From IMG/VR virus record IMGVR_UViG_3300028416_000004, positions 1 through 64,000 of that record: a stretch of DNA of 64,000 nucleotides; one strand, written 5' to 3'. Below, piece after piece: positions 1-64,000 of this stretch (position 1 is its first letter; each line of letters starts with the position of its first letter). The translations under genes and the position numbers were made by a program. This DNA is from a virus. The notes under the pieces were generated by a model. It was not told where the DNA came from. It was given only the letters and a program-made list of their open reading frames with translations, and did not search any database.

Positions 1-100
1 AACTAGTATATATACGCACCTTTTTGTAAGTAACTTAAAATTAGAGAATTATATAAGTATTTTTATTAAAAAAGTACAAATTTGAAAATAAATTTATACA

Positions 101-129
101 AAGACAATCAGAAATGGTTGTCTTTTTTT
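101..129 (+). terminator. Rho-independent terminator
   Basis: A 9-bp stem (101-109 with 116-124, one T-G wobble) with a 6-nt loop is followed directly by a run of T. It would end a transcript entering from the left of the window. No coding sequence is visible in positions 1-100. Confidence 0.75.
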
Positions 130-219
130 ATTTAATCCACCTCACACCACCAGAATCGTCATATTTTTTGAACAGTAAACATAAAAAACAAAAAATAAGT
201 TATACAATAATAAAAAAAC

Positions 220-257
220 ATTTTCCGAAAAACATAATAAATCATTTTTCGGAAAAT
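220..257. repeat. perfect 13-bp inverted repeat
   Basis: Positions 220-232 and 245-257 are exact reverse complements separated by 12 nt. There is no T run after it, so it is not a standard terminator. It sits in a 266-base stretch (130-395) without a convincing gene, upstream of the gene at 396. It could be an operator or a transcript hairpin; the role is unknown. Confidence 0.5.
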
Positions 258-373
258 AAAATAATTTTATTGTATATCATTTTAATATCCCATCTCCTAC
301 ATAAATTTATTAAATTTTTAATTCATTAAATGTAATATTATAATAATTAAATCGTTATTATAAAAAAAAGTTT

Positions 374-381
374 TATATTTG
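374..381 (+). promoter_or_regulatory. Bacteroidetes-type -7 box TATATTTG
   Basis: TATATTTG matches the Bacteroidetes -7 consensus TAnnTTTG and lies 14 nt before the ATG at 396. No clear -33 TTTG is present at the usual distance, so this is a moderate call. Confidence 0.55.
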
Positions 382-395
382 TAAAAAATATTATT

Positions 396-1103
396 ATGGC
401 TATTACTATAAAAGAATTAAAAAATAATTTTCAAGTTTCTAAATTTAAAGGTAATTTTTTATTATATGATAAATCTGCTGGTAGCGGTAAACGTTGTGTA
501 TATAAATTTCTTTGTAGTGTAAAACATAAAAGAGGAGTATGGGAAGTTACAGGTTTTAAACCTACTGGAGTTTTAGAAAAATTAAAAGAAAATGTAAAAG
601 GTTTTGTTAATAGTTTAGAATATGATTCTGAGTACTATGACCCTAGATACAGAGATGGTTATTTTGAATATATGATTATATTTGATTATTTAAGTAATTT
701 AGGTTTTAAACATACTTCTTTAAATTCAGATATATTTAAATATAATGTTAAAAATATCTATGGTACTCATCCAGAAATAGTATTAAGTTTTACAGGCTTA
801 GATTATTTTGTTGATGAAATTTCAGAAGAAGTAAAAATAAATTATCATATTAATAGTGGTAGTTGGGTTAGTGTTACAACAAAAAGAAATGTTAAAGACA
901 TTAAAGAAGGTATTGATAAATTATTAAGTCCATTATTATTAAGTGAGACAGTTAATAATATTAAAACAAATGAAAAATTAGAGAAAAAGTTTACTTCTGA
1001 TGTTGATGTTATTATTAATAATATTAAAAATTTAGATATTCAAAAAAGTTCTATGAAAGATTATTTAAAAGAAGAATTAAAAATTTTAATTGATAGTTTA
1101 TAA
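396..1103 (+). CDS. hypothetical protein, 235 aa
   Basis: I do not recognise the family. The protein is mixed alpha/beta, without a signal peptide or membrane segment, and ends in a lysine-rich helical tail. The N-terminal part repeats aromatic-rich strands (for example YKFLCSVKHKRGVWEVTGF), which would suit a small beta-rich domain. The ATG follows a TATATTTG box by 14 nt, so it probably heads its own short transcript together with the 61-aa gene downstream. Confidence 0.75.
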   Translation: MAITIKELKNNFQVSKFKGNFLLYDKSAGSGKRCVYKFLCSVKHKRGVWEVTGFKPTGVLEKLKENVKGFVNSLEYDSEYYDPRYRDGYFEYMIIFDYLSNLGFKHTSLNSDIFKYNVKNIYGTHPEIVLSFTGLDYFVDEISEEVKINYHINSGSWVSVTTKRNVKDIKEGIDKLLSPLLLSETVNNIKTNEKLEKKFTSDVDVIINNIKNLDIQKSSMKDYLKEELKILIDSL

Positions 1104-1130
1104 CTGTCATTATAAAAAATAATAATAAGT

Positions 1131-1316
1131 ATGAATTTAGAAAAAAAAGCATTACATATATTTAACACTTTTAATGATAAAGAGAAATCTTTAAAAGCTG
1201 TAGATGTTATTGTAGAGGAACTTGAAACATACAATAAAAGAGGTATGAATATTTGGTTTAATGAAAGAATCAAAGACTGGAATAAAGTTAAGTTGATAAT
1301 AGAGAAAAGATACTAA
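1131..1316 (+). CDS. hypothetical small protein, 61 aa
   Basis: A short, charged, mostly helical protein rich in lysine and glutamate. It lies 27 nt after the 235-aa gene in the same direction and is probably co-transcribed with it. I see no known motif. The overlapping antisense reading frame has no support and was left out. Confidence 0.6.
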   Translation: MNLEKKALHIFNTFNDKEKSLKAVDVIVEELETYNKRGMNIWFNERIKDWNKVKLIIEKRY

Positions 1317-1370
1317 TTAATCTTTATCATTTATCACAAAAATAAAAAATAATCAAAAAAGTCAAACAAT

Positions 1371-1988
1371 ATGAAATTAACAATTAAATTAATATCAATT
1401 TTATTTATTTATTTTAATATATTTTCTCAAGAAATAATAGATATTCCCATTGAAGAAAGGGAATATTTTTTGTTTAACAAAGAAAATTTAACTATTAAAC
1501 CTATTGAGATTGATAGTTTTTTGATTGAAAAAAATAAATATACAATTTCAGTACACGAAGGTACAACATTCCTTTTGAAAGAAATGATTGATAGTATTAT
1601 AAATTATAAATCTGAAGATTATTGGGAGTGGCAATTTCCTCTTAAGTTATCGATGTATTTTTTTCATGACTCGTTAGAAAATATTTTATTATTTTCACAC
1701 TTTAATGAAGATAGTTGTGAATGTACTAATTCTTTGCTGGAGGTGGTTTTTGATGAACAGCAGAAAGTTTATGAAAATATTTCAATAGGTGATTTATTAA
1801 AATCAGATAAACTAAAAAAATATCATATAGTATTTTATAACACAGTGAACGAAAAAGAAGATAAAACTATATATAAACAAGAATTAGTTATATGGGTGGA
1901 CCTTAAATTTAATCCTTTTATCAAATCTCAAAGAAAAACAAGAAGAATAACTTATATGATTCCTTTTCAGGAAGTTATTAAAAGATAA
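1371..1988 (+). CDS. exported hypothetical protein, 205 aa
   Basis: The N-terminus is a signal peptide: two lysines, a hydrophobic stretch to about residue 18 and a probable cleavage site near FSQE. The mature part is acidic and aromatic, with a Cys-x-Cys pair in the middle (SCEC). No catalytic motif is recognised. Small exported proteins like this are frequent among phage accessory genes, but the role here is unknown. Confidence 0.7.
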   Translation: MKLTIKLISILFIYFNIFSQEIIDIPIEEREYFLFNKENLTIKPIEIDSFLIEKNKYTISVHEGTTFLLKEMIDSIINYKSEDYWEWQFPLKLSMYFFHDSLENILLFSHFNEDSCECTNSLLEVVFDEQQKVYENISIGDLLKSDKLKKYHIVFYNTVNEKEDKTIYKQELVIWVDLKFNPFIKSQRKTRRITYMIPFQEVIKR

Positions 1989-1992
1989 AAAT

Positions 1993-2228
1993 ATGTTGAA
2001 TCTAATAAATAAATCTTTAGAAAAAGATATTAAAAATAATAATTTTGATTTTATAAATTATGAACCTGGGAAGGTTGGAGGTTTTTCTATTGAATATTTT
2101 GGAGAAAATTATATGAATATTATATTGAATTTTATAGTAGAGAATTAAATGTTGGTCAATATTATTATATTTTATATGTTGAAAACGTTTTTATAAACAG
2201 AAAAAGCTTTATTATATTCAAAAACTAA
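1993..2228 (+). pseudogene. small gene with apparent -1 frameshift
   Basis: The frame from ATG 1993 gives 51 residues and stops at 2146-2148. From about 2110 the -1 frame stays open to a stop at 2226-2228 and reads as a well-balanced protein continuation (EFYSRELNVGQYYYILYVEN and on). Joining the two gives a protein of about 77 aa. This suggests a recently broken gene, a sequencing indel in the AT-rich stretch, or less likely programmed frameshifting at the GAAAATT run near 2103. The family is not recognised. Confidence 0.4.
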
Positions 2229-2304
2229 AATATATCACATTCTATTTTTGTCACAATTATTGATTATATTTGTGAAAAAAATTGTTATTTCAATTTAAAT
2301 AAAA

Positions 2305-2312
2305 TACATTTG
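2305..2312 (+). promoter_or_regulatory. promoter with -33 TTG and TACATTTG
   Basis: TACATTTG fits TAnnTTTG. A TTG at 2282-2284 lies 20 nt upstream, as expected for a -33 element. The ATG of the next gene is 13 nt downstream. A second box, TATATTTG at 2265-2272, lies further upstream. Confidence 0.55.
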
Positions 2313-2325
2313 TATAAAAAAAATA

Positions 2326-2559
2326 ATGAGTAGATTAAATAAAAAAACAGAAGAAAAAGTAAATACAATAGTCTCTGAAATTGAAGGTCTTTTATTGGAA
2401 AATCCCCCCAAAAGCAACAATGAAGAAAGTCAATTATTATCAACTTTTTCAAGCGTTATATGTCAATTCGATGCAGATATTGCAATTGAAGTTATGAATA
2501 AATTTGGAGATATTGGAAAAAAACAATCTTTAAGCATAAAAATAGAATATGGTTATTAA
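2326..2559 (+). CDS. hypothetical small protein, 77 aa
   Basis: A soluble acidic helical protein of unknown family. The start is supported by the TACATTTG box 13 nt before it. It may form one unit with the 115-aa gene 32 nt downstream. Confidence 0.6.
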   Translation: MSRLNKKTEEKVNTIVSEIEGLLLENPPKSNNEESQLLSTFSSVICQFDADIAIEVMNKFGDIGKKQSLSIKIEYGY

Positions 2560-2591
2560 AAATATTTATATTTATTAGAAAAAAATAAATT

Positions 2592-2939
2592 ATGGATATT
2601 TCAAAAAAAATAGATGAATTAATCTTAAAAGAAAGAGAAAAAATGGTACACTTTGCTATACTTTACTCTGAAACAAATGACTCTAGCAATAGAGATTCTT
2701 ACATGAAACATAAATATACATTCAATGTTTTGAAAGATTTTTTAGAAAGCAATAAAATTAATTTTGAAAACATTTCTAAAGAGTTGTTAAATTTCAACCT
2801 TTTAAAACAAAAATTAGCAGAAAAATCTAAAGAAAATATTGAAGAAAAATCTGAAGATAAGTTAATAGAAAAATCTACTTCTCAAAAACCAAAAGAAACA
2901 AAAACTCCTAGAACAAGAAGAAAAAAAGAAGAAAATTAA
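2592..2939 (+). CDS. hypothetical coiled protein with basic tail, 115 aa
   Basis: The first 75 residues are predicted helical. The last 40 are low-complexity Lys/Glu/Ser/Thr ending in a highly basic tail (PRTRRKKEEN), which could bind nucleic acid. No family is recognised. Confidence 0.6.
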   Translation: MDISKKIDELILKEREKMVHFAILYSETNDSSNRDSYMKHKYTFNVLKDFLESNKINFENISKELLNFNLLKQKLAEKSKENIEEKSEDKLIEKSTSQKPKETKTPRTRRKKEEN

Positions 2940-3018
2940 ATTTAATATAAAAAAAAACATAACAACAGTTTATTTTTTAATAAAATAATTTATTTAAATA
3001 CAAAATCAACAATTGAAT

Positions 3019-3393
3019 ATGAAAGAAAGAAGGAGAGCTATAGAAGCTAAATTAATTGAAAAAAGCAAATCAAATCCTGGTTATTACAAATATCAAATAA
3101 AAATTAAAGAGCTAAACGGAGAAGAACATGTAGTACCTTCTTACGGTGTTGATATGGAAGATGCTTTGAGAAGGATTATAAAAAATGAAAATAAAGAAAA
3201 AATAAATAAAGTTTACACAAAAAAAATAGAACCTACACTTTTCATATTAATATTTAGTTCTTGGTTGTCTTGCATTTTGATATCAGCAATAAGTTATGAT
3301 AATCCAAAATATGCTTTATATGGTACGTTGGGAGTTGTATCTTTTATGCTCTTATATTCAATAAATAAATTAATTAAACTAATTAAGGAATAA
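3019..3393 (+). CDS. hypothetical membrane protein, 124 aa
   Basis: The ATG at 3019 is preferred over an in-frame TTG two codons upstream. Residues 1-70 form a basic cytoplasmic domain with a short beta-rich stretch around EEHVVPSYGVDMEDALRRII. Residues about 75-118 contain two adjacent membrane segments, and a lysine-rich tail follows. The function is unknown. Confidence 0.65.
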   Translation: MKERRRAIEAKLIEKSKSNPGYYKYQIKIKELNGEEHVVPSYGVDMEDALRRIIKNENKEKINKVYTKKIEPTLFILIFSSWLSCILISAISYDNPKYALYGTLGVVSFMLLYSINKLIKLIKE

Positions 3394-3415
3394 ACTAAAA
3401 ATAAACAATAATAAA

Positions 3416-4231
3416 ATGTTAACAAAAACAAACTTAACTATAGAAGAGTTGTTTTCTAAAATTTGGGGAAGCTACTCTGAAATTACACCTTCAGCAAATA
3501 AAGTTTTAGATTTTTTTAAATCTAAAGGAGAAGAAGTTGAAAATGACCATGTTGCATTTAGAACTTTAAATGATGAAAGAGTCAATATTGAGAAGGTCTC
3601 AGATTTATTTTTGAAAATGGGTTATTTAGAAGGTGGTGAATATCATTTTACTGAAAAAAAACTGTATGCTAAACACTTTTATCATCCAGACAAAAAACAT
3701 CCAAAAGTATTTATAAGTCAATTATTATTAGAAGAGTTTAGTGAAGATTTACAAAAAACAATGAAATCTATTATAGATAATATAGATTTTAAATCAGTAA
3801 CACCATTAACTTTTTTGACAAGCAGAAGATTGTGGGACACACCTTCATATGAAAAATATAAAGAATTAGCTCAAGAAAGTGAATATGCAGCTTGGTTTTA
3901 TTTATATGGTTATACAGCAAATCATTTTACTGTAAATGTAAATAAATTAAACAAATTTAAAACACTTAAAGAAGTTAATGAAAATTTAATTTCTAATAAT
4001 TATATTCTAAACTCTTCTGGAGGTTTAATTAAAGGTGGACCAGATGTTTATCTAGAACAGTCTTCAACTATGGCTGATAAGTATGATTATACTTTTCGAG
4101 AAGGTAATTATGAAGTTCCCTCTTGTTTCTACGAATTTGCTTATAGATTTCCATTAGAAAACAATGAGCTTTTTGAAGGTTTTGTTGCAGCCTCAGCAAA
4201 TAAAATATTTGAAAGCACAAACTTAAATTAA
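3416..4231 (+). CDS. DUF1338 family protein, 2-oxoadipate dioxygenase/decarboxylase-like
   Basis: This 271-aa protein matches DUF1338, whose characterised member HglS is an Fe(II)-dependent enzyme that converts 2-oxoadipate to D-2-hydroxyglutarate in lysine breakdown. The family metal ligands are visible as His45 (NDHVAFRTL), His170 (ANHFTVN) and Glu240 (CFYEFAYRF). The GGLIKGGPD and LEQSSTMAD signatures near 202-221 are also intact. The length fits the short bacterial form. It stands alone, with a hairpin rather than other lysine genes after it, so its substrate in a phage setting is open. Family assignment is strong; the exact activity is an inference. Confidence 0.88.
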   Translation: MLTKTNLTIEELFSKIWGSYSEITPSANKVLDFFKSKGEEVENDHVAFRTLNDERVNIEKVSDLFLKMGYLEGGEYHFTEKKLYAKHFYHPDKKHPKVFISQLLLEEFSEDLQKTMKSIIDNIDFKSVTPLTFLTSRRLWDTPSYEKYKELAQESEYAAWFYLYGYTANHFTVNVNKLNKFKTLKEVNENLISNNYILNSSGGLIKGGPDVYLEQSSTMADKYDYTFREGNYEVPSCFYEFAYRFPLENNELFEGFVAASANKIFESTNLN

Positions 4232-4241
4232 CTATCATTAT

Positions 4242-4278
4242 AGTGTCAAGTTAAACTTTTTATAAACAACTTGACACT
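4242..4278 (+). other. 11-bp perfect stem-loop after DUF1338 gene
   Basis: AGTGTCAAGTT at 4242-4252 pairs exactly with 4268-4278 around a 15-nt loop. It starts 10 nt after the stop codon of the DUF1338 gene and ends 14 nt before the next ATG. There is no T run, so it is more likely a 3'-end stabiliser, processing site or operator than an intrinsic terminator. Confidence 0.5.
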
Positions 4279-4292
4279 TAAATATAATTCAA

Positions 4293-4502
4293 ATGAAAAA
4301 AAATATTAATAAATTTATTTTCATAATATTATTATCATTTACATCTTGTGTATCTAAAAGACATACATATAATAGACATACGAATGGAAACCTATTATCA
4401 TGGCATGGTAAAGATAAAATGATAAACCATAAAAGTTCATTAACCAATTATGGAAGAAAAAGCATGGAACGAAAGGTGCACAAAAAAAGAATATTTAGAT
4501 AA
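4293..4502 (+). CDS. small lipoprotein, 69 aa
   Basis: A hydrophobic N-terminus ends in the lipobox-like LSFTSC, giving a predicted lipidated Cys19. The short mature part is basic and His-rich (RHTYNRHTNGNLLSWHG). Short phage lipoproteins can act in host lysis (outer-membrane spanins) or in blocking superinfection, but nothing here decides between these. Confidence 0.6.
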   Translation: MKKNINKFIFIILLSFTSCVSKRHTYNRHTNGNLLSWHGKDKMINHKSSLTNYGRKSMERKVHKKRIFR

Positions 4503-4553
4503 CTTTACATTAATTTAAAAATAAATTTCATATTTATAAATAAAATTATAATT

Positions 4554-5066
4554 ATGTTTTACTTATTTTTAATATTATCTATAGTATTTACATTATCATC
4601 TTCTATATCAGAAGCTATAATGGATAAATTACAATTCCATTGGCATAAAAGTATCTTTTCAATTAATCCAAAAAGGTATTATGAAAACTTTTGGAATCCT
4701 TATTTTAGTTGGAGTAATAAATATTCTAATGTTGAAAAAAAAGAACCTAAATTTTTTGGCTCAACAACCATATTTGTATTCTTGACAGATGCTTGGCATT
4801 TATTTAAGTTTTCCAAAAACCTATCAATATTCTTAGTTATTTTATTTTCATTTTTATCTAGTCATTATTATGAATTTAAAATTAATTTTATTTTATTTTC
4901 TTTGATTTATGTTGTTTCTTTAAGGTTTTTGTATGGTCTTTGTTTTACTCTATTTTTTGATAAATTTTTAGAATTCAAAGATGTGTATGGTATAGCCGGG
5001 AAAGATAATACACCTGGAAATGAAGTGAATTCTGATTGGATGGATAAAGTGAATGGATTAAAATAA
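4554..5066 (+). CDS. hypothetical membrane protein, 170 aa
   Basis: The protein has an N-terminal membrane segment (about residues 2-20), a Trp- and Tyr-rich middle part and two or three further membrane segments (about 85-140). The run GSTTIFVFLTDAWHLFKF stands out. It is followed after 5 nt by another membrane gene. The function is unknown. Confidence 0.7.
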   Translation: MFYLFLILSIVFTLSSSISEAIMDKLQFHWHKSIFSINPKRYYENFWNPYFSWSNKYSNVEKKEPKFFGSTTIFVFLTDAWHLFKFSKNLSIFLVILFSFLSSHYYEFKINFILFSLIYVVSLRFLYGLCFTLFFDKFLEFKDVYGIAGKDNTPGNEVNSDWMDKVNGLK

Positions 5067-5071
5067 TTATT

Positions 5072-5569
5072 ATGGGAAAAATTGCATTGAAAATAGTATT
5101 GTCTATAGTTTTGGGAATGGCTTTATTGAAATTTGGTTATATGTTTAAAAATGATTGGCTATCAATTATTACACAAGCTTTAGGATATCTAGTTGTATCA
5201 TATCCTTTTTATTTATTTTTTAAACTTTTAGTTTGGAAAATAAAAATGGACATTAAAGAATATAGAATAAACAAAAGTTTTTATAATCAAAAAGGCATTG
5301 TTTATGGTCATATTACAGTTGATGATAAACCTCTAAATATAGTTAAATGTATTGTGAAAAATGCGGATGGTTCCAATAATAAATGGACACATAGATGGGT
5401 TGTACATACAGATAAAAATGGATTTTATGAAGTAAAATATATACCAGATGGAGATTATATTTGTATATTCTCAAGAACATTTACAACTGGGAGTACTATG
5501 GTTGAAACGCTTAACTTTTCAATAAAAAATGGTTCTAAAGAAAACTTAAACATTAATATTAAAAAATAA
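5072..5569 (+). CDS. membrane protein with carboxypeptidase-regulatory-like beta-sandwich
   Basis: Two membrane segments (about residues 5-25 and 35-55) are followed by a C-terminal domain of about 95 residues. That domain has the pattern G-x-V/I-x-G-x-I-x-x-D-x-x-P-L, then DKNGFYEV and PDGDY, typical of the CarboxypepD_reg-like (transthyretin-like) fold common in Bacteroidetes. The domain call rests on pattern only. It sits in a run of membrane and lipoprotein genes (4293-6037). Confidence 0.65.
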   Translation: MGKIALKIVLSIVLGMALLKFGYMFKNDWLSIITQALGYLVVSYPFYLFFKLLVWKIKMDIKEYRINKSFYNQKGIVYGHITVDDKPLNIVKCIVKNADGSNNKWTHRWVVHTDKNGFYEVKYIPDGDYICIFSRTFTTGSTMVETLNFSIKNGSKENLNINIKK

Positions 5570-5573
5570 ATTT

Positions 5574-5816
5574 ATGGACTTCAATAAAATTATAGACTTT
5601 TTAAAAAAACACAAAATTTTACAATATATATTACTTTTAATCCCAGTAATAGGATTAGGCATTTGTATGTTTATATATCCATATTGGTGGTTAAATGGGA
5701 ATTTAGATGGTGACACTCTTGCAGAAGAGATATATATTAAATCTGCAACTGCTATAGCTGTTTATGGTGGCTTTGTAGGGCATTTAGTTTGGTTTATACA
5801 AAAAATAAGAAAATAA
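5574..5816 (+). CDS. small two-TM membrane protein, 80 aa
   Basis: There are two membrane segments (about 16-38 and 55-75). Between them the motif YPYWW is followed by a short acidic loop and then KSATAIAVYGGFVGHLVWF. The same arrangement (YPFWW, then KIAAFIAAYGGLFANILWI) ends the 240-aa protein encoded at 13383-14105, so the two share a membrane module. The function is unknown. Confidence 0.65.
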   Translation: MDFNKIIDFLKKHKILQYILLLIPVIGLGICMFIYPYWWLNGNLDGDTLAEEIYIKSATAIAVYGGFVGHLVWFIQKIRK

Positions 5817-5824
5817 AATTTAAT

Positions 5825-6037
5825 ATGAAAAAATTTTTAAAAATATCACTATTAATTAGTTTAATTTCTTGTGAAAGAGTACGTGATTATCAATGTGTAT
5901 GTTATTATAATATGAATACAGATTCTGTTAAATATGAGGTGTATAACGTTAAAAATAAAAAAACATTAGCGGAATCTTATTGTTCTTCATTAACAAATCA
6001 TCATATTCAAAATAACTATTGCGAAATTTCTGAATAA
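5825..6037 (+). CDS. small Cys-rich lipoprotein, 70 aa
   Basis: I take ATG 5825 as the start because it begins a signal sequence, MKKFLKISLLISLISC, with lipobox LISC. The frame is open further upstream, but that part overlaps the previous gene. The mature part has five further cysteines (CVC, YC, YC pattern), suggesting disulfide bonds after export. The family is unknown. Confidence 0.65.
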   Translation: MKKFLKISLLISLISCERVRDYQCVCYYNMNTDSVKYEVYNVKNKKTLAESYCSSLTNHHIQNNYCEISE

Positions 6038-6061
6038 TATTTAATATTAAAAAATATAAAA

Positions 6062-6760
6062 ATGAAATTGTTATATATTTTATTATTTTTCCTATCTTTC
6101 TGTAATTCAGAATACAAAAAATTTAAAAACATCCCAGATAATTCAAAAATTAATCTACCTAAATCATTTGATGGAGATACAGTATATTATAGAGATGGTT
6201 TTTGTTTGTCTTATAGTGAAAAATGGGAACAACCTAAGTGGATTTTTTACACTCTAAAAAAAAGTGATATAAATTGTTCAACAAAAATAAAAAGAAAGAA
6301 TTATTGGTTTAAAAATGATTATAACATAAAAACAGGCTCTTCAACATTGGAAGACTATAAAAATACAGGATATGATAGAGGGCATTTAAAACCATCTGCA
6401 GATGAAGGTTGTGATTTAAATCAAATGAAAGAAACATTTTTAATGTCTAATATGTCTCCACAATTACCTGATTTTAATAGATATATTTGGAAAAATTTAG
6501 AAAGCTATGTTAGAAAAAACCTTTTTAATTATGATAGTATTCAAATTGTAACTGGGGGAAATCTTAATGAAAAACTTTCTTGTATAGGCATCAACAAAGT
6601 GGGAGTTCCGAAACACTTCTATAAAGTTCTCATAAAATTCAAAAACAACACAAAAACAATTGAGTGTTTTTATTTACCAAATGAAAAAAACAAAAATTTC
6701 AATGACTTTAAAATAAAAAAAGAAGAATTAGAAAAAATTATAAAAATTAAAATAAACTAA
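6062..6760 (+). CDS. secreted DNA/RNA non-specific endonuclease (DRGH family)
   Basis: A hydrophobic leader (residues 1-14, ending SFC) is followed by a beta-beta-alpha-metal nuclease domain. DRGH at 105-108 supplies the general-base His108. The SNMSPQ run beginning at 129 and the downstream Asn/Glu of NRYIWKNLE give the usual Mg-binding region. The domain resembles NucA/EndA-type nucleases that cut DNA and RNA without sequence preference. The leader suggests action in the periplasm or outside the cell, for example digesting foreign or host DNA after lysis. At 232 aa it is of normal size for the family. Confidence 0.85.
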   Translation: MKLLYILLFFLSFCNSEYKKFKNIPDNSKINLPKSFDGDTVYYRDGFCLSYSEKWEQPKWIFYTLKKSDINCSTKIKRKNYWFKNDYNIKTGSSTLEDYKNTGYDRGHLKPSADEGCDLNQMKETFLMSNMSPQLPDFNRYIWKNLESYVRKNLFNYDSIQIVTGGNLNEKLSCIGINKVGVPKHFYKVLIKFKNNTKTIECFYLPNEKNKNFNDFKIKKEELEKIIKIKIN

Positions 6761-6921
6761 ATTGATTTAACTAATTTTAGAAATAATTTTAATTTTTATA
6801 TATAAAGTGGTTTCCAAATTCATATTCCCTTTATTCTTTTTTATCTAATTATATATATTATTAAGTTTATAGTATTTATTTCATTAAAGAATAATAATAT
6901 TTTTTTTATAATATTTTTTTG

Positions 6922-6929
6922 TATATTTG
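6922..6929 (+). promoter_or_regulatory. -7 box TATATTTG
   Basis: TATATTTG lies 21 nt upstream of ATG 6951, at the end of a 190-nt gap (6761-6950) in which I see nothing else. No good -33 element is visible. Confidence 0.5.
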
Positions 6930-6950
6930 TATAAAATATATACATACATT

Positions 6951-7514
6951 ATGAAAAAATACAAATATGAAATTTACACAACTGGTTATGCTAACGAAGT
7001 TGTGGTTGGGAGTGTCTCCCAAGAAGACATTCAAAAAATTGATAATTTATTAGAAGAAAATGACTTTACTACATCTGAACTTTTTCAAGAGTGGGATATC
7101 CTTGCAGAAAACGATTTAAGAGAGTGGCATGAATTTGACAACAAAGAACATATATATGGACCTCTAAAATATGAATCTATATTAACAGTTGTAGACTTAA
7201 ACACAAAAGAAGTAGTTTTTAAAACAGAGTTTAACAACTTAAAAAACAATAAAATAAATTACATTTCTCATGAACCAAATGAAGATGAATCATTATTTTA
7301 TGCTACAACATTAGAAAAAGGTTGTGCTATGGAGGGAACTTTAGAATTAGATGAACCTTTTGAAGGAACAAAATTAACTTTTGAAACTACAGAATTAGCA
7401 TTTGAAGATTATGAACATGATTTAGTGCAAAAACTTTTCTATGATAATAAAGAAATTTCAACAGACATAAACTCAACAGATGTTAAAGAATTTATTGCAG
7501 AATGTTTTTATTAA
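6951..7514 (+). CDS. hypothetical acidic protein, 187 aa
   Basis: ATG 6951 is the start. A TTG eight codons earlier lies inside the TATATTTG promoter box and cannot be used. The protein is strongly acidic, soluble and mixed alpha/beta, with no recognised motif. The next gene follows after 17 nt, and the pair probably forms an operon ending at the terminator at 7882-7915. Confidence 0.7.
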   Translation: MKKYKYEIYTTGYANEVVVGSVSQEDIQKIDNLLEENDFTTSELFQEWDILAENDLREWHEFDNKEHIYGPLKYESILTVVDLNTKEVVFKTEFNNLKNNKINYISHEPNEDESLFYATTLEKGCAMEGTLELDEPFEGTKLTFETTELAFEDYEHDLVQKLFYDNKEISTDINSTDVKEFIAECFY

Positions 7515-7531
7515 TTTAAAAAAATAAAATT

Positions 7532-7843
7532 ATGGGAAGTATTTTAAAAGGGAATTTTGAATACAAAATCTTAGTCACTTGCACTAAAGCAGTATTTTAT
7601 ACAGAAGAAATAGAATTTGATGTATCACAAATAATTGATAGACATAGTTTATTTGATGATTATCAACATAACTGGGATGACTCTATTTTTGTGACTTTAA
7701 AAGATGAGTGGAGTAACTTTAATGAAGATATGATAAAACTATCGAATAAGTATCCAAAATTAAAATTAGAGTTATACAGAATAGTCTCTTCTAAAGAGGA
7801 AAAACTTATAGGTACTTATCAATATGGTGATTTAGCTAATTAA
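7532..7843 (+). CDS. hypothetical protein, 103 aa
   Basis: A small soluble acidic protein with beta-rich ends, of no recognised family. It is the second gene of the unit that begins at 6951. Confidence 0.6.
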   Translation: MGSILKGNFEYKILVTCTKAVFYTEEIEFDVSQIIDRHSLFDDYQHNWDDSIFVTLKDEWSNFNEDMIKLSNKYPKLKLELYRIVSSKEEKLIGTYQYGDLAN

Positions 7844-7881
7844 ATTCAATGAGTGAAGATTATAATTAATTATAATTATTT

Positions 7882-7915
7882 AAAGGAGAGTTAAGCGAAA
7901 CTTTCCTTTTTATTT
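7882..7915 (+). terminator. Rho-independent terminator
   Basis: An 11-bp stem (7882-7892 with 7899-7909, one G-T pair) around the loop AAGCGA is followed by a T-rich tract. It closes the 6951-7843 unit. Confidence 0.8.
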
Positions 7916-7942
7916 TAAATAAAATTTAATAAAAAAAAAAAA

Positions 7943-8218
7943 ATGAAAGATAAACTTTTTAAAACATTAAATGAAATTTTAGAAAAACTTATAATTCCAC
8001 ATGATAAAACCTTACATTTTGTATATGGTTTTTTATTTTTTTGTGTTGTTTCATTATTATTTAACCCATTAACTGGATTGTTGTCAAATATAATTTTAGC
8101 TTTTTCAAAAGAAATTTATGATTATTTTGCCCCTAATCATAAAGGTAGCTTTATGGATGTGGTTTTTACATTAATTCCAGCTTTATTAAGCTATTTTTTA
8201 ATTCTTTGCAACAAATAA
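7943..8218 (+). CDS. small membrane protein resembling YfiM/DUF2279-type proteins
   Basis: The 91-aa protein has a Lys-rich start, then HDKTLHFVYGF followed by two membrane segments. The pattern His..Gly....Lys-Glu-x-x-Asp......Asp...Thr (KEIYDYF, then MDVVFT) recalls small phage and YfiM-like lipoprotein/membrane families. The assignment is tentative and no activity is known. A gap without a clear gene follows. Confidence 0.6.
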   Translation: MKDKLFKTLNEILEKLIIPHDKTLHFVYGFLFFCVVSLLFNPLTGLLSNIILAFSKEIYDYFAPNHKGSFMDVVFTLIPALLSYFLILCNK

Positions 8219-8291
8219 AAGTTAAGATTATTTTCGAAAAAAATTTAATATTAAATATAGAAATTCGTTCCATTATAAAATTGTTAAATAA

Positions 8292-8390
8292 ATGAAAACA
8301 AATATCCAGGAAACAAAAAAACAAAAACAAAACTTCCAGAAAAATGTAATATTTTCAAATAATAATCGTTATATTAAAACAGGTTATTAA
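8292..8390 (+). CDS. possible 32-aa peptide
   Basis: A short open frame in the gap 8219-8402 would encode a basic, Asn/Lys/Gln-rich 32-residue peptide. There is no promoter box or family support. It may be chance in AT-rich sequence. Confidence 0.2.
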   Translation: MKTNIQETKKQKQNFQKNVIFSNNNRYIKTGY

Positions 8391-8402
8391 AACATTTTAT
8401 AT

Positions 8403-8597
8403 ATGAAAATATTAAAAAAGAATACTCTATCTTTTTATTGTTTTTTTGAAAAATTTAGAGGAAAAGGAAGTTTAAATAATGTTGGTTATTTCAAAGGTGA
8501 GATTTATGAATATTATAGAAAAGATAATTCTTTAGTTGGGTTTCATAAAAATGAATACAAAAATAATATTAATATTAAAAGATTTTATATTCAATAA
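8403..8597 (+). CDS. hypothetical small protein, 64 aa
   Basis: A basic aromatic protein with a G-x-F-x-G-E-I-Y-E-Y-Y segment, which would suit a small beta-hairpin unit like a MORN repeat. This is too short to assign. Confidence 0.5.
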   Translation: MKILKKNTLSFYCFFEKFRGKGSLNNVGYFKGEIYEYYRKDNSLVGFHKNEYKNNINIKRFYIQ

Positions 8598-8624
8598 AAA
8601 GTTGTTATTAATTAATATTATCAC

Positions 8625-8632
8625 TATATTTG
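8625..8632 (+). promoter_or_regulatory. promoter giving a nearly leaderless transcript
   Basis: TTG at 8602-8604 and TATATTTG at 8625-8632 are 20 nt apart, a good Bacteroidetes promoter. The ATG at 8637 begins only 4 nt after the box, so transcription should start at or within a base or two of the start codon. Confidence 0.65.
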
Positions 8633-8636
8633 AATT

Positions 8637-9209
8637 ATGAAAAAATCAAATCAAAAAAATAAAAATTTAAGTGAAAATAGAAGAGAATCTATAATAAAAA
8701 TAATTGATTTCTCTATTAGTAACTTAAGTGTTGAAAATTTAAAAGATGAAACCATAGCTTATGGACTAAGAAATTATATAGCTAAATATAGTCTTTCTAA
8801 AAATACTCATTTAATTAGCGAAAAAGCATATAAACAAATTAAAAATAATGATACTTTTTTTAGATTTCACAAAAAAAAATTCAAAGTAAAATTTGAACAT
8901 TTAATACCCAGCAAAGTTATATTAGAACACTTAATAAATTTAAAAATTAACAATAATTATAACATCTCTAATTTGATTCATATTTTAAATTTAACTGATA
9001 TGGTCACTATCATAACAAAAGAGGAAAATGATTTATTAGACACAAATAATGAAGGAGAATGTTTAAGGTCGAAATTAGTTAATAACAATACTATCAATGA
9101 AAAAACAATTTTCTCCAGATACAAAAAAGTTGGAATTAAATTATTAAAAAACAATAATGAAATAGATGGATTCCATAAAATTATTATGGAAGGTGCAATT
9201 TATAGGTAA
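8637..9209 (+). CDS. hypothetical EHxxP-motif protein, 190 aa
   Basis: A basic soluble protein with the core FEHLIPSKVILEHLI (about residues 80-95) and a later SRYKKVGIKLLKN. The next gene has the matching pair EHQYPRKMSAKEL and SYKDCGIKLIKF, so the two are likely divergent paralogues. An EH..P core followed by an Arg/Tyr-Gly-Ile pattern recalls HNH-like or restriction-type nucleases, but I cannot confirm a catalytic centre. There is no alternative Met near the start, so the nearly leaderless promoter fixes ATG 8637. Confidence 0.7.
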   Translation: MKKSNQKNKNLSENRRESIIKIIDFSISNLSVENLKDETIAYGLRNYIAKYSLSKNTHLISEKAYKQIKNNDTFFRFHKKKFKVKFEHLIPSKVILEHLINLKINNNYNISNLIHILNLTDMVTIITKEENDLLDTNNEGECLRSKLVNNNTINEKTIFSRYKKVGIKLLKNNNEIDGFHKIIMEGAIYR

Positions 9210-9233
9210 ACTTTTAATATTATAACAAATAAA

Positions 9234-9671
9234 ATGATTGGAGTTAATAAGACAGAATCAAAATTTAAAATAACATTTGAATTAATAAAAAAATTAAGAC
9301 CTACTTGGCTAGAATCAAATGATTATGAGAAGGCTTTTATTGAAACCATATTAGGTGCAACCATATTTTATCTACCAACAAGTAAAGACAGTTTCTCTGG
9401 GATGATATCTGAAAATGCTAATAATACTGATAAAAAACTGAGAATTAAAGAACATCAATATCCTAGAAAAATGTCAGCTAAGGAATTATTTATTAACCCA
9501 CCAAAAAATATTGAAGAGTTAAAAAAAGTGTATTATAATACATATGGTGTTTGGAATTGGGTTACCAAAACTGAAAATAGCAACTTAAAAAAACATCAAA
9601 AAGACGGTAAGTTTAAGTCTCCAGAAAAATCATATAAGGATTGTGGTATAAAATTAATAAAATTTAAATAA
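9234..9671 (+). CDS. hypothetical EHxxP-motif protein, 145 aa, paralogue of preceding gene
   Basis: This protein shares the EHxxP core (EHQYPRKMSAKELF, about residues 75-90) and the Y-K-x-x-G-I-K-L ending with the 190-aa protein just upstream, 24 nt away in the same direction. The middle contains YYNTYGVWNWVTKTEN. The pair may act together as a heteromeric DNA-acting system, but this is inference. No helicase or methylase partner is adjacent. Confidence 0.7.
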   Translation: MIGVNKTESKFKITFELIKKLRPTWLESNDYEKAFIETILGATIFYLPTSKDSFSGMISENANNTDKKLRIKEHQYPRKMSAKELFINPPKNIEELKKVYYNTYGVWNWVTKTENSNLKKHQKDGKFKSPEKSYKDCGIKLIKFK

Positions 9672-9674
9672 ATT

Positions 9675-9845
9675 ATGATTAAAATAACTTTTTTTAAAAT
9701 ATTGGCAAAAATAAATAAACTAATATTACCTAGTTTAGTTAAGAGAAGAGTTAATATGTATAATTTAAAAACTTGGCAAAAACTATTAATTGCTTATAGG
9801 TGTTGGGTCACTAAAAATTCATATCATGAAAATGGAAATAGATGA
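9675..9845 (+). CDS. hypothetical small basic protein, 56 aa
   Basis: This open frame encodes a basic protein whose second half (WQKLLIAYRCWVTKNSYH) looks like a real amphipathic helix with aromatic positions. It follows the previous stop by 3 nt, and its end overlaps the start of the next gene by 20 nt. Confidence 0.5.
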   Translation: MIKITFFKILAKINKLILPSLVKRRVNMYNLKTWQKLLIAYRCWVTKNSYHENGNR

Positions 9846-9993
9846 AATATTAAAATTAGTTGAAGAAAAAATAATTGAACAAAAAAAGAAAATAGCTGTT
9901 TTACCAGATTCTGATGATATGTATGAATTAGGTACATTAAAAGGTATTAGAGAAGTATATAGATTAATTAAAAATTTAAAAATTAATAAATAA
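9826..9993 (+). CDS. hypothetical small helical protein, 55 aa
   Basis: ATG 9826 is taken as the start because the upstream extension overlaps the 56-aa gene. The protein is a helical hairpin-like acidic/basic peptide (EIDEILKLVEEKIIEQKKK, then a loop and LGTLKGIREVYRLIKNL). The family is unknown. Confidence 0.6.
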   Translation: MKMEIDEILKLVEEKIIEQKKKIAVLPDSDDMYELGTLKGIREVYRLIKNLKINK

Positions 9994-10000
9994 TAATATT

Positions 10001-10342
10001 ATGGGATACGGAACATTATTTACAACAGAAATTTATTTGAATAGGCAAATATTCAATTCTAGATATGAATTGGATGATAAGATAAAGGAATTGGAAAATC
10101 TAATTGAAATGTCTAAAAGAGAGTTACTGGCTTTCGCAGTATCTACTCCAAAAGATGTTATGACTGAAAAAAATGAAAATGATTATGTAGAAAACCCTAT
10201 TGACCAAATCCTTAGAAGAACAAGAGAAACATTCGAATGTATGGAAGATAACTACAGAGAACTAAATAGGTTATATCAATTTCAAGAATACTTAGATGAA
10301 AATCCAGATGTTAATATTGAAAAAATGAATGACTTAAATTAA
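10001..10342 (+). CDS. hypothetical coiled-coil protein, 113 aa
   Basis: The protein begins GYGTLFTTEIYLNRQ and then forms long helices, likely an antiparallel coiled coil, with an acidic C-terminus. It starts 7 nt after the preceding gene, and the next gene starts 1 nt after its stop, so it lies within an operon (9675-11055). I recognise it as a typical small phage protein but know no function. Confidence 0.65.
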   Translation: MGYGTLFTTEIYLNRQIFNSRYELDDKIKELENLIEMSKRELLAFAVSTPKDVMTEKNENDYVENPIDQILRRTRETFECMEDNYRELNRLYQFQEYLDENPDVNIEKMNDLN

Positions 10343-10343
10343 A

Positions 10344-10652
10344 ATGACAATGGAAAAAGTAGTAGTAGATGGAAATGTGAAAGTATTATATTCACCAGGT
10401 TATGGTGCTGGATTTTATACATGGGGTGCACCAGTTGAGGCAATATTTGACCCAAAGTTAATTAAACTGGTTGAAGATAAAAATATTGAAGAAGCCAGTT
10501 CATATGTGGAAAAAACTTATGATGCATATACTGGTGGAGTTGAACAATTAAGAGTAGCACTTATTCCAGAAGGTAATAGATTTATTATTGATGAATACGA
10601 TGGCGAAGAAGGAATTCAATTATTGGATTCTGTAAATTATTTAATAGCTTAA
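10344..10652 (+). CDS. hypothetical protein, SPGYGAGFYTWG type, 102 aa
   Basis: The protein has a compact conserved-looking fold with YSPGYGAGFYTWG near residues 16-28 and a C-terminal FIIDEYDGEEGIQLLD. This pattern occurs in other phage and bacterial genomes as an uncharacterised family. It is in tight tandem with its neighbours. Confidence 0.65.
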   Translation: MTMEKVVVDGNVKVLYSPGYGAGFYTWGAPVEAIFDPKLIKLVEDKNIEEASSYVEKTYDAYTGGVEQLRVALIPEGNRFIIDEYDGEEGIQLLDSVNYLIA

Positions 10653-10656
10653 AATT

Positions 10657-11055
10657 ATGGAAAATAGGATTGAAATAAACGGAGTATGGTATATTAGAGA
10701 AGATGCCATCAATGATTCATTAGACATTTTAGATGAAGAAGAAATGGATTTGACTTGGACAGAAGAATGTATCTATGAAAATAATGATTATTGTTTTGTA
10801 GCTTCTAGAATCAAAAAAGATGATAGTGAAGAATTTTATGATACTATAGATATTAAATTCACTGATAAACGATATCATGGTAAGACTGAATTTGTTGACG
10901 ACCATTGGGATAACATTTCTTGGTTCAGAGGAATATTAGAAAACAATCCTGAATCTTTAGAACATTTACGAGAAGCTTTATGTGATAAAGGTGTAAAACA
11001 ATTCAAGATGTTTCTTAGAAAATTGGTAGAAGTTAAATGGTTAAAAATGGATTAA
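10657..11055 (+). CDS. hypothetical acidic protein, 132 aa
   Basis: A soluble acidic protein with an N-terminal INGVWYIREDAI segment, typical of small phage proteins that begin with a beta hairpin. It follows the previous gene by 4 nt. The family is unknown. Confidence 0.6.
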   Translation: MENRIEINGVWYIREDAINDSLDILDEEEMDLTWTEECIYENNDYCFVASRIKKDDSEEFYDTIDIKFTDKRYHGKTEFVDDHWDNISWFRGILENNPESLEHLREALCDKGVKQFKMFLRKLVEVKWLKMD

Positions 11056-11103
11056 TATGGGAACTTTAGAAATATTAATAACAATTTAAATAAAAATAAT
11101 AAC

Positions 11104-12795
11104 ATGAAAGGAGGAGAGTTTTTAACTAACAACACATTACCTAAAAATGTATTCACTTATGAAGATTTTAGTGAGGAACAAAAGATGATGTATGAAGCGA
11201 CAAAAGAGTTTGTTGAAAAAGAAGTGTTAGGTAATATTGATAAGATTGAAAAACAAGAAGGTACTATTGTTCCTGATACACTTAAAAAAGCAGGAGAATT
11301 AGGGTTGTTAGGTATTAGTACACCAGAAGAATTGGGTGGTTTAGGTATGAGTTTTAATACCTCAATGTTGATTGCTGATATCATCGGTGTTGCTGGTTCA
11401 TTTGGAACAACATTCGGTGCTCACACTGGAATTGGGACACTACCAATCTTATATTATGGTAATGAAGAGCAAAAACAAAAATACATTCCAAAGCTATCCA
11501 CAGGTGAATTGATTGGTTGTTATTGTTTAACAGAACCAGGTGCTGGTAGTGATGCTAACGCTGGTAAAACTAATGCTTACTTATACGCAAACGGGACAAA
11601 ATATATTATCAATGGACAGAAGATATGGATTAGTAATGGTGGATTTGCTGACATTATGATTGTTTTTGCTAAGATTGGTTCAGATAAAAACCATTCAGCA
11701 TTTATTGTTGAGGCTAACTCTGAAGGTATTACAATGGGTCCCGAAGAAGTTAAATTGGGAATTAAAGGTTCATCAACAAGACAAATTTATTATGAGAATG
11801 TTGAAGTACCTGTTGAAAACTTATTAGGTGATAGAGGTCAAGGTTTTGAGATTGCACTTAATATCTTAAACATTGGTAGGATTAAGTTATGTTCATCCGC
11901 TATTGGTGGTGCTAAGAAACTCATTGAACAAACTGAAGAATATGTTGGTGAGAGAAAACAATTTGGAAAATGTATTGGTGAGTTTGGTGCTATTAAACAA
12001 AAGGTAGCTAGAATGAAATCTAAGACATTTGCATCAGAGAGTTTAATGTATAGAGCTGGACAAGATATTGAAAACAGAGGTAACCAATTAGTTTTTGATG
12101 TCAGTTCAATAGAAAAGAAGAAGATTGGTATTGTTAAATCAACAAGTGAATATGCTATTGAATGTGCAATCGCTAAGGTACATGGTTCTGAGGTATTGGA
12201 TTATGTTGCTGATGAAGCAATTCAATGTCATGGTGGAATGGGATACTCAGCAGATTTCCCAATCGAAAGAGCTTACAGAGATGCTCGTATCAGCAGAATC
12301 TATGAAGGAACCAACGAGATTAACAGAATGCTATTGGTTGGTCAAGTGTTGAAAAAAATTAAAAGCAAAGACATTTCTATTACTAGTATGGTTAAAAAAT
12401 CTATAACCAAACAATTTACAGATTTATTTAAATGCTCTTATGATGGTATGAATTTAATTGAAAATCACAAATATATATGTAGTTTATTGATTTATGTTTT
12501 ATATAAAAAATATGGCAAGGAATTAGCCAAACAACAAGAAATTCTCTTATCAATGGCTGATATTATCATTGAGATTTACGCTAGTGAAAGTGCTTTGTTA
12601 AGGTCCCAAAAAACAGATAAAGCAAGTCATGAAAATATGGCGAACTTTTATTTGTATGAAGCTAATCAAAAAATAAGAGAAAAATCTAATGAGATTATAG
12701 ATGCTTCTTCTAATGGAATTAAAAGAATTTTATTGAAAAAAATTATCAATAAATTGACAAACCATACACATGTTAACCCATATTTATTATATTAA
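11104..12795 (+). CDS. acyl-CoA dehydrogenase
   Basis: This 563-aa flavoenzyme would oxidise acyl-CoA to enoyl-CoA in fatty-acid beta-oxidation, passing electrons to ETF. The family order is intact: N-terminal helical domain, FAD-binding YCLTEPGAGSDA and WISNGG segments, and the C-terminal helical domain with catalytic Glu401 in RIYEGTNEINR. The start (MKGGEFL) and the extra C-terminal helical domain match the long Bacteroidetes form, although it is slightly shorter. GC content and codon choice are less AT-biased than in neighbouring phage genes, suggesting a fairly recent origin from a host. No other beta-oxidation genes are nearby. Confidence 0.92.
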   Translation: MKGGEFLTNNTLPKNVFTYEDFSEEQKMMYEATKEFVEKEVLGNIDKIEKQEGTIVPDTLKKAGELGLLGISTPEELGGLGMSFNTSMLIADIIGVAGSFGTTFGAHTGIGTLPILYYGNEEQKQKYIPKLSTGELIGCYCLTEPGAGSDANAGKTNAYLYANGTKYIINGQKIWISNGGFADIMIVFAKIGSDKNHSAFIVEANSEGITMGPEEVKLGIKGSSTRQIYYENVEVPVENLLGDRGQGFEIALNILNIGRIKLCSSAIGGAKKLIEQTEEYVGERKQFGKCIGEFGAIKQKVARMKSKTFASESLMYRAGQDIENRGNQLVFDVSSIEKKKIGIVKSTSEYAIECAIAKVHGSEVLDYVADEAIQCHGGMGYSADFPIERAYRDARISRIYEGTNEINRMLLVGQVLKKIKSKDISITSMVKKSITKQFTDLFKCSYDGMNLIENHKYICSLLIYVLYKKYGKELAKQQEILLSMADIIIEIYASESALLRSQKTDKASHENMANFYLYEANQKIREKSNEIIDASSNGIKRILLKKIINKLTNHTHVNPYLLY

Positions 12796-12837
12796 TAAAA
12801 TGGAAATATTAAACAAAACTTTAAATAAATATTTGAA

Positions 12838-13386
12838 ATGAAATCAATTTATTTTATATTTTTATTAACACTATTTTCTGGTTGCGTTAAAAAAGACTCA
12901 GAAGGTTTTTGGATTTTCAAAATTAAAAAAGGTAATCACAGGTCTGTTAATAAAATAAAAACTATTAATAGAGACAATATTCATTTTGAGTTGTTGATGA
13001 CTAATTCTTGTAAATACGAAACTCTTAACCCTATGAACCAATGGGATGTCAATAAAATATTTGGCTTTAGTGATGGTGGTGGTCATAAAAAAAACTCAGC
13101 CAGAATAGGTTGGAGGTTTGTTAATAACCAAATACAACTAATGGGTTATACACACTACAATGGGGATTTTTATTTCAAAAAGATTCGTGTTGTTAATCCA
13201 GGTAATTATTATGATTGTAGAATAAACTGTCTAAATGATAGTTATGAATTTATTGTAGAAAGTGATACGATATATATGGATAGATATTGGATTTACTCAA
13301 ACAGAAGATATCTATTGTGGCCTTATTTTGGTGGTAACGAAGTTGCACCACACGATATTGAAATAAAAGTTAAGTTATTAGATTAG
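12838..13386 (+). CDS. lipoprotein, 182 aa
   Basis: A signal peptide ends in the lipobox LFSGC (Cys16). The mature protein is beta-rich, with the strong stretch IFGFSDGGGHKKNSARIGWR, then QLMGYTHYNGDFYF and YLLWPYFGGNEVAPHDI near the end. This pattern resembles uncharacterised surface lipoproteins of Bacteroidetes cells, so a host origin is likely. It shares the host-like composition of its neighbours. Its stop overlaps the end of the convergent gene by 4 nt. Confidence 0.75.
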   Translation: MKSIYFIFLLTLFSGCVKKDSEGFWIFKIKKGNHRSVNKIKTINRDNIHFELLMTNSCKYETLNPMNQWDVNKIFGFSDGGGHKKNSARIGWRFVNNQIQLMGYTHYNGDFYFKKIRVVNPGNYYDCRINCLNDSYEFIVESDTIYMDRYWIYSNRRYLLWPYFGGNEVAPHDIEIKVKLLD

Positions 13387-14105
13387 ATATAAAGAATAAT
13401 CCAAAGAATGTTAGCGAAAAGACCTCCGTATGCTGCTATAAATGCTGCTATCTTAACAAAACGTGTGTCTAAATAACCCCTTTTCCACCAAAACGGGTAA
13501 CATATACAAGCAAATAAAGTAAGAGATGTTGGGAATATAATAGAAAAAAGATATGGGTTTAGTATACCTAAAATTATAAATCCTATAGACATTACAACTT
13601 TTGTTACACCTTGCCAAATCCAAATTCTTTCTTCTTTAGTTCTATTTTTAAATAACCCTCTTCCATTATTTTGGTCTATATCTTCTAATAATGAATCTTT
13701 TTTGATTACGATATTTACTGAATCAATAAAAACTTCTTTATCTATGGTTTTTCTAATAAAATTAGGTGGTTTTATCCCCTTATTCTCTAATATTTCTATT
13801 AATTCTTGTTTATTAGCATCTCTTGGTTCTTCCTCTTTTTTTAACGGATTATCATCAATGATGTTTTGTGGTTTTTTTTCTTCTTTTTTAGGAGTATCAG
13901 TGTGTTTATCAAACTTTTCGCCATTATTCTTTAAAACATATTGGTAGTACTTTATCTCTTGTTCTTTATATTCTTTATAGTTTTGTACATTATATTTATT
14001 TTCTTTAATAATTGCTTCATTTTCAACAACTAACACATCTTTATATATTTTACAAGATAAAAACGATATAAAGATTAACACCAACACTAAAAAGCTCCTT
14101 TTCAT
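13383..14105 (-). CDS. lipoprotein-anchored multi-pass membrane protein, 240 aa
   Basis: The N-terminus has a hydrophobic segment ending SFLSC (a possible lipobox or first membrane segment). A charged Lys/Glu linker of about 130 residues follows, then three C-terminal membrane segments. The last part (YPFWW, KIAAFIAAYGGLFANILWI) matches the 80-aa protein at 5574. The function is unknown. It is transcribed against its neighbours and is divergent from the T9SS-type gene. Confidence 0.7.
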   Translation of the reverse strand: MKRSFLVLVLIFISFLSCKIYKDVLVVENEAIIKENKYNVQNYKEYKEQEIKYYQYVLKNNGEKFDKHTDTPKKEEKKPQNIIDDNPLKKEEEPRDANKQELIEILENKGIKPPNFIRKTIDKEVFIDSVNIVIKKDSLLEDIDQNNGRGLFKNRTKEERIWIWQGVTKVVMSIGFIILGILNPYLFSIIFPTSLTLFACICYPFWWKRGYLDTRFVKIAAFIAAYGGLFANILWIILYI

Positions 14106-14224
14106 ATTAAATAAATATCCAAAAAAAAAGTCAATACTTAAAGTTATTTTTATAAATTTTATTTTATTTGCAATTTTTGTTTGTTTTTAAAAAAAAATTA
14201 TTATATTTTGTAAAAATAAAGATT

Positions 14225-15766
14225 ATGAAAAATCTAATATTAATAATTTCGTTTTTATTTGGGTTAAACGGTTTTGCCCAAACAACCCTTTTATCAGAAG
14301 ATTTTTCTTCTATGAGTTTAGGGTATATCACACAAACTGTTAGCACATCTAATAACTATCAAATAGTAAATAATTGTTTATATGAAACTTGGGAGATAAC
14401 AACTTCACACAATGAAGAATGTGCTTCATGTACAGGTAGCTTCGCAGCTATTGAATGGTATAGTAATAGTTGTACTCAAGATAATGTGTTCATAACCAAA
14501 CAGTTTTCACCTAATGAAACCACAATTTCAATTTCATTTGATTACTTATTTGACCATTATTCAGCAGATTATTTTGAAGTTTATTTATATAATAATACCG
14601 ATGACAGTCAAGTAGGTGCTGATTTAGTTTATGTAACCGTAGATACAGATGCTAGTTATAGTAGTAATATTAATTTAACTGGTGATAACTCTACTTCAGA
14701 TAATTATACACTTAGATTCCATTATTATGGTAAATACGATTATGGTGCAAGTTTTGACAATATATTGATTACTGAAACTTCTGGTGGTGGAGGTGGTAAC
14801 ACTGAAGTAACTATCGGTACAGGTACTTCCGAAAGTGGTTTAGTACCTTCATATGGTTTATTCGAATATAGTTGGTCTGGAATGATTTATTTACAAAGTG
14901 AAATCGCAAATGAAGGTGATATAGAATCTATTAGTTTTTATGTTGATGCCAGTAGTCCTTCATCATATGTTATGGATAACCAAAAGATTTATATGGCTCA
15001 TACAACTTATAGTGAATTCCCTAGTTCATCAGTACAAGAGGATTTTAGTAGTAACTACGCTACAAGTGATTGGACTTTAGTTTATGATGGAACTATTGAT
15101 TGGTCACCAGGTTGGGAGGAAATAACATTATCGACCACTTTTTCTTATAACAATACAGATAACTTATTAATTAAGGTTGAGAATAGAGAAGGTAGTTATT
15201 CCTTTTCATACCCAGAATTTGATTACACATCTTCAACTAGGAGGGCATCATACAATTATCAAGATGGGTCTTATCCAACATCAGTAGGTTCTAGAACCAA
15301 TAATAGACCCAATGTTAAGTTTAGTATTAATACAGCCTCACCATTACCTGTTAACTTAGTTTCATTCACAGGGACATTATTAGAGGAACAAATAGCCGTC
15401 TTATTGAAATGGATAACAGTATCAGAAAAAAATAATGATTATTTTACTGTATGGAAATCTATCGATGGTTATAATTGGGATATAATTAACATTACCCAAG
15501 GTTCTGGTAGTAGTCAACAGATATTGGAGTATATTTATTTAGATAGAGACCCTAGTACTGGTATAAATTATTATAACTTATCGCAAACTGATTTAGACGG
15601 TAATACAGAGTTTTTTGGTATAATTTCGGTTGATGTTGATATATTATCGGCTAGACATTATATAACAAAAACATATAATTTACTAGGACAAGAAGTTGAT
15701 GATAATTATGTCGGACCAAAGATTTTAGTTTGGGATAATGGTGATGTTGAAAAATTAGGCAATTAA
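14225..15766 (+). CDS. secreted protein with T9SS-like C-terminal domain, 513 aa
   Basis: ATG 14225 begins a clear signal peptide ending NGFAQ. Residues about 20-185 form a beta-sandwich, followed by a Gly linker and a second beta-rich domain. From about residue 375 the sequence follows the Bacteroidetes T9SS cargo pattern: LPVNLVSFTG, VLLKWITVSEKNNDYF, NYYNLSQTDLDG. It ends with YNLLGQEVDDNYVGPKILVW, typical of T9SS sorting tails. Such proteins are exported by the type IX system and attached to or released from the cell surface. No catalytic motif is seen. Composition is host-like. A near-consensus promoter (TATATTTTG) lies just upstream. Confidence 0.8.
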   Translation: MKNLILIISFLFGLNGFAQTTLLSEDFSSMSLGYITQTVSTSNNYQIVNNCLYETWEITTSHNEECASCTGSFAAIEWYSNSCTQDNVFITKQFSPNETTISISFDYLFDHYSADYFEVYLYNNTDDSQVGADLVYVTVDTDASYSSNINLTGDNSTSDNYTLRFHYYGKYDYGASFDNILITETSGGGGGNTEVTIGTGTSESGLVPSYGLFEYSWSGMIYLQSEIANEGDIESISFYVDASSPSSYVMDNQKIYMAHTTYSEFPSSSVQEDFSSNYATSDWTLVYDGTIDWSPGWEEITLSTTFSYNNTDNLLIKVENREGSYSFSYPEFDYTSSTRRASYNYQDGSYPTSVGSRTNNRPNVKFSINTASPLPVNLVSFTGTLLEEQIAVLLKWITVSEKNNDYFTVWKSIDGYNWDIINITQGSGSSQQILEYIYLDRDPSTGINYYNLSQTDLDGNTEFFGIISVDVDILSARHYITKTYNLLGQEVDDNYVGPKILVWDNGDVEKLGN

Positions 15767-15772
15767 ATATAT

Positions 15773-16603
15773 ATGATTAAAGCTGATAAATACTACATTA
15801 ACAACTTAAATAAAATAATTAAAGAAGGTTGTTATGATGAAAATCCAAGACCAAAATGGAAAGATGGTCTACCTGCTCACTCAAAATTTATAACACAAAT
15901 ATTTGAAGAGTATGATATATCAAAAGGAGAATACCCAATAACAACCTTAAGGAATACAGCAATAAAAACAGGTATTAAGGAAATTTTTTGGATTTACCAA
16001 AAACAATCAAACTCACTAGATGAAGCTAGGCAAATAGGAATTAACTGGTGGGATGAATGGGACATTGGTGATGGTACTATTGGACAAAGATATGGTGCAA
16101 CTATCAAAAAATACTATTTAATGGATAAATTATTAGATGGTCTAATTAATGACCCATTTGGCAGAAGACACATTATAAATATGTATCAATATGAAGATAT
16201 GAATTCCTCTCCAGGATTACACCCATGTGCTTTTGAAACTTTATGGTCAGTAAGAAAAATTAATGATGAATTTTATTTAGATTTAACTTTAACTCAACGT
16301 TCAAATGATTATATTATGGCTGGGTATATAAATAAAGTTCAGTATCTTGCTTTACAAATGATGGTTGCTGGACATTGTAATTATAAAGTAGGGAAATTTT
16401 GCCATCTTGTACAAAATTTACATATTTATGATAGACATATAGATGCTGCAAATGAAATACTTTTTAGAGAACCATTAAAAAAACAACCAAAAATAGAATT
16501 AATTGGAAATAAAAACTTTTATGACTATAATATAGAAGATTTTATTATAAGTGACACAGAAGGAATTGAAAAATTAAGTAAAAAACTAGAAATAGCAATA
16601 TAA
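15773..16603 (+). CDS. thyA: thymidylate synthase
   Basis: The 276-aa enzyme makes dTMP from dUMP using methylene-tetrahydrofolate. The catalytic Cys152 lies in GLHPCAFETLW. The QRSND phosphate-binding motif and the HIYDRHI substrate-binding motif follow. The HPCAFE form resembles the ThyA type found in Bacillus and its phages rather than the E. coli PCH form. Phages commonly carry it to supply dTTP. It follows the T9SS-type gene by 6 nt and precedes the split RNase R gene. Confidence 0.92.
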   Translation: MIKADKYYINNLNKIIKEGCYDENPRPKWKDGLPAHSKFITQIFEEYDISKGEYPITTLRNTAIKTGIKEIFWIYQKQSNSLDEARQIGINWWDEWDIGDGTIGQRYGATIKKYYLMDKLLDGLINDPFGRRHIINMYQYEDMNSSPGLHPCAFETLWSVRKINDEFYLDLTLTQRSNDYIMAGYINKVQYLALQMMVAGHCNYKVGKFCHLVQNLHIYDRHIDAANEILFREPLKKQPKIELIGNKNFYDYNIEDFIISDTEGIEKLSKKLEIAI

Positions 16604-16618
16604 CAAATAAAAAAGATA

Positions 16619-16644
16619 TTTAAAGATTAGTTTAAATCTTTAAA
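16619..16644 (+). other. 10-bp hairpin between thyA and rnr
   Basis: TTTAAAGATT (16619-16628) pairs exactly with 16635-16644 around a 6-nt loop. It is followed by an A-rich rather than T-rich stretch, so it may be a processing or stability element. The RNase R start codon is 11 nt downstream. Confidence 0.4.
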
Positions 16645-16655
16645 ACAAAAATTAA

Positions 16656-18179
16656 ATGATAAAAAAAGGAACTATAATAGAAGGGGAATTTTTAAGTAAC
16701 TCAAATGGTTCAGCATATGTAGTTAATGAAAGTCTCCACTTCGATGTTTTTATAGATAAAAAAAACACAGAAAAAGCACTTCATAAAGATAAAGTTAAAG
16801 TTGAAGTAATTAAAACAAAATATGATTTTGTAGAAGGTAAAATAATTAACGTTTTAGAAAGATTTAAAGATAAATTTGTTGGAACATTAGAAGTTAATGA
16901 AAATTTTGCATTTTTAATACCAGATTCTAATAAAATAAAAAAAGATTTTTTCATACCTTTAGATAAATTAAATGGAGGAAAAGATGGGCAAAAGGCTGTT
17001 ATTGAAATGATTTCTTGGGAAGATGATAAAAAAAACCCAAAAGGATTTGTTATAGAAATTTTAGGTGAAAAAGGTGATAATGATGCAGAAATACATTCTA
17101 TATTACATGAGTACAATTTACCTTATAAATTTGATGATAAAGTAGAAGAAGAAGCCAATTTAATACCTTTATTTCCAACAGAAGAAGAGATTTCAAAAAG
17201 GAAAGATTTGAGAGATGTATTAACTTTAGGAATAGACCCAGAAGACTCGAAAGATGCAGATGATACAATCAGTATAGAATGGATTAATAATGATTGTTTC
17301 GTTTCAATAAATATTGCTGATGTTTCTTATTATGTACAAGAAGGAAGTGAAATAGATAAAGAAGCTTATAAAAGAGGCAATAGCGTTTATTTAGTTGATA
17401 GATGTATTCCAATGTTACCAGAAAAATTAAGTAATAACATATGTAGTTTAAAGAGTGGTTCTGACAAATTAGCTTTTACAGTTACATTTAAAATTAAAAA
17501 TGGAAAAGTTATTGATAAATGGTTTGGTAAAACTATTATTAATGTAAATAAAGATTATACATACGAAGAAGCTCAAGAAGTTATTGAAAATGGAATTAGA
17601 GAAAAATTTAACTTAACAGATAATGCAATTTTAGAACTAAACACAATTGCAAAACAACTTAGAGAAGAGAGAGTTAAAAATAATTTTTTAAGTATAATTA
17701 AACAAGAAATCCGTTTTAAACTAGATGAAAATAACAAACCAATTGATGTATTATTTAAAACATCTAAAGATTCAAATAAATTAATTGAAGAATTTATGCT
17801 ATTAGCAAATAAAGAAGTTGCTAAATTTATAAAAGAAAAATCATCTATATGTATTAATAGAGCACACGAAGAACCAGAAAGAATAAAACTAGAAGAATTA
17901 AAAAGTTTTATTAATCAATTTAATTACACTTTAGATATTACTGGCGATTCTGATGAAATTAAAGTTGAATTAAATAAATTATTAAAAAATTCTTTTAATA
18001 CTCCTGAGTATGATATGATAAGTAACTTAATTACCAAAATACAACAAAAAGCATTTTATACAACAAAAGATGTTTCACATTTTGGCTTAGGGTTTGATGA
18101 CTATTCTCATTTTACATCACCAATAAGAAGATATAGTGATATATTAATTCATAGAATTTTATGTATGCTAATTAAGTAG
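16656..18179 (+). CDS. rnr: RNase R, N-terminal and catalytic part (split gene)
   Basis: The 507-aa product has two cold-shock-like RNA-binding segments (about 1-140) and the RNB 3'-to-5' exoribonuclease domain, with the acidic metal cluster GIDPEDSKDADD near residue 190. It ends abruptly at HFTSPIRRYSDILIHRILC plus four residues, exactly where a full RNase R continues into its S1 domain. The missing S1 part is encoded separately at 19281-19655, after a 1.1-kb insert holding an endonuclease cassette. The stop overlaps the end of the endonuclease gene by 12 nt. Whether the two parts assemble in trans or are joined by RNA splicing cannot be read from the sequence. Confidence 0.88.
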   Translation: MIKKGTIIEGEFLSNSNGSAYVVNESLHFDVFIDKKNTEKALHKDKVKVEVIKTKYDFVEGKIINVLERFKDKFVGTLEVNENFAFLIPDSNKIKKDFFIPLDKLNGGKDGQKAVIEMISWEDDKKNPKGFVIEILGEKGDNDAEIHSILHEYNLPYKFDDKVEEEANLIPLFPTEEEISKRKDLRDVLTLGIDPEDSKDADDTISIEWINNDCFVSINIADVSYYVQEGSEIDKEAYKRGNSVYLVDRCIPMLPEKLSNNICSLKSGSDKLAFTVTFKIKNGKVIDKWFGKTIINVNKDYTYEEAQEVIENGIREKFNLTDNAILELNTIAKQLREERVKNNFLSIIKQEIRFKLDENNKPIDVLFKTSKDSNKLIEEFMLLANKEVAKFIKEKSSICINRAHEEPERIKLEELKSFINQFNYTLDITGDSDEIKVELNKLLKNSFNTPEYDMISNLITKIQQKAFYTTKDVSHFGLGFDDYSHFTSPIRRYSDILIHRILCMLIK

Positions 18180-19049
18180 TTCATTTAATTTTTCAATAAC
18201 ATTTTCATCAAATTTAATAATAATTAATTTAATATTATTATTTTGACAATATTCTATTTTCACTTTATCTCTTTTTTGCGTTTCTCTCAAATGGATTTCA
18301 CCTCCAAAAAAATCAATAGCCTCATAATGTTGTCTACCATTAAATTCAATACAAATGTTTCTTTTTAATAAATAAAAATCAAATGGTAATGGCTTCTTAA
18401 ATTTACAATCTAAAAACCTATATTGATGTATAAATTTAATTTTATTGTCAATTAAATATTTCCTTATTTCACGTTCTCCTTTTGATTCTTTACAAACAAA
18501 ACAACCTTTATTTTTAAGATGATTATTAGGAGTTTGTTTAAATTCACCGTGAATTGGACAAGTTATTATTACTTTTTCATCTTTATTTATATATAAGGTT
18601 TTTTCATAATTATATTTGTTGTTATGTATTAAATTTGATTTTGAGATAAAATTATTAGTTTTTTTTATTATTTTTTCTTCTCTTAAACATAATTGACATC
18701 CATAACCCTTAAGATGATTATTAGGTGTTTGTTCAAATTCACCATGTATTGGACATATTATTTTAACTTTTTGATGCATATTTTTATAATTTAATTCGTT
18801 ATATGCATACCTTGAATTGTGTTTCTTTTTTGCTTCATCAATAAATTCTTCTTCCGTTTTTTTATAAGAATCAAATACACACTTTCTACATCTAGTGCCA
18901 GAACTATGAGACCTGGGCAATTGTTCAAAAATGCCGTGTATTGAACATATAATTTTAACTTTAGTATTATTATTAACATATTCAACTAAAGAGTAATCAT
19001 ATTTGTCACCATGTATTAATTTAGATTTTTTTATAAATTCACTTTTCAT
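18168..19049 (-). CDS. homing endonuclease, zinc-repeat plus Vsr/EDxHD-like nuclease
   Basis: The 293-aa protein has three repeats of a zinc-binding, DNA-contacting unit (C-x-I-H-G-x-F-E/K-Q-x-P-x-x-H then C-x-x-C) and an N-terminal copy of the flanking helix pattern (SKLIHG/NKYDY). A C-terminal nuclease core of the Vsr-related EDxHD/PD-(D/E)xK type follows: GEREIRKYL, LPFDFYLL, ICIEFNGRQHY, KRDKVKIEYC. Such enzymes are phage homing endonucleases that cut a specific gene to spread their own. It lies antisense inside the rnr gene and shares an 11-nt overlap with the small RHH gene before it. Confidence 0.88.
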   Translation of the reverse strand: MKSEFIKKSKLIHGDKYDYSLVEYVNNNTKVKIICSIHGIFEQLPRSHSSGTRCRKCVFDSYKKTEEEFIDEAKKKHNSRYAYNELNYKNMHQKVKIICPIHGEFEQTPNNHLKGYGCQLCLREEKIIKKTNNFISKSNLIHNNKYNYEKTLYINKDEKVIITCPIHGEFKQTPNNHLKNKGCFVCKESKGEREIRKYLIDNKIKFIHQYRFLDCKFKKPLPFDFYLLKRNICIEFNGRQHYEAIDFFGGEIHLRETQKRDKVKIEYCQNNNIKLIIIKFDENVIEKLNELLN

Positions 19050-19194
19050 TTTTTAGACCTTTTTTTATAGCGTATCTTATTATTTCAGATATCTTAACTA
19101 TTCTCTGCTCTTCATTTGAGCGAATTAATGCTATTTTTAAACATTTTTGATATTCTTCTTCATTTAATCTAAAAGTAATTGTTCGACTTTTCAT
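19039..19194 (-). CDS. ribbon-helix-helix (CopG/Arc-like) protein, 51 aa
   Basis: The sequence MKSRTITFRLNEEEYQKCLK begins with a short basic beta strand and continues with two helices (KISEIIRYAIKKGLK), the standard ribbon-helix-helix layout of small DNA-binding repressors. Its TGA stop overlaps the start of the homing endonuclease gene (ATGAAAAGTGA), so translation is probably coupled. It may regulate the cassette itself and, because its promoter region is shared with the divergent C-terminal rnr fragment, possibly that gene too. Confidence 0.7.
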   Translation of the reverse strand: MKSRTITFRLNEEEYQKCLKIALIRSNEEQRIVKISEIIRYAIKKGLKNEK

Positions 19195-19257
19195 ATTGTA
19201 TTAATTATAAATTATTTTTGTCTTACAAATAAATATTGCTTTTTTTTTAAAAAATAT

Positions 19258-19265
19258 TATATTTG
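19258..19265 (+). promoter_or_regulatory. promoter of the RNase R C-terminal fragment
   Basis: TTG 19236-19238 and TATATTTG 19258-19265 are 19 nt apart, and the ATG at 19281 is 15 nt downstream. This suggests that the C-terminal rnr fragment is transcribed on its own. Confidence 0.65.
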
Positions 19266-19280
19266 TATAAATACAATTTT

Positions 19281-19655
19281 ATGAAAATTAATAAATTAGA
19301 AGAGCAATGTAAACACCTATCTGAAAGAGAACGAAAATCACAAAAAGCAGAAAGAGATAGTATAAAATATATGCAATGCATTTATTTGTCAGATAAAATA
19401 GGAAAAGTCTTCAAAGGAATAGTGACATCAGTAACCGAATATGGTATATTTATCACAATTGAAGAAAATGGATGTGATGGATTAGTGAAATTAAAAAACA
19501 TTTCTGGTGATACATATATTTATGATGAAAAAAATTATTGCGTTAAAGGCTTTAATGCTGGAGAAATTATTAGATTGGGAGATTTAGTAAGTGTATACGT
19601 TAAAAATGTTGATATTGAAAAAAGGAATATTGATTTAAACTTAATAAAATTATAA
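19281..19655 (+). CDS. rnr: RNase R, C-terminal S1 part (split gene)
   Basis: The 124-aa product begins with the helix that normally follows the RNB core (LEEQCKHLSERERKSQKAER) and continues into an S1 RNA-binding domain (GKVFKGIVTSVTEYGIFITI, then LGDLVSVYVKNVD). It covers the part missing from the 507-aa fragment. Joining CMLIK to INKLEEQ gives a continuous RNase R sequence with almost nothing lost. It has its own ATG and promoter box. The insert therefore separates two matching halves of one enzyme. Confidence 0.85.
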   Translation: MKINKLEEQCKHLSERERKSQKAERDSIKYMQCIYLSDKIGKVFKGIVTSVTEYGIFITIEENGCDGLVKLKNISGDTYIYDEKNYCVKGFNAGEIIRLGDLVSVYVKNVDIEKRNIDLNLIKL

Positions 19656-19658
19656 ATT

Positions 19659-19850
19659 ATGTGGGATTTGCAAAATGAAGAAGTTTTGGAAGCAAAAAAA
19701 AACAAAGCTTATCAAATTATAGCTAAAGAATTAGAGTTTAGAGACGTAGAAGAAATGATTTCTTATACAAAAGAACCAAAACTAGCAAAGGCAATAAAGC
19801 TATTATGTCAATTTTATGAAGTCCCTAATATTTTAGAGCGAAAAAAATAA
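19659..19850 (+). CDS. hypothetical small protein, 63 aa
   Basis: A short helical charged protein starting 3 nt after the rnr C-terminal fragment and likely co-transcribed with it. The family is unknown. Confidence 0.55.
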   Translation: MWDLQNEEVLEAKKNKAYQIIAKELEFRDVEEMISYTKEPKLAKAIKLLCQFYEVPNILERKK

Positions 19851-19861
19851 ATATTTTTAAT

Positions 19862-20098
19862 GTGAAAAAAATAAATAAAATTAACTTTTTAAAATGGGCT
19901 AGTGTTTTTATTACAATTTTAGCAGCACTAACCATTTCTTTAAGATTAACCGAAATAATAACAAGCTATCTTATATTCTTATTTGGACATATATTAATGT
20001 TTTATATCATGCTAAAAACAAAAGATTGGAGTTTGTTTTTTATGAATTTAATTTGGGTATTGATAGATATTATAGGAATAATTAAATGGAGTTCTTAA
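19862..20098 (+). CDS. small membrane protein, 78 aa, GTG start
   Basis: The likely start is GTG at 19862 (VKKINKINFLKW), since no ATG occurs before the first membrane helix. There are three membrane segments, ending in DWSLFFMNLIWVLIDIIGIIKW. This is a common type of tiny phage membrane protein of unknown role; the last helix pattern resembles PnuC/SWEET-like helices, but only weakly. Confidence 0.6.
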   Translation: MKKINKINFLKWASVFITILAALTISLRLTEIITSYLIFLFGHILMFYIMLKTKDWSLFFMNLIWVLIDIIGIIKWSS

Positions 20099-20122
20099 AA
20101 ATAAATTAAAAAATATAAAATA

Positions 20123-20779
20123 ATGAAAAAAAATAATAAATCAGAAGATGCTTGGCAAGTATTAAGAATTCAAAGCGAATTTACTAAAGGATTTGACCAA
20201 CTTTCAAGTATTGGACCTTGCATATCTATATTTGGTTCAGCTAGAACAGATAAAAAAAATGACTATTATAAGTTAGCGAAAAAAATGGCAAAATTATGCA
20301 CAAAAAATGGTTTTGGCGTTATAACAGGTGGTGGTCCTGGTATTATGGAGGCAGCCAACAAAGGTGCTCACAAATCAAAAGAAGGTTCTATTGGACTAAC
20401 AATTCAATTACCTTTTGAAGCTTGTGCTAACGAATATGTAGATGAACTTGTAGATTGTAGATATTTTTTTACTAGAAAAGTTTTCTTCTTGAAATATGCT
20501 CAAGCTTTCATAGCTTTTCCAGGTGGATTTGGAACTTTGGATGAATTATTTGAAACTCTAACTCTTATACAAACAGGTCATATAAGAAAAGTTCCAGTAG
20601 TATTATTTGGCTCTGAATACTGGGGTGGGTTAATAGAATGGATAAAAGAAACAATGTTCAAAAAAGAAAAGAATGTTTCTGAAAAAGACTTTGATTTATT
20701 TAAAGTAGTTGACACTACTGAAGAGGCTATGAATTATATAAACAAATATTTAAATAACACTTCAGAAATTAATTTTTAA
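20123..20779 (+). CDS. LOG family (TIGR00730-type) nucleotide phosphoribohydrolase-like protein
   Basis: The 218-aa Rossmann-like protein has ITGGGPGIMEAANKGA (about 67-82) and PGGFGTLDE (133-141), the two LOG signatures. Conserved Arg118 (TRK) and Glu141 suit the family active site. LOG enzymes split nucleoside 5'-monophosphates into base and ribose 5-phosphate; they are often misannotated as lysine decarboxylases. In a phage it could serve nucleotide salvage. The exact substrate is unknown. It is followed after 4 nt by a small basic gene. Confidence 0.88.
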   Translation: MKKNNKSEDAWQVLRIQSEFTKGFDQLSSIGPCISIFGSARTDKKNDYYKLAKKMAKLCTKNGFGVITGGGPGIMEAANKGAHKSKEGSIGLTIQLPFEACANEYVDELVDCRYFFTRKVFFLKYAQAFIAFPGGFGTLDELFETLTLIQTGHIRKVPVVLFGSEYWGGLIEWIKETMFKKEKNVSEKDFDLFKVVDTTEEAMNYINKYLNNTSEINF

Positions 20780-20783
20780 AATT

Positions 20784-21008
20784 ATGAGTAATAGAGCACA
20801 AAAAAGATATGCAAAAAAAATGCTAGAAAAGAATACGAAAACAACTAGTGAATCATATGAAGAAAGTTTTGTGATAGATTCTAAAAAACTAGATTCTTTA
20901 GAAAAAGTACAAAAAGCTTTTGAGTTATTAAATATTAAATTTAATCCCCCCAACGAAGAAGCTTACAATGAATATAAAGATATCTTATCAGAATATATTG
21001 AAAAATAA
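20784..21008 (+). CDS. hypothetical small protein, 74 aa
   Basis: The first 15 residues are strongly basic (NRAQKRYAKKMLEKN) and the rest acidic and helical. Co-transcription with the LOG gene is likely. The family is unknown. Confidence 0.55.
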   Translation: MSNRAQKRYAKKMLEKNTKTTSESYEESFVIDSKKLDSLEKVQKAFELLNIKFNPPNEEAYNEYKDILSEYIEK

Positions 21009-21075
21009 TTTTAAAATTTTGTAATATTTTTTAAATTTATTCGTTATATTAATATAAACTTTAAAATTAAAAGAT

Positions 21076-21258
21076 ATGTACTGGATTTGGAGAAATTTAA
21101 TTAGAAAAACTGCTTCTTTATTTATTGGAAATACAGAATTATTCCACAAAATTGAAAAAGAGTCAGACAATCAATTGTTAGAAAAGTTAACAAAAAAATA
21201 CGATAAAAACTTATCTATCATTAAAGATTATGAAGATAAATATTTAAAAAACGTTTAA
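21076..21258 (+). CDS. hypothetical small protein, 60 aa
   Basis: An aromatic amphipathic N-terminus (YWIWRNLIRKTASLF) is followed by a charged helix. It may associate with a membrane. It is convergent with and directly abuts the GIY-YIG-like gene. No family is recognised. Confidence 0.5.
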   Translation: MYWIWRNLIRKTASLFIGNTELFHKIEKESDNQLLEKLTKKYDKNLSIIKDYEDKYLKNV

Positions 21259-21585
21259 TTAACTGAAGAAATAATTGTTCTCTTGTAGGTATTTTAGATT
21301 TTCATCTATTGTTTGACATTCATTAATGAAATTTAAAACTTTATCATCAGGCAATTCAAACCATTCCTTACCACCTTCAGTTGAATAAGAATTATAAAAT
21401 CGATGTAGAATAGTTTCTATTTTTTTGTAATTATCAGATTCGTAATGCTTTAATAAAACTAATTCACCAGATGAACCTGTTTTTAATTGTTTTATACGTT
21501 TTTGTATTTGATTTTTTGTAATCCCCACTTTGTATTTTAGGGGACTAGAAGACCAATCTACAATTAAATAAACTTTTCCTTTCAT
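21259..21585 (-). CDS. T5orf172/GIY-YIG-like nuclease domain protein
   Basis: The 108-aa protein follows the T5orf172 (MUG113) pattern, a GIY-YIG relative: VYLIVDW, YKVGITKNQIQKRIKQLKTGS, a conserved Glu in KIETILHRFY, and KEWFEL. The catalytic Arg (KR/IK) and the Glu appear present. Such small proteins may be nucleases of mobile elements or act in phage DNA metabolism. It is a lone minus-strand gene among plus-strand genes, which suggests separate acquisition. Confidence 0.75.
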   Translation of the reverse strand: MKGKVYLIVDWSSSPLKYKVGITKNQIQKRIKQLKTGSSGELVLLKHYESDNYKKIETILHRFYNSYSTEGGKEWFELPDDKVLNFINECQTIDENLKYLQENNYFFS

Positions 21586-21673
21586 CTGTTTAATGTATAT
21601 AAAAAATAAAAAATGTAAATAAAATTTTTTTTAATTTATTTGATTATTCTATTTAAATTTTATATTTTTTTAA

Positions 21674-21681
21674 TAAATTTG
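21674..21681 (+). promoter_or_regulatory. -7 box TAAATTTG, nearly leaderless
   Basis: TAAATTTG ends 4 nt before ATG 21686, as at 8625. No -33 element lies at the normal distance, so confidence is lower. Confidence 0.4.
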
Positions 21682-21685
21682 AAAT

Positions 21686-21961
21686 ATGGATTACGAATTT
21701 ATTTTTGAAAAAGGAAAACATAAAGGAAAGACTGTTGCATGGGTTAGCGATAATGACCCAAGCTATTTAGTTTGGGTTGAAGAATGTAAACCAGAACTTT
21801 TATTGCCAAACCCTAAGAAGAGAAAAACTGTAGAAATTGATTATTCTAAAGATAATATTAGAAAATACACAGAACCTTCTTTAGATAAAAAAGAAAGTGC
21901 TTTAAAACCTAATTTAAACTTTTGGAATGAAGGCAAAAAAGAAAATAAAACAAAAAAATAA
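21686..21961 (+). CDS. small protein with GKHKGK domain, 91 aa
   Basis: Residues 3-35 (FEKGKHKGKTVAWVSDNDPSYLVW) match a short domain also present at the end of the exonuclease at 56209 (FNFGKYQNKSVFEVLRTNPG then YEWF). In phages and bacteria this unit often follows DnaQ-like exonucleases. Here it stands alone with a lysine-rich tail, so it may be a detached nuclease accessory. Its activity is unknown. Confidence 0.65.
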   Translation: MDYEFIFEKGKHKGKTVAWVSDNDPSYLVWVEECKPELLLPNPKKRKTVEIDYSKDNIRKYTEPSLDKKESALKPNLNFWNEGKKENKTKK

Positions 21962-21995
21962 TATTAATGTTTTTTGATATTTATTTTCTCTTAAC

Positions 21996-22003
21996 TATAT
22001 TTG
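21996..22003 (+). promoter_or_regulatory. promoter with TTTG and TATATTTG
   Basis: TTTG 21973-21976 and TATATTTG 21996-22003 are 19 nt apart. The ATG at 22025 lies 21 nt downstream. This is among the best promoter matches in the window. Confidence 0.65.
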
Positions 22004-22024
22004 CACTATAATTATATAAATATT

Positions 22025-24154
22025 ATGGATTTTACAAACGAACAAATTGAAAAGATTAGAAATAAGTTTCCAAATTTTAAAGGAAGTCATAATAGACTAA
22101 ACGAAACATTTGAGGAAATAGATTACTCAAAAAAGAAACTTGAACTTTCTAAAAATATTGTACAATTCAGAAATGGCTTTATTAATTTAAAAGATTCTGG
22201 GGTTGATAATTCAGAAATAGCTATGAGTGTAATATCTGAATTGATGAATTTAGGTTACACAGTAGATGATAAAGCTTTTAATAATCTATCTAAAGCCTCT
22301 AAAGAAGATATTATATCCTTTCATAATGAAGTGTTGAATTATATAAAAATTATGATTGGAGCAGATAATAATTACACTCCTTTTTGGCCAAATTTCCCAG
22401 AAAGTGTTATGAATAAGAGTGAGGTTGAATTATGGCTTCACCAAATAATTCATTATATGTCTAATGGGGAATATATTCCAAATGAACTAACAAGAGAAAA
22501 AGGTGAGGCTTTTAATAAGGGTAGATATACAATTTTAACATATGGTGATGACAAAATGTTTCTTCAAATTTTTACAGACTTAGTTTCTGTAAATGGAAGT
22601 TTAACTCCAGATGACAAAGATATAGTGGAATGGTTTGTTGTTAGCGAACAAAAATTGAACCTCCCTAAAGAAATACCTTTCAAAGAGAATGTGTGTTTAT
22701 TAGCAAGTTTAGGTGTAGATTGTAACTTAAAAACTGTAACTGACATATTAAGAGTCGCTTCTTATATGTCTAATTCTGGAATAAACGTAGGCAAATCAGA
22801 AATAACTATTTTTAAAAAATTCTCTAGAACAGAAAGAAAATTTATTTTAAGCCTTTTAGAAAAGACTAATTGTGATATATCAGAAGGTGTTTTAAGATTA
22901 GAAAAATGGATTAGATTAGGTGAAATATTACACCCAGGAGATTATAAAAATAAATTTCCAAAATCACTTAACTTTTTCAACAAATTAAGAAATGAAAAAG
23001 TAACATCTTGGTTTTCAAAGTTAAACACAGCTTTTAGTTCTGATTTTGAAGAAGGTTTAAAAATACTTTCAGAGAGACCTGGGGAATTTTTTAGAAGAAT
23101 AGATAGTTTAATTAGAAACAATGTAGATAAAAAAGAAGTTATTTTAAATTACATTCAAAATATAGGTGTTAAAGTTTCTAATAAAGTCCTTTTTGAAACA
23201 TATGAACATTTTGAAAAAAGAAAAAGTAAAAATGATTTTAGAAGTATTATAATAAAGGGAAATAGAAATGTTATATCACTTCCTACTTTAGAACCATTAA
23301 ATGATGAGATTGTAAAAGAAATACAATTAAAAATTAAAAAATCATTAATTGAAAAATTTAAAGAATTACCAAATTTAACAAATGTTTGGTTAGATGAAGA
23401 TTTAAGAAAGATACCTATACCTAAAAACATGAGGTCTTTAAGCTCCTCATTAAGTCCAATAATAAGAGGAGAAAGGATTTCTATAAAAAACAAAGAAGCT
23501 AAAGTCATAAGAACTTTTGTTCATTGGTATGATGAGTATGGAAATCAAGATTTAGATTTATCAGCAATTTTTATAAGCGAAGATAAAATTGAAACTATTG
23601 GTTGGAATAGTTACCATAATTCTATATTAGGCTGTTATTCGGGAGATGTAAGAAACAGAAAGGGTGCATGTGCCGAATATGTTGATATTAAAATAGATAA
23701 GGCAATTGCTAATGGTTTTAAATATGCTGTAATGGATGTTAGAAATTTCAACCAAAAACCTTTTCATTCTCTTTCTCAATGTGTTTTTGGATATATGGAA
23801 GTAGAAAATGCAATTGAGGATAAAAATTTTATACCTAAAACTCTAGAGAATACAATAAGACTACAATCTGATTCAACTGGTGTAATAATGTGTGTGTTAG
23901 ACTTAGAAACAAAAGAATACATTACATTAGATGTTGATTCAAAAGGTTTTGTAGCAACACAAAGCTTAAATGATATCTCAAATTCTATAAGAGAATATTG
24001 TGAACCTCCATCTTTCTCAGTTTATGACTTATTAATAATGCATATCGAAGCAAGAAATGGAAACATAACAATAGAAGAAGAAGCTGAAACTAAATTTAAT
24101 TATGAAGATTTTGCTAATTCTTATTTAGAAACTTTAAAATTTATGGGAATTTAA
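22025..24154 (+). CDS. large protein with C-terminal domain resembling TerD-associated families, 709 aa
   Basis: ATG 22025 is chosen over an in-frame TTG that lies within the promoter box. The first 450 residues are helical and contain no recognised motif. The C-terminal 250 residues include IGWNSYHNS, CYSGDVRNRKGACAEYVDIK, YAVMDVRNFNQKPF and a later VLDLETKEYITLD. These recall an uncharacterised domain found in bacterial proteins linked to tellurium-resistance/vWA-MoxR systems, often read as SGDIxxAPxGAxEFIDID. This is recognition by pattern and weak. It has its own good promoter and is followed by the candidate RNA gene. Confidence 0.7.
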   Translation: MDFTNEQIEKIRNKFPNFKGSHNRLNETFEEIDYSKKKLELSKNIVQFRNGFINLKDSGVDNSEIAMSVISELMNLGYTVDDKAFNNLSKASKEDIISFHNEVLNYIKIMIGADNNYTPFWPNFPESVMNKSEVELWLHQIIHYMSNGEYIPNELTREKGEAFNKGRYTILTYGDDKMFLQIFTDLVSVNGSLTPDDKDIVEWFVVSEQKLNLPKEIPFKENVCLLASLGVDCNLKTVTDILRVASYMSNSGINVGKSEITIFKKFSRTERKFILSLLEKTNCDISEGVLRLEKWIRLGEILHPGDYKNKFPKSLNFFNKLRNEKVTSWFSKLNTAFSSDFEEGLKILSERPGEFFRRIDSLIRNNVDKKEVILNYIQNIGVKVSNKVLFETYEHFEKRKSKNDFRSIIIKGNRNVISLPTLEPLNDEIVKEIQLKIKKSLIEKFKELPNLTNVWLDEDLRKIPIPKNMRSLSSSLSPIIRGERISIKNKEAKVIRTFVHWYDEYGNQDLDLSAIFISEDKIETIGWNSYHNSILGCYSGDVRNRKGACAEYVDIKIDKAIANGFKYAVMDVRNFNQKPFHSLSQCVFGYMEVENAIEDKNFIPKTLENTIRLQSDSTGVIMCVLDLETKEYITLDVDSKGFVATQSLNDISNSIREYCEPPSFSVYDLLIMHIEARNGNITIEEEAETKFNYEDFANSYLETLKFMGI

Positions 24155-24193
24155 AAAAATATAAAAAAAAAAAAAAAAAAAATTAAAAAAATA

Positions 24194-24224
24194 TTTGTTT
24201 TTTTAAAAAATAGTATTAATTTTA
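24194..24224 (+). promoter_or_regulatory. promoter candidate for the 24232 RNA
   Basis: TTTG 24194-24197 is followed after 19 nt by TAATTTTA 24217-24224, one base from TAnnTTTG. The expected start of transcription (about 24228-24232) falls at the first base of the paired RNA region. Confidence 0.45.
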
Positions 24225-24231
24225 CAATTAT

Positions 24232-24343
24232 AACAAAGGCTAGAAATGTAGTTACTTCTATACATTAAGATAAGGTTTAATAAAAATACTAATTCATTTA
24301 CCTTTGTTTAAATTAAGAGGATATTTATTATCCTCTTTTTTTT
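24232..24343 (+). ncRNA. candidate structured small RNA with cloverleaf-like fold
   Basis: The stretch lies in a 238-nt gene-free gap. Positions 24232-24239 pair exactly with 24301-24308, closing a 77-nt unit. Inside are three arms: 24241-24245/24256-24260 (10-nt loop), 24264-24268/24277-24281 (8-nt loop) and 24284-24287/24296-24299 (8-nt loop). A promoter-like element precedes it and a strong terminator (24315-24343) follows. It lacks the canonical TTCGA T-loop, so it is not a normal tRNA. The inner arms are AT-rich and weak; only the closing stem and the terminator are convincing alone. Confidence 0.5.
24315..24343 (+). terminator. Rho-independent terminator
   Basis: A perfect 9-bp stem (24315-24323 with 24329-24337), a 5-nt loop and a T run follow the candidate RNA and precede the RadA-like gene by about 50 nt. 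Confidence 0.85.
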
Positions 24344-24392
24344 GTAATATTTTATTGAATTTTACGTTATTATATTATAAAAGAAAAAAAAT

Positions 24393-25289
24393 ATGAGCAA
24401 AGCAATTTCATACAACGATGTAAAAATGATAGATAAAAAAGCTATCAAAATAGGTGATTCTACATTTGATAATTTTATTTCTAAACAAGGAGGTATTGAA
24501 TTAGGTACTATGATTGCATTGGCAGGTACTCCAGGAGCTGGTAAAACAACTCTTTGCAAAAAGATACAGAAAGATTTAAGTAAAAATGGAGACTCAATAT
24601 TTTTTTCTTTAGAAAGTAGAAAAAGTTCTGTTGCTAGACAAACAAAAAGAGTTAAAACTAGTGAAAGAGAAAAAATTTGTGATGTTGATGATTTTAATAG
24701 CTGGAGTTCATTTATAAGTTACATTCATCAAGAAAAACCTTTAATGGTTATAGTTGACTCTTTACAGCATGCTGCTAATTTACTTTCAAATGAAAATGGA
24801 AAACATAAGTATGATAATTACAAACAAATAATAAAAGACCTTTATGACTGGAAAGACATTAATGAAGGGATTGTAATATTAATCGTACAACTAAACAGCA
24901 AAGGTTCTGTAGAAGGCCCAATGGCTACAATTTTTGATGTAGATTGCCCTATTTTCTTAACAGCAAACCCTAAAACTGAAGAAAGAACAATGCATACTGA
25001 AAAAAATAGAATGGGTCCAGTTGGAAAAATATATTACGAATTTACAAGTAATGATAAATGTTTCAAATTTTCAACTGAAGAAGAATGGAGTTCTAAAAAC
25101 AATAATTCATCTGAATCTGAAAAATTAATTGAGGAAGCTTTTAAATTCATAAACTCTCTAAAGAAAAAGGATATTAAACTTTATAAAAAAATGAAATCTA
25201 AAATCTCTAAAATAGAATATAATAATGAATTAGAATATATTATAGAAATACTAACTATAACAAAAAAAGCTTCTTTTTATTTAAATTAA
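24393..25289 (+). CDS. RadA/Sms-like RecA-superfamily ATPase
   Basis: The 298-aa protein has Walker A GTPGAGKTT (45-53), a Walker B strand ending in VD (about 118-122), and EKNRMG at 203-208, matching the RadA signature KNRFG. It lacks the N-terminal zinc finger and the C-terminal Lon-like domain of cellular RadA, so it is a minimal motor domain with a helical tail. RadA promotes branch migration in recombination; the phage version may serve recombination-dependent replication. A RecB-like nuclease gene lies 1 kb downstream in the same direction. Confidence 0.8.
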   Translation: MSKAISYNDVKMIDKKAIKIGDSTFDNFISKQGGIELGTMIALAGTPGAGKTTLCKKIQKDLSKNGDSIFFSLESRKSSVARQTKRVKTSEREKICDVDDFNSWSSFISYIHQEKPLMVIVDSLQHAANLLSNENGKHKYDNYKQIIKDLYDWKDINEGIVILIVQLNSKGSVEGPMATIFDVDCPIFLTANPKTEERTMHTEKNRMGPVGKIYYEFTSNDKCFKFSTEEEWSSKNNNSSESEKLIEEAFKFINSLKKKDIKLYKKMKSKISKIEYNNELEYIIEILTITKKASFYLN

Positions 25290-25313
25290 TTTGTGTTTTT
25301 CAAAAAAATATTT

Positions 25314-25321
25314 TAATTTTG
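25314..25321 (+). promoter_or_regulatory. promoter with TTTG and TAATTTTG
   Basis: TTTG 25290-25293 and TAATTTTG 25314-25321 are 20 nt apart. ATG 25343 follows after 21 nt. It would drive the 25343-28338 cluster, including the RecB-like nuclease. Confidence 0.6.
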
Positions 25322-25342
25322 TTATTATTAAAAAATAAAAAA

Positions 25343-25570
25343 ATGAGTTTTAAAAAATTAACATTAAATGAGTTAAGACAAACAAAAGATTCTTATTATG
25401 AAAATGTCAATGAGCAAAAAAACAAAAATGCTTGTGATACAAAATTAAGAATTGAAGCAGAGAATTTTTTGTATGAAAACTTTTTTAATCTAAAATTAGA
25501 TTTGAAAAAATCACATTTCAATAATGTTGTTACAGCTTTAGTTGAATTTAATAAAATTAAAAGCATATAA
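25343..25570 (+). CDS. hypothetical small protein, 75 aa
   Basis: A helical, lysine- and asparagine-rich soluble protein. ATG 25343 is chosen because the upstream extension starts inside the promoter box. It heads a tightly spaced operon. The family is unknown. Confidence 0.6.
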   Translation: MSFKKLTLNELRQTKDSYYENVNEQKNKNACDTKLRIEAENFLYENFFNLKLDLKKSHFNNVVTALVEFNKIKSI

Positions 25571-25571
25571 A

Positions 25572-25985
25572 ATGAATATAGTTTTATTAAATATATGTAT
25601 AATTATATTTGTACATTTTTTATCAGATTTTGTATTCCAAACTAAAAGTATGATTAAAAATAAAAACAAAAACATATTTTGGCTATTAACACATGTTACA
25701 ACTTATACAACTATATTATTTTGGAGTTGGGTTTTTATAGTAAAACCAAAAATCGAAACAATTGAATCATATTTTATTCTTTACCACTCTTTATTTTTTA
25801 TGCATTTAATTGTAGATTTTATATTTGGAAAAATTAATCGTCATCTTTTAATGAAATCAAAATCTAGAAATTTAAAAAGAATTCAAAAAAATAAATATGA
25901 GCATAAGTTACTAATTTTAAGTGGAATAGAACAATTTATTTATATCACTTTTTTAATTATAATATATAACTATATAAACCTTTAG
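25572..25985 (+). CDS. DUF3307 family membrane protein
   Basis: The 137-aa protein from ATG 25572 starts with a membrane helix and contains HFLSDFVFQTKSMIKNK, the core of DUF3307 (H-x-L-x-D-F-x-x-Q). Further membrane segments follow, and the C-terminus ends in one. DUF3307 proteins are small membrane proteins of unknown role, frequent in phages and mobile elements. It begins 1 nt after the previous stop. Confidence 0.75.
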   Translation: MNIVLLNICIIIFVHFLSDFVFQTKSMIKNKNKNIFWLLTHVTTYTTILFWSWVFIVKPKIETIESYFILYHSLFFMHLIVDFIFGKINRHLLMKSKSRNLKRIQKNKYEHKLLILSGIEQFIYITFLIIIYNYINL

Positions 25986-25988
25986 ACT

Positions 25989-26258
25989 ATGAAAGTTGTA
26001 TGTATAGATGATAAAAATAAGCCTTTAGATATTCCAAATCACAAATGGATTAAAGAAAAACAAACTTATACAATATCAAAAGTTGTTAGAATGAAATTAC
26101 AAAACAACGAATTGGGAGTTGAGCTAGAAGAGATAGATTTAACAGATTGTTTTCCTTATAATTATTTTTCACTTAAAAGATTTGCACCAATAGAACCAGA
26201 AAACCTACTAGAAAAAGAAAGGATAAAAACTTTAGAAATAGAAGAAGAATTAAAATAA
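25989..26258 (+). CDS. hypothetical small protein, SH3-like, 89 aa
   Basis: The order CIDDKNKP, HKWIKEKQTYTISKV, GVELEEIDL and YFSLKRFAPI suggests a small beta-barrel like a family of uncharacterised phage proteins. Its stop overlaps the start of the nuclease gene by 1 nt. Confidence 0.6.
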   Translation: MKVVCIDDKNKPLDIPNHKWIKEKQTYTISKVVRMKLQNNELGVELEEIDLTDCFPYNYFSLKRFAPIEPENLLEKERIKTLEIEEELK

Positions 26259-28114
26259 TGGATTTAAAACTAATATCGCAAGAAATAAAAGAAATAGTTT
26301 CTGAAAAGCAAAAAGAATTATCTTTAACTTTCGTAGAAGATACACATACATATTACATGAAAAACTTACAAGGTGAAATCGTAAGTGATTTTCCTTCAGT
26401 TTCAACTGTGTTAAAAAGTTTCTATACACCTTTTGATGCAACAACAACAAAAAGTTTTAAAAATTGTGAAGGAGACCCAATTAAAGAACAGGCTTTACTA
26501 AAAGAATGGGCTGATACTGGCGTTTATGCTTCACATATGGGAAGTAGAGTTCACTTTATTTTAGAAAAACACTTAGTAGACCTGTACGGCTCTTATAAAG
26601 ATGTTAGACAACCTATATTTGATTGTGACGAACAACAAATACAAGATGGTGACAATATGATTAAGGCTGGTAAATCTTTTGTAGATTTAATGCATTCTAG
26701 GGGAGCTGTTTTACTAGATACAGAAATGGTATTAGGAAGTTCTGAATTAGGCTACACTGGTCAACCTGATAAAGTTTGGTTAATAAACGGAAAAGAAGGA
26801 GATGTAGGTTTGGTAATTACAGATTGGAAAGGGTTGCCACTGGACACCCCAATACTAACTGGTGGTGGTTGGAAAACTATGGGTACCCTCACTAAAGAAG
26901 ATAAGGTTTATGACAAGGATGGCAATTTAGTTGATATCATGAATATCTCCCAAATTAAGAATAAAAAATGTCTTAAAATGGTTTTTGATAATGGTGATGA
27001 AATTGTATCTGATTTTGAACACAGATGGTTGGTCTATACAACACAAGATGGTGTCAAGAAAGAACGGGTAATGACAACACAAGAGATTAAAGATTATAAC
27101 GACTCTTTAGGTAAGAGATATTCACATAAGATATTAAAAATCGACAACCCCAAACCCTTGAATAATTCAAAGGTAGATTTACCTATTGACCCTTATGTAT
27201 TGGGTGTGTGGTTAGGTGATGGTCATAGTATAGATGCTAAGATTACTCAAGCTAACGAAGAAGTGTGGGAAGAAATTAAAAAAAGAGGTTATGAGGTGGG
27301 TGATGATTTATCACAGAGTGGTTGTGGTAAAGCAACTACTAGAATTATATTCGGCCTACAGGGTAAATTAAAAGAAAATAATTTATTAAAAAATAAACAT
27401 ATTCCAGAAATTTTCTTATTATCGTCATATGAACAAAGGTTAGATTTATTAAGAGGGTTAATGGATAGTGATGGAACGTATAGCAAAAGTAGAAATAGGT
27501 TCGTAATGGAGAGTACAAGAGAGAATCAAGTTGATTATTTTAACATGTTAGTTTCTTCATTAGGTGTTAAAGTTAGTAAAAGTAGTTTCACTAAAAAATT
27601 AAGTTATACCGACAAAAATGTTGTTTGTTATAGGAGTTCGTTTATTACAACAGAATTCAACCCATTCTTATGTAGAAATAAAGATTTAGAGGTTAACTGT
27701 AAAAAAGATAAAAGAACATATAGGACAATAGTTTCAATTGAAGAAGTTGAATCAGTACCAACTAAGTGTATTGAAGTGAATAGTCCATCCAGTACTTTTT
27801 TATGTGGTCATAATTTACTTGTTACTCATAATACGAATAAACCTAAAAATTTTGTACCCCAATTTTATACAAAAAAAATGTTACACCCCTTCGAAGACTA
27901 TGATGATACAGCTTTAGGTCACTATTTTGTACAATTACCTTTATATGCAAAGTTGCTTTTAAAAATGCTTGAAGGTTCTAAATATGAAAATATCCCTTTA
28001 TTAGGGGGGATAGTGGTTTTACTTACAAATAAAGGTGAATTTAAAGAATTTAGAATACCTAAAGAGATTTTAAATATAATTTCTCAACTAAACATAAAAC
28101 ATTACTTAAAATGA
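26258..28114 (+). CDS. RecB-like PD-(D/E)xK nuclease with in-frame intein
   Basis: The 618-aa precursor contains an extein of about 284 aa with RecB/Cas4-type motifs: His99 (SRVHFILEK), GQPD with Asp171, ITDWK with Asp189 and Lys191, and, beyond the intein, VQLPLYAKLL (the Q-x-x-x-Y motif). The intein (residues 192-525) is inserted right after the catalytic lysine, so the nuclease is probably inactive until splicing. Such nucleases process DNA ends in phage recombination. The gene overlaps its neighbours by 1-4 nt on both sides. The nuclease class is confident; the substrate is unknown. Confidence 0.85.
   Translation: MDLKLISQEIKEIVSEKQKELSLTFVEDTHTYYMKNLQGEIVSDFPSVSTVLKSFYTPFDATTTKSFKNCEGDPIKEQALLKEWADTGVYASHMGSRVHFILEKHLVDLYGSYKDVRQPIFDCDEQQIQDGDNMIKAGKSFVDLMHSRGAVLLDTEMVLGSSELGYTGQPDKVWLINGKEGDVGLVITDWKGLPLDTPILTGGGWKTMGTLTKEDKVYDKDGNLVDIMNISQIKNKKCLKMVFDNGDEIVSDFEHRWLVYTTQDGVKKERVMTTQEIKDYNDSLGKRYSHKILKIDNPKPLNNSKVDLPIDPYVLGVWLGDGHSIDAKITQANEEVWEEIKKRGYEVGDDLSQSGCGKATTRIIFGLQGKLKENNLLKNKHIPEIFLLSSYEQRLDLLRGLMDSDGTYSKSRNRFVMESTRENQVDYFNMLVSSLGVKVSKSSFTKKLSYTDKNVVCYRSSFITTEFNPFLCRNKDLEVNCKKDKRTYRTIVSIEEVESVPTKCIEVNSPSSTFLCGHNLLVTHNTNKPKNFVPQFYTKKMLHPFEDYDDTALGHYFVQLPLYAKLLLKMLEGSKYENIPLLGGIVVLLTNKGEFKEFRIPKEILNIISQLNIKHYLK
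26831..27832 (+). mobile_element. intein with LAGLIDADG endonuclease, probable class 3
   Basis: Residues 192-525 of the precursor form an intein. Block A reads GLPLDTPILT with Gly instead of the usual Cys1. Block B has HRW (His255, Trp257). The two LAGLIDADG motifs are VLGVWLGDG (314-322) and LLRGLMDSDG (397-406). Block F has KCIEV with Cys504, and block G ends VTHN (Thr523, His524, Asn525), followed by extein Thr526. Trp at B:12, Cys at F:4 and Thr at G:5 with no N-terminal nucleophile is the class 3 (WCT) signature. Base composition is less AT-rich than in the host gene, pointing to recent arrival. Confidence 0.85.
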
Positions 28115-28338
28115 TAGACTTTTCAGAATGTCAACAAATATTATTAAATAAAGGTTTTATTATAGAAAAAAAAGAAAATTTTTTAAATTATTTTATTGTA
28201 ATTTTCAAAAAAAAAGATATTAAAATATCTTTAAAAGTTTTAATAGGAGGATATATATCAGAATCTCACTTAATAAGCAAAGATTTAAATTTATCTCTTA
28301 AAACATTAAATACAAGTTCATTCCTTAATTTTATATAA
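28111..28338 (+). CDS. hypothetical small protein, 75 aa
   Basis: The start overlaps the end of the nuclease gene (ATGA overlap), so translation is coupled. It is a hydrophobic and lysine-rich mixed alpha/beta protein of unknown family. Confidence 0.6.
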   Translation: MIDFSECQQILLNKGFIIEKKENFLNYFIVIFKKKDIKISLKVLIGGYISESHLISKDLNLSLKTLNTSSFLNFI

Positions 28339-28388
28339 AAAAAAATTTGATTTTAATAAAAATTAATTATTTATAATTAAAATCAAAC

Positions 28389-28964
28389 ATGAATAACAAA
28401 GAGCAACTTTTATATAGATTTAGAAAATTGCAAACTGTATTTTCTGTTATTCTTTTCTTTTTTATATTAATATTCTTCTTAACAACAACAAAATTAGATA
28501 TTAGAGAAATACAAATTTCTCATTGGGGTGTTTTAGAAAGTTTTGGTTGGATTTTTAACTATGGTTTAATAATTGTATCATTAACTACATTTTTTAATGC
28601 TTTTCATTATATAAAAAACCACAATAGAATTATTTCAAAGAAAATTCATTTTTTAACCTTTGGATTAACATCTTTATTTCTTTTTTTTGTAGGTTTTTTC
28701 CCAGTAAATGAACATCAAAACCTTCATAACATCTTTGCTTTTTCATACTTCTTTTCTTATCCCCTATCTATCTTCTTTCTTTCTCACATAAACAGAAAAA
28801 ATATTATTTACAAAGAATGGCTATCTCATTTAACAATCTCTTCTATTATGATTGTACTACCATTAATTTTAATTAACTTTTTTAATGGTATGGCTATTCC
28901 AGAAATTGCTCACACACTAATAGTTATGTTTTGGAATATTAAAATACTAATGAAAATTAATTGA
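28389..28964 (+). CDS. DUF998-like multi-pass membrane protein, 191 aa
   Basis: About six membrane segments with VGFFPVNEHQNLHNIFAF near the middle, which resembles DUF998-type membrane proteins (G-x-F-P ... L-H). This assignment is moderate. Such proteins are of unknown function and more common in cells than in phages. Confidence 0.65.
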   Translation: MNNKEQLLYRFRKLQTVFSVILFFFILIFFLTTTKLDIREIQISHWGVLESFGWIFNYGLIIVSLTTFFNAFHYIKNHNRIISKKIHFLTFGLTSLFLFFVGFFPVNEHQNLHNIFAFSYFFSYPLSIFFLSHINRKNIIYKEWLSHLTISSIMIVLPLILINFFNGMAIPEIAHTLIVMFWNIKILMKIN

Positions 28965-29019
28965 TAAATAAATTTATTCAATATTTATTTAACAAAACAA
29001 CTAAAAACACAAAAAAAAA

Positions 29020-29244
29020 ATGCAATTACCACAAATAACATTTAAAGAATTTTTAAAAAACCCCATTATAGCTTTATTATTTATGTCTCTTATGGCTGTA
29101 GGTTATTTATATTTTGATAACAAAACAACCTTAACAAGTCAAATAACAGACTTACAAAAAGAAATTAAAGTTTTAAAAAAGGATTATAAAGAACTAAATG
29201 ATAAATTTATAGATGTAATAAGTAAAATTAAAGATAATGAATAA
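29020..29244 (+). CDS. small membrane coiled-coil protein, spanin-like, 74 aa
   Basis: One N-terminal membrane helix (about 15-32) is followed by a coiled coil (TTLTSQITDLQKEIKVLKKD). Its end overlaps the start of the next gene by 8 nt, and that gene is also one membrane helix plus coiled coil. This layout resembles inner-membrane spanins or holin accessories, but no lysin is adjacent, so the role is inferred only. Confidence 0.6.
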   Translation: MQLPQITFKEFLKNPIIALLFMSLMAVGYLYFDNKTTLTSQITDLQKEIKVLKKDYKELNDKFIDVISKIKDNE

Positions 29245-29671
29245 CAAATTGAAAAATACATTAATTGTTTTAGCTGGGATGGTTTTATTATTTTTTTCTA
29301 TCAGCTTACTAAAATCAAAAAAAGAAAATAAACAATTAATCAATGATGAGATAAAACTTTTACACAAAAATAAAAATAACATTTTAGATATGGCAGATGA
29401 AGCTATGGAAACATTTGAAGAAATGGAACACGAAAACGACTCTCTAAAAGAATTATCTAAAAACAAACAGGTAAAAACAAAATATATCATTAAAAAAATA
29501 GAAACTTCACCAAAAGACTCTATAATTTATCAAATTAAAACAAAAGATTCTATTATATACAACACTGTAACAGAAACTATTTTAATAGTTGATACTAATA
29601 TTATTTATGATACAATCAAAATAAAAATTGAACCTAAAAAAGATAAAAAATTAAAATTATTTAACAAATAA
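29237..29671 (+). CDS. membrane-anchored coiled-coil protein, spanin-like, 144 aa
   Basis: A membrane helix (about 9-26) is followed by a charged helix and then a beta-rich tail repeating KDSIIYQIKTKDSIIYNT. It overlaps the preceding gene by 8 nt and is convergent with the ParB-like gene 3 nt away. An i-spanin-like role is possible but not proven. Confidence 0.6.
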   Translation: MNNKLKNTLIVLAGMVLLFFSISLLKSKKENKQLINDEIKLLHKNKNNILDMADEAMETFEEMEHENDSLKELSKNKQVKTKYIIKKIETSPKDSIIYQIKTKDSIIYNTVTETILIVDTNIIYDTIKIKIEPKKDKKLKLFNK

Positions 29672-29674
29672 TAA

Positions 29675-30280
29675 TTAGCTAATTTGCTTTTTTAATTCTT
29701 TTATATTTGGCTTTCTACCTTCGCTATCAATCACAAGAACTGGCAATTCGCTTATTCCTATTTTTTTTGCCGCATAAGCCCTGTGTCTACCATCATGGTC
29801 AATAATTTGATTATCACTTAAATACAAAGTTGGGGGGTCAATCTTTTTATCTTTTGTCATCATTTTAGATAAATCATCTATATTCTCTAAAGACTCTTCA
29901 TCTAACTCTAACTTTTTAACTAATGATAGATATTTTTTAGGAGTCATATAAATAATTAAACCATTTCTTTGTTTATAATCTGTATCTCCATATAATGGTG
30001 GGTCTTCAATTGGATATTGCTTCACTTCTTGTATACCTTCAGCACTTTCCTGTTCGCCACTAGACTCCCCATCTCCTTCACCAGAAGATGTTGTTACTGT
30101 ATTAAAAAAAATATGTGAATCATTTTTAGAAGTCTGTTTGGGTGCATCATTTTGATTTCCTAAATATCCATATCCACTTTGTTTTTTTTGAACTTCAGAA
30201 GCTCCTCCTGGCAGCCTTTCAACTTCAGTTGAAACAATTTCAGATATAATTTCTCTTATTATTCTTCTTATCTCTTTCAT
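29675..30280 (-). CDS. protein with helical leader and C-terminal ParB/Srx-like domain, 201 aa
   Basis: The N-terminus MKEIRRIIREIISEIVSTEV is a short amphipathic helix like those beginning several other proteins here (38096, 60493, 62766). A disordered Ser/Gly/Glu linker (about 30-90) follows. The C-terminal part has IIDHDGRHRAYAAKKIGISELPVLVI, the ParB/sulfiredoxin-type D-G-x-H-R motif. ParB-like domains can bind or cut DNA or hydrolyse CTP. A leader plus disordered linker would suit a protein packed in the virion. The role is an inference. Confidence 0.7.
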   Translation of the reverse strand: MKEIRRIIREIISEIVSTEVERLPGGASEVQKKQSGYGYLGNQNDAPKQTSKNDSHIFFNTVTTSSGEGDGESSGEQESAEGIQEVKQYPIEDPPLYGDTDYKQRNGLIIYMTPKKYLSLVKKLELDEESLENIDDLSKMMTKDKKIDPPTLYLSDNQIIDHDGRHRAYAAKKIGISELPVLVIDSEGRKPNIKELKKQIS

Positions 30281-30295
30281 ATATATAAATATAAA

Positions 30296-30838
30296 TTAAA
30301 TTATAGTTAAATAAACTTTCGCAGTATTATATGCATCATAGTAAGCACTATGAATCTGTCCCTCAAAATCTAAATTCATTAACTTCAAAGCATTTTCAAC
30401 GCTGTACATTCTATTTTTAGATTGATATTCTGAAAATTCTTTCTGCAAATTTATATACTTATTCGAAAAAGGAAATGACATATTTTTAATTTCACATTCT
30501 TTAATCAAATGTCTTTTATCGTAATCACCCCAACTACCCCAATAATTATCTTTCAAATCATATTTACTATCAATCAAATTAAAAGCTTGAATAATGTTAA
30601 TTCCTTTATTATCAACATCTTTTTGAGTTATACCTGTTAGCTGTGTACAAAATTTACTAATATTAGAAAATTCTGGTTTTATTAAATAACTGTCTTTTTT
30701 GGTAATTTTTTGTTTTTTTAAATCAATTTCAACTATCCCTATTTCTAAAATTTCTTGAACCATATTCTTTGGAGGTCTACCTCTCCAACAGGTAAATTCA
30801 AAATCAACAACAAATAAAAAATCACTTTTTAAAATCAT
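30296..30838 (-). CDS. DEDDh 3'-5' exonuclease, ERI1/KapD-like
   Basis: The 180-aa protein has the DnaQ-fold motifs: VVDFEFTC (Asp12, Glu14), QLTGITQKDV, WGDYDKRHL (Asp) and HSAYYDAYNTA (His and Asp). The DFEFTCW form of motif I is typical of ERI1/KapD-type exonucleases that trim RNA or structured 3' ends, rather than polymerase proofreading domains. It probably degrades single-stranded RNA or DNA. It lies next to the ParB-like gene in the same direction, 15 nt apart. Confidence 0.85.
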   Translation of the reverse strand: MILKSDFLFVVDFEFTCWRGRPPKNMVQEILEIGIVEIDLKKQKITKKDSYLIKPEFSNISKFCTQLTGITQKDVDNKGINIIQAFNLIDSKYDLKDNYWGSWGDYDKRHLIKECEIKNMSFPFSNKYINLQKEFSEYQSKNRMYSVENALKLMNLDFEGQIHSAYYDAYNTAKVYLTII

Positions 30839-30921
30839 ATTTCTCTAAATAATAGGTAATATTAAATAGCTTTCATTAATTATTATCAGTTTTTTTGTTT
30901 ATTTATTATAAAACCACAAAA

Positions 30922-31164
30922 ATGAAAGAGCAACACCAAAATGATAAAAACTCTATAAAAAAAAAGAGTTCTGAGATAAAAATAATAATTGAAAAATATC
31001 AAAAAACTTTAGAGGAAATACAGAATGAATGTGAACATAAGCCAATTTTAAAATTAATTATAGAAAATGGCTGTTCCTCAAAAGTTTTGAGAATAGTTTG
31101 TGATAATTGTGATAAAATAATAGGATATCCTTCAAATGAAGATAAAAATAGCTTAACTAATTAA
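30922..31164 (+). CDS. small protein with possible zinc-binding tail, 80 aa
   Basis: From ATG 30922 a charged helix is followed by CEHKP and IVCDNCDKIIGYPS. The C-x-H and C-x-x-C arrangement would suit a small zinc knuckle. Its 3' end overlaps the convergent gene by 8 nt. The function is unknown. Confidence 0.55.
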   Translation: MKEQHQNDKNSIKKKSSEIKIIIEKYQKTLEEIQNECEHKPILKLIIENGCSSKVLRIVCDNCDKIIGYPSNEDKNSLTN

Positions 31165-31669
31165 AATAATTTTTTTCTAATATACTTTCAAAATCTTTTT
31201 TAACCTTATTTGCATACTTTAAAATATTATATTCAAGTTTATTTTGAATGTCTAAAGTAGACTTTTCAAATTTAGATTCTTCAACCAAATCATTTACAAC
31301 AACACCTATATACATCATACATAAATTATCTAATTCATCATAATCTGTTCTTAAGTTAGAGATGAAAGGTTTATTTGAAACTATGAAATAATTATTTTCT
31401 AAATTTTTTAATAAATCATAAGAATAGTCAACATTCTTTTTAGAACTAAACATAGGTTTGCTAACATCAAAAAATATATAACAATAATAGCTAACATTAT
31501 ATGCTTTTTTAGTTTTTTGCAAATTTATTTCCCTAAATAAAAGTAACTCTTTAGTTTTAAAAACAATCTCCTCATTTTTGCTATTGTTATAAATCCTATA
31601 AGAATTATCTAAAAGTTTCTGGAAAGATTTTTTTATTTTAATATTTTTTTCTATTAATAAAAATTTCAT
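31157..31669 (-). CDS. hypothetical protein, 170 aa
   Basis: The start is taken at ATG 31669. A CAAATATA box (complement of TATATTTG) lies 5 nt upstream at 31675-31682, so the longer frame would start inside the promoter. The protein is soluble, lysine-rich and helical, with no recognised motif. Confidence 0.6.
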   Translation of the reverse strand: MKFLLIEKNIKIKKSFQKLLDNSYRIYNNSKNEEIVFKTKELLLFREINLQKTKKAYNVSYYCYIFFDVSKPMFSSKKNVDYSYDLLKNLENNYFIVSNKPFISNLRTDYDELDNLCMMYIGVVVNDLVEESKFEKSTLDIQNKLEYNILKYANKVKKDFESILEKNYFN

Positions 31670-31674
31670 ATGTA

Positions 31675-31682
31675 CAAATATA
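31675..31682 (-). promoter_or_regulatory. -7 box on minus strand, nearly leaderless
   Basis: On the minus strand this reads TATATTTG and ends 5 nt before the ATG at 31669. No clear -33 element is visible. Confidence 0.45.
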
Positions 31683-31737
31683 ATAAACATTTAAAAAAAA
31701 AGTAAATTATATGCTTTGTTTTTTATAATTAATAGTT

Positions 31738-31745
31738 TATATTTG
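31738..31745 (+). promoter_or_regulatory. promoter with TTTG and TATATTTG
   Basis: TTTG 31715-31718 and TATATTTG 31738-31745 are 19 nt apart, 21 nt before ATG 31767. It probably drives the rhomboid-ClpP-deformylase operon. Confidence 0.65.
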
Positions 31746-31766
31746 CTTTAATTAATAGAAATTGAA

Positions 31767-32600
31767 ATGATTTTTAAGAATTTATCTAACAAAGGATTTA
31801 ATAATATAGTATTTTTAAATTTAGTGTTTTTTTTAATAATAAAAACATTAATGTTAACAAATGCTAACACAGAAGTTATAGACAATATAACATTAAACTC
31901 AAATATGACACAAACACTTAGGCATTTTTGGGTTATAATAACTAGTATGTTTATACACTTAAACTTTTTAGAGCTATTAATTAATGTATATTATTTTTAT
32001 TTTTTTGTAAACTTAATTTCACAAAAACTAAACAGCACTTCACTGGTTGCTTTGTATTTTTTTGGTTGTTTGAGCGGTTCTTTATTTTATTTTCTATTAA
32101 ATCAACCTCATTTTATAGGTATAACAGCTTCTAGTGGAATTTTTTCTATTATCACCTATTCAGCAATTAACAATTGGAATAAAAAAGTAAATTTTATTGG
32201 TACTATAAAAGTACAGTGGATTTTCTTATTTTTAGTCTCTTTAAGCATTTATGCTGGCTTCAGAAATAGTAACGAAATGGGAATAAATCATATTGGAGGT
32301 ATTTTATTTGGCTTTATGTATACACTTATCTTAAAATATAAAAACATAAACTTAGGAGCTTTTATTAACAAATCAAAACCAAACAGACAAACAAATAACA
32401 ACACAAAAAATACTGGATTTAGAGGTGGTTTAGACAGAAGAGATATTGATTCTAAAAACATTGCCATTCACAACTTTAAAAATAAAGAAGATTTAGAAGA
32501 AGAAATGGATAAACTGTTATCTAGAGTTAAAAAAATTGGATATGACAATTTAAACGAAGAAGACAAACAAAGACTTTTAGAGTTAAGCAAAAAAATATAA
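31767..32600 (+). CDS. rhomboid-family intramembrane serine protease
   Basis: The 277-aa protein has about six membrane segments. The first loop has SMFIHLNFLELLINV, the rhomboid H-x-x-x-x-H/N pattern. Catalytic Ser123 lies in TASSGIF (the family G-x-S-G with Ala for the first Gly), and His175 in INHIGG. The cytoplasmic tail ends KIGYDNLNEEDKQRLLELS, a tail typical of Bacteroidetes rhomboids. Rhomboids cut membrane proteins within the bilayer. It heads a run of quality-control genes (small acidic protein, ClpP, deformylase) 1-20 nt apart, so it may help remodel host membrane proteins. Confidence 0.87.
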   Translation: MIFKNLSNKGFNNIVFLNLVFFLIIKTLMLTNANTEVIDNITLNSNMTQTLRHFWVIITSMFIHLNFLELLINVYYFYFFVNLISQKLNSTSLVALYFFGCLSGSLFYFLLNQPHFIGITASSGIFSIITYSAINNWNKKVNFIGTIKVQWIFLFLVSLSIYAGFRNSNEMGINHIGGILFGFMYTLILKYKNINLGAFINKSKPNRQTNNNTKNTGFRGGLDRRDIDSKNIAIHNFKNKEDLEEEMDKLLSRVKKIGYDNLNEEDKQRLLELSKKI

Positions 32601-32601
32601 T

Positions 32602-32901
32602 ATGAATAAAAAAATAGAAATAATAAAAGATTTATTTGTTGGAGATACTGTTATTTTAAAAGAAGAAACAGAATTAACAAAAAAACAAAATTTAACAACA
32701 GGAACTATTGGAATTGTATCCAATGAGGATAATGATGAAACTTTAAAAGGGTGGGAAAAAGTAAATTTAGAAGAAGTTTTTAAAGAAGAAATAGATAAAA
32801 TGAGCCCAGAAAAAATTAAAGAACTTTTTGATGAATTAGTTAAAATAGGAAAAATTAAAAATTCTGATAAAATAGATGAAATAATACATAAAAATAAATA
32901 A
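32602..32901 (+). CDS. hypothetical acidic protein, 99 aa
   Basis: It lies 1 nt after the rhomboid gene and 1 nt before clpP. A first half with a small beta-rich stretch (LFVGDTVILKEETEL) like an SH3 or KOW fold is followed by an acidic helical tail. It is unrecognised; its position suggests a partner of its neighbours. Confidence 0.6.
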   Translation: MNKKIEIIKDLFVGDTVILKEETELTKKQNLTTGTIGIVSNEDNDETLKGWEKVNLEEVFKEEIDKMSPEKIKELFDELVKIGKIKNSDKIDEIIHKNK

Positions 32902-32902
32902 T

Positions 32903-33466
32903 ATGAGTGAAAGTTTACCATTACCAAAAGAAAGAACATTATTTTTCGGAAAAGACGTAAATCTAGAAACGATTGAAGGTTTGTCTGAAAAAATAATTGA
33001 AATAAACGAAAATGATGATTTATTAGAAAAACTATATAAAGTATATGATTTAGAATATAAACGTAAACCTATAAAAATTATGATTGATAGCTATGGAGGT
33101 TATGTTTATCAATGTATGGGTTTAATATCTATAATGGAATCATCAAAAACTAAAATTCACACTTATATTACAGGAGCTGCTATGTCTTGTGGCTTTATAA
33201 TTTTAATTTGTGGACATAAAAGATTTGGTTATAAACATGCTACACCTATGTACCATCAAGTTTCAACAGGCTTTTGGGGTAGTGTACAAGATATGAAAGA
33301 AAATTATCAAGAAACTAAAAGACTTCAAAAGAAGATTGAAAAAATAACATTAGATAAAACTAACATTTCTAAATCTAAACTAAAAGAAATATTAACAACA
33401 AAAAAAGATTGGTTTATGAACTCAAAAGAAGCAATTTCTTACGGAGTAATAGACGAAATAGTATAA
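32903..33466 (+). CDS. clpP: ClpP-like serine protease (first of two)
   Basis: The 187-aa protein has the ClpP triad: Ser95 (GAAMSCGF), His118 (PMYHQVS) and Asp169 (KKDWFM). The IMIDSYGGYVYQ segment replaces the usual LNSPGGS oxyanion region but keeps the Gly-Gly. ClpP forms a barrel that degrades proteins fed by a Clp ATPase. A second ClpP (50190) stands next to the ClpC-like unfoldase; this one lies with the rhomboid and deformylase genes. The two are divergent and may form mixed or separate complexes. Confidence 0.85.
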   Translation: MSESLPLPKERTLFFGKDVNLETIEGLSEKIIEINENDDLLEKLYKVYDLEYKRKPIKIMIDSYGGYVYQCMGLISIMESSKTKIHTYITGAAMSCGFIILICGHKRFGYKHATPMYHQVSTGFWGSVQDMKENYQETKRLQKKIEKITLDKTNISKSKLKEILTTKKDWFMNSKEAISYGVIDEIV

Positions 33467-33489
33467 TTATTAATTTTTTTTAAATTTTT

Positions 33490-34041
33490 ATGATAAGAGA
33501 AATTGTAAAATATGGAGATGAAATTTTAAGGACAGATTGTGAAATAGCTTTAGACAACAAAGAAACACATAAGCACATAAAAGACCTTAAAGAAACTTTA
33601 CTTAATATTGAAAATGGTGCAGGTTTAGCTGCGCCACAATTAGGAATAAACTCTAGAATCTTTGTAACTAGAAATTATAAAGATGATAAAAGAGAAGAAA
33701 TTTTAACATTCATAAACCCTAAAATAACAAAAAAATCTAAAGAATGTTTATTAATTTCTGATGGCTGTCTAAGTATACCGAATGTATTTTCAAAAACTAA
33801 AAGACATTCTTTTATAGAAGTTTCTTATTTTAATGAAAATTTTGAAGAAGTATTTGAGGAGTTAGAAGGATTTCAATCAGTAGTTTTCCAACATGAAATA
33901 GACCACTTAAATGGAGTTTTGTTTACAGATTTATTAGAACAATCTGAATTAAAACAATTTGAAAAATTTTTAGAAGAACAAAAAAATAACCCTAATTTGT
34001 TATATGTTGATGGAAAAATAATTAATACAATTTTAACTTAA
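33490..34041 (+). CDS. def: peptide deformylase
   Basis: The 183-aa enzyme removes the N-formyl group from new proteins. The three motifs are present: GAGLAAPQ (43-50), DGCLS with metal ligand Cys93, and QHEIDHLNG with His135, Glu136 and His139. The EGCLS motif is changed to DGCLS. Deformylases are known in marine and other large phages. It is of normal length and belongs to the operon that begins at 31767. Confidence 0.92.
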   Translation: MIREIVKYGDEILRTDCEIALDNKETHKHIKDLKETLLNIENGAGLAAPQLGINSRIFVTRNYKDDKREEILTFINPKITKKSKECLLISDGCLSIPNVFSKTKRHSFIEVSYFNENFEEVFEELEGFQSVVFQHEIDHLNGVLFTDLLEQSELKQFEKFLEEQKNNPNLLYVDGKIINTILT

Positions 34042-34093
34042 CAAAAATAATAAAACTATTCACTTTTTTTAAAAAAACATTAATTTACTATCT

Positions 34094-34792
34094 ATGTTAA
34101 ATAGATTATCAGGACTTAAAGTAAGAAAAGCAATTGAATTAAACTTATCTATAGAAGATATTTTTCAAATAAAAACAGAAGAAGAGGGTGATAAAGCAGC
34201 AAAAGAAATATATCAAGAAGATATAAGTCACTCTTCTGAAATAGAAAATGTGAATGAAATTTTTCCAGAAAATGAAAATATAATATATTACTGTTCACCT
34301 AAAGAAACGTTTCAATTAAATACAAATCTAAGAGCTTATGTTTATGATTACTATATAGCAAGCAAAGAAGAGATAAAAGGTGATATTGAATTTAAGATAA
34401 ATTCTGAAAAATCTAAAGAAGTAATCTTCCTAAATACGGAAAAGATAGATTATTTTGAATTCCTTTTAAATCTATTGGAAGCGCATAGGTTTCTTGGAAA
34501 ATTCAACAAAGAAATATTTAAAAGAAAATTTGCTGGGATAGGTGATTTTAAAATGGAAGATTATGCACTTAACCATGTAGTTGTAGAAATTTCTGATTTA
34601 CATATGTTAGATTTTTACATAGAAGATAGTAATTTAGTTTCAACAATATCTAATATACTTTCTGCAAATTACGAAAAAGACATTTTAGAACAAAAAGAAT
34701 ACTTTAGTGAAGAAGAATATGAAATTATGTTAGAAACTGTAAAAAAACACAAAAAAATACTAAGTGAAGCAAATTTAAATTCAGAATTTTAA
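34094..34792 (+). CDS. hypothetical protein, 232 aa
   Basis: An acidic, soluble, helical protein with no recognised motif. It begins MLNRLSGLKVRKAIELNLSIEDIFQ and contains a middle part rich in Glu and Asn. It is the last gene of the plus-strand unit and is convergent with RNase H. It may be a virion or regulatory protein; I cannot say. Confidence 0.65.
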   Translation: MLNRLSGLKVRKAIELNLSIEDIFQIKTEEEGDKAAKEIYQEDISHSSEIENVNEIFPENENIIYYCSPKETFQLNTNLRAYVYDYYIASKEEIKGDIEFKINSEKSKEVIFLNTEKIDYFEFLLNLLEAHRFLGKFNKEIFKRKFAGIGDFKMEDYALNHVVVEISDLHMLDFYIEDSNLVSTISNILSANYEKDILEQKEYFSEEEYEIMLETVKKHKKILSEANLNSEF

Positions 34793-34793
34793 A

Positions 34794-35198
34794 TTATTTC
34801 CTTCCAAAATCAGCTACAACTTCACCCCACTCCTTAGTTTTCCATTTCAAAACTTCACTTTCATAACTATTACTCTTCAACCATTCTTCAGCTCTATTAA
34901 TTATATTCCATAATTCTTTAGTGTTTTCACTAAAAGGAAGGTTGGTGTTTACTTTTTTATTTCTAACCCAAGCCATTGCAGTTACAGAATCTGTATAAAC
35001 ATCTTTTGATATACCATCTTCTTTCATTTTTGAAAGAGCATGAACTACAGCTAAAAACTCTCCTAAGTTATTTGTCCCAACCATAAAAACCTTATGAAAA
35101 TAAACCTCTTCAGTATCTGTCCAAATACCTCTATATTCCATAACTCCTGTCTTACTAGAATAAGAAGCATCAACAGAAATTGTATCTTTTTTTATCAT
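34794..35198 (-). CDS. rnhA: ribonuclease H
   Basis: The 134-aa RNase H fold has the four acidic residues Asp10 (SVDASY), Glu47 (NLGEFLA), Asp70 (YTDSVTA) and Asp130 (VADFGRK). The end KWKTKEWGEVVADFGRK is characteristic of Bacteroidetes-type RNase HI. It degrades RNA in RNA-DNA hybrids, for example primers in replication. It is transcribed with topA and the 160-aa gene between them. Confidence 0.88.
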   Translation of the reverse strand: MIKKDTISVDASYSSKTGVMEYRGIWTDTEEVYFHKVFMVGTNNLGEFLAVVHALSKMKEDGISKDVYTDSVTAMAWVRNKKVNTNLPFSENTKELWNIINRAEEWLKSNSYESEVLKWKTKEWGEVVADFGRK

Positions 35199-35681
35199 TT
35201 AAAAAATATATTTATATCTATATGGATTATCATCTAAAATATGAGTCTCTAACTCTTTAATATTTTCATTAAAGTTCTTACTAAAAAAACTAAAAAAATC
35301 ATCTAATTTAAATTTTACTTTATTTTTCAAAAATGAATCATTAACTAAGCTACAAGCAATATAAACATTTTTAGAACCTTTAAAAAATATTTTAGATTCC
35401 ATAATAGATATTTTGTTGCACATAAAGTTGAATTTTTTAATTTTTTTTCTGATAAACAATTTAACTATATATTCATAACTTATAAAGCTACCCTTTTGAG
35501 GTCTTTTAGTATTAGATAGACAATCAAATTTTAATGGAAAAATAAGAAAGAACTCTTCATTTTTTTTTGTAGAAACTAAACAACAGTTATCATCCATAAA
35601 AAGTTCTTTCATACTTTTTGATATCTTGTTTATGTTAGGATATTGACATCCAATGCGATTTTCTAGTAACAAACTTTTCAT
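35199..35681 (-). CDS. hypothetical protein, 160 aa
   Basis: A basic, Phe- and Lys-rich soluble protein packed with no gap between topA and rnhA, so one operon is likely. Four or five cysteines occur without a clear metal pattern. The family is not recognised. Confidence 0.6.
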   Translation of the reverse strand: MKSLLLENRIGCQYPNINKISKSMKELFMDDNCCLVSTKKNEEFFLIFPLKFDCLSNTKRPQKGSFISYEYIVKLFIRKKIKKFNFMCNKISIMESKIFFKGSKNVYIACSLVNDSFLKNKVKFKLDDFFSFFSKNFNENIKELETHILDDNPYRYKYIF

Positions 35682-37979
35682 TTAATTCTTTTTAAAACTT
35701 TTCTTTTTGTTGTTTTTAGAATTTTTTATAATTTCTTCACAATCTTTTAAAGTTAATTCTTTAGCTTCGTGAAAATCTGGTATCTTATAATTATTTTTAC
35801 CTTTTTTAATATAAGGCCCATACATTCCATTTAAAACTTGTATATCCTTACTCTTAAACTCTTTTATAACTTTTTTGTTCTTTATTTCTAAAGAGCTTTT
35901 TAATAAAGTTATAGCTTCATCGTAATTGATAGTTTCTGGACTATATTCTTCACCAATTGAGGTAAATGAATTATCATATTTAATATAAGGACCAAACTTT
36001 CCTATAGCAACAGAAACTTCTTTTTCTTTATAATTACCTAAAATCCTAGGCCACCTTAACAACTCTAAAGCTTCTTCAAAAGTTACACTTTCAAAACTTG
36101 ATTCTGAACTTATTTTTGCAAATTTAGGTTTATCTTCTTCGTCTTTTTCTCCCATTTGAACAATTGGTCCATACCTACCTATTTTAGCATAAACCATTTT
36201 GTTAGTCTCTGGATGTAATCCTAATTCTCTAACACTTAATTTTACATCATCAGCATTAGCAGTTTTAATTTTTTCAGAAAAAGGTTCATAAAAATCTCTT
36301 ATTACCGAAACCCATTCAACTTTTCCTTTAGCTATTTCATCAAAGTTACCTTCTACATTTGCAGTAAAATTATAATCCATAACCTTATCAAAATAATTGA
36401 GTAGATAATCAGTTACCATAATACCTATTTGAGATGGTACAAACTTTTTCTTTTCACCACCAAATTTCTCTACACTTTCTTCTTCTGAAATTAAACTGTT
36501 TTTTAAAGACAACTTATAAGACTTTACTTCTTTAGGTTCTATATCTTTAATTTCAGCATACTCCCTTTTTAAAATAGTAGATATAATACTAGCATAAGTA
36601 GATGGTCTACCTATACCTAAATCTTCTAATTTTTTGACGATACTAGATTCAGAATATCTTGTTGGGGGTTTCTTATATGATTTGATAGAATCAATCTCTA
36701 AACAACTAATAATATCACCTTCATTAAGATTTGGTAACAATCCAGATTCATCTTCATCTCTTTTTTCATCATGAGTATACAATTTTAAAAAACCATCAAA
36801 CTTAACAACTTCACCTTTAGTTATAAATAATTCTTTTGTGTTTGATAATTTCGTTTTAATTGTAGTTCTCTCAACTTGAGCATCAGACATTTGTGATGCT
36901 ATAGTTCTCTTCCAGATTAAATCATAAACTTTTCTACAATCATCAGAATCTCCAGCAACTTGAACAGATGGATTTACAGGTCTTATAGCTTCGTGAGCTT
37001 CTTGTGCTCCTTTTGCTTTGCCTTTATACTTTTTACGATTCGAATATTCTTTTCCGTACTTTGTCGTAATTTCTTTTTCTATATCATTTAATGAATCTTC
37101 AGAAAGTGTAACTGAATCTGTTCTCATATAAGTTATATGACCACCTTCATACAAAGATTGAGCTGCACTCATAATTCTATTTAAAGAAAAACCCAATCTA
37201 GAACTTGCTGCTTGTTGTAATGTTGATGTAGTAAAAGGGGCTGGAGAAGATTTTTTTCCTGGTTTTTTCTCTATAGATTCAATAGAAAATGTAGCTTCTT
37301 TACATTTTTCTAAAAAAACTTTCGATTCTTCTTTAGTTGAAAATCTTGTATCTAAAACTCCCTTAAATTTATTATTTTTATAATCAAACAAAGAAGTTGT
37401 CTTGAAATCAGAACTTAAACTAAAAGAATTAATTTCACTTTCTCTTTCTACCAATATCCTTAAAGCTACCGACTGAACTCTACCAGCAGATAAGTTAGGT
37501 TTAATCTTCTTCCATAATATAGGAGACAAATCAAAACCAACTAACCTATCCAAAACCCTTCTTGCTTGTTGTGCATTAACCATATTCATATCAAGCTCAA
37601 CTGGATTTTCTATAGCTTCTAATATAGCTTTTTTAGTTATTTCTGTAAATATAATCCTTCTAGTTTTTGAATCTGGTAAATTTAAACATTCTTTTATATG
37701 CCAAGATATCGCAGTACCCTCTCTATCATCATCACCAGCCAACCAAACAACTTCGGCCTTTTCAGCTAATTTCTTCAAACCTTTAACGACATCCTTTTTA
37801 TCTGAAGATACTATATAATTTGGTTTAAAGTCATTTTTTTTATCTATTCCTTTATTGCCCTTATCCAAATCTCTTATATGACCATAAGATGCTACTACCT
37901 TATAGTTACTCCCTAAAAAAGATTGTATTTTTTTAATTTTACCTGGCGATTCTACTATAACTAAATTTTTTGCTGACAT
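35682..37979 (-). CDS. topA: DNA topoisomerase I (type IA)
   Basis: The 765-aa enzyme relaxes negatively supercoiled DNA. The TOPRIM domain begins NLVIVESPGK and carries GDDDREGTAISWH (81-93). The catalytic Tyr284 lies in GGHITYMRTDSV. The C-terminal part contains at least three Topo IA C-terminal repeats (for example GKFGPYIKYDNSF, then GMYGPYIKKGKN), without four-Cys zinc fingers. Length and layout are close to Bacteroidetes cellular TopA. It is the first gene of the minus-strand unit with a TATATTTG box 19 nt before its ATG. Confidence 0.92.
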   Translation of the reverse strand: MSAKNLVIVESPGKIKKIQSFLGSNYKVVASYGHIRDLDKGNKGIDKKNDFKPNYIVSSDKKDVVKGLKKLAEKAEVVWLAGDDDREGTAISWHIKECLNLPDSKTRRIIFTEITKKAILEAIENPVELDMNMVNAQQARRVLDRLVGFDLSPILWKKIKPNLSAGRVQSVALRILVERESEINSFSLSSDFKTTSLFDYKNNKFKGVLDTRFSTKEESKVFLEKCKEATFSIESIEKKPGKKSSPAPFTTSTLQQAASSRLGFSLNRIMSAAQSLYEGGHITYMRTDSVTLSEDSLNDIEKEITTKYGKEYSNRKKYKGKAKGAQEAHEAIRPVNPSVQVAGDSDDCRKVYDLIWKRTIASQMSDAQVERTTIKTKLSNTKELFITKGEVVKFDGFLKLYTHDEKRDEDESGLLPNLNEGDIISCLEIDSIKSYKKPPTRYSESSIVKKLEDLGIGRPSTYASIISTILKREYAEIKDIEPKEVKSYKLSLKNSLISEEESVEKFGGEKKKFVPSQIGIMVTDYLLNYFDKVMDYNFTANVEGNFDEIAKGKVEWVSVIRDFYEPFSEKIKTANADDVKLSVRELGLHPETNKMVYAKIGRYGPIVQMGEKDEEDKPKFAKISSESSFESVTFEEALELLRWPRILGNYKEKEVSVAIGKFGPYIKYDNSFTSIGEEYSPETINYDEAITLLKSSLEIKNKKVIKEFKSKDIQVLNGMYGPYIKKGKNNYKIPDFHEAKELTLKDCEEIIKNSKNNKKKSFKKN

Positions 37980-37998
37980 ATATATTTTTTTTAAAAAA

Positions 37999-38006
37999 CA
38001 AATATA
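37999..38006 (-). promoter_or_regulatory. -7 box of the topA operon
   Basis: On the minus strand this reads TATATTTG, 19 nt upstream of the topA ATG. No clear -33 element is seen. Confidence 0.5.
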
Positions 38007-38095
38007 AGAAATTTTTATTAAATAAAAAACATAAATTTATCTTTATTTCAACATAAATGGAATAAATTATAATATTTATGTACAAGATTAAAGTG

Positions 38096-38473
38096 ATGAA
38101 AGACAAAAAACAGATAAGATTAATTGTTAGAGAAACTCTAAATGAAATTGCTATGGCAATAGGAGGGGGTGGATGGGACTCAAATAATGACGTAACTCAT
38201 TTTCACGGTTATCCTTCTGGTTATAGCCAATTTCCCTTCCTTTATACAGATACTCCAGAAACGCTACCAAAAGCAGAAGAAATAAATAGAAATAACGAAT
38301 ATAAGATAAATCAAAACGCTTCCAAAAACCAAGAAGTATATGATTTTCCTTTTGATTACTTCAAAAAAGGTTTTGAAATAGAAAAAGAAACTAATGAATA
38401 TTTAAACATATATGATATAGCTAAAAAAGTTATAGAAAACCTACAAAAATACAAAAATTATTACACAAAATGA
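38096..38473 (+). CDS. protein with helical leader, possible virion protein, 125 aa
   Basis: ATG 38096 is preferred over ATG 38078 because it gives the leader MKDKKQIRLIVRETLNEIAM, which matches leaders at 29675, 60493 and 62766. A flexible Gly-rich part follows (IGGGGWDSN), then a Tyr/Phe-rich stretch and a C-terminal helix. Such a leader could be a prohead-targeting peptide. The protein family is unknown. Confidence 0.6.
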   Translation: MKDKKQIRLIVRETLNEIAMAIGGGGWDSNNDVTHFHGYPSGYSQFPFLYTDTPETLPKAEEINRNNEYKINQNASKNQEVYDFPFDYFKKGFEIEKETNEYLNIYDIAKKVIENLQKYKNYYTK

Positions 38474-38694
38474 AAATGCTCGAAATACATCGAAGTAAAA
38501 TTATGATTATTTTAGAAGTTGACTATAGTGAGTTTGAAAAGCATGACTTTGACTATATATGGGATGCTATTCGAGATGTTTATGAAGAAAGATTTTACAA
38601 GATAAAAAAAATAGAACGAAAAAAAGAAAAGATGCTTTTTAAACTTAGTATCTTAAAAAGACGTGCTTACTTAAAGGAGAAACGCACTAAATAA
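38470..38694 (+). CDS. hypothetical basic protein, 74 aa
   Basis: The start overlaps the preceding stop by 4 nt (ATGA). A short acidic middle is followed by a very basic helical tail (KKIERKKEKMLFKLSILKRR). Possibly nucleic-acid binding. Confidence 0.55.
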   Translation: MKMLEIHRSKIMIILEVDYSEFEKHDFDYIWDAIRDVYEERFYKIKKIERKKEKMLFKLSILKRRAYLKEKRTK

Positions 38695-39019
38695 TTATAT
38701 AATATTCGTTTCCATTATTCATAATTATCTTTTCTAATTTTATTTTATTAAAATTATTTTTTAAGTTACCTCTTTTGTTCTCTAATAACAATAACTTTCT
38801 ACCAAAAGCAAAACTTACGAAAGATTCCATTAAAGCATCTGTTGGAAAGCTTTTTCCAACGAAAGTTTTGTACATAAACTCTAAATCATATTCTACAACT
38901 TCAGAAACTAAATCTGATTTTAGTCTAACAAAGCCCCAATCATAAATTTCTATAAATGGGGCATTTTTATTATTTATAATTAAATGACAATCAATAAATT
39001 TTCTTTTAATTAAATTCAT
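38687..39019 (-). CDS. hypothetical protein, 110 aa
   Basis: A basic mixed alpha/beta protein, beginning MNLIKRKFIDCHLIINNKNA. No motif is recognised. It follows the 252-aa gene by 1 nt and is likely in the same unit. Confidence 0.6.
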   Translation of the reverse strand: MNLIKRKFIDCHLIINNKNAPFIEIYDWGFVRLKSDLVSEVVEYDLEFMYKTFVGKSFPTDALMESFVSFAFGRKLLLLENKRGNLKNNFNKIKLEKIIMNNGNEYYIII

Positions 39020-39020
39020 A

Positions 39021-39779
39021 TTATATTTTAGTTAACATAATTTCTTTTACAGTTTCACCTTCATAAGAAACTAAATCATAAGTAACATCTGTAACTTCAA
39101 TACCACACACTCTTCCTTCTGAATTTTTTAATATTAACTTACTTCCCTTAGAAAGATTTTCCAAAACACTTTCTGGTGGTAACTTTATATCTGAAGCAGT
39201 AAAGTTTAAATTTTCTATATTAACTTTTGTGTAATTTTTTTCTTCTTTTACGATTTCATTAACTATAGTTTGACCAGTTATACTTTTTAATGTCATTTCT
39301 TGATATTCAAACTCCTTCTTTTTTTCCTGGAAGTAGTTATTTATTTCTAAAACCCTCTCTTCAATTAATTTTTCTAACTTTTCAGATACTTTATTTACTT
39401 GAGATTCAATTTCTTTTTTTGCCTCTTCTCCTAAATTTAGAATACTAGCTTTTTCCTCTTCTTTTAGCCTTTCTTGTACTTCTTTCTCTTGAAGTTCTTT
39501 AAGTAACTCTTCATCACTTTGCTTTCTTAAGTTCTCTTTTGAGACAACACGATTTCCATTAGAATAGTTACTTATTATATAATTAACATATTCATCTCTA
39601 TTTGCATTCTCATTATAAGATGGATGTCCTTTAAAATTATATCTTAAAATTAAAGTTTTGATAGCGTCATATTCTCTTCCATTATAATTTTTTACTATCC
39701 CATCTACATCCTTTACTTTAGAAGGATTATAATAATCATATAAGTCTACTAATGCTTGTCTAAAATCTTCAGAATTCAT
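39021..39779 (-). CDS. coiled-coil protein, 252 aa
   Basis: The N-terminal 75 residues look globular, with YNGREYDAIKTLILRYNF. Residues about 80-165 form a Glu/Lys coiled coil, and the last 65 residues are a beta-rich domain (KGSKLILKNSEGRVCGIEVTDV). The layout suits a structural or DNA-bound protein. It is unrecognised. Confidence 0.65.
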   Translation of the reverse strand: MNSEDFRQALVDLYDYYNPSKVKDVDGIVKNYNGREYDAIKTLILRYNFKGHPSYNENANRDEYVNYIISNYSNGNRVVSKENLRKQSDEELLKELQEKEVQERLKEEEKASILNLGEEAKKEIESQVNKVSEKLEKLIEERVLEINNYFQEKKKEFEYQEMTLKSITGQTIVNEIVKEEKNYTKVNIENLNFTASDIKLPPESVLENLSKGSKLILKNSEGRVCGIEVTDVTYDLVSYEGETVKEIMLTKI

Positions 39780-39802
39780 ATTTTTATTATTATATTTAAA
39801 GC

Positions 39803-39838
39803 AAAAAAAAGAGACTTTAACTTAAGTCTCTTTTTTTT
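39803..39838. terminator. bidirectional terminator after ssb
   Basis: Arms 39803-39817 and 39824-39838 (A run plus GAGACTT with AAGTCTC plus T run) form a perfect stem around TAACTT. It reads as a terminator on both strands; the gene it serves is ssb on the minus strand. Confidence 0.8.
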
Positions 39839-39853
39839 TATAAATTCATTTAA

Positions 39854-40402
39854 CTAAAACGGTAAATCATCATCTGTACCGCCAACCATTGCATTTTGAG
39901 GTTGAGAATAGTTAGCCTGTGCAACCTGAGACTGTTGTGTTGCTTGAGGTTGTTGTGTTGCTTGAGGCTGTTGTGTTGCTTGAGGTTGTTGTGTCATTTG
40001 AGCTCCACCTTGACCTCCTTGATAATTATTTTGTGTTGCAACATTGTTAGTGTTTGTAGTTTGAGGATTTTCATTTCTTTTTCCATCAGTAAGAATTCTA
40101 AAATCTCTAGCATTAATATCTGTATACCTTGTTTTTACACCATCTTTTTCTACAGTTCTATACTTTAACTCACCTTCTACATAAACTAAACTTCCTTTTT
40201 GCAAAATTCTTTGTGCATTCTCTGCAAGCTTACCAAACATTGTGATGTTATGCCAAGAAGTTTCCTCTTGCTTTTGATTATTTTTATCCATCCAAACTTT
40301 GTTTGTTCCAACAGATACTCTAGCTAACACAGTTCCATTTTCTAAAGTTCTAACTTCTGGGTTTGCACCCAATCTTCCTAATACTTCTACTTTATTTACC
40401 AT
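39854..40402 (-). CDS. ssb: single-stranded DNA-binding protein
   Basis: The 182-aa protein has a bacterial-type OB fold in the first 110 residues (NKVEVLGRLGANPEVRTLENG, then WHNITMFGKLAENA and YVEGELKYR). A Gln-rich linker with four near-exact QQPQAT repeats follows, then the acidic tip DDDLPF that recruits partner proteins. It coats single-stranded DNA during replication and repair. It has its own promoter and terminator and so is a single-gene unit. Confidence 0.93.
   Translation of the reverse strand: MVNKVEVLGRLGANPEVRTLENGTVLARVSVGTNKVWMDKNNQKQEETSWHNITMFGKLAENAQRILQKGSLVYVEGELKYRTVEKDGVKTRYTDINARDFRILTDGKRNENPQTTNTNNVATQNNYQGGQGGAQMTQQPQATQQPQATQQPQATQQSQVAQANYSQPQNAMVGGTDDDLPF
39931..39999. 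repeat. 18-nt tandem repeats inside ssb
   Basis: About four near-identical 18-nt units (tgttgtgttgcttgaggt on the plus strand) encode the QQPQAT linker repeats of SSB. This is coding slippage, not a CRISPR array. Confidence 0.8.
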
Positions 40403-40425
40403 AATATTAATTTATAAATGTTTAA

Positions 40426-40433
40426 CAAATTTA
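40426..40433 (-). promoter_or_regulatory. promoter of ssb
   Basis: On the minus strand, TAAATTTG (40426-40433) lies 23 nt before the ssb ATG, and TTTG (40453-40456) lies 19 nt further upstream. Both elements and the spacing fit a Bacteroidetes promoter. Confidence 0.65.
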
Positions 40434-40463
40434 AAACTTTTTTTCAATTAATCAAAATTTTTT

Positions 40464-42434
40464 TTAATTTTTTTTATTTTTTTTTATTTTTTTTCTTATC
40501 TCCATTAATTCCTCTTCAGTCATTTGACCTTTCATAAGTCTCTGTCTTTCTTTGTTGGGCATTATATCCGAAGTGTGAACTTCTTCAAGAGATATTTCAT
40601 TAACCTCACAAAACTCTAAAGTTTTTTCAATCAATTCTTTTGTTGCTCTACTATTAAAATAACCTTTAATTTGTTCTAAATAAATATCTTTGCCTTTAAT
40701 TAGAAAACCAGCAGTAGCTCTTTCGTTTGTTATTTGATGTGTTACATTTATTGCTAAATAAGATTTTTGACAAATTCTATCTAAATAAGTGTAAATACAA
40801 TGATTCATTTCCAAACCTTCAACATTTAACTTTTCTAAACTTTCAACGACTTCAAATTTTACATCATCAATTTTAGAATTTAAATACAAAAAGTTAGAAA
40901 CAGAATTTTTATACTCTTCTACTTTCTTTGCATCCTTTATTGCATTACATCTTAAGGTATAATTATCATGCAATTCCTTAATTTCTTGGAAATTTTTACA
41001 TTTAAAAATTACTTTTTCTTTAACTTCTAAAATTTCTATCATCCTTATAGTATCTTTATATATAGTTATGAAATCAGCTCTTTCCAAATCTATATTAGTA
41101 TCTAAAATGTGTTTAATATTTCTAAAATTTAAATTATTTTCATCATTTGAAAAACTTTTTACTACTTTCTTTAATAAAGAATAAACTCTATTATTTTTGT
41201 ATTCCTGAAACAGAAACTCTAAATTAACTTTTGATAATAAACCTAAACGATTACAATCATTTAGAACACCTAATCCATCTATTAAACTTATAGAATTATA
41301 TATAGTGTTACTCACTTTTAAAACTTTTTTTTGATGATAAACATCACAAAATGTACTTGAAACATTTTTAATAGCCCTACGCTTTCCTTCCTTATTATAA
41401 TTTAAAGAAATTTCCATTATAGAATTAGGATTTGTCGCACTATACTTTCTATATACATCAGGACTCAAAACATAAACACTGTCTAACCATTGTTTAAAGA
41501 AATCATAACCTTTTGTATGTATTATACTTGAAGCATTTTCAAAACTTAAAATAGAAACTATCAATTTAAAACTACTCAATGAATTAAACAGATAATCACC
41601 TATATTCAAACTTTTCTTTATAATTTTTCCATCTCCAAAACCACTTTCCACTTCTTTAAAGTATATTGTTTCACCAGAATCATTCTTTTCTTTTATCAAT
41701 TTATGTTTCCCCTTAATAAAATCAACAAAATAAACTGATTCAAATTTTTCTAAATCTTTTACTTTTACTTTTAATAAATCTAAAACTTTTGATATTTCTT
41801 CAAAACCATAGTATTTAGAAAAACTATTAAAATGAAAAAAATCATCTAAATTCCTTACGTTTGTCAAATCTAAATTCGAACTAGATATACTATCTTCAAT
41901 TTCTTCTAAATCAAAAAAATTAGAAGTGTAACCCCTCAAAGAATTATTTTCTTTAATTAACTCATCAGAAGAAGTATTTATTTTTAAATTAAATTTATTA
42001 TTTTTTAAATCCAATTTTAAAATATCCTTTTCCTTTAAATTAAACAATCTTTTCTCTTTAGAGTCATAAATTGATATGTACTTTTCTTTGTTTAAAATAA
42101 AAAAATCTTCTTTGATACTTTCTAAACTATAACCTTCTAAATATCTAATTGGAATATCAGGCTCCAGTAAAATTAACTTTTTAGATTTGTCGTATACTTT
42201 TCCGCACTTATTGCACTGAATTGACTGTAAACTATTAAAATTTTCAACCAATTCAATAGAATTTAAAAATAAATTTCTAACTAAACTAGAATTAAAACGT
42301 TGTTCATTTCCGCAATTACAAAATAAAATATGATTATCACTTTTTTTTCTTTCTTTAGTTGATGATTTAATAAATTCAATATTCGAATTAGAATGTAACA
42401 TAACTACAAAAGAGGGGAAGTTATTAAAATTCAT
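40464..42434 (-). CDS. PcfJ-like protein, 656 aa
   Basis: The N-terminal 65 residues hold two Cys pairs, FCNCGNE and CNKCGK, a likely zinc ribbon. A long unrecognised helical middle follows. Near residue 545 the PcfJ pattern appears: NVEGLEMNHCIYTYLDRICQ, then ATAGFLIKGKDIYLEQIKG and YFNSRATKEL. PcfJ-like proteins occur in conjugative plasmids and phages and have no proven activity. It has a good promoter and is divergent from the 949-aa sigma-like gene. Confidence 0.75.
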   Translation of the reverse strand: MNFNNFPSFVVMLHSNSNIEFIKSSTKERKKSDNHILFCNCGNEQRFNSSLVRNLFLNSIELVENFNSLQSIQCNKCGKVYDKSKKLILLEPDIPIRYLEGYSLESIKEDFFILNKEKYISIYDSKEKRLFNLKEKDILKLDLKNNKFNLKINTSSDELIKENNSLRGYTSNFFDLEEIEDSISSSNLDLTNVRNLDDFFHFNSFSKYYGFEEISKVLDLLKVKVKDLEKFESVYFVDFIKGKHKLIKEKNDSGETIYFKEVESGFGDGKIIKKSLNIGDYLFNSLSSFKLIVSILSFENASSIIHTKGYDFFKQWLDSVYVLSPDVYRKYSATNPNSIMEISLNYNKEGKRRAIKNVSSTFCDVYHQKKVLKVSNTIYNSISLIDGLGVLNDCNRLGLLSKVNLEFLFQEYKNNRVYSLLKKVVKSFSNDENNLNFRNIKHILDTNIDLERADFITIYKDTIRMIEILEVKEKVIFKCKNFQEIKELHDNYTLRCNAIKDAKKVEEYKNSVSNFLYLNSKIDDVKFEVVESLEKLNVEGLEMNHCIYTYLDRICQKSYLAINVTHQITNERATAGFLIKGKDIYLEQIKGYFNSRATKELIEKTLEFCEVNEISLEEVHTSDIMPNKERQRLMKGQMTEEELMEIRKKIKKNKKN

Positions 42435-42480
42435 TTTTTTGTTTATTTTTTTAATTATTTATCTTTTTTTGTATTAAAAG

Positions 42481-42488
42481 CAAATTTA
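42481..42488 (-). promoter_or_regulatory. promoter of the PcfJ-like gene
   Basis: On the minus strand TAAATTTG (42481-42488) has TTTG 19 nt upstream (42508-42511). The ATG is 46 nt downstream. It lies in the divergent region 42435-42562; no clear box is seen for the plus-strand gene. Confidence 0.55.
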
Positions 42489-42562
42489 AATAATTATTAT
42501 TAATTATCAAAGATATATCTTTTTTTTTAATATTTATATCAAAGTACTTTAATAAAAACAAT

Positions 42563-45412
42563 ATGTATAATAAAAACAAAATTTATAACGAAGTTTCTAG
42601 AATGATTGAACTTTTTGAAAGTGATAATTCAAAAGTTGAATTAATAAAAAATTCAATTATAAAAAAATCTCAAATTAAAGAAGAATTAGACTTTTCTGAC
42701 TTATTTGATGATTTAGAAGATAATGGTGAGGGGGATAGTAAAACAAATGAGATAGTTCCTCAATATAGCTCTTCTGACGATATATCTTTAATTAAAAAAT
42801 TAGCTTTAGTTTCTTATTCAATTAATAAGCTACAAGCGGCTATGTTTAATTTAGAATCAAAAAACTTTTTAAATATACAAGATTTAAAAACAGCTAAAAT
42901 TACACCTTCAGATGAAAATGATGCAGTAGTTTCTAAATCTTCTAAACTTTTATATCCTAATCAATCTGTAAAAGATTTTGTAGATATGTTAGAAAAAGGA
43001 AGATTAGTATTAAATATAGGAAATGAAAAAGAAGAAACTGAAGAAGGTGAAGTTAAAAGATTATTTAAATGGCTAGGAGGAGTTAAAAATACTAAAACAT
43101 TAAACCAAATAGGCTTAACTACTTCTGGGAAAGTTAGTCAAGAAGGTAATGCTACTTTAAATTTTTTAGCTAGAATATTATCAGATAATCCAAAAGATGA
43201 AGTAGAGTCTAAAATAATTTCAACATTTGGTAATGCAGCGAAAAGCAATGCAATGAAAATTTTACTTGACTTTTACCAAGTAGCTGCTGTCAACCATTTA
43301 CTTCCTATACTAAATATGCAACCTACTCCAGAAAATTTAGATGCAGTTAAAGATGGAGTTGTTGAAGCACTAAATAATTTAGCTGGTGTTCGTGGAAGTT
43401 TATCTGACTTAAAAAGTACAAATTGGGATTCTTCTAAAAATGTATCTCCTTGGGTTTTTCAAGTAGCAAAAAACTATGCTAAAAATATACTTAAAAAAGT
43501 TACTGAATACACTCCAGACTTAAGTGCTGCACAAAGAGTTTTTGATAATATGTTATCTAAAGAAGGTGAAATAATCATACCTTCAAGAAAAGACCCTTCA
43601 CACGAGAATTATGCAGATAAAGTTGAAAAAGTAGGAGATAAATATTTATATTACTATTCAAATGTAGAAGATGCAATGGATGATTTATCTAATTCTACAA
43701 AAATACCAAATCATCATTTAAAATCATATAATTTAGAAATTTCCAAATTTAAAGATTTATTCAATTCAGAAAGAAAAGCTCCTTCTACAATTGATTCAAA
43801 AGAAGCTGAAAATATAGCATCTGATGAAAAAGATGTATTTGGAATAGATAAAAGTGCAGAATTAGAAATTAGAAAAATTTTAGGTAATGTTGTTGATTTT
43901 ATGACATTAGATTCTAAAAAATATGGAATAAAACAAGCTACACATGACCCTAATTATTTATCTGTAAAAGATAAAGAAGAGTTGAAGTCTGGTAAATCTG
44001 AAGAACTAATTAGAAAAAGAAAAGAATTAGCAAAAGAAAATGCAGTAAACTTTATATTTAACTTCCTATTATCTGCCATAGGAGAAACTAAATATGGTAC
44101 TGACATAGGTGAAACAGGTAAAATTAATCCAGAAGTTATAAATCAATGGATTGAATCTCAAAGAAAAAGCATATTAACTAAATTAATAGAATTAGAGAAG
44201 AAAAACAATCCAAACATACCAACAGATGCAATTAAAAAAAGAGCTGAAGAATTAGGGTTACTAATAAAAGGAGATAAGTTTGCTCAATCTTTCAAAAATG
44301 GATTAAGAGATTATTTTACAAGTAACAAAGAGGATTTATCTAAAATTATCAAACTTATATCTTCTACTTCTCCAAAAGGCTATGAAGTTGAAACGGATAT
44401 TGATACTATATTTGAGAACAAAATTAGAACTAAAATCAAAAAAATGCTCAAAGAATCTTTTACTTTAAACGAAGAAGAAAAAGAAGATTTTAAATTAAAC
44501 GTTGATGATTTAAATCAAAAAATAAAAATTTTTGGAGATAGATTCGCTAAAGCCACAACTTACGATAGAGGAGTTTTAGATAGTGAAATAGAAGATGTTA
44601 TATCTGGAAGGATGTCTAAATGGAACTTTGAAAATGGTGCTAATGGTCAACACAATTACATCACTTCAGTTTTAGCTTCTTTATATAACTCTTTAAATGG
44701 TAAAGCAAAAGAAAATATTGTTAAGTATGTATTTTTATCTTTCTTTCCAAGACAAGAAAAAAGTAGATTAATAGACCAACTTTCATTTGCATACTCTAGA
44801 AGTCGCAACAAATTAAATGATTTGGTTTGGGATGCTTTAATTACTCCTGAAAATAATGGTAAATTGTTATTTGTAAATGCTCTTGAAAATTATGAACCAA
44901 AAGGTACTTTCTTTCAATATTTAAAGCAAAGAATTAAAAATCAAATCTCTAACACTTTAAGAGGCTCTGAATATAGTTATGTAGAAACTTCATTTGATGA
45001 CGCTCCAGATTTTAATGACTTTGAAGGAGGTGAAGAATATGGAGAAAAAACTAGCAAAAGAAAAATGGTTCAAAAGAAATCTATTGATGCACCATCAAGA
45101 GAAGGCGATGAAGATAATAGAGGATTTGAATTAAAGGCTGATGATAACTCAGGAATTTATGACGAACTAAAAGATAAATTAAATAGTTATTTAGAAAAAG
45201 CTGAACAAGAAAATATTTTATCAAAAAGTGAAATGCAATTACTTAGAGCTATACAAGTTTATGGTAATGATGTAATGGAAGATGATAAGATTAATTATGA
45301 ATTACTATCTAACAGAATAGGGAAAAGCGTTTCTAACATAGGTAGTACAATGTCTAACATTATGAAAAAAATGAAGAATGCGAGAAAAGATAAAGATATG
45401 TTTAAACAATAA
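42563..45412 (+). CDS. 949-aa protein with sigma-factor-like segments
   Basis: The C-terminal 250 residues read like a sigma-70-type factor. FVNALENYEPKGTFFQYLKQ followed by RIKNQISNTLRGSEYSYVET resembles region 2 (F-x-x-A-x-x-x-Y-D-P-x-G-x-F-x-x-Y-L). A long linker and a region-4-like part follow (SKSEMQLLRAIQVYG, then YELLSNRIGKSVSNIGSTMS). An earlier stretch (SPWVFQVAKNYAKNILKKV, about residue 290) resembles a second region-2 unit. The remaining 700 residues are unrecognised and helical. It stands alone between its own start and a strong terminator, against its neighbours. The sigma relation is a pattern-based inference. Confidence 0.65.
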   Translation: MYNKNKIYNEVSRMIELFESDNSKVELIKNSIIKKSQIKEELDFSDLFDDLEDNGEGDSKTNEIVPQYSSSDDISLIKKLALVSYSINKLQAAMFNLESKNFLNIQDLKTAKITPSDENDAVVSKSSKLLYPNQSVKDFVDMLEKGRLVLNIGNEKEETEEGEVKRLFKWLGGVKNTKTLNQIGLTTSGKVSQEGNATLNFLARILSDNPKDEVESKIISTFGNAAKSNAMKILLDFYQVAAVNHLLPILNMQPTPENLDAVKDGVVEALNNLAGVRGSLSDLKSTNWDSSKNVSPWVFQVAKNYAKNILKKVTEYTPDLSAAQRVFDNMLSKEGEIIIPSRKDPSHENYADKVEKVGDKYLYYYSNVEDAMDDLSNSTKIPNHHLKSYNLEISKFKDLFNSERKAPSTIDSKEAENIASDEKDVFGIDKSAELEIRKILGNVVDFMTLDSKKYGIKQATHDPNYLSVKDKEELKSGKSEELIRKRKELAKENAVNFIFNFLLSAIGETKYGTDIGETGKINPEVINQWIESQRKSILTKLIELEKKNNPNIPTDAIKKRAEELGLLIKGDKFAQSFKNGLRDYFTSNKEDLSKIIKLISSTSPKGYEVETDIDTIFENKIRTKIKKMLKESFTLNEEEKEDFKLNVDDLNQKIKIFGDRFAKATTYDRGVLDSEIEDVISGRMSKWNFENGANGQHNYITSVLASLYNSLNGKAKENIVKYVFLSFFPRQEKSRLIDQLSFAYSRSRNKLNDLVWDALITPENNGKLLFVNALENYEPKGTFFQYLKQRIKNQISNTLRGSEYSYVETSFDDAPDFNDFEGGEEYGEKTSKRKMVQKKSIDAPSREGDEDNRGFELKADDNSGIYDELKDKLNSYLEKAEQENILSKSEMQLLRAIQVYGNDVMEDDKINYELLSNRIGKSVSNIGSTMSNIMKKMKNARKDKDMFKQ

Positions 45413-45435
45413 TTTTTATACAACTATAACAAAAA

Positions 45436-45464
45436 AAAGAGGGATAAGTTATTTATCCCTCTTT
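45436..45464. terminator. bidirectional terminator between convergent genes
   Basis: A perfect 12-bp stem (45436-45447 with 45453-45464) around a 5-nt loop carries A/T runs on both sides. It separates the 949-aa gene from the convergent AAA ATPase gene. Confidence 0.88.
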
Positions 45465-45483
45465 TTTTTTAAAATAAAATAAA

Positions 45484-46350
45484 TTATTCAAATCCTATCC
45501 TTGAAGAACCTTCAGAATAATTTGAAGCTATAATATTTTCTTGCATTTCTTTTAATTCTTCTAATTTATCTGAATAATTGTAACCATACAATTCTGTAGA
45601 TTCAATTAAATTTTTAATATTACCAATAGACATTCCATCAGTATCTTTAGAAATTTTACTTATTTTATTTTTAGGAAACTTTAAATCTAATTTGTCTGAT
45701 AAAATTTTTATATATTGACCCCTCTCTACTTCATCTGGATATTCAATAAAAAACTTTTCTTCAAACATTCCAGGTTTATCTGTTAAAAATTCTGCAATTT
45801 TTTCTTCAAAATTAGTTGTAGCTAACACATATACACCATCAACATTTTCATTAGACTTTAATAAGTTTTTTATTGGAAATAATCCATATTTTTCTAAAAT
45901 TATACCAATCTCTTCTAAAATAACCAATATATTCACATTTTCACTACCTTCTTGTATAGAAGAAATAATCTCATTTAAATCAGTAGGGTCTTCTGCATAT
46001 ATAGTTATACCATCAAAAGATTCAGCTAATCTTCTGCATAAATATTTTTTTCCACAACCTGGTTGCCCATAAACTAAAACAGCTCTATTAAATTCTATTT
46101 CAGAATTTTTATACTTTTCTTTTAAGTTTAAAAAACTTTTAAAATCTGAATTTATATCTTCAAAATAAGAATTTAATATAGACATTGATTTATCAGTTTT
46201 AAAGTTTAAAGTAGATAAATAAGGTCCATATTCTACAGAATACTTAAGAGAATATATTCCGTTAGGAATATTTAAATGAGATGGTCTTGAAGGGTAAAAA
46301 TCTTTTTCATTTTCTGAAGTCCAAACTATTTTTTTTATATCTTTTTTCAT
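45484..46350 (-). CDS. AAA-family ATPase with atypical Walker motifs, 288 aa
   Basis: The order is VLVYGQPGCGKKY (Walker A at 95-102, with Lys102 in place of the usual Thr/Ser), ILVILEEIG (Walker B-like, Glu-Glu instead of Asp-Glu, 142-149), VLATTNFEEKIAEF (sensor 1), then DKPGMFEEKFFIEYPDEVE, as in AAA proteins where R-P-G-R-F-D is normal. The small helical lid follows and the C-terminus is SRIGFE. The changed residues suggest weak or absent ATP hydrolysis, or a subfamily of its own. The substrate is unknown. Confidence 0.75.
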   Translation of the reverse strand: MKKDIKKIVWTSENEKDFYPSRPSHLNIPNGIYSLKYSVEYGPYLSTLNFKTDKSMSILNSYFEDINSDFKSFLNLKEKYKNSEIEFNRAVLVYGQPGCGKKYLCRRLAESFDGITIYAEDPTDLNEIISSIQEGSENVNILVILEEIGIILEKYGLFPIKNLLKSNENVDGVYVLATTNFEEKIAEFLTDKPGMFEEKFFIEYPDEVERGQYIKILSDKLDLKFPKNKISKISKDTDGMSIGNIKNLIESTELYGYNYSDKLEELKEMQENIIASNYSEGSSRIGFE

Positions 46351-46453
46351 AATTAATAAATATATTTTAAATATAACATTTTTTATTATAAAGTCAAATA
46401 AATTTAAAAAATTAATTATATTTATTATTAATAAACAATTATTTATTTTTAAA

Positions 46454-47458
46454 ATGAAATCAAAAAATTCAAAAAATATTTTTTTAAATAACTTTATAAA
46501 TGAAAGTTACACTTCTATCGAAGGAGAAGTAGAAAAAATAATAAACAAATTAGATGAAACAATTATTTCATTAAATGAAAATGAATACATTGACTCTACT
46601 ACCTTAGAAGGTGAAGAAGGTGAAGCAATAAAAAATTGGGGAGGAATAGATTGTGATGATGAAGAAGAATTTAGCCCTGAAGAGTTTTTTGGAGATGCTG
46701 GTGATGCAGCTGAAGAAGATATAAAAAACGACCCAGAGTGGGGTGGAAAATATGGTTTTACTGCTTTTGGAACTACTGAAGACCCTAGAATGTTAAAAAA
46801 ATTAACAAAAGAAAACGAAGAAGAAGAAGTAATAAAAAAATGGGGAGGCATCGACTATGATGATGAAGAAGAGTTTAGCCCTGAAGAGTTTTTTGGAGAT
46901 GCTGGTGATGCAGCTGAAGAAGATATAAAAAACGACCCAGAGTGGGGTGGAAAATATGGTTTTACTGCTTTTGGAACTACTGAAGACCCTAGAATGTTAA
47001 AAAAATTAACAAAAGAAAATCTAAGAAAAGAAATTAGAAAAATATTAAAAGAAAATTTTGATAATTTAAATGAATCTTATGAAAATATAGACGAAGAAAG
47101 AATCGCAAATTCAAAAGCTAAAAAAGAAGTTGATGATTTAGAAAACTTTATAGGTAGTCATATATATGGTGAAGATTTGGGGGGATTAGGTAAAATGTAT
47201 GTTGCCTATTCTTATGGTGAGCAATTTCCTGTATATATTAATTATAAAGGAAAATGGTATCACAATACAGATTACTATATGGTAGATGGTGATAGAATTA
47301 ATAAACCTACAGAAAAACACAAAAAAGATATGAAACCTTCTAAAAAAACTCAAGGTATATCCTTAAAAGGTATGCAATCTTTAATAAAAAAATTTAAAAA
47401 CAAATATGACATTGGAGACAATAGCCATAAAGATGTAGAACCAGGAGAGAAAAATTGA
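46454..47458 (+). CDS. acidic protein with internal 68-aa duplication, possible virion protein
   Basis: The 334-aa protein contains two adjacent 68-residue units, each including EEEFSPEEFFGDAGDAAEED and then WGGKYGFTAFGTTEDPRML, nearly identical in DNA sequence. After the second unit comes LRKEIRKILKENFDNLNESY, a leader-like helix similar to the starts of other genes here. The C-terminal part has a small domain (GKMYVAYSYGEQFPVYINYKGKW) and a basic tail. It is not recognised; the layout suggests a structural or packaged protein. Confidence 0.65.
   Translation: MKSKNSKNIFLNNFINESYTSIEGEVEKIINKLDETIISLNENEYIDSTTLEGEEGEAIKNWGGIDCDDEEEFSPEEFFGDAGDAAEEDIKNDPEWGGKYGFTAFGTTEDPRMLKKLTKENEEEEVIKKWGGIDYDDEEEFSPEEFFGDAGDAAEEDIKNDPEWGGKYGFTAFGTTEDPRMLKKLTKENLRKEIRKILKENFDNLNESYENIDEERIANSKAKKEVDDLENFIGSHIYGEDLGGLGKMYVAYSYGEQFPVYINYKGKWYHNTDYYMVDGDRINKPTEKHKKDMKPSKKTQGISLKGMQSLIKKFKNKYDIGDNSHKDVEPGEKN
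46637..47044 (+). repeat. tandem 204-nt direct repeat inside coding sequence
   Basis: Unit 1 (46637-46840) and unit 2 (46841-47044) match almost base for base for about 180 nt. The near identity, even at third codon positions, points to a very recent duplication. Confidence 0.9.
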
Positions 47459-47576
47459 TTTTTGTTATTTATCATATTTCTCTATAGTTTAAACTAAAAG
47501 AGTTAACATTAAAAAATCTGCACATTTTTCTGCACTTTTCTCCCAAGAGCTTTTAGGATAAGGTATATTTTTATTA

Positions 47577-48605
47577 TTAATTTTTACCTTTTGATTTAGT
47601 CCACCAATCTTTTTGAGTTAAACTTTCATTGCTCAATGGCACATTATTTTTTTCCTCTTTTATTTTTTCGTTATTCTCTTCTTTTTCATCTAAACTTAAA
47701 TATTTAGATAAAATATAAGAAGCTTCTTCATAATCTACTTTTGACTTCCTAACATTATCAGATAACTCTGTTATGTCCAAATAATTACATAAAGTTAAAA
47801 ACATTTTTATATTATCGTCTGTATATTTAGAATCTATAGAATTTCTAAACTCTATATATGTTGGTAGAATCTCACCAGTCCCCAAAGTACCATCTTTATA
47901 CAAAGATTTCAATAAAGGCTGAAAAACTTTTTTATCCTCTTCTAATTTTTTCTTTTTTTCTTCAACTAACTTTTCAAAATTTTCTTTAGAAGCTGTATTT
48001 TTTTCAATACTTTCCACTTCTACTTTTTTTTCTAAATCTTCTTGTTTAGTTAAAATATCTTCTTTTTCAAAATCAACATTTAAATCATAAAGATTTTTTT
48101 CTAAAACATCTTGAGTCACACTAATTTCTTCATTTTTAACTTTAGGTTTTTCATATTTTACGAAAAAATGTAATGAAGTCAATGAAATAACAGGTAATAA
48201 ACCTCCCTCCAAAAATGCTAACCATCTTTTCATATTTGAAATATCAGAAACATCACTTCCTAAAACTTCAAACAATGGTGAAGTCAACTCTACCCAAGAT
48301 ATAAAAAGTTTACTTGTAGCATCTATTTGATTATAAGAATAAAAAATATTACCAATCATTTGAATTAAGGTAATTATACCAAACATAAACCAAACTCCAC
48401 CTTTTATTTTATTGGTTGCAGCCATCAAAGCAGCCATAGCCCCAATCTCTATAGCTAAAGACATAAAAATAGCCCAATTAAATGGATTTGACAAACTATA
48501 CCAAGTTATAACGTGTGATATAGAAACTACCATAGTTAAAACTATAGGAAATAAAAACATTGTTCTATTAAAATTGTTTTTAATCCAACTTAAAATATTT
48601 TTCAT
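47577..48605 (-). CDS. multi-pass membrane protein with charged cytoplasmic tail, 342 aa
   Basis: About four membrane segments in the first 150 residues are followed by a charged coiled-coil region (170-225) and a globular C-terminal part (EILPTYIEFRNSIDSKYTD, then KVDYEEASYILSKYL). It shares a unit with the 109-aa membrane protein upstream. The family is unknown. The 118-nt gap 47459-47576 to the convergent gene holds no clear hairpin. Confidence 0.65.
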   Translation of the reverse strand: MKNILSWIKNNFNRTMFLFPIVLTMVVSISHVITWYSLSNPFNWAIFMSLAIEIGAMAALMAATNKIKGGVWFMFGIITLIQMIGNIFYSYNQIDATSKLFISWVELTSPLFEVLGSDVSDISNMKRWLAFLEGGLLPVISLTSLHFFVKYEKPKVKNEEISVTQDVLEKNLYDLNVDFEKEDILTKQEDLEKKVEVESIEKNTASKENFEKLVEEKKKKLEEDKKVFQPLLKSLYKDGTLGTGEILPTYIEFRNSIDSKYTDDNIKMFLTLCNYLDITELSDNVRKSKVDYEEASYILSKYLSLDEKEENNEKIKEEKNNVPLSNESLTQKDWWTKSKGKN

Positions 48606-48615
48606 AAATTATATT

Positions 48616-48945
48616 TTATTTTTGAAATGATTTAACGCTATCTTTAATCATTTTATGTAAACCCATTAATTGAGGAGTCCTATCAACTCTTGAAATAGTA
48701 TCATCAAGCGATAAGTAAATGTTTAATTTTTCAATCCTTAACTTTTCAGGAAAACTATCTATATATCCTACTTTAACTTTAATAATACTTTCTAAACTAT
48801 CTGTAACACTATTTTTAACAGAAATCTCTTTATTTAACTTTCTAATTTCAGAAGATTTAGAACAAGATTTAAAAAAGAAAATTAATAAAAATAAACTCAA
48901 AATATACATTTTGTATTTAACGATAAACTCTTTAACTTTTTTCAT
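48616..48945 (-). CDS. membrane-anchored coiled-coil protein, 109 aa
   Basis: One membrane helix (about 11-27, ending FFKSC) is followed by a coiled coil (SEIRKLNKEISVKNSVTDSL) and a short tail. It resembles the spanin-like proteins at 29020 and 29237 in layout, but nothing is specific. The next gene starts 10 nt downstream. Confidence 0.6.
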   Translation of the reverse strand: MKKVKEFIVKYKMYILSLFLLIFFFKSCSKSSEIRKLNKEISVKNSVTDSLESIIKVKVGYIDSFPEKLRIEKLNIYLSLDDTISRVDRTPQLMGLHKMIKDSVKSFQK

Positions 48946-49017
48946 TTTACTTAAATTATTATTTATAAATATTTAGAAAAACAAATATACAACATTATAA
49001 TAAAAAAACCAATTATT

Positions 49018-50103
49018 TTATTTTAAAAAATGTTCCTTAAAAATCTTATAAACACCTTTGTCTTTTTTGTTTACTGTGGTATTTAATATTTGTATTTTCT
49101 CTTTAGTGGAATCATCTATTTCATTTAGATTTGGAATATCTATATTTAAATAAACAATCATATCTCCAACCTCTTCTGAGTTATAAGTTGGTAAACCCTT
49201 ACCTTTTATCCTTAAAGCCTTTCCAGAATAAGAATTTGAAGGTATATTTATTTTTATATAACCATAAGGAGTTTTTATTTCTAAGTCCTCTTTTCCAAAA
49301 ATTGCCTCAAAAACATTTATATATTTCTCTACAATTATATTATTATCTTCCAGGATATATTCATCATGTTCTTTTTCTACTAAATCTACAAGTAAATCAC
49401 CACTTTCACCACCTTTTAAATAATCGCCTTTATCTTTCATTGCGAATGGCATATTACTTCTAGAACCTTTAGGTATCAAAATTTCTATTTCCTCTTCTTT
49501 TTGTCTCTCAAAGCCAAGACCATAACAAGTGACACAATTTTCTAAAACTATATTACCAGCCCCATTACAACTACTACAAATAACTTCAGTTCTGATAAAT
49601 CCTATATCAGTCAATTGTTTGCTATAAAACTTACCTACACCTCCACATGTAACACATTTTTTTAAACTAGTACCATCTTTAGAGCCATTCCCATTACAAG
49701 AAGAACATTTGGAGTCTCTTTTTATTTTAACCTTTTTATTCGCTCCACTAACTATCTCTTCTAATGTAACATTAAGTTTTATTCTTAAATTTCTTCCTTT
49801 CTTTATTGATTGTTGAGTGTAAGTACTTCTATTATTATAAAAATTTTGATAAAATTGCTGATATGCGTTACTATAGTTTCTTTCTTCATTAAATCCATAG
49901 TTATCATATTTGGATTTTTTTTCTGGATTACTCAATATATCATAAGCTTCAGATATTTCCTTAAATTTTTCTTCAGAATTTTTATCTCCTTGATTTTTGT
50001 CTGGGTGGTATTTTAAAGCAAGTTTTCTGTAAGCTTTTTTAACTTCTTCGATAGTTGCTGACTTTGTAACACCTAATACTTTATAATAATCTACTCTTAC
50101 CAT
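49018..50103 (-). CDS. dnaJ: DnaJ chaperone (type A, with zinc fingers)
   Basis: The 361-aa protein has a J domain with HPD in LKYHPDKNQ (about 33-35). There is a short linker but no Gly/Phe-rich region. Four C-x-x-C-x-G-x-G zinc modules follow ([32 protein letters not shown]), then two beta-sandwich substrate-binding domains. It would deliver unfolded proteins to host DnaK; no DnaK gene is visible in the window. It precedes a terminator and the ClpP gene in the same direction. Confidence 0.92.
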
Positions 50104-50162
50104 TTTTCAAATATATATTATCAATAAAAAAAATAAATAGATATGAATGTTTTAACATAAAA

Positions 50163-50185
50163 AAAGCCCTTAAAAAAAGGGCTTT
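50163..50185 (-). terminator. terminator after clpP (minus strand)
   Basis: A 9-bp stem (50163-50171 with 50177-50185, AAAGCCCTT with AAGGGCTTT) is followed on the minus strand by a T run. It separates clpP from dnaJ. Confidence 0.8.
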
Positions 50186-50189
50186 AAAA

Positions 50190-50942
50190 TTATTTTTTTA
50201 CTTTTGTACTTTTAGCACTTTTTGGCGGTTCCACACCTACAATATGGTCAACAACACCATATTCAAGAGCTTCAACGGCAGTCATCCAATAATCTCTATC
50301 ACAATCTTTATAAACAGTATCATAATCTTTACCAGTATTATGTGATATTATTTCATACAACTCTTTCTTCAATAAATTAATTTGAGTTGCTGTAATTTCT
50401 ATATCAGAAGCTTGAGCTTGACCAGTACCACCTAAAGGTTGATGTTGCATAGAGCGAGAATGTTTTAAAGCATATCTTTTACCCTTTTCTCCTGCTGTTA
50501 ATAATACAAAAGCCATTGATGCACAAAGTCCCATATTATAAGTGCTAACATTTGGAGAAACAGCCTGCATAGTATCGAAAATCCCAAGTCCCGCATATAC
50601 CGAACCGCCTGGAGAATTCAGATACATCTTCACATCTTTCTGCTTGTCTACAGACTCTAAATATAAAAGTTGAGCATTTATTACATTTGCAACTTGGTCT
50701 GTAATAGGCATTCCCATATAAATAATTCTATCCATCATCAATCTTGAGAAAACATCCATTGCAACTGCATTCATTTGTCTTTCCTCTATAATATTAGGAG
50801 TCATAGCCATTGGAACATTTTGCAACATAGATGTAGGATTAAAAACATTATTCATTTGAATCTTTTCATAATCATAAAGAGTTAAACTTGAAACACCATA
50901 ATCTCTAACAAATAATTCGAAATCTTTTTTTATATTATTCAT
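50190..50942 (-). CDS. clpP: ClpP serine protease (second of two)
   Basis: The 250-aa protein has the full ClpP core: MYLNSPGGSVYAG, Ser142 (GLCASMAF), His167 (SMQHQPLGG) and Asp217 (DRDYWM). An N-terminal extension of about 60 residues precedes the core. It lies 7 nt after the ClpC-like ATPase gene, and the two very probably form one protease. Its sequence is closer to cellular ClpP than the copy at 32903. Confidence 0.93.
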   Translation of the reverse strand: MNNIKKDFELFVRDYGVSSLTLYDYEKIQMNNVFNPTSMLQNVPMAMTPNIIEERQMNAVAMDVFSRLMMDRIIYMGMPITDQVANVINAQLLYLESVDKQKDVKMYLNSPGGSVYAGLGIFDTMQAVSPNVSTYNMGLCASMAFVLLTAGEKGKRYALKHSRSMQHQPLGGTGQAQASDIEITATQINLLKKELYEIISHNTGKDYDTVYKDCDRDYWMTAVEALEYGVVDHIVGVEPPKSAKSTKVKK

Positions 50943-50949
50943 TTTTATT

Positions 50950-53001
50950 TTATTTTAATTTTTTAACAATAACTTCTTCTTTCTTAACGTTGTAATCAAC
51001 TGATATTTTATCGCCCTGCTTAATTTCACCCTTTAAAACAGCTTTAGATGCAGGGTTTTGGATAAATTTAGTTACAGCTCTAATTACAGGTCTAGCTCCA
51101 AACTCTTCACTATAACTCTCTTTCAACAAAAAGTCTTTCATTCTCTTTGTGACAGTCAATTGATATTCTCCATTGTTTTTCATTCTTTTCCTTAAAGATT
51201 CAATATGAATTTCAACTATTTTCATAATATCTTCTTCTTTTAAAGAATTAAATACTACCTTCTCATCTATTCTGTTAATAAATTCAGGTCTGAAAACTTT
51301 TTTAAGAGATTTAGCTATAACATCATTCACGTTCATATCAGATGTTGTGTCTGCACCAAATCCAACTGGATTTACATCTAACTCTTTTACGCCAATATTA
51401 GATGTCATAATAATTATAGTATTCTTAAAGTTAATCTCTCTACCTAAACCATCAGTTAACATACCTTCATCTAATATTTGTAATAATATATTACTAACAT
51501 CTCTATGAGCTTTTTCAATCTCATCAAACAAAATTACACTATAAGGATTATTCTTAACAGCATCTGCTAATTGCCCCCCCTCATCATGACCTACATATCC
51601 TGGAGGTGAACCAATCATTCTAGAAACTGAATGAGGCTCCATATATTCAGACATATCAAGTCTAATTAAAGATTCTTTATTTCCAAACATATATTCTGCT
51701 AAAGATTTTGTCAATTCAGTTTTACCAACTCCAGTTCTTCCTAAAAACAAAAATGAAGCAATAGGTCTATTTGGATTATGAAAACCAGCAGCAGAACGCT
51801 GTACAGCTTCACACACCTTTTCAACAGCGTCATCTTGCCCAATAACTCTTGCCTTCAATTCTTCTGGCATCTTAATTAACTTCATACCTTCGTCATCAGT
51901 TAATTTCTTTACAGGTATACCAGTCATTTTTGAAACAACTCTATTTATTTCTTCTATAATAACATCAACCTTATTTTCTTTACTTTGTTTGTCCCAGTTA
52001 GACTTATCTATTTCTAACTGTTTTTCTAATTTCTTAATAGAATCTCTAGAATCTGCAGCTAACTCAAACTCTTGTCTTTTTATATGTTTTGATTTAAGTT
52101 CAATTTGTTTTTCTATATCCTTTTCTAAATTGAGTATACTTTCAGGAACATTAATATTATCTATATGAACTCTTGAACCTACTTCATCCATAATATCTAT
52201 AGCCTTATCTGGAAACTGCCTTTCTGTAATGTACCTTTCTGCATAATTAATACAAGCATCAATAGCTTCTTCACTAAAATGAACGTTATGAAAGTTCTCG
52301 TAATGTTCTTTTATATTCATTAATATTTTTTTAGTGTCTTCCAAACTTGGTGGATTAACTTTAACTTTTTGAAATCTCCTTTCTAAAGCTCCATCTTTTT
52401 CAATTGTTTTTTTGTACTCATCTACAGTTGTTGCACCTATACATTGAATAATACCTCTAGCTAATGCTGGTTTAATCATATTAGCTACATCTAAAGAACC
52501 TTGAGCATTTCCAGTACCAATTATAGTATGTATCTCATCAATAAAAACTATAACATCTTGATTTTCTTCTAATTCTTCTAAAATGGCTTTCATTCTTTCT
52601 TCGAATTGACCTCTATATTTAGTACCTGCAACAATAGAAGACATTTCTAATTCGATAATTCTTTTATCATGAAGAATCCTGCTAACCTTTTTATCAACTA
52701 TTTTTTTTGCAATTCCCTCTACAATAGCAGTCTTACCAACGCCAGGGTCTCCTATTAATACTGGGTTATTCTTTTTTCTTCTACTTAGAATTTGTATCAA
52801 TCTATCGATTTCATCTTCCCTACCAATAACAGGGTCTAATTCACCATTACTAGCTAAAAAAGTAATATCTTTTCCAAAACTATCTAAAGCTGGAGTTTTA
52901 GACTCTTTACCATCTTTTCTCTTAATTCTTTTACCATCATTAGAACTGTGACTTCCCAATGATTCATAATCGTTTTCTTCTGAAGACATATTAATGCTCA
53001 T
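50950..53001 (-). CDS. clpC: ClpC/ClpA-like AAA+ unfoldase lacking the N-domain
   Basis: The 683-aa protein has two AAA+ modules: Walker A1 GDPGVGKT (84-91) with FIDEIHT, and Walker A2 GRTGVGKT (421-428) with LFDEIEKAHRD. Between them is a short middle region with a UVR-like element (QEFELAADSRDSIKKLE, 310-326). The ClpP-docking loop VGF is present (546-548). The usual N-terminal double-repeat domain that binds adaptors is missing and replaced by about 35 charged residues. It unfolds proteins for ClpP, whose gene follows after 7 nt. Targets are unknown, but its adaptor use must differ from cellular ClpC. Confidence 0.93.
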   Translation of the reverse strand: MSINMSSEENDYESLGSHSSNDGKRIKRKDGKESKTPALDSFGKDITFLASNGELDPVIGREDEIDRLIQILSRRKKNNPVLIGDPGVGKTAIVEGIAKKIVDKKVSRILHDKRIIELEMSSIVAGTKYRGQFEERMKAILEELEENQDVIVFIDEIHTIIGTGNAQGSLDVANMIKPALARGIIQCIGATTVDEYKKTIEKDGALERRFQKVKVNPPSLEDTKKILMNIKEHYENFHNVHFSEEAIDACINYAERYITERQFPDKAIDIMDEVGSRVHIDNINVPESILNLEKDIEKQIELKSKHIKRQEFELAADSRDSIKKLEKQLEIDKSNWDKQSKENKVDVIIEEINRVVSKMTGIPVKKLTDDEGMKLIKMPEELKARVIGQDDAVEKVCEAVQRSAAGFHNPNRPIASFLFLGRTGVGKTELTKSLAEYMFGNKESLIRLDMSEYMEPHSVSRMIGSPPGYVGHDEGGQLADAVKNNPYSVILFDEIEKAHRDVSNILLQILDEGMLTDGLGREINFKNTIIIMTSNIGVKELDVNPVGFGADTTSDMNVNDVIAKSLKKVFRPEFINRIDEKVVFNSLKEEDIMKIVEIHIESLRKRMKNNGEYQLTVTKRMKDFLLKESYSEEFGARPVIRAVTKFIQNPASKAVLKGEIKQGDKISVDYNVKKEEVIVKKLK

Positions 53002-53179
53002 ATTATTATTAATTTAAATTGTTATATAAATAATTATTTCCGTAAAATTAATTAATATTTTTAAAAAATCAAATATAATTTTATTTTTTATTTTTTAATT
53101 GTTGTTATTAATAAAATAATTCTTAAATAAATTTTTATTCTTAAAAAAAACACATATTTATATTTAAAAGGTAAATATT

Positions 53180-53617
53180 ATGATTAAGAAAAAGATTGGT
53201 GCTGGAATATTTGCTATAGATAAGCATACTGGGAAAATTTTATTATGTAAGAGAGGGTTGGATGGTTCATACCCAGAAAGTTGGGCTACTTTTGGGGGTA
53301 CATTTGAAGAAAGAGATGTAACACCAAAAGAAACTGCAAAAAGAGAATTTAAAGAAGAAACTAATAACATATCAACATACTTAATTTCCAAAACTCCTTT
53401 TTATGTAAATTCTAATAATTTTATTGATTTTTACACTTATTTAGGAGTTTTTAATGGACAACCAGAAATTAGAATAAACGAAGAGAGTCTAAGTTATGGA
53501 TGGTTTGATTTGGAAAATTTACCAGAAAAACTAATTCCAGGATTAAAAGAGCTTTTAAAAAACAAAAAAGATTTCATAAAGAAATTTTTAGTAAAAACAA
53601 TTGAATCTAATTATTAA
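53180..53617 (+). CDS. Nudix hydrolase
   Basis: The 145-aa protein has a Nudix box in FGGTFEERDVTPKETAKREF followed by KEETNN. Compared with G-x5-E-x7-R-E-U-x-E-E, one residue is inserted and the first Glu is Asp, while the R-E-x-x-E-E core is intact. Nudix enzymes cleave nucleoside diphosphates linked to another group, such as ADP-ribose, NADH, dNTPs or capped RNA. It is convergent with, and only 1 nt from, the DnaA-NadD fusion gene, which hints at a link to NAD metabolism, but substrate cannot be read from the sequence. Confidence 0.85.
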   Translation: MIKKKIGAGIFAIDKHTGKILLCKRGLDGSYPESWATFGGTFEERDVTPKETAKREFKEETNNISTYLISKTPFYVNSNNFIDFYTYLGVFNGQPEIRINEESLSYGWFDLENLPEKLIPGLKELLKNKKDFIKKFLVKTIESNY

Positions 53618-53618
53618 A

Positions 53619-54659
53619 CTAAAAATACAACTTCTTTTCCTCTATTATATACAAGCAATTGTCTGGCATTATATACTTTAATTTATCTATACTACCATTT
53701 TCCTTTAGGATATTTCTGATTTTAGTTGAAGATATATTAGTTTCCAAAAAACCTTCTATTCTAACAGTTTGATTAGACCTATTTTCATCTCTAATTATAG
53801 AATTTATGCCCCTCATATGAGCACCGCCTCTTTCGTAATAAAATATCTTATAATTTTCTTTAATATACTTATAGTCTTTCAATTTTTCTATATCATATAA
53901 ATAATCTGCACCCATTATCAAAGAAAAGTGATGATTTTTATATTTATTAGAAATCTCTTTCAAAGAATCTGATACTAAATTTATAACACCTTCTTCATAA
54001 TTTAATTTAGCCAATCTAAAATAAGGATTATCTAAAATTCCAGACTTCAATAAATTTATTCTATCTTTTAAACTTAACAAATCTACTTCTTTATTCTTAA
54101 CTTCATAACCTTCATCTGAAAATAGAAACCAAACTTCATCTAAATCATAATTATTAATAACATTATTAGCTATAACTAAGTGCATATTATGAATTGGATT
54201 AAAAGAACCTATAAATAAACCTACATTTAATTCTTTGTTCCTATTTTTAGAAGTTATTTTCTTTACAATAGTCATTTCTCTTTCAATTTCATTAAGTATT
54301 TTATTTTTTTTATATTTTAAATCTCTGATTGAATAAGAAATTTTGTTTTCGACTATTTTGTTCATTAAAAATTTAGAATTTATATTATTATAATTCTCTA
54401 TATATGATTTGTTAGATTCATAAAGTTGATTATGCCTTTTAATAGAGTTTATTATTGTAGAATGACCTCTTCCACCTAATATTTGACCAATATCTCTTAA
54501 ACTTAAATCAGAAAAATTATCTTTTATTATAACTGAAAAAATACTTCTTGCATCAACTATATTCTCTTTTCTAGAATTAGATATTAAATCATCAATGCTT
54601 ATAGAGTTTTCTTTATTTATAATTTCAAAAAGTAACTCTATTTCTTTATCTGGGCACAT
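53619..54659 (-). CDS. DnaA domain IV - NadD-like nucleotidyltransferase fusion
   Basis: The 346-aa protein begins with a DnaA-type C-terminal DNA-binding domain: RKENIVDARSIFSVIIKDNF and LRDIGQILGGRGHSTIINSI (about 30-75), matching the DnaA GGRDHTTV signature with Gly for Asp. After a basic helical linker, a nicotinate/nicotinamide mononucleotide adenylyltransferase follows: GLFIGSFNPIHNMHLVIANN (147-166), FSLIMGADYL, and ISSTKIR near residue 311. NadD makes NaAD for NAD synthesis. The only familiar parallel is NadR, where a different HTH domain is fused to NMNAT. Both halves are clear by motif; the combined function is unknown. Confidence 0.85.
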   Translation of the reverse strand: MCPDKEIELLFEIINKENSISIDDLISNSRKENIVDARSIFSVIIKDNFSDLSLRDIGQILGGRGHSTIINSIKRHNQLYESNKSYIENYNNINSKFLMNKIVENKISYSIRDLKYKKNKILNEIEREMTIVKKITSKNRNKELNVGLFIGSFNPIHNMHLVIANNVINNYDLDEVWFLFSDEGYEVKNKEVDLLSLKDRINLLKSGILDNPYFRLAKLNYEEGVINLVSDSLKEISNKYKNHHFSLIMGADYLYDIEKLKDYKYIKENYKIFYYERGGAHMRGINSIIRDENRSNQTVRIEGFLETNISSTKIRNILKENGSIDKLKYIMPDNCLYIIEEKKLYF

Positions 54660-54737
54660 TTATTTAGTTTTTTTCTTTTATTAAATATAAGAATATTATA
54701 CAAAAATAACAAGACTTATTTGAAATTTAATTATTTC

Positions 54738-56177
54738 TTAAAATTGCAATAACATATAATACAAACTAACTTTAGGTCTAGACACAGCAACATAATGAAT
54801 ATTTTTCTCATCATGATAATTATCCATATTAGAGTTAAAAGTATAAAATTCTTTTTTATTTTCAGGCAATTCAATCTTGTTTTGTTTAATTAATCCTTCT
54901 GGTAAAGAATTAACAACAACACAAGTGTCAAACTCTTTTCCTTTTGATTTATGTATTGTAGTCACAAAGTTTTTATTATCTTTGTTGCTCTCTATAAAAT
55001 TAATCAAATCTGTAACACCCCCTGTAAACCTTTCTAAAACATAATCTATTTTTTTTTGAGTTAAAATGTTTATTTTTCCTTTTTTAATATCTTCAATATC
55101 ACTAACTTTGAAAAAATTAAAATATTTCATAGGAACTTTTTTGATTAACATATTATATTCTATCATTTTAACAATGTGATTAGTTCTTGCCAAAATAACA
55201 ACTTCATCTTTATTGTTAATCAAATTAATTAATTTATTGTAATCAATTAAATCATGACATATTTTACCTTCAAATTCATTAAACGTTTTTGCCTCTAAAT
55301 TAGAAAAATTATTAGAATTTTCAACTATCTGTTTAGCACTTCTAAAATTAGTAGTAAGACTCATTCTTTCAATTTTTCTTCTTTTTTCTAATGTACTTTC
55401 AATATTTTTACAATTAACATTACTATATCCATATATAGATTGATTCAAATCTCCAACTAAATAATAAATTTTAGCATTCAGCCTCATTAATATTTCCATC
55501 TGAATAGCACTTGTATCTTGATATTCATCTAAAAAAAGATAATCATATCTATCTTTAAACATTTTAAGCCATTTATTATCTTTCAACAATTCTCTAACAT
55601 CCAATAAGATATCAGAAAAATCCCTCTTATTCTCTTCTAATAAATAACTTGAATATTCTACATAATATTCTGGAACATCTACTTCTACACTATCTGCATT
55701 TTGCAATTTATAGGAAGATATTTTAGATTCTAAAAAACTAGAATCATCATAAAGATTAGAAATTAACTTTTCAAACTGTAAAATTTCTTTTTCACTAGAA
55801 TCTTCTGTAGGTCTATTTTTCACCTCAAACCAATTAATAAATTCATCAAAATTTGTTACTTGCTTAAATTTACCCATTTTATGCAACACCCAAAAACAAA
55901 AAGAGTGTATTGTAGTTATTCTAATGTCAGAATTTTCAACTCTAGCCTTTAACTCCTCTACAGCAGCATTAGTAAAACTGAAAAATATAATTCTTTTTGG
56001 GTCAACTCCTTTACTTAATAAATACTTCAACCTCTGAACACAACAAAAAGACTTACCACTACCAGCAGTAGAAGACATTATGATAGATTTTTTACCAGTA
56101 TACAAAACAAACTTTTTCTGTTCTTCAGTTAAATTAAGAAAAGATTCATCTTCTATTTTTGAAATATCTTGATTCAT
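54738..56177 (-). CDS. UvrD/Rep-family SF1 DNA helicase, 479 aa
   Basis: Motifs in order are Walker A STAGSGKS (36-43), FSFTNAAVEELKARV (Ia), ITTIHSFC (Ib), LFLDEYQDTSAIQ (II), LVGDLNQSIYGYSN (III), TTNFRSAKQI (IV), VTTIHKSKGKEFDTC (V) and YVAVSRPKVSLYY (VI). All are intact. At 479 aa it is compact compared with UvrD (about 720 aa) because domain 1B/2B insertions are short. Such a helicase unwinds DNA in phage replication or repair. The gene is followed upstream in the unit by a DnaQ-like exonuclease. Confidence 0.92.
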   Translation of the reverse strand: MNQDISKIEDESFLNLTEEQKKFVLYTGKKSIIMSSTAGSGKSFCCVQRLKYLLSKGVDPKRIIFFSFTNAAVEELKARVENSDIRITTIHSFCFWVLHKMGKFKQVTNFDEFINWFEVKNRPTEDSSEKEILQFEKLISNLYDDSSFLESKISSYKLQNADSVEVDVPEYYVEYSSYLLEENKRDFSDILLDVRELLKDNKWLKMFKDRYDYLFLDEYQDTSAIQMEILMRLNAKIYYLVGDLNQSIYGYSNVNCKNIESTLEKRRKIERMSLTTNFRSAKQIVENSNNFSNLEAKTFNEFEGKICHDLIDYNKLINLINNKDEVVILARTNHIVKMIEYNMLIKKVPMKYFNFFKVSDIEDIKKGKINILTQKKIDYVLERFTGGVTDLINFIESNKDNKNFVTTIHKSKGKEFDTCVVVNSLPEGLIKQNKIELPENKKEFYTFNSNMDNYHDEKNIHYVAVSRPKVSLYYMLLQF

Positions 56178-56208
56178 TTTTAGTTTATTATAAAAAAATA
56201 TAATACAT

Positions 56209-57030
56209 TTAAGAAATATGAGCCTTCTTTAAATCATCTGATAACTTTTTAAGAACCTTTTTAGAATCTGTTGGAAATTCAGACTTCATAAACCATTCAT
56301 AATACCCTGGGTTAGTTCTTAATACTTCAAAAACAGATTTATTTTGATATTTTCCAAAATTAAATATAGCTACTCCATCATCATTTAAAATAATTCTTCC
56401 AGCATAATCTAATTGACCTTTGAAATTAGTAAACTCATGAAGTTTAGACATATCATTCACAATTGGAGCTATCTCAACAACATCTTCACTTTCTTCATAA
56501 TTAACACCCTCATAAAAATCCAATTGTTTTTCTAATATTTCAGCAGTAGCCCTTATATCATTTAAAGCATCGTGTGCTCCCTCTAGAGTTTTATTACAAT
56601 AGAATTTATATGCAGCCTTTAAATTTCTAGGTTCCATCTTTTGAAAAATCTTCCAAATATCTATAGAATTTCTATTTTCCATATTAAATTCCAAACCAGC
56701 CCTACTAAACTCTTCCATCAATAATGGCACATCAAATCTATTACTATTAAAACCACACAAATCAGAATCTCCAATAAATTCCACTAAAGCTTTAGCAATT
56801 TGCTTAAAAGTAGGTTCTCCTTTAACCATATCATCAGTTATTTTATGAACTTCAGAAGCTTCTTTAGGTATTGGAATTGTAGGATTTACTAATCTAACCT
56901 TTTCCACCTTTTCTCTTCCATCAGCATAATACTTAACCATACCTATCTGAACTATTCTATCGCTAGAAACACTTACTCCAGTTGTTTCTAAGTCAAAAAA
57001 TACTAAATCTTTTTTTAATTTTAATTTCAT
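56209..57030 (-). CDS. DnaQ-like 3'-5' exonuclease with C-terminal GKYxxK domain
   Basis: The 273-aa protein has the DEDDh motifs: FFDLETTGV (Asp/Glu), VHKITDDMV, CGFNSNRFDVPLLMEE (Asp) and AHDALNDIRAT (His and Asp). The C-terminal 60 residues (FNFGKYQNKSVFEVL, then NPGYYEWFMKSEFP) form the small domain also seen alone at 21686. It may proofread for a phage or host polymerase or trim DNA ends. It is in the same unit as the UvrD-like helicase and the sigma genes. Confidence 0.9.
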   Translation of the reverse strand: MKLKLKKDLVFFDLETTGVSVSSDRIVQIGMVKYYADGREKVEKVRLVNPTIPIPKEASEVHKITDDMVKGEPTFKQIAKALVEFIGDSDLCGFNSNRFDVPLLMEEFSRAGLEFNMENRNSIDIWKIFQKMEPRNLKAAYKFYCNKTLEGAHDALNDIRATAEILEKQLDFYEGVNYEESEDVVEIAPIVNDMSKLHEFTNFKGQLDYAGRIILNDDGVAIFNFGKYQNKSVFEVLRTNPGYYEWFMKSEFPTDSKKVLKKLSDDLKKAHIS

Positions 57031-57035
57031 TTTTT

Positions 57036-57221
57036 TTATTTTATAATTATTAAATTATCTATTTCTACCCAAAATATCATCTTAACATTATTTTCAGATG
57101 TTGTTTCAACTTTGAATATATTTTCTTCTAAATCTTCTTCTAATTTTTGTAAAACTTCATCTGTAGAAACTGAATTTCCATCACTAAAAACAACTTCTTT
57201 TTTTAATTTATACTTTAACAT
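57036..57221 (-). CDS. hypothetical small protein, 61 aa
   Basis: A small acidic beta-rich protein between the sigma factor and exonuclease genes with gaps of 1-5 nt. It is probably co-transcribed. The family is unknown. Confidence 0.55.
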   Translation of the reverse strand: MLKYKLKKEVVFSDGNSVSTDEVLQKLEEDLEENIFKVETTSENNVKMIFWVEIDNLIIIK

Positions 57222-57222
57222 A

Positions 57223-58089
57223 TTACTTTAAATGTTGTTTTAAAATTTTACTTCTACTCCTATGTCTTAAAACTTTTATAGCTGAATCTTTAATTTGTCT
57301 AACTCTTTCTCTCGTTAAATCAAAATATTCACCTATTTCTTCTAATGTCATTTTTTGATATCCCATTATACCAAAATACATACAAACAACCTCCATTTGT
57401 TTTAATGGAATAGTCTTTAACACTGAAGATAAATCTTTATCTAAAGACTCTGCGTTCATATTAGATTCAATGTTATTTTCTTCATCTTCTGGCACAATAT
57501 CATAAAGGCTATAATTTTCATCATCACTAGATATAGGCGCATCTAAAGACATTTGACTCTGAGTAGAACGTAACAGCCTAGAAATCTTAACAACATCCTC
57601 TTCCATTATTTCAGCTATCTCTTCTTCAGTTGGTTCTCGTTGATAATCTTGTTCAAAAGCTCTTATTTCACCTTTCATTTTATGAAATATAGATATCTGA
57701 TTACTTGGCAACCTAACTATCCTAGAATGGTTTGTTAAAGCTTCTAAAATTGATTGTCTAATCCACCACACAGCATAAGAAATAAACTTAAACCCTCTAG
57801 TTTCATCAAATCTTTCAGCAGCCTTTATAAGGCCATAATTGCCTTCATTAACTAAATCTTCAAAATTTATACCTTTACCTTGATATTGCTTTGCTACACT
57901 TATGACAAATCTTAAATTTGCTGTTATCAATTTTTGTCTTGCACCCAAATCTCCTTTTTGTGACCTAGAAGCTAACTCCTGCTCTTCTTCTTCATCTATT
58001 TGGGGAATTTTATTAACTTCACTTAAATAAGCTTTTATGGAGTCAGAATCTCTATTCGTAATTTTGTTAGTAATTTTCAATTGTCTCAT
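57223..58089 (-). CDS. rpoD: primary-type RNA polymerase sigma factor (first of two)
   Basis: The 288-aa protein starts MRQLKITNKITNRDSDSIKA, as Bacteroidetes primary sigma factors do. Region 1.2 is followed by region 2 (NLRFVISVAKQYQ, DLVNEGNYGLIKAAERFDE, FISYAVWWIRQSI), region 3 and region 4 with the HTH TLEEIGEYFDLTRERVRQIK (about 248-267). It lacks region 1.1, as is normal for this group. It may direct host RNA polymerase to phage promoters. The gene shares a unit with DNA-metabolism genes. A -7 box (58111-58118) lies 21 nt before its ATG. Confidence 0.93.
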   Translation of the reverse strand: MRQLKITNKITNRDSDSIKAYLSEVNKIPQIDEEEEQELASRSQKGDLGARQKLITANLRFVISVAKQYQGKGINFEDLVNEGNYGLIKAAERFDETRGFKFISYAVWWIRQSILEALTNHSRIVRLPSNQISIFHKMKGEIRAFEQDYQREPTEEEIAEIMEEDVVKISRLLRSTQSQMSLDAPISSDDENYSLYDIVPEDEENNIESNMNAESLDKDLSSVLKTIPLKQMEVVCMYFGIMGYQKMTLEEIGEYFDLTRERVRQIKDSAIKVLRHRSRSKILKQHLK

Positions 58090-58110
58090 TCTAAAAATTT
58101 ATATTAATCA

Positions 58111-58118
58111 CAAATATA
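58111..58118 (-). promoter_or_regulatory. -7 box of the first sigma gene
   Basis: On the minus strand this reads TATATTTG, 21 nt before ATG 58089. A -33 element is not evident. Confidence 0.5.
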
Positions 58119-58144
58119 ACATTTTTTTGTTAAATAAAAAAAAA

Positions 58145-58162
58145 TACCACGTAAAAGTGGTA
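58145..58162 (-). terminator. terminator between the two sigma genes
   Basis: TACCAC (58145-58150) pairs with GTGGTA (58157-58162) around a 6-nt loop, with a T run on the minus strand. It ends the transcript of the 58184 sigma gene, so the two sigma genes are separate units. Confidence 0.75.
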
Positions 58163-58183
58163 CTTTTTATTTTTTTATTCATC

Positions 58184-59047
58184 TTAAAGATATTTCATTA
58201 AAATCTTTTTAGTATAAGAATTTCTAGCAAGTTTCTTTTGAGCTTTATTGGTAATTTGTCTAACACTTTCAGTGCTATAACCCATCATTTTTGCTATAGA
58301 ATCTTTAGATTCAACTTTACAACCAATACCATAAGTGTGAGTAATTACGAAAAGTTCTTTATCATTTAAAATTTTAAAAACTCTTTGAATATCCTGTTTT
58401 AAAGATTCATCGATTAAGTAAGAATCTGGATTTTCTGCATCTTCATCTTTCATAATATCCATCAAAGTTGAAGAATCTTCATCACTTTTTAACTTTGAAT
58501 CTAAAGATTTGTGATTATTATTAGCTGCCATTAAAATTTGTGAACTTTTGATATCAATATCCATATATTCACAAATCTCTTCCTCAGTAGGTTCTCTCTG
58601 CAAAACTTGCTGTAAGATTGATTCTGCCTTTAAATATCTTCCTAATTCAAAATTTTTATTACTTGGAATCTTAACAATCCTTTTCTTATCTGCAATAGAT
58701 TGTATAATACTTTGTCTAATCCACCAAACTGCAAAAGAAATAAACTTAAAACCTCTTGTGCCATCAAATTTTTCTGCAGCCTTAATTAAACCTAAATTAC
58801 CCTCATTAATTAAATCAGCCAAAGGGATACCTGTAGTTTGATATTTCTTTGCTACACTAATTACAAAACGAAGATTTGCTTCTACTAATTCTTTTAACGC
58901 ATTATTATCACCTTCTTTTATTAATGTAGATAATTCCAATTCTCTCTCTGGAGTTATTGTTTTACACTTATTTACATCAATAAAATATTGTTCTATAGAT
59001 TTTTCATTTCTACTTGTAAGGCTTTGTTCAATTTTAATCTGTCTCAT
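58184..59047 (-). CDS. primary-type RNA polymerase sigma factor (second, more divergent)
   Basis: The 287-aa protein keeps the family start (MRQIKIEQSLTSRNEKSIEQ) and region 2 (NLRFVISVAKKYQ, DLINEGNLGLIKAAEKFDG, FISFAVWWIRQSI). Region 4 has diverged: the HTH reads SKDSIAKMMGYSTESVRQIT (about 245-265) instead of the usual LEEIGxxFxLTRERVRQI. This may shift -33 recognition while -7 recognition stays similar. It has its own terminator. The pair suggests two classes of phage promoters. Confidence 0.92.
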   Translation of the reverse strand: MRQIKIEQSLTSRNEKSIEQYFIDVNKCKTITPERELELSTLIKEGDNNALKELVEANLRFVISVAKKYQTTGIPLADLINEGNLGLIKAAEKFDGTRGFKFISFAVWWIRQSIIQSIADKKRIVKIPSNKNFELGRYLKAESILQQVLQREPTEEEICEYMDIDIKSSQILMAANNNHKSLDSKLKSDEDSSTLMDIMKDEDAENPDSYLIDESLKQDIQRVFKILNDKELFVITHTYGIGCKVESKDSIAKMMGYSTESVRQITNKAQKKLARNSYTKKILMKYL

Positions 59048-59109
59048 ATGTAATACGTTTAATTAATTATTTATATTACTTATACGTAAAACATTTCAAA
59101 ATATTACAA

Positions 59110-59901
59110 TTATTTATTTTTTTTTATAAAATTTATTCTATCTCTTATTTTTGCGCAAAGTTCTAAATTGTCACTTTCTATAGCACTATCCATTACTTGT
59201 TGCAAAAAATTAATGTCATATATTTCTTCTATCTTACTTTCTATTATGCTTTCCATATTTATAAAAGAACTATTTTCTTGATAAACTTCATCAAAATTCA
59301 TATTAGAATATAAATCTTGTTTAGGTATTTCAATAAAAGCCAAACTACTAACAATACTTTCAATTATTTTATCTCTCTCATCATTTGGAATATTTAAAAT
59401 ATTAGAAAAATTAAAAATATTTTTATTATCATAATTAAGTTCTTTATTTTCATATTCAGAACACATCTTCTTAAACTCAATTGGCAAGTCATCAAATTCA
59501 AATTTACAAGAAACGCTATTTAAAGTGTTATATATGCTTACATTTTTCCTTGATTTCTTTGATGTGGCTACAATATAGCATCCAGTTATATCATATAATA
59601 AACCTAAATTTTTAAAGTAAGATGGTTGAGAATTTTTTTTTCTAATATGTCTCATAAAAGTCTCATTATCTTCTTTAGTTCCAAAAAGAAAATTTATTTC
59701 ATTCACTTCTTCATTGATACCTAAATCTGAAGAAACATTTTTACAATCTATAACAAGAAAATACTCTAATTTATCTATACCTTTTTTTGCTATATCACTC
59801 TCAGGATTTTTTTTAATCAATTTTTCTAATTTTTGTTTTATTATAGAAAATCTATTAATTTCTTGTGCTCTTTTATAATTTATCGATTTTACAAGTCTCA
59901 T
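59110..59901 (-). CDS. protein with C-terminal UVR motif, 263 aa
   Basis: The first 200 residues are unrecognised, charged and helical. The C-terminus, FLQQVMDSAIESDNLELCAKIRDRINFIKK, fits the UVR motif (A-x-x-x-E-x-x-E-x-A-A-x-I-R-D-x-I), seen in UvrB, UvrC, ClpC and the adaptor McsA. A similar tail ends the partial gene at the right edge. UVR motifs mediate binding to ClpC-type partners, so an adaptor role for the phage Clp protease is possible. This is inference. Confidence 0.65.
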   Translation of the reverse strand: MRLVKSINYKRAQEINRFSIIKQKLEKLIKKNPESDIAKKGIDKLEYFLVIDCKNVSSDLGINEEVNEINFLFGTKEDNETFMRHIRKKNSQPSYFKNLGLLYDITGCYIVATSKKSRKNVSIYNTLNSVSCKFEFDDLPIEFKKMCSEYENKELNYDNKNIFNFSNILNIPNDERDKIIESIVSSLAFIEIPKQDLYSNMNFDEVYQENSSFINMESIIESKIEEIYDINFLQQVMDSAIESDNLELCAKIRDRINFIKKNK

Positions 59902-59954
59902 AACTTTTTTGATATGATTTATTAAATTTAATACATCAATAAATAATACATAAA

Positions 59955-60347
59955 TTAACTATTCCAATCTAAATTAGAAAAAAACTGTTTTAACTGCTCA
60001 AATGATTCTCTATCTATATTAATAGACTTTTCTACCATCTCTTTCTTTTCCATGTCAATACCTGCAAAATTCATAGATAAACGTCTAGTTTCTCTACCTT
60101 TTTCTCTGGAAATAATCAAATCTACTTCTAAAACACTTAAAGGTTGACCTTGACTATCTTTTTCGGCAACTATTTCAATATAAGTCTTATTGTGAGGACT
60201 TTCTAAAAGAGTTGAATTTGTTAACTCTTCATTTATTACTTCTTTAGGATTTCTAGTTGCTAAAGTTGATTCACTAACAACATTTCCATAATTAGAATCT
60301 GTAATCCTTGAACCAATGACTTCTTGACTATTTTCTGTATTTTCCAT
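59955..60347 (-). CDS. hypothetical protein, 130 aa
   Basis: The first 55 residues look disordered (Thr/Ser/Asn-rich). The rest has strands such as NKTYIEIVAEKDSQG, LEVDLIISREKGRETRRLSM, then a helix. The family is unknown. Confidence 0.6.
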   Translation of the reverse strand: MENTENSQEVIGSRITDSNYGNVVSESTLATRNPKEVINEELTNSTLLESPHNKTYIEIVAEKDSQGQPLSVLEVDLIISREKGRETRRLSMNFAGIDMEKKEMVEKSINIDRESFEQLKQFFSNLDWNS

Positions 60348-60405
60348 ATTTTTTTAATTTTAAACTAATATAACTTATAAAAGTCAAAAGTCAACATTAC
60401 TAAAT

Positions 60406-60436
60406 AAAAAAAGCCCTCTTAAAAGAAGGCTTTTTA
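60406..60436 (-). terminator. terminator, minus strand
   Basis: A hairpin with complementary AAAAAGCC and GGCTTTTT flanks plus internal pairs, with a T run on the minus strand. It ends the transcript of the 60493 gene. Confidence 0.7.
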
Positions 60437-60492
60437 TTTTTATTTAGCGTTAGCTATCTTCATGTTATAAATTTTCTGTTTTATTCAATTCA

Positions 60493-61266
60493 TTATTCAT
60501 CCAATTTATCGTAAGCGATAGAACCTATAAGTACGGATGTATCTCTAATAGTTGGGTCTATTTCCATAATACCTTCGACACCTCTAAGAGCTTCTGTTAC
60601 TTTGTCCGCTACTTGTCTTATAGCATTTTTAGCTTCTTCAGGTAACACAGACATAAGTTTATCAACCTTTTCATTATCCGCTCTACCTAGATTAGCTGTG
60701 TAATCAGTACCTTCAGTAAATACAGTATTTTCATCTAATAATTCTTTCTCAACCCAAATAACTTTACCTTCTGCCATAACTGGATTATGAACTGCACTTT
60801 TAAACGGTTTTCCACCAGTCAATTTAGAATATCTATCTTGCAACTTAGCTTCACTTTCTTTTGATTTTCCTCTCAAAAGTGCAATCTCTTTTGCAATTTG
60901 ATATATTTCTTTTTTAGCTTTTTCATATTTAGCTTTATCAACACCAGATTGGTAGGCTTGTTTTACCTCTCCAGCCGCACTCTTAACTGCTTCTCCAGCT
61001 TTTTCAGTAGCAGCTTTAGTTGCATCCGAAACTTTACCAGCAACATCTTTAGCTTTACCTCCAATCATTTTACCGACACTTTTAAGTCCAGCACCAACAC
61101 TTCCAAAAAGTTCATTCATCTCCTCTTCAGTAATATCTTCACCTTCATTAATTTTATTAATAGCTTTTTGTATTTTCTCTTTACGTTCTTTTAATAATTC
61201 AGTTCTAACATATTTAGAAGCCTCTTCGTTTATTAACTCTTTTAATTCTTTTTTAGTAATTTTCAT
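60493..61266 (-). CDS. protein with helical leader and amphipathic repeats, possible virion protein, 257 aa
   Basis: The N-terminus MKITKKELKELINEEASKYV shares EASKY with the protein at 62766 and an E/L/I pattern with leaders at 29675 and 38096. Residues 55-115 are an Ala/Gly/Lys amphipathic region (KDVAGKVSDATKAATEKAGE and similar), like LEA or scaffold helices. The C-terminal domain, starting near 150, is acidic. It is monocistronic with its own terminator. A core or packaged protein seems plausible, but no family is recognised. Confidence 0.7.
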   Translation of the reverse strand: MKITKKELKELINEEASKYVRTELLKERKEKIQKAINKINEGEDITEEEMNELFGSVGAGLKSVGKMIGGKAKDVAGKVSDATKAATEKAGEAVKSAAGEVKQAYQSGVDKAKYEKAKKEIYQIAKEIALLRGKSKESEAKLQDRYSKLTGGKPFKSAVHNPVMAEGKVIWVEKELLDENTVFTEGTDYTANLGRADNEKVDKLMSVLPEEAKNAIRQVADKVTEALRGVEGIMEIDPTIRDTSVLIGSIAYDKLDE

Positions 61267-61337
61267 ATTTATAAACTTTAAAATTAATTTTTAAATAAAT
61301 AGTTTATTTTTTTTATTTTTATAAAAATACAAAAAAA

Positions 61338-61359
61338 AAGAGAGCCAGTAGACTCTCTT
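61338..61359 (-). terminator. terminator of hsp20, minus strand
   Basis: AAGAGAG (61338-61344) pairs with CTCTCTT (61353-61359); the minus strand then has a T run. It lies 25 nt downstream of the hsp20 stop. Confidence 0.8.
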
Positions 61360-61383
61360 AAAAAAATGAATATAATTTATTTT

Positions 61384-61818
61384 TTATTTTACCTTGACAA
61401 TTCTCTTTTTACTTTCACTTTTAATTTCTTTAGGAATTTTAATATATAAAATGCCTTTGTCATAACTTGATGTTATATCGTCTAAATTAGAGTTTTTAGG
61501 AAGTGAATAACGTTTTTCGAAAGAGTTTTGATAAAACTCTCTTAATGAATAATTTTCTTCTATATCACTTTCTTTTTTTTCATTTTTATAACTTACAGTT
61601 AAAATATTATTCTCTAGAGATATATGTATGTTTTTTTTATCTATTCCTGGGGAGGATATCTGAATTTCTTGAAACTCATCTTTATTAATTATATTTGATT
61701 TAACATCATCAAATGTTAATTTATCAAACATTTCATCAAATCTGCCAAAATTAGATAAGTGAGAATCTAAAAAAGATTCAATTGTTGGTTGTAATTTTCT
61801 CTTTGTAATTGTAAACAT
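61384..61818 (-). CDS. small heat shock protein, Hsp20/alpha-crystallin family
   Basis: The 144-aa protein has an N-terminal arm with MFDKLTFDDV and an alpha-crystallin domain from about residue 45: EIQISSPGIDKKNIHISLEN, then YSLREFYQNSFEKRYSLP and YDKGILYIKIPK. The family A-x-x-x-n-G-v-L motif is present as GILYIKIP. It holds unfolding proteins and works with DnaJ/DnaK. The gene is a separate unit with its own terminator. Hsp20 genes are known in cyanophages. Confidence 0.9.
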   Translation of the reverse strand: MFTITKRKLQPTIESFLDSHLSNFGRFDEMFDKLTFDDVKSNIINKDEFQEIQISSPGIDKKNIHISLENNILTVSYKNEKKESDIEENYSLREFYQNSFEKRYSLPKNSNLDDITSSYDKGILYIKIPKEIKSESKKRIVKVK

Positions 61819-61875
61819 AATTTTATTTTTTTTTGTGTTATATTAATCATAAAGTCAAAACTTATACCAACAAAA

Positions 61876-61909
61876 AAAACGTCATTCTTTAAAGACAAAA
61901 TGACGTTTT
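61876..61909 (-). terminator. terminator, minus strand
   Basis: An 11-bp stem (61876-61886 with 61899-61909) with a T run on the minus strand ends the transcript of the 61944 gene. A second inverted repeat, TTTTTTCTGA with TCAGAAAAAA at 61917-61943, lies beside it. Confidence 0.8.
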
Positions 61910-61943
61910 AATTAGTTTTTTTCTGACAAAAAATCAGAAAAAA

Positions 61944-62201
61944 TTATTTCTTTTGATATTTTCTTAAACTTTCTGGAAAAATTCTAATTGTATTTTCTTC
62001 TGAAATATATCTATAATCTAAAGCAGTCAAAAAATACCTATCACCTTCTTCGTTTGCAACTACAAATTTACACTCATCCTTAAAACCTTCAATCAACTTT
62101 GAAGTCGAATCACAAAATTGCTCAACTGTTGGATAAAATAAATCTATTGCTCTTTTTTTGTTATTTGTTTTTACTTCTGTAAAATGTCCTAAAAATTCCA
62201 T
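61944..62201 (-). CDS. hypothetical small protein, 85 aa
   Basis: The sequence has ATGs and an ordered helix-strand pattern (LFYPTVEQFCDSTSKLIEGF, then KFVVANEEGDRYFLTALDY). It has a promoter and terminator of its own, so it is expressed separately. Its family and role are unknown. Confidence 0.65.
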   Translation of the reverse strand: MEFLGHFTEVKTNNKKRAIDLFYPTVEQFCDSTSKLIEGFKDECKFVVANEEGDRYFLTALDYRYISEENTIRIFPESLRKYQKK

Positions 62202-62230
62202 ATTTTAAAATTATTTTTTATTTATAATAC

Positions 62231-62238
62231 CAAAATTA
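62231..62238 (-). promoter_or_regulatory. promoter of the 61944 gene
   Basis: On the minus strand TAATTTTG lies 29 nt before the ATG at 62201, and TTG at 62259-62261 lies 20 nt further upstream, matching a Bacteroidetes promoter. Confidence 0.55.
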
Positions 62239-62292
62239 TGTAATTATAAAACTTAAAACAAGTTTTTTGTTATTTTTTTTATTATTTTTTTA

Positions 62293-62757
62293 TTATTTGA
62301 AAATTTTATAATAAAATTTAGGACTTAAGTTTTCTGATTTTGAATAACTTAATTCATATTCGCATTTAATAAATTCAACATCAAACTCCATATACTTTAT
62401 AGAAGCACCAATAGCATTCAATAAATGAAGTTTACATATATGAATAGTTTTATATTCTTCTATCCACCCATCATCTGTACATAAAAGTAAAGATTCTATA
62501 CATATAACATCACCCTTATCATGTGTTGAAAAAAATTTAAATCCATTTATCTTTTCTGGTGTTATTACTTTTTCAGAATATTCATCTTCTAAAAAAACAA
62601 TAAACCTATTTGATTTGTAGGGTTCAAAATTTCTAAAAACATTTCTTTGAGTAATATAGCTAATGTTATTATTTTGTCCTTTTAAATTCTCTAAATATTC
62701 TTTTGAGGAATTACTATTTTTTTCTAAAATTAACTTTCTTCTTCTCTTTTTGAACAT
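62293..62757 (-). CDS. hypothetical protein, possible tail component, 154 aa
   Basis: A very basic start (FKKRRRKLILEK) is followed by a beta-rich domain: SNRFIVFLEDEYSEKVITPE, then KINGFKF and ICIESLLLC and CKLHLLNAIG. The NRFIVFL strand pattern is reminiscent of phage tail-tube-like proteins. This is weak and untested. It lies 8 nt after the coiled-coil protein gene. Confidence 0.55.
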   Translation of the reverse strand: MFKKRRRKLILEKNSNSSKEYLENLKGQNNNISYITQRNVFRNFEPYKSNRFIVFLEDEYSEKVITPEKINGFKFFSTHDKGDVICIESLLLCTDDGWIEEYKTIHICKLHLLNAIGASIKYMEFDVEFIKCEYELSYSKSENLSPKFYYKIFK

Positions 62758-62765
62758 TGAATTTT

Positions 62766-63482
62766 TTAATATCTATTTTTATATTTTAAAATCTTTTGCA
62801 TTTTAACTGGAGTGAGTACAAGTCCATTTTTTAGAGTTAAAGAAAATTGTTTAGATATAGCTTTTTCTATAATTTCAAAACTAAGTCTAGTGTCTCCTAC
62901 CAAAAAACCTCTATCTGTAAACTTTACTACAAAAGGAGAGTTCGTTTTAGTATCAAATCTTACTAGAACATCTTTTTTCTTTCCTTTATCTTCATTAGCC
63001 TTTAATGTATTTACTTTTTGTGCTGGTTGGACTTTTTGTGTTAGTTGAGTTTTTTGTGTTGGTTCAACCTTTTGTGGTAATTGAATATTTTTAATTTGAG
63101 AAACAACCTCTTCTTCAACAACTTCTTTTTCTTTTTCTTGAAAAGTATTTTTTTGACTTTCTAATTGGGATAACTGACTTTCTAGAGCTGAAATAGCAGC
63201 TTTAGCTTGTTCTATTTCTTCTTCTTTTATTTGAACACCTAATGTTGCTTGTTTTTTTTGAAGAGACGCTTTTGTACCACTACCTTGAATACTAGAAACC
63301 ATATTTTTTTGAGTAGTCAATTCTTTTAACTTGTTTTTTAAATCATTTTGTGCATTTTTCAAATTAACTTTTACATCTTCTATATTTTTTTCTAAAGATG
63401 CTAAATCAAATCGCTCCTCTTCAAATAGATATTTAGAAGCTTCTCTTAAAATAAATGAGTCTATATCTTTTTTACTAAACAT
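62766..63482 (-). CDS. coiled-coil protein with helical leader, possible scaffold or virion protein, 238 aa
   Basis: The leader MFSKKDIDSFILREASKYLF shares EASKY with the 60493 protein. Residues 25-120 form a long coiled coil, and residues 125-160 are Gln/Lys/Pro repeats (QPAQK, LTQK). The C-terminal 70 residues have strands (PFVVKFTDRGFLVGDTRLSF). The layout fits a scaffold or core protein of a large virion. No family is recognised. Confidence 0.65.
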   Translation of the reverse strand: MFSKKDIDSFILREASKYLFEEERFDLASLEKNIEDVKVNLKNAQNDLKNKLKELTTQKNMVSSIQGSGTKASLQKKQATLGVQIKEEEIEQAKAAISALESQLSQLESQKNTFQEKEKEVVEEEVVSQIKNIQLPQKVEPTQKTQLTQKVQPAQKVNTLKANEDKGKKKDVLVRFDTKTNSPFVVKFTDRGFLVGDTRLSFEIIEKAISKQFSLTLKNGLVLTPVKMQKILKYKNRY

Positions 63483-63518
63483 ATTAAATACTTTTAATAT
63501 AAATAGTTTACAAAACTA

Positions 63519-63547
63519 AAAAGAGCACCAATTTTAAGTGCTCTTTT
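63519..63547 (-). terminator. terminator, minus strand
   Basis: AAAAGAGCAC (63519-63528) pairs with GTGCTCTTTT (63538-63547), with T-rich sequence on both sides. It ends the transcript of the 63554 gene. Confidence 0.8.
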
Positions 63548-63553
63548 ATATTT

Positions 63554-63736
63554 TTACATGCCCATTAATTTATTATAATGCTCTTCCCAGACTTTCTCTT
63601 CTTTCTTCTTTAAGGCTTCCATCTCTTTTCTCTTAATTTCTAAATGTCTTTTAGCAACTTTTTTTCTTTGAGATTTTTTTAAACCTTTTTTAGTAGCAAT
63701 CCTAACTTTTACAGTTTTATTTTTTAATTTTTTCAT
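63554..63736 (-). CDS. hypothetical basic protein, 60 aa
   Basis: A strongly basic helical protein (KKGLKKSQRKKVAKRHLEIK), likely nucleic-acid binding or a virion DNA-associated peptide. The family is unknown. Confidence 0.6.
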   Translation of the reverse strand: MKKLKNKTVKVRIATKKGLKKSQRKKVAKRHLEIKRKEMEALKKKEEKVWEEHYNKLMGM

Positions 63737-63789
63737 ATTAATTTATTTTTATATAAAAATATTTAAAAAAATAAAAATGTAAATATTTA

Positions 63790-64000
63790 TTAAATTCTAT
63801 TATTTATTTCATCTCTAATTTTTGCAGCTTCCATATAACTTTCAGACTCTAAAGCGTTTTCTAAAGCATCATTAAGTTCATCTATATTCATATCTTGTAA
63901 AGATTCTCTAGAACCCAACATTCCTTCTTCATTATCATTATTATCTTCTATAGAAATTCTATCATCTCCACTTTCTATAGCCCTCAAAATTTCATCTGCA
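63790..64000 (-). CDS. UVR-motif protein, partial at right edge
   Basis: The frame is open through the right end of the window without a start codon there, so the N-terminus is missing. The visible 69 or so residues end in a UVR motif: LNDALENALESESYMEAAKI then RDEINNRI. Like the 59110 protein, it may bind ClpC-type partners. The length beyond the window is unknown. Confidence 0.65.
   Translation of the reverse strand, partial: ADEILRAIESGDDRISIEDNNDNEEGMLGSRESLQDMNIDELNDALENALESESYMEAAKIRDEINNRI

Follow-up and report, generated by a model that had tools for sequence, protein, structure and literature searches.

The analysis of the 64,000-nucleotide stretch studied here (the window), which is part of a 232,514-base virus record with 27% GC, confirmed that a DnaA domain IV and a NadD-type nucleotidyltransferase are joined in one real protein of 346 aa (53619..54659, minus strand), which is also encoded as one ORF in two related viral contigs, L022 and L023. 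With a probability of about one half, we propose that it is a bifunctional jumbo-phage protein, namely a DNA-tethered, NAD-restoring adenylyltransferase that would more likely use NMN than NaMN. The domains, both predicted folds, the conservation, the purifying selection, the gene neighbourhood and the pocket substitutions are the basis from which we infer an enzymatic activity, the NMN preference, DNA binding, its target sites and an anti-defence role. The C-terminal half would be a NadD-derived adenylyltransferase acting on ATP and a pyridine mononucleotide (NMN being likelier than NaMN) and would help to rebuild NAD+ during infection; the N-terminal domain would hold the enzyme on DnaA-box-like DNA, and this tethering could serve NadR-like gene regulation or the occupation of host DnaA boxes. 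Since two relatives carry the fusion beside NAD-rebuilding genes, it probably helps the virus to restore NAD that is lost to the host's own defence.

The fusion ORF runs uninterrupted on the minus strand from an ATG at 54659 to a stop at 53619. The search against Pfam with hmmscan gave only two domains above the cut-offs, both in the same frame: Bac_DnaA_C (PF08299) at residues 8-75 (54435..54638, minus strand; E 5.2e-15, 55.7 bits against a gathering cut-off of 31.5) and CTP_transf_like at residues 148-316 (E 1.6e-15, 57.9 bits against a cut-off of 21). The NadD/NMNAT-type domain as a whole, delimited by TIGR00482, the model and Foldseek, covers residues 144-346 (53622..54230, minus strand). 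TIGR00482 (NCBIfam) matched residues 148-345 with E 2.4e-31 and 109.3 bits, 3 bits short of the curated cut-off of 112.45, which was also missed by the relatives (99.7 and 99.9 bits). Sequence searches of the PDB led from residues 142-345 to NadD structures and from the N-terminus to the E. coli DnaA domain IV (1j1v, E 8e-7). The first-pass annotation had recognized a DnaA domain IV and a NadD-like transferase in a single frame and had suggested profile and structure searches, and all these results agree with it: both domains score above the Pfam gathering cut-offs, the first 90 residues do match DnaA domain IV, the C-terminal part matches NadD/NMNAT, and the predicted folds match DnaA domain IV and solved NadDs.

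Regarding these folds, the C-terminal half of the whole-protein model has a pLDDT mostly above 80, and its top Foldseek matches were NadD structures (8aih, 3e27; best E 1e-13), with a TM(target) of 0.80-0.88 for most of them; a HIGH-superfamily nucleotidyltransferase fold is thus present in the model. The N-terminal half had low confidence in that model due to a shallow alignment and was remodelled with DnaA_C homologues, reaching a mean pLDDT of 90 (about 95 for the DnaA domain itself). The remodelled half matches 1j1v, where the E. coli DnaA domain IV is seen with a DnaA box, with an rmsd of 1.2 A and a TM of 0.85 (Foldseek), and it also matches the M. tuberculosis DnaA-DBD 3pvp. The linker between both parts (residues 98-143; 54231..54368, minus strand) was defined from conservation, dN/dS and the model, which predicts a long helix from residue 111. 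The early concern that a start near residue 130 could separate the halves is answered by the three phages: there is a Met at position 129, yet the frame is unbroken in all of them and the linker is conserved. An extra internal start may exist within the ORF. A split-gene or frameshift artefact was rejected because the frame is kept in three independent contigs, and cellular contamination was rejected on account of the phage-type proteins encoded in the genome and the synteny of the locus in three phages.

The phage genome combines Bacteroidota-like sigma factors with phage structural genes, and from these genes and the NadD relatives a Bacteroidota-type host was assigned by eye. Two adjacent RpoD-like sigma factors of the Bacteroidota type (window 57223-58089 and 58184-59047) are kept in both relatives. 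Two ClpP-like proteases were found, one beside a Clp ATPase (window 50190-50942) and the other at 32903-33466; both are kept in G002, and the former is also present in G001. The window further contains a nuclease-like ORF of 618 aa (26258-28114) with a seeming intein-like insert, as read by eye (GLPLDTPILTGGGWK... to ...LLVTHN). Apart from this, the DNA polymerase III alpha gene of G000 (98060-102563, equal to L005 14060-18563) looks split, with a downstream ORF that starts like the C-terminal part of an intein (...SYNIEGIGVHNSAAGS), and its homologue in G001 is a longer ORF of 1330 aa; from these sequences a split intein in G000 is possible.

Scanning viral sequences with the NadD motif as a seed yielded 47 NadD-like loci, and two of them, L022 and L023, match the fusion over residues 1-345 with 60-61% identity (64-65% in the DnaA part, 48-52% in the linker and 61% in the NadD part). 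Synteny links both contigs to the window phage, with a median protein identity of about 64-66%. Between L022 and L023, dN/dS was 0.08 for the DnaA part, 0.05 for the linker and 0.12 for the NadD part; between the window and the relatives, where synonymous sites are near saturation, it was mostly below 0.25 and peaked at 0.39 in the short linker. Purifying selection acts on the linker as well as on both domains. Scans with fusion-specific alignments gave no further fusions, on short-motif seeds that divergent fusions could escape, and the collections of phage and plasmid records contained none. The best 80 cellular relatives are all stand-alone NadDs, nearly all of them labelled Bacteroidota, and in 118 genomes sampled from the phylum to which a Pedobacter genome belongs, the halves matched as separate genes only. 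In addition, 20 more distant viral records reached via UvrD contained no fusion match, in a weak comparison with no positive control. Within the material covered, the fusion occurs only in the lineage of the window phage, L022 and L023.

Other combinations of NadD were observed in viral contigs. A second kind of phage fusion carries an N-terminal MazG-like domain of ~90 residues in huge-phage contigs (L047:5779-6693, L019:2722-3654, and also L052, L055, L061 and L065); Pfam confirmed MazG in L047 and not in L065. In L048:5992-7344, NadD is followed by a C-terminal NAD synthase (NadE), and L031, L046 and L053 have similar lengths.

In the enzyme arm, both His and the S..R of the H/TxGH and ISSTxxR motifs are kept. 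The HxGH-type ATP motif reads GSFNPIHNMH (54180..54209, minus strand), with Met in place of Gly; L022 and L023 have Ala at this position, as does the E. faecium-type NadD, so that the loss of this Gly alone need not inactivate the enzyme. The second motif is ISSTKIR (residues 309-315; 53715..53735, minus strand). The residues H157, H160, R200, G250, D252, R277, S310 and R315, involved in catalysis and ATP binding, are shared by all three fusions and the 80 cellular NadDs. The pyridine pocket is different. With the E. coli NadD numbering placed via the PSYT and W motifs, the Trp117 equivalent is W in 80/80 cellular Bacteroidota NadDs and L in the three fusions, the Thr85 equivalent is T in 79 of the 80 and V in the three fusions, and the Tyr84 equivalent is Y in 76 of the 80 and L or S in the fusions. 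In NadD, His45 and Trp117 are reported to stack against the ring of nicotinate, the wild-type enzyme to favour NaMN 246-fold, and the variant Y84V/Y118D to prefer NMN (PMC8035330). The Tyr118 equivalent is Lys in the fusion, as in most cellular Bacteroidota NadDs, and therefore only one of the two engineered positions, Tyr84, is informative. The replacement of near-invariant pocket residues makes it doubtful that the protein is an ordinary NaMN adenylyltransferase. It resembles an NMN-shifted or altered-substrate enzyme, and the changed Tyr84 equivalent, by analogy with the engineered variant, argues for the use of NMN; the pocket changes could equally indicate another substrate or a dead enzyme. 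In the tree, the three fusion NadD domains form one group (100/100) within the Bacteroidota-type NadDs, set off by a long stem.

The gene neighbourhood was compared by Pfam and synteny. In L022 and L023 the order is exonuclease, small ORF, UvrD, SNase (opposite strand), PRPP-synthetase-like gene, NAMPT-like gene, fusion, cytosine methylase, Nudix (opposite strand), small ORF, Clp ATPase and ClpP. The window keeps the exonuclease, the UvrD-like helicase upstream of the fusion (54738..56177, minus strand), the fusion, the convergent Nudix gene (53180..53617, plus strand), Clp and ClpP, and lacks the remaining genes. The first reading had taken the Nudix gene as strengthening a nucleotide link. 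This argument fails because in L186, L188 and L192, which are more distant, syntenic and devoid of the fusion, a Nudix gene also follows UvrD, either directly or past small ORFs; the gene was rejected as a fusion-specific partner and is an older resident of the locus, independent of the fusion.

In both relatives the PRPP-synthetase-like and NAMPT-like genes sit between UvrD and the fusion, which lies directly downstream. The NAMPT-like protein has the signature GSYSMGYATRD, with aromatics at positions 3 and 7, and it fits the Namat consensus at both of its adenine-stacking positions, resembling the GSYTYQYMTRD of Bas63 (PMC12774641); in a loop it has Lys-Tyr where Bas63 has Lys-Trp. On this signature the pair is predicted to be NARP1 (Adps-Namat), and a Prs-NAMPT (NARP2-like) identity was dropped. 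Adps and Namat are absent from the window phage genome, where no PF04095 protein, the Nampt that NARP2 pairs with an NMN adenylyltransferase, was found either; NARP1 is thus variable around the fusion and the association is non-obligatory. Furthermore, NAPRTase/NAMPT and NAD-dependent ligase were not found in the 232.5-kb phage record, which may be incomplete, so that these absences are provisional. The ligase was accordingly rejected as a local source of NMN. It should be mentioned that the divergent intergenic region ahead of the Adps-like gene (L022:3370-3510 and L023:3410-3550) is strongly conserved between the two contigs. In L022 there is an inverted repeat upstream of this gene (AATAGCGAAT-TCAT-ATTTGCTATT), which was rejected as a conserved element since its arm is not intact in L023 and the window lacks the repeat.

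In L022 and L023 the fusion would represent an additional NAD-making step within an anti-NADase cassette with Adps-Namat. In a secondary reaction, Namat is reported to make NMN as well, using PRPP and NAM (PMC12774641); this NMN would be a natural substrate for an NMN adenylyltransferase and could be finished by an NMN-using fusion. RyDEP, an enzyme inserted in a NARP1 operon that feeds the NARP1 pathway (PMC13232231), offers a precedent for an added gene serving the same pathway. In the window phage, the fusion would work alone on host-supplied mononucleotide. The earlier suggestion that NAD is restored against NAD-depleting defences is strengthened by the predicted Adps-Namat pair upstream in both relatives. 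Against the NAD-restoring reading stand the lack of NARP1 in the window phage, the missed TIGR00482 cut-off and the lack of a DnaA-box cluster.

As regards the DNA arm, Arg30 (54570..54572, minus strand) occupies the position of E. coli DnaA Arg399, a minor-groove contact (PMC5742627), and is invariant in 25/25 rows of the DnaA-domain alignment. Within the DnaA signature GGRGHST (residues 62-68; 54456..54476, minus strand), His66 and Thr68 correspond to His434 and Thr436, so that the equivalents of all three DnaA residues are kept; the Asp433 equivalent is Gly in the window copy and Asp in L022 and L023. The phage genome has one DnaA_C domain, and the DnaA AAA+ ATPase domain III (PF00308) is absent from the fusion protein and from the genome. 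In the three phage sequences covered, DnaA boxes showed no enrichment and formed no cluster, and the seeming depletion in G000 was ordinary in comparison with permuted words. No DNA target was thus found in the phages; the binding at a phage origin that had been envisaged is unsupported, and a DnaA-box array there was rejected. Viral contigs frequently encode small proteins with DnaA_C as their only domain, so phages widely reuse this domain as a DNA reader. One of them, in a further viral contig (L082:2115-2534, Pfam 33 bits), is encoded ~1.5 kb upstream of a NAMPT/Namat-like gene and may be a second case in which DnaA_C is linked to NAD genes.

The frequency of these proteins indicates that the domain works as a stand-alone DNA reader, and this favours the best surviving rival explanation, which we nevertheless consider unlikely: a metabolite-sensing regulator whose NadD domain would mainly bind NMN, NAD or ATP and alter how the DnaA domain binds DNA, with catalysis weak or absent, in the manner of NadR with its unrelated HTH. 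A pyridine pocket remodelled on a long stem branch with the fold kept, and the position of the gene within the NAD operon of the relatives, are consistent with such a regulator, but all the examined catalytic and ATP-binding residues are kept, the NadD domain is under purifying selection, and neither the NAD operon nor the fusion gene was seen to have a conserved operator upstream that matches a DnaA box. Less probable still is a takeover of the host, where the DnaA domain would compete with host DnaA at oriC and stop host initiation, the NadD part being a functionally separate NAD enzyme. The retained DNA-contacting residues would allow it, and in a phage with neither a DnaA AAA+ protein nor its own DnaA-box cluster the obvious boxes would be those of the host; this explanation leaves the joining of both domains in a single protein unaccounted for, and the Gly at the Asp433 position may change the specificity of the window copy. 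Finally, the transfer of adenylyl groups to some other phosphorylated nucleoside or sugar, outside NAD synthesis, which the replaced Trp117 and Tyr84-Thr85 equivalents would permit, is improbable given that the closest cellular relatives are Bacteroidota NadDs and that the neighbours in two phages belong to a predicted NAD+ pathway.

We therefore retain the DNA-tethered, NAD-restoring adenylyltransferase as the preferred reading. A broader and rather tentative proposal is that a single molecule would restore NAD+ and couple the NAD state to DnaA-box occupancy, affecting host initiation or phage transcription, as a NadR analogue built independently from DnaA and NadD. From the initial interpretation, the fused architecture, the NAD repletion and the contrast with NadR stood; the Nudix argument failed, binding at a phage origin is unsupported, and an ordinary NaMN enzyme is doubtful.

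In comparison with known systems, the fusion shares with bacterial NadD (NaMN adenylyltransferase, TIGR00482) the fold, the H..H and ISSxxxR motifs and the catalytic Arg and Asp, and its closest cellular sequences, the Bacteroidota NadDs, have roughly 30-38% identity. It differs from NadD in the added N-terminal DnaA domain, in the change of the HxGH Gly to Met or Ala, in the lost pyridine-pocket Trp and Tyr-Thr, and in the score below the curated cut-off. NadR is composed of an HTH, an NMNAT and a ribosylnicotinamide kinase domain, and likewise places a DNA-binding domain before an NMNAT-type domain in one protein. The contrast drawn earlier with the unrelated HTH of NadR holds: in the fusion, a DnaA domain IV takes the place of the HTH, the transferase is of the NadD type, and Pfam detects no ribosylnicotinamide kinase domain. 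Stand-alone phage DnaA_C proteins present the same DNA-binding domain, also outside full-length DnaA; among the examples listed, none is fused to a nucleotidyltransferase except in L022 and L023.

Among phage NAD-synthesis enzymes, the searched text of two viral NAD surveys includes NadV, NadM-Nudix and NadR (PMC9503650, PMC7824862), salvage genes that likewise tie a phage-encoded HIGH-superfamily nucleotidyltransferase to NAD genes; NadD and DnaA go unmentioned in that text. The DnaA-NadD combination was not found in the open literature, where absence is no proof. A NadD-derived enzyme with a DNA-binding arm would join these known kinds of phage enzyme, as a case comparable to NadR in which NAD synthesis and DNA reading were apparently combined independently. 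As the halves can be assayed separately by standard biochemistry, the link between NAD repair and DnaA-box DNA is directly testable. With respect to NARP1, the predicted Adps and Namat genes of this anti-defence operon directly adjoin the fusion in two relatives; the fusion itself is not a NARP1 component, and both genes are missing from the window phage. What appears to be new is the combination and its setting, the pathway and the two domains being known.
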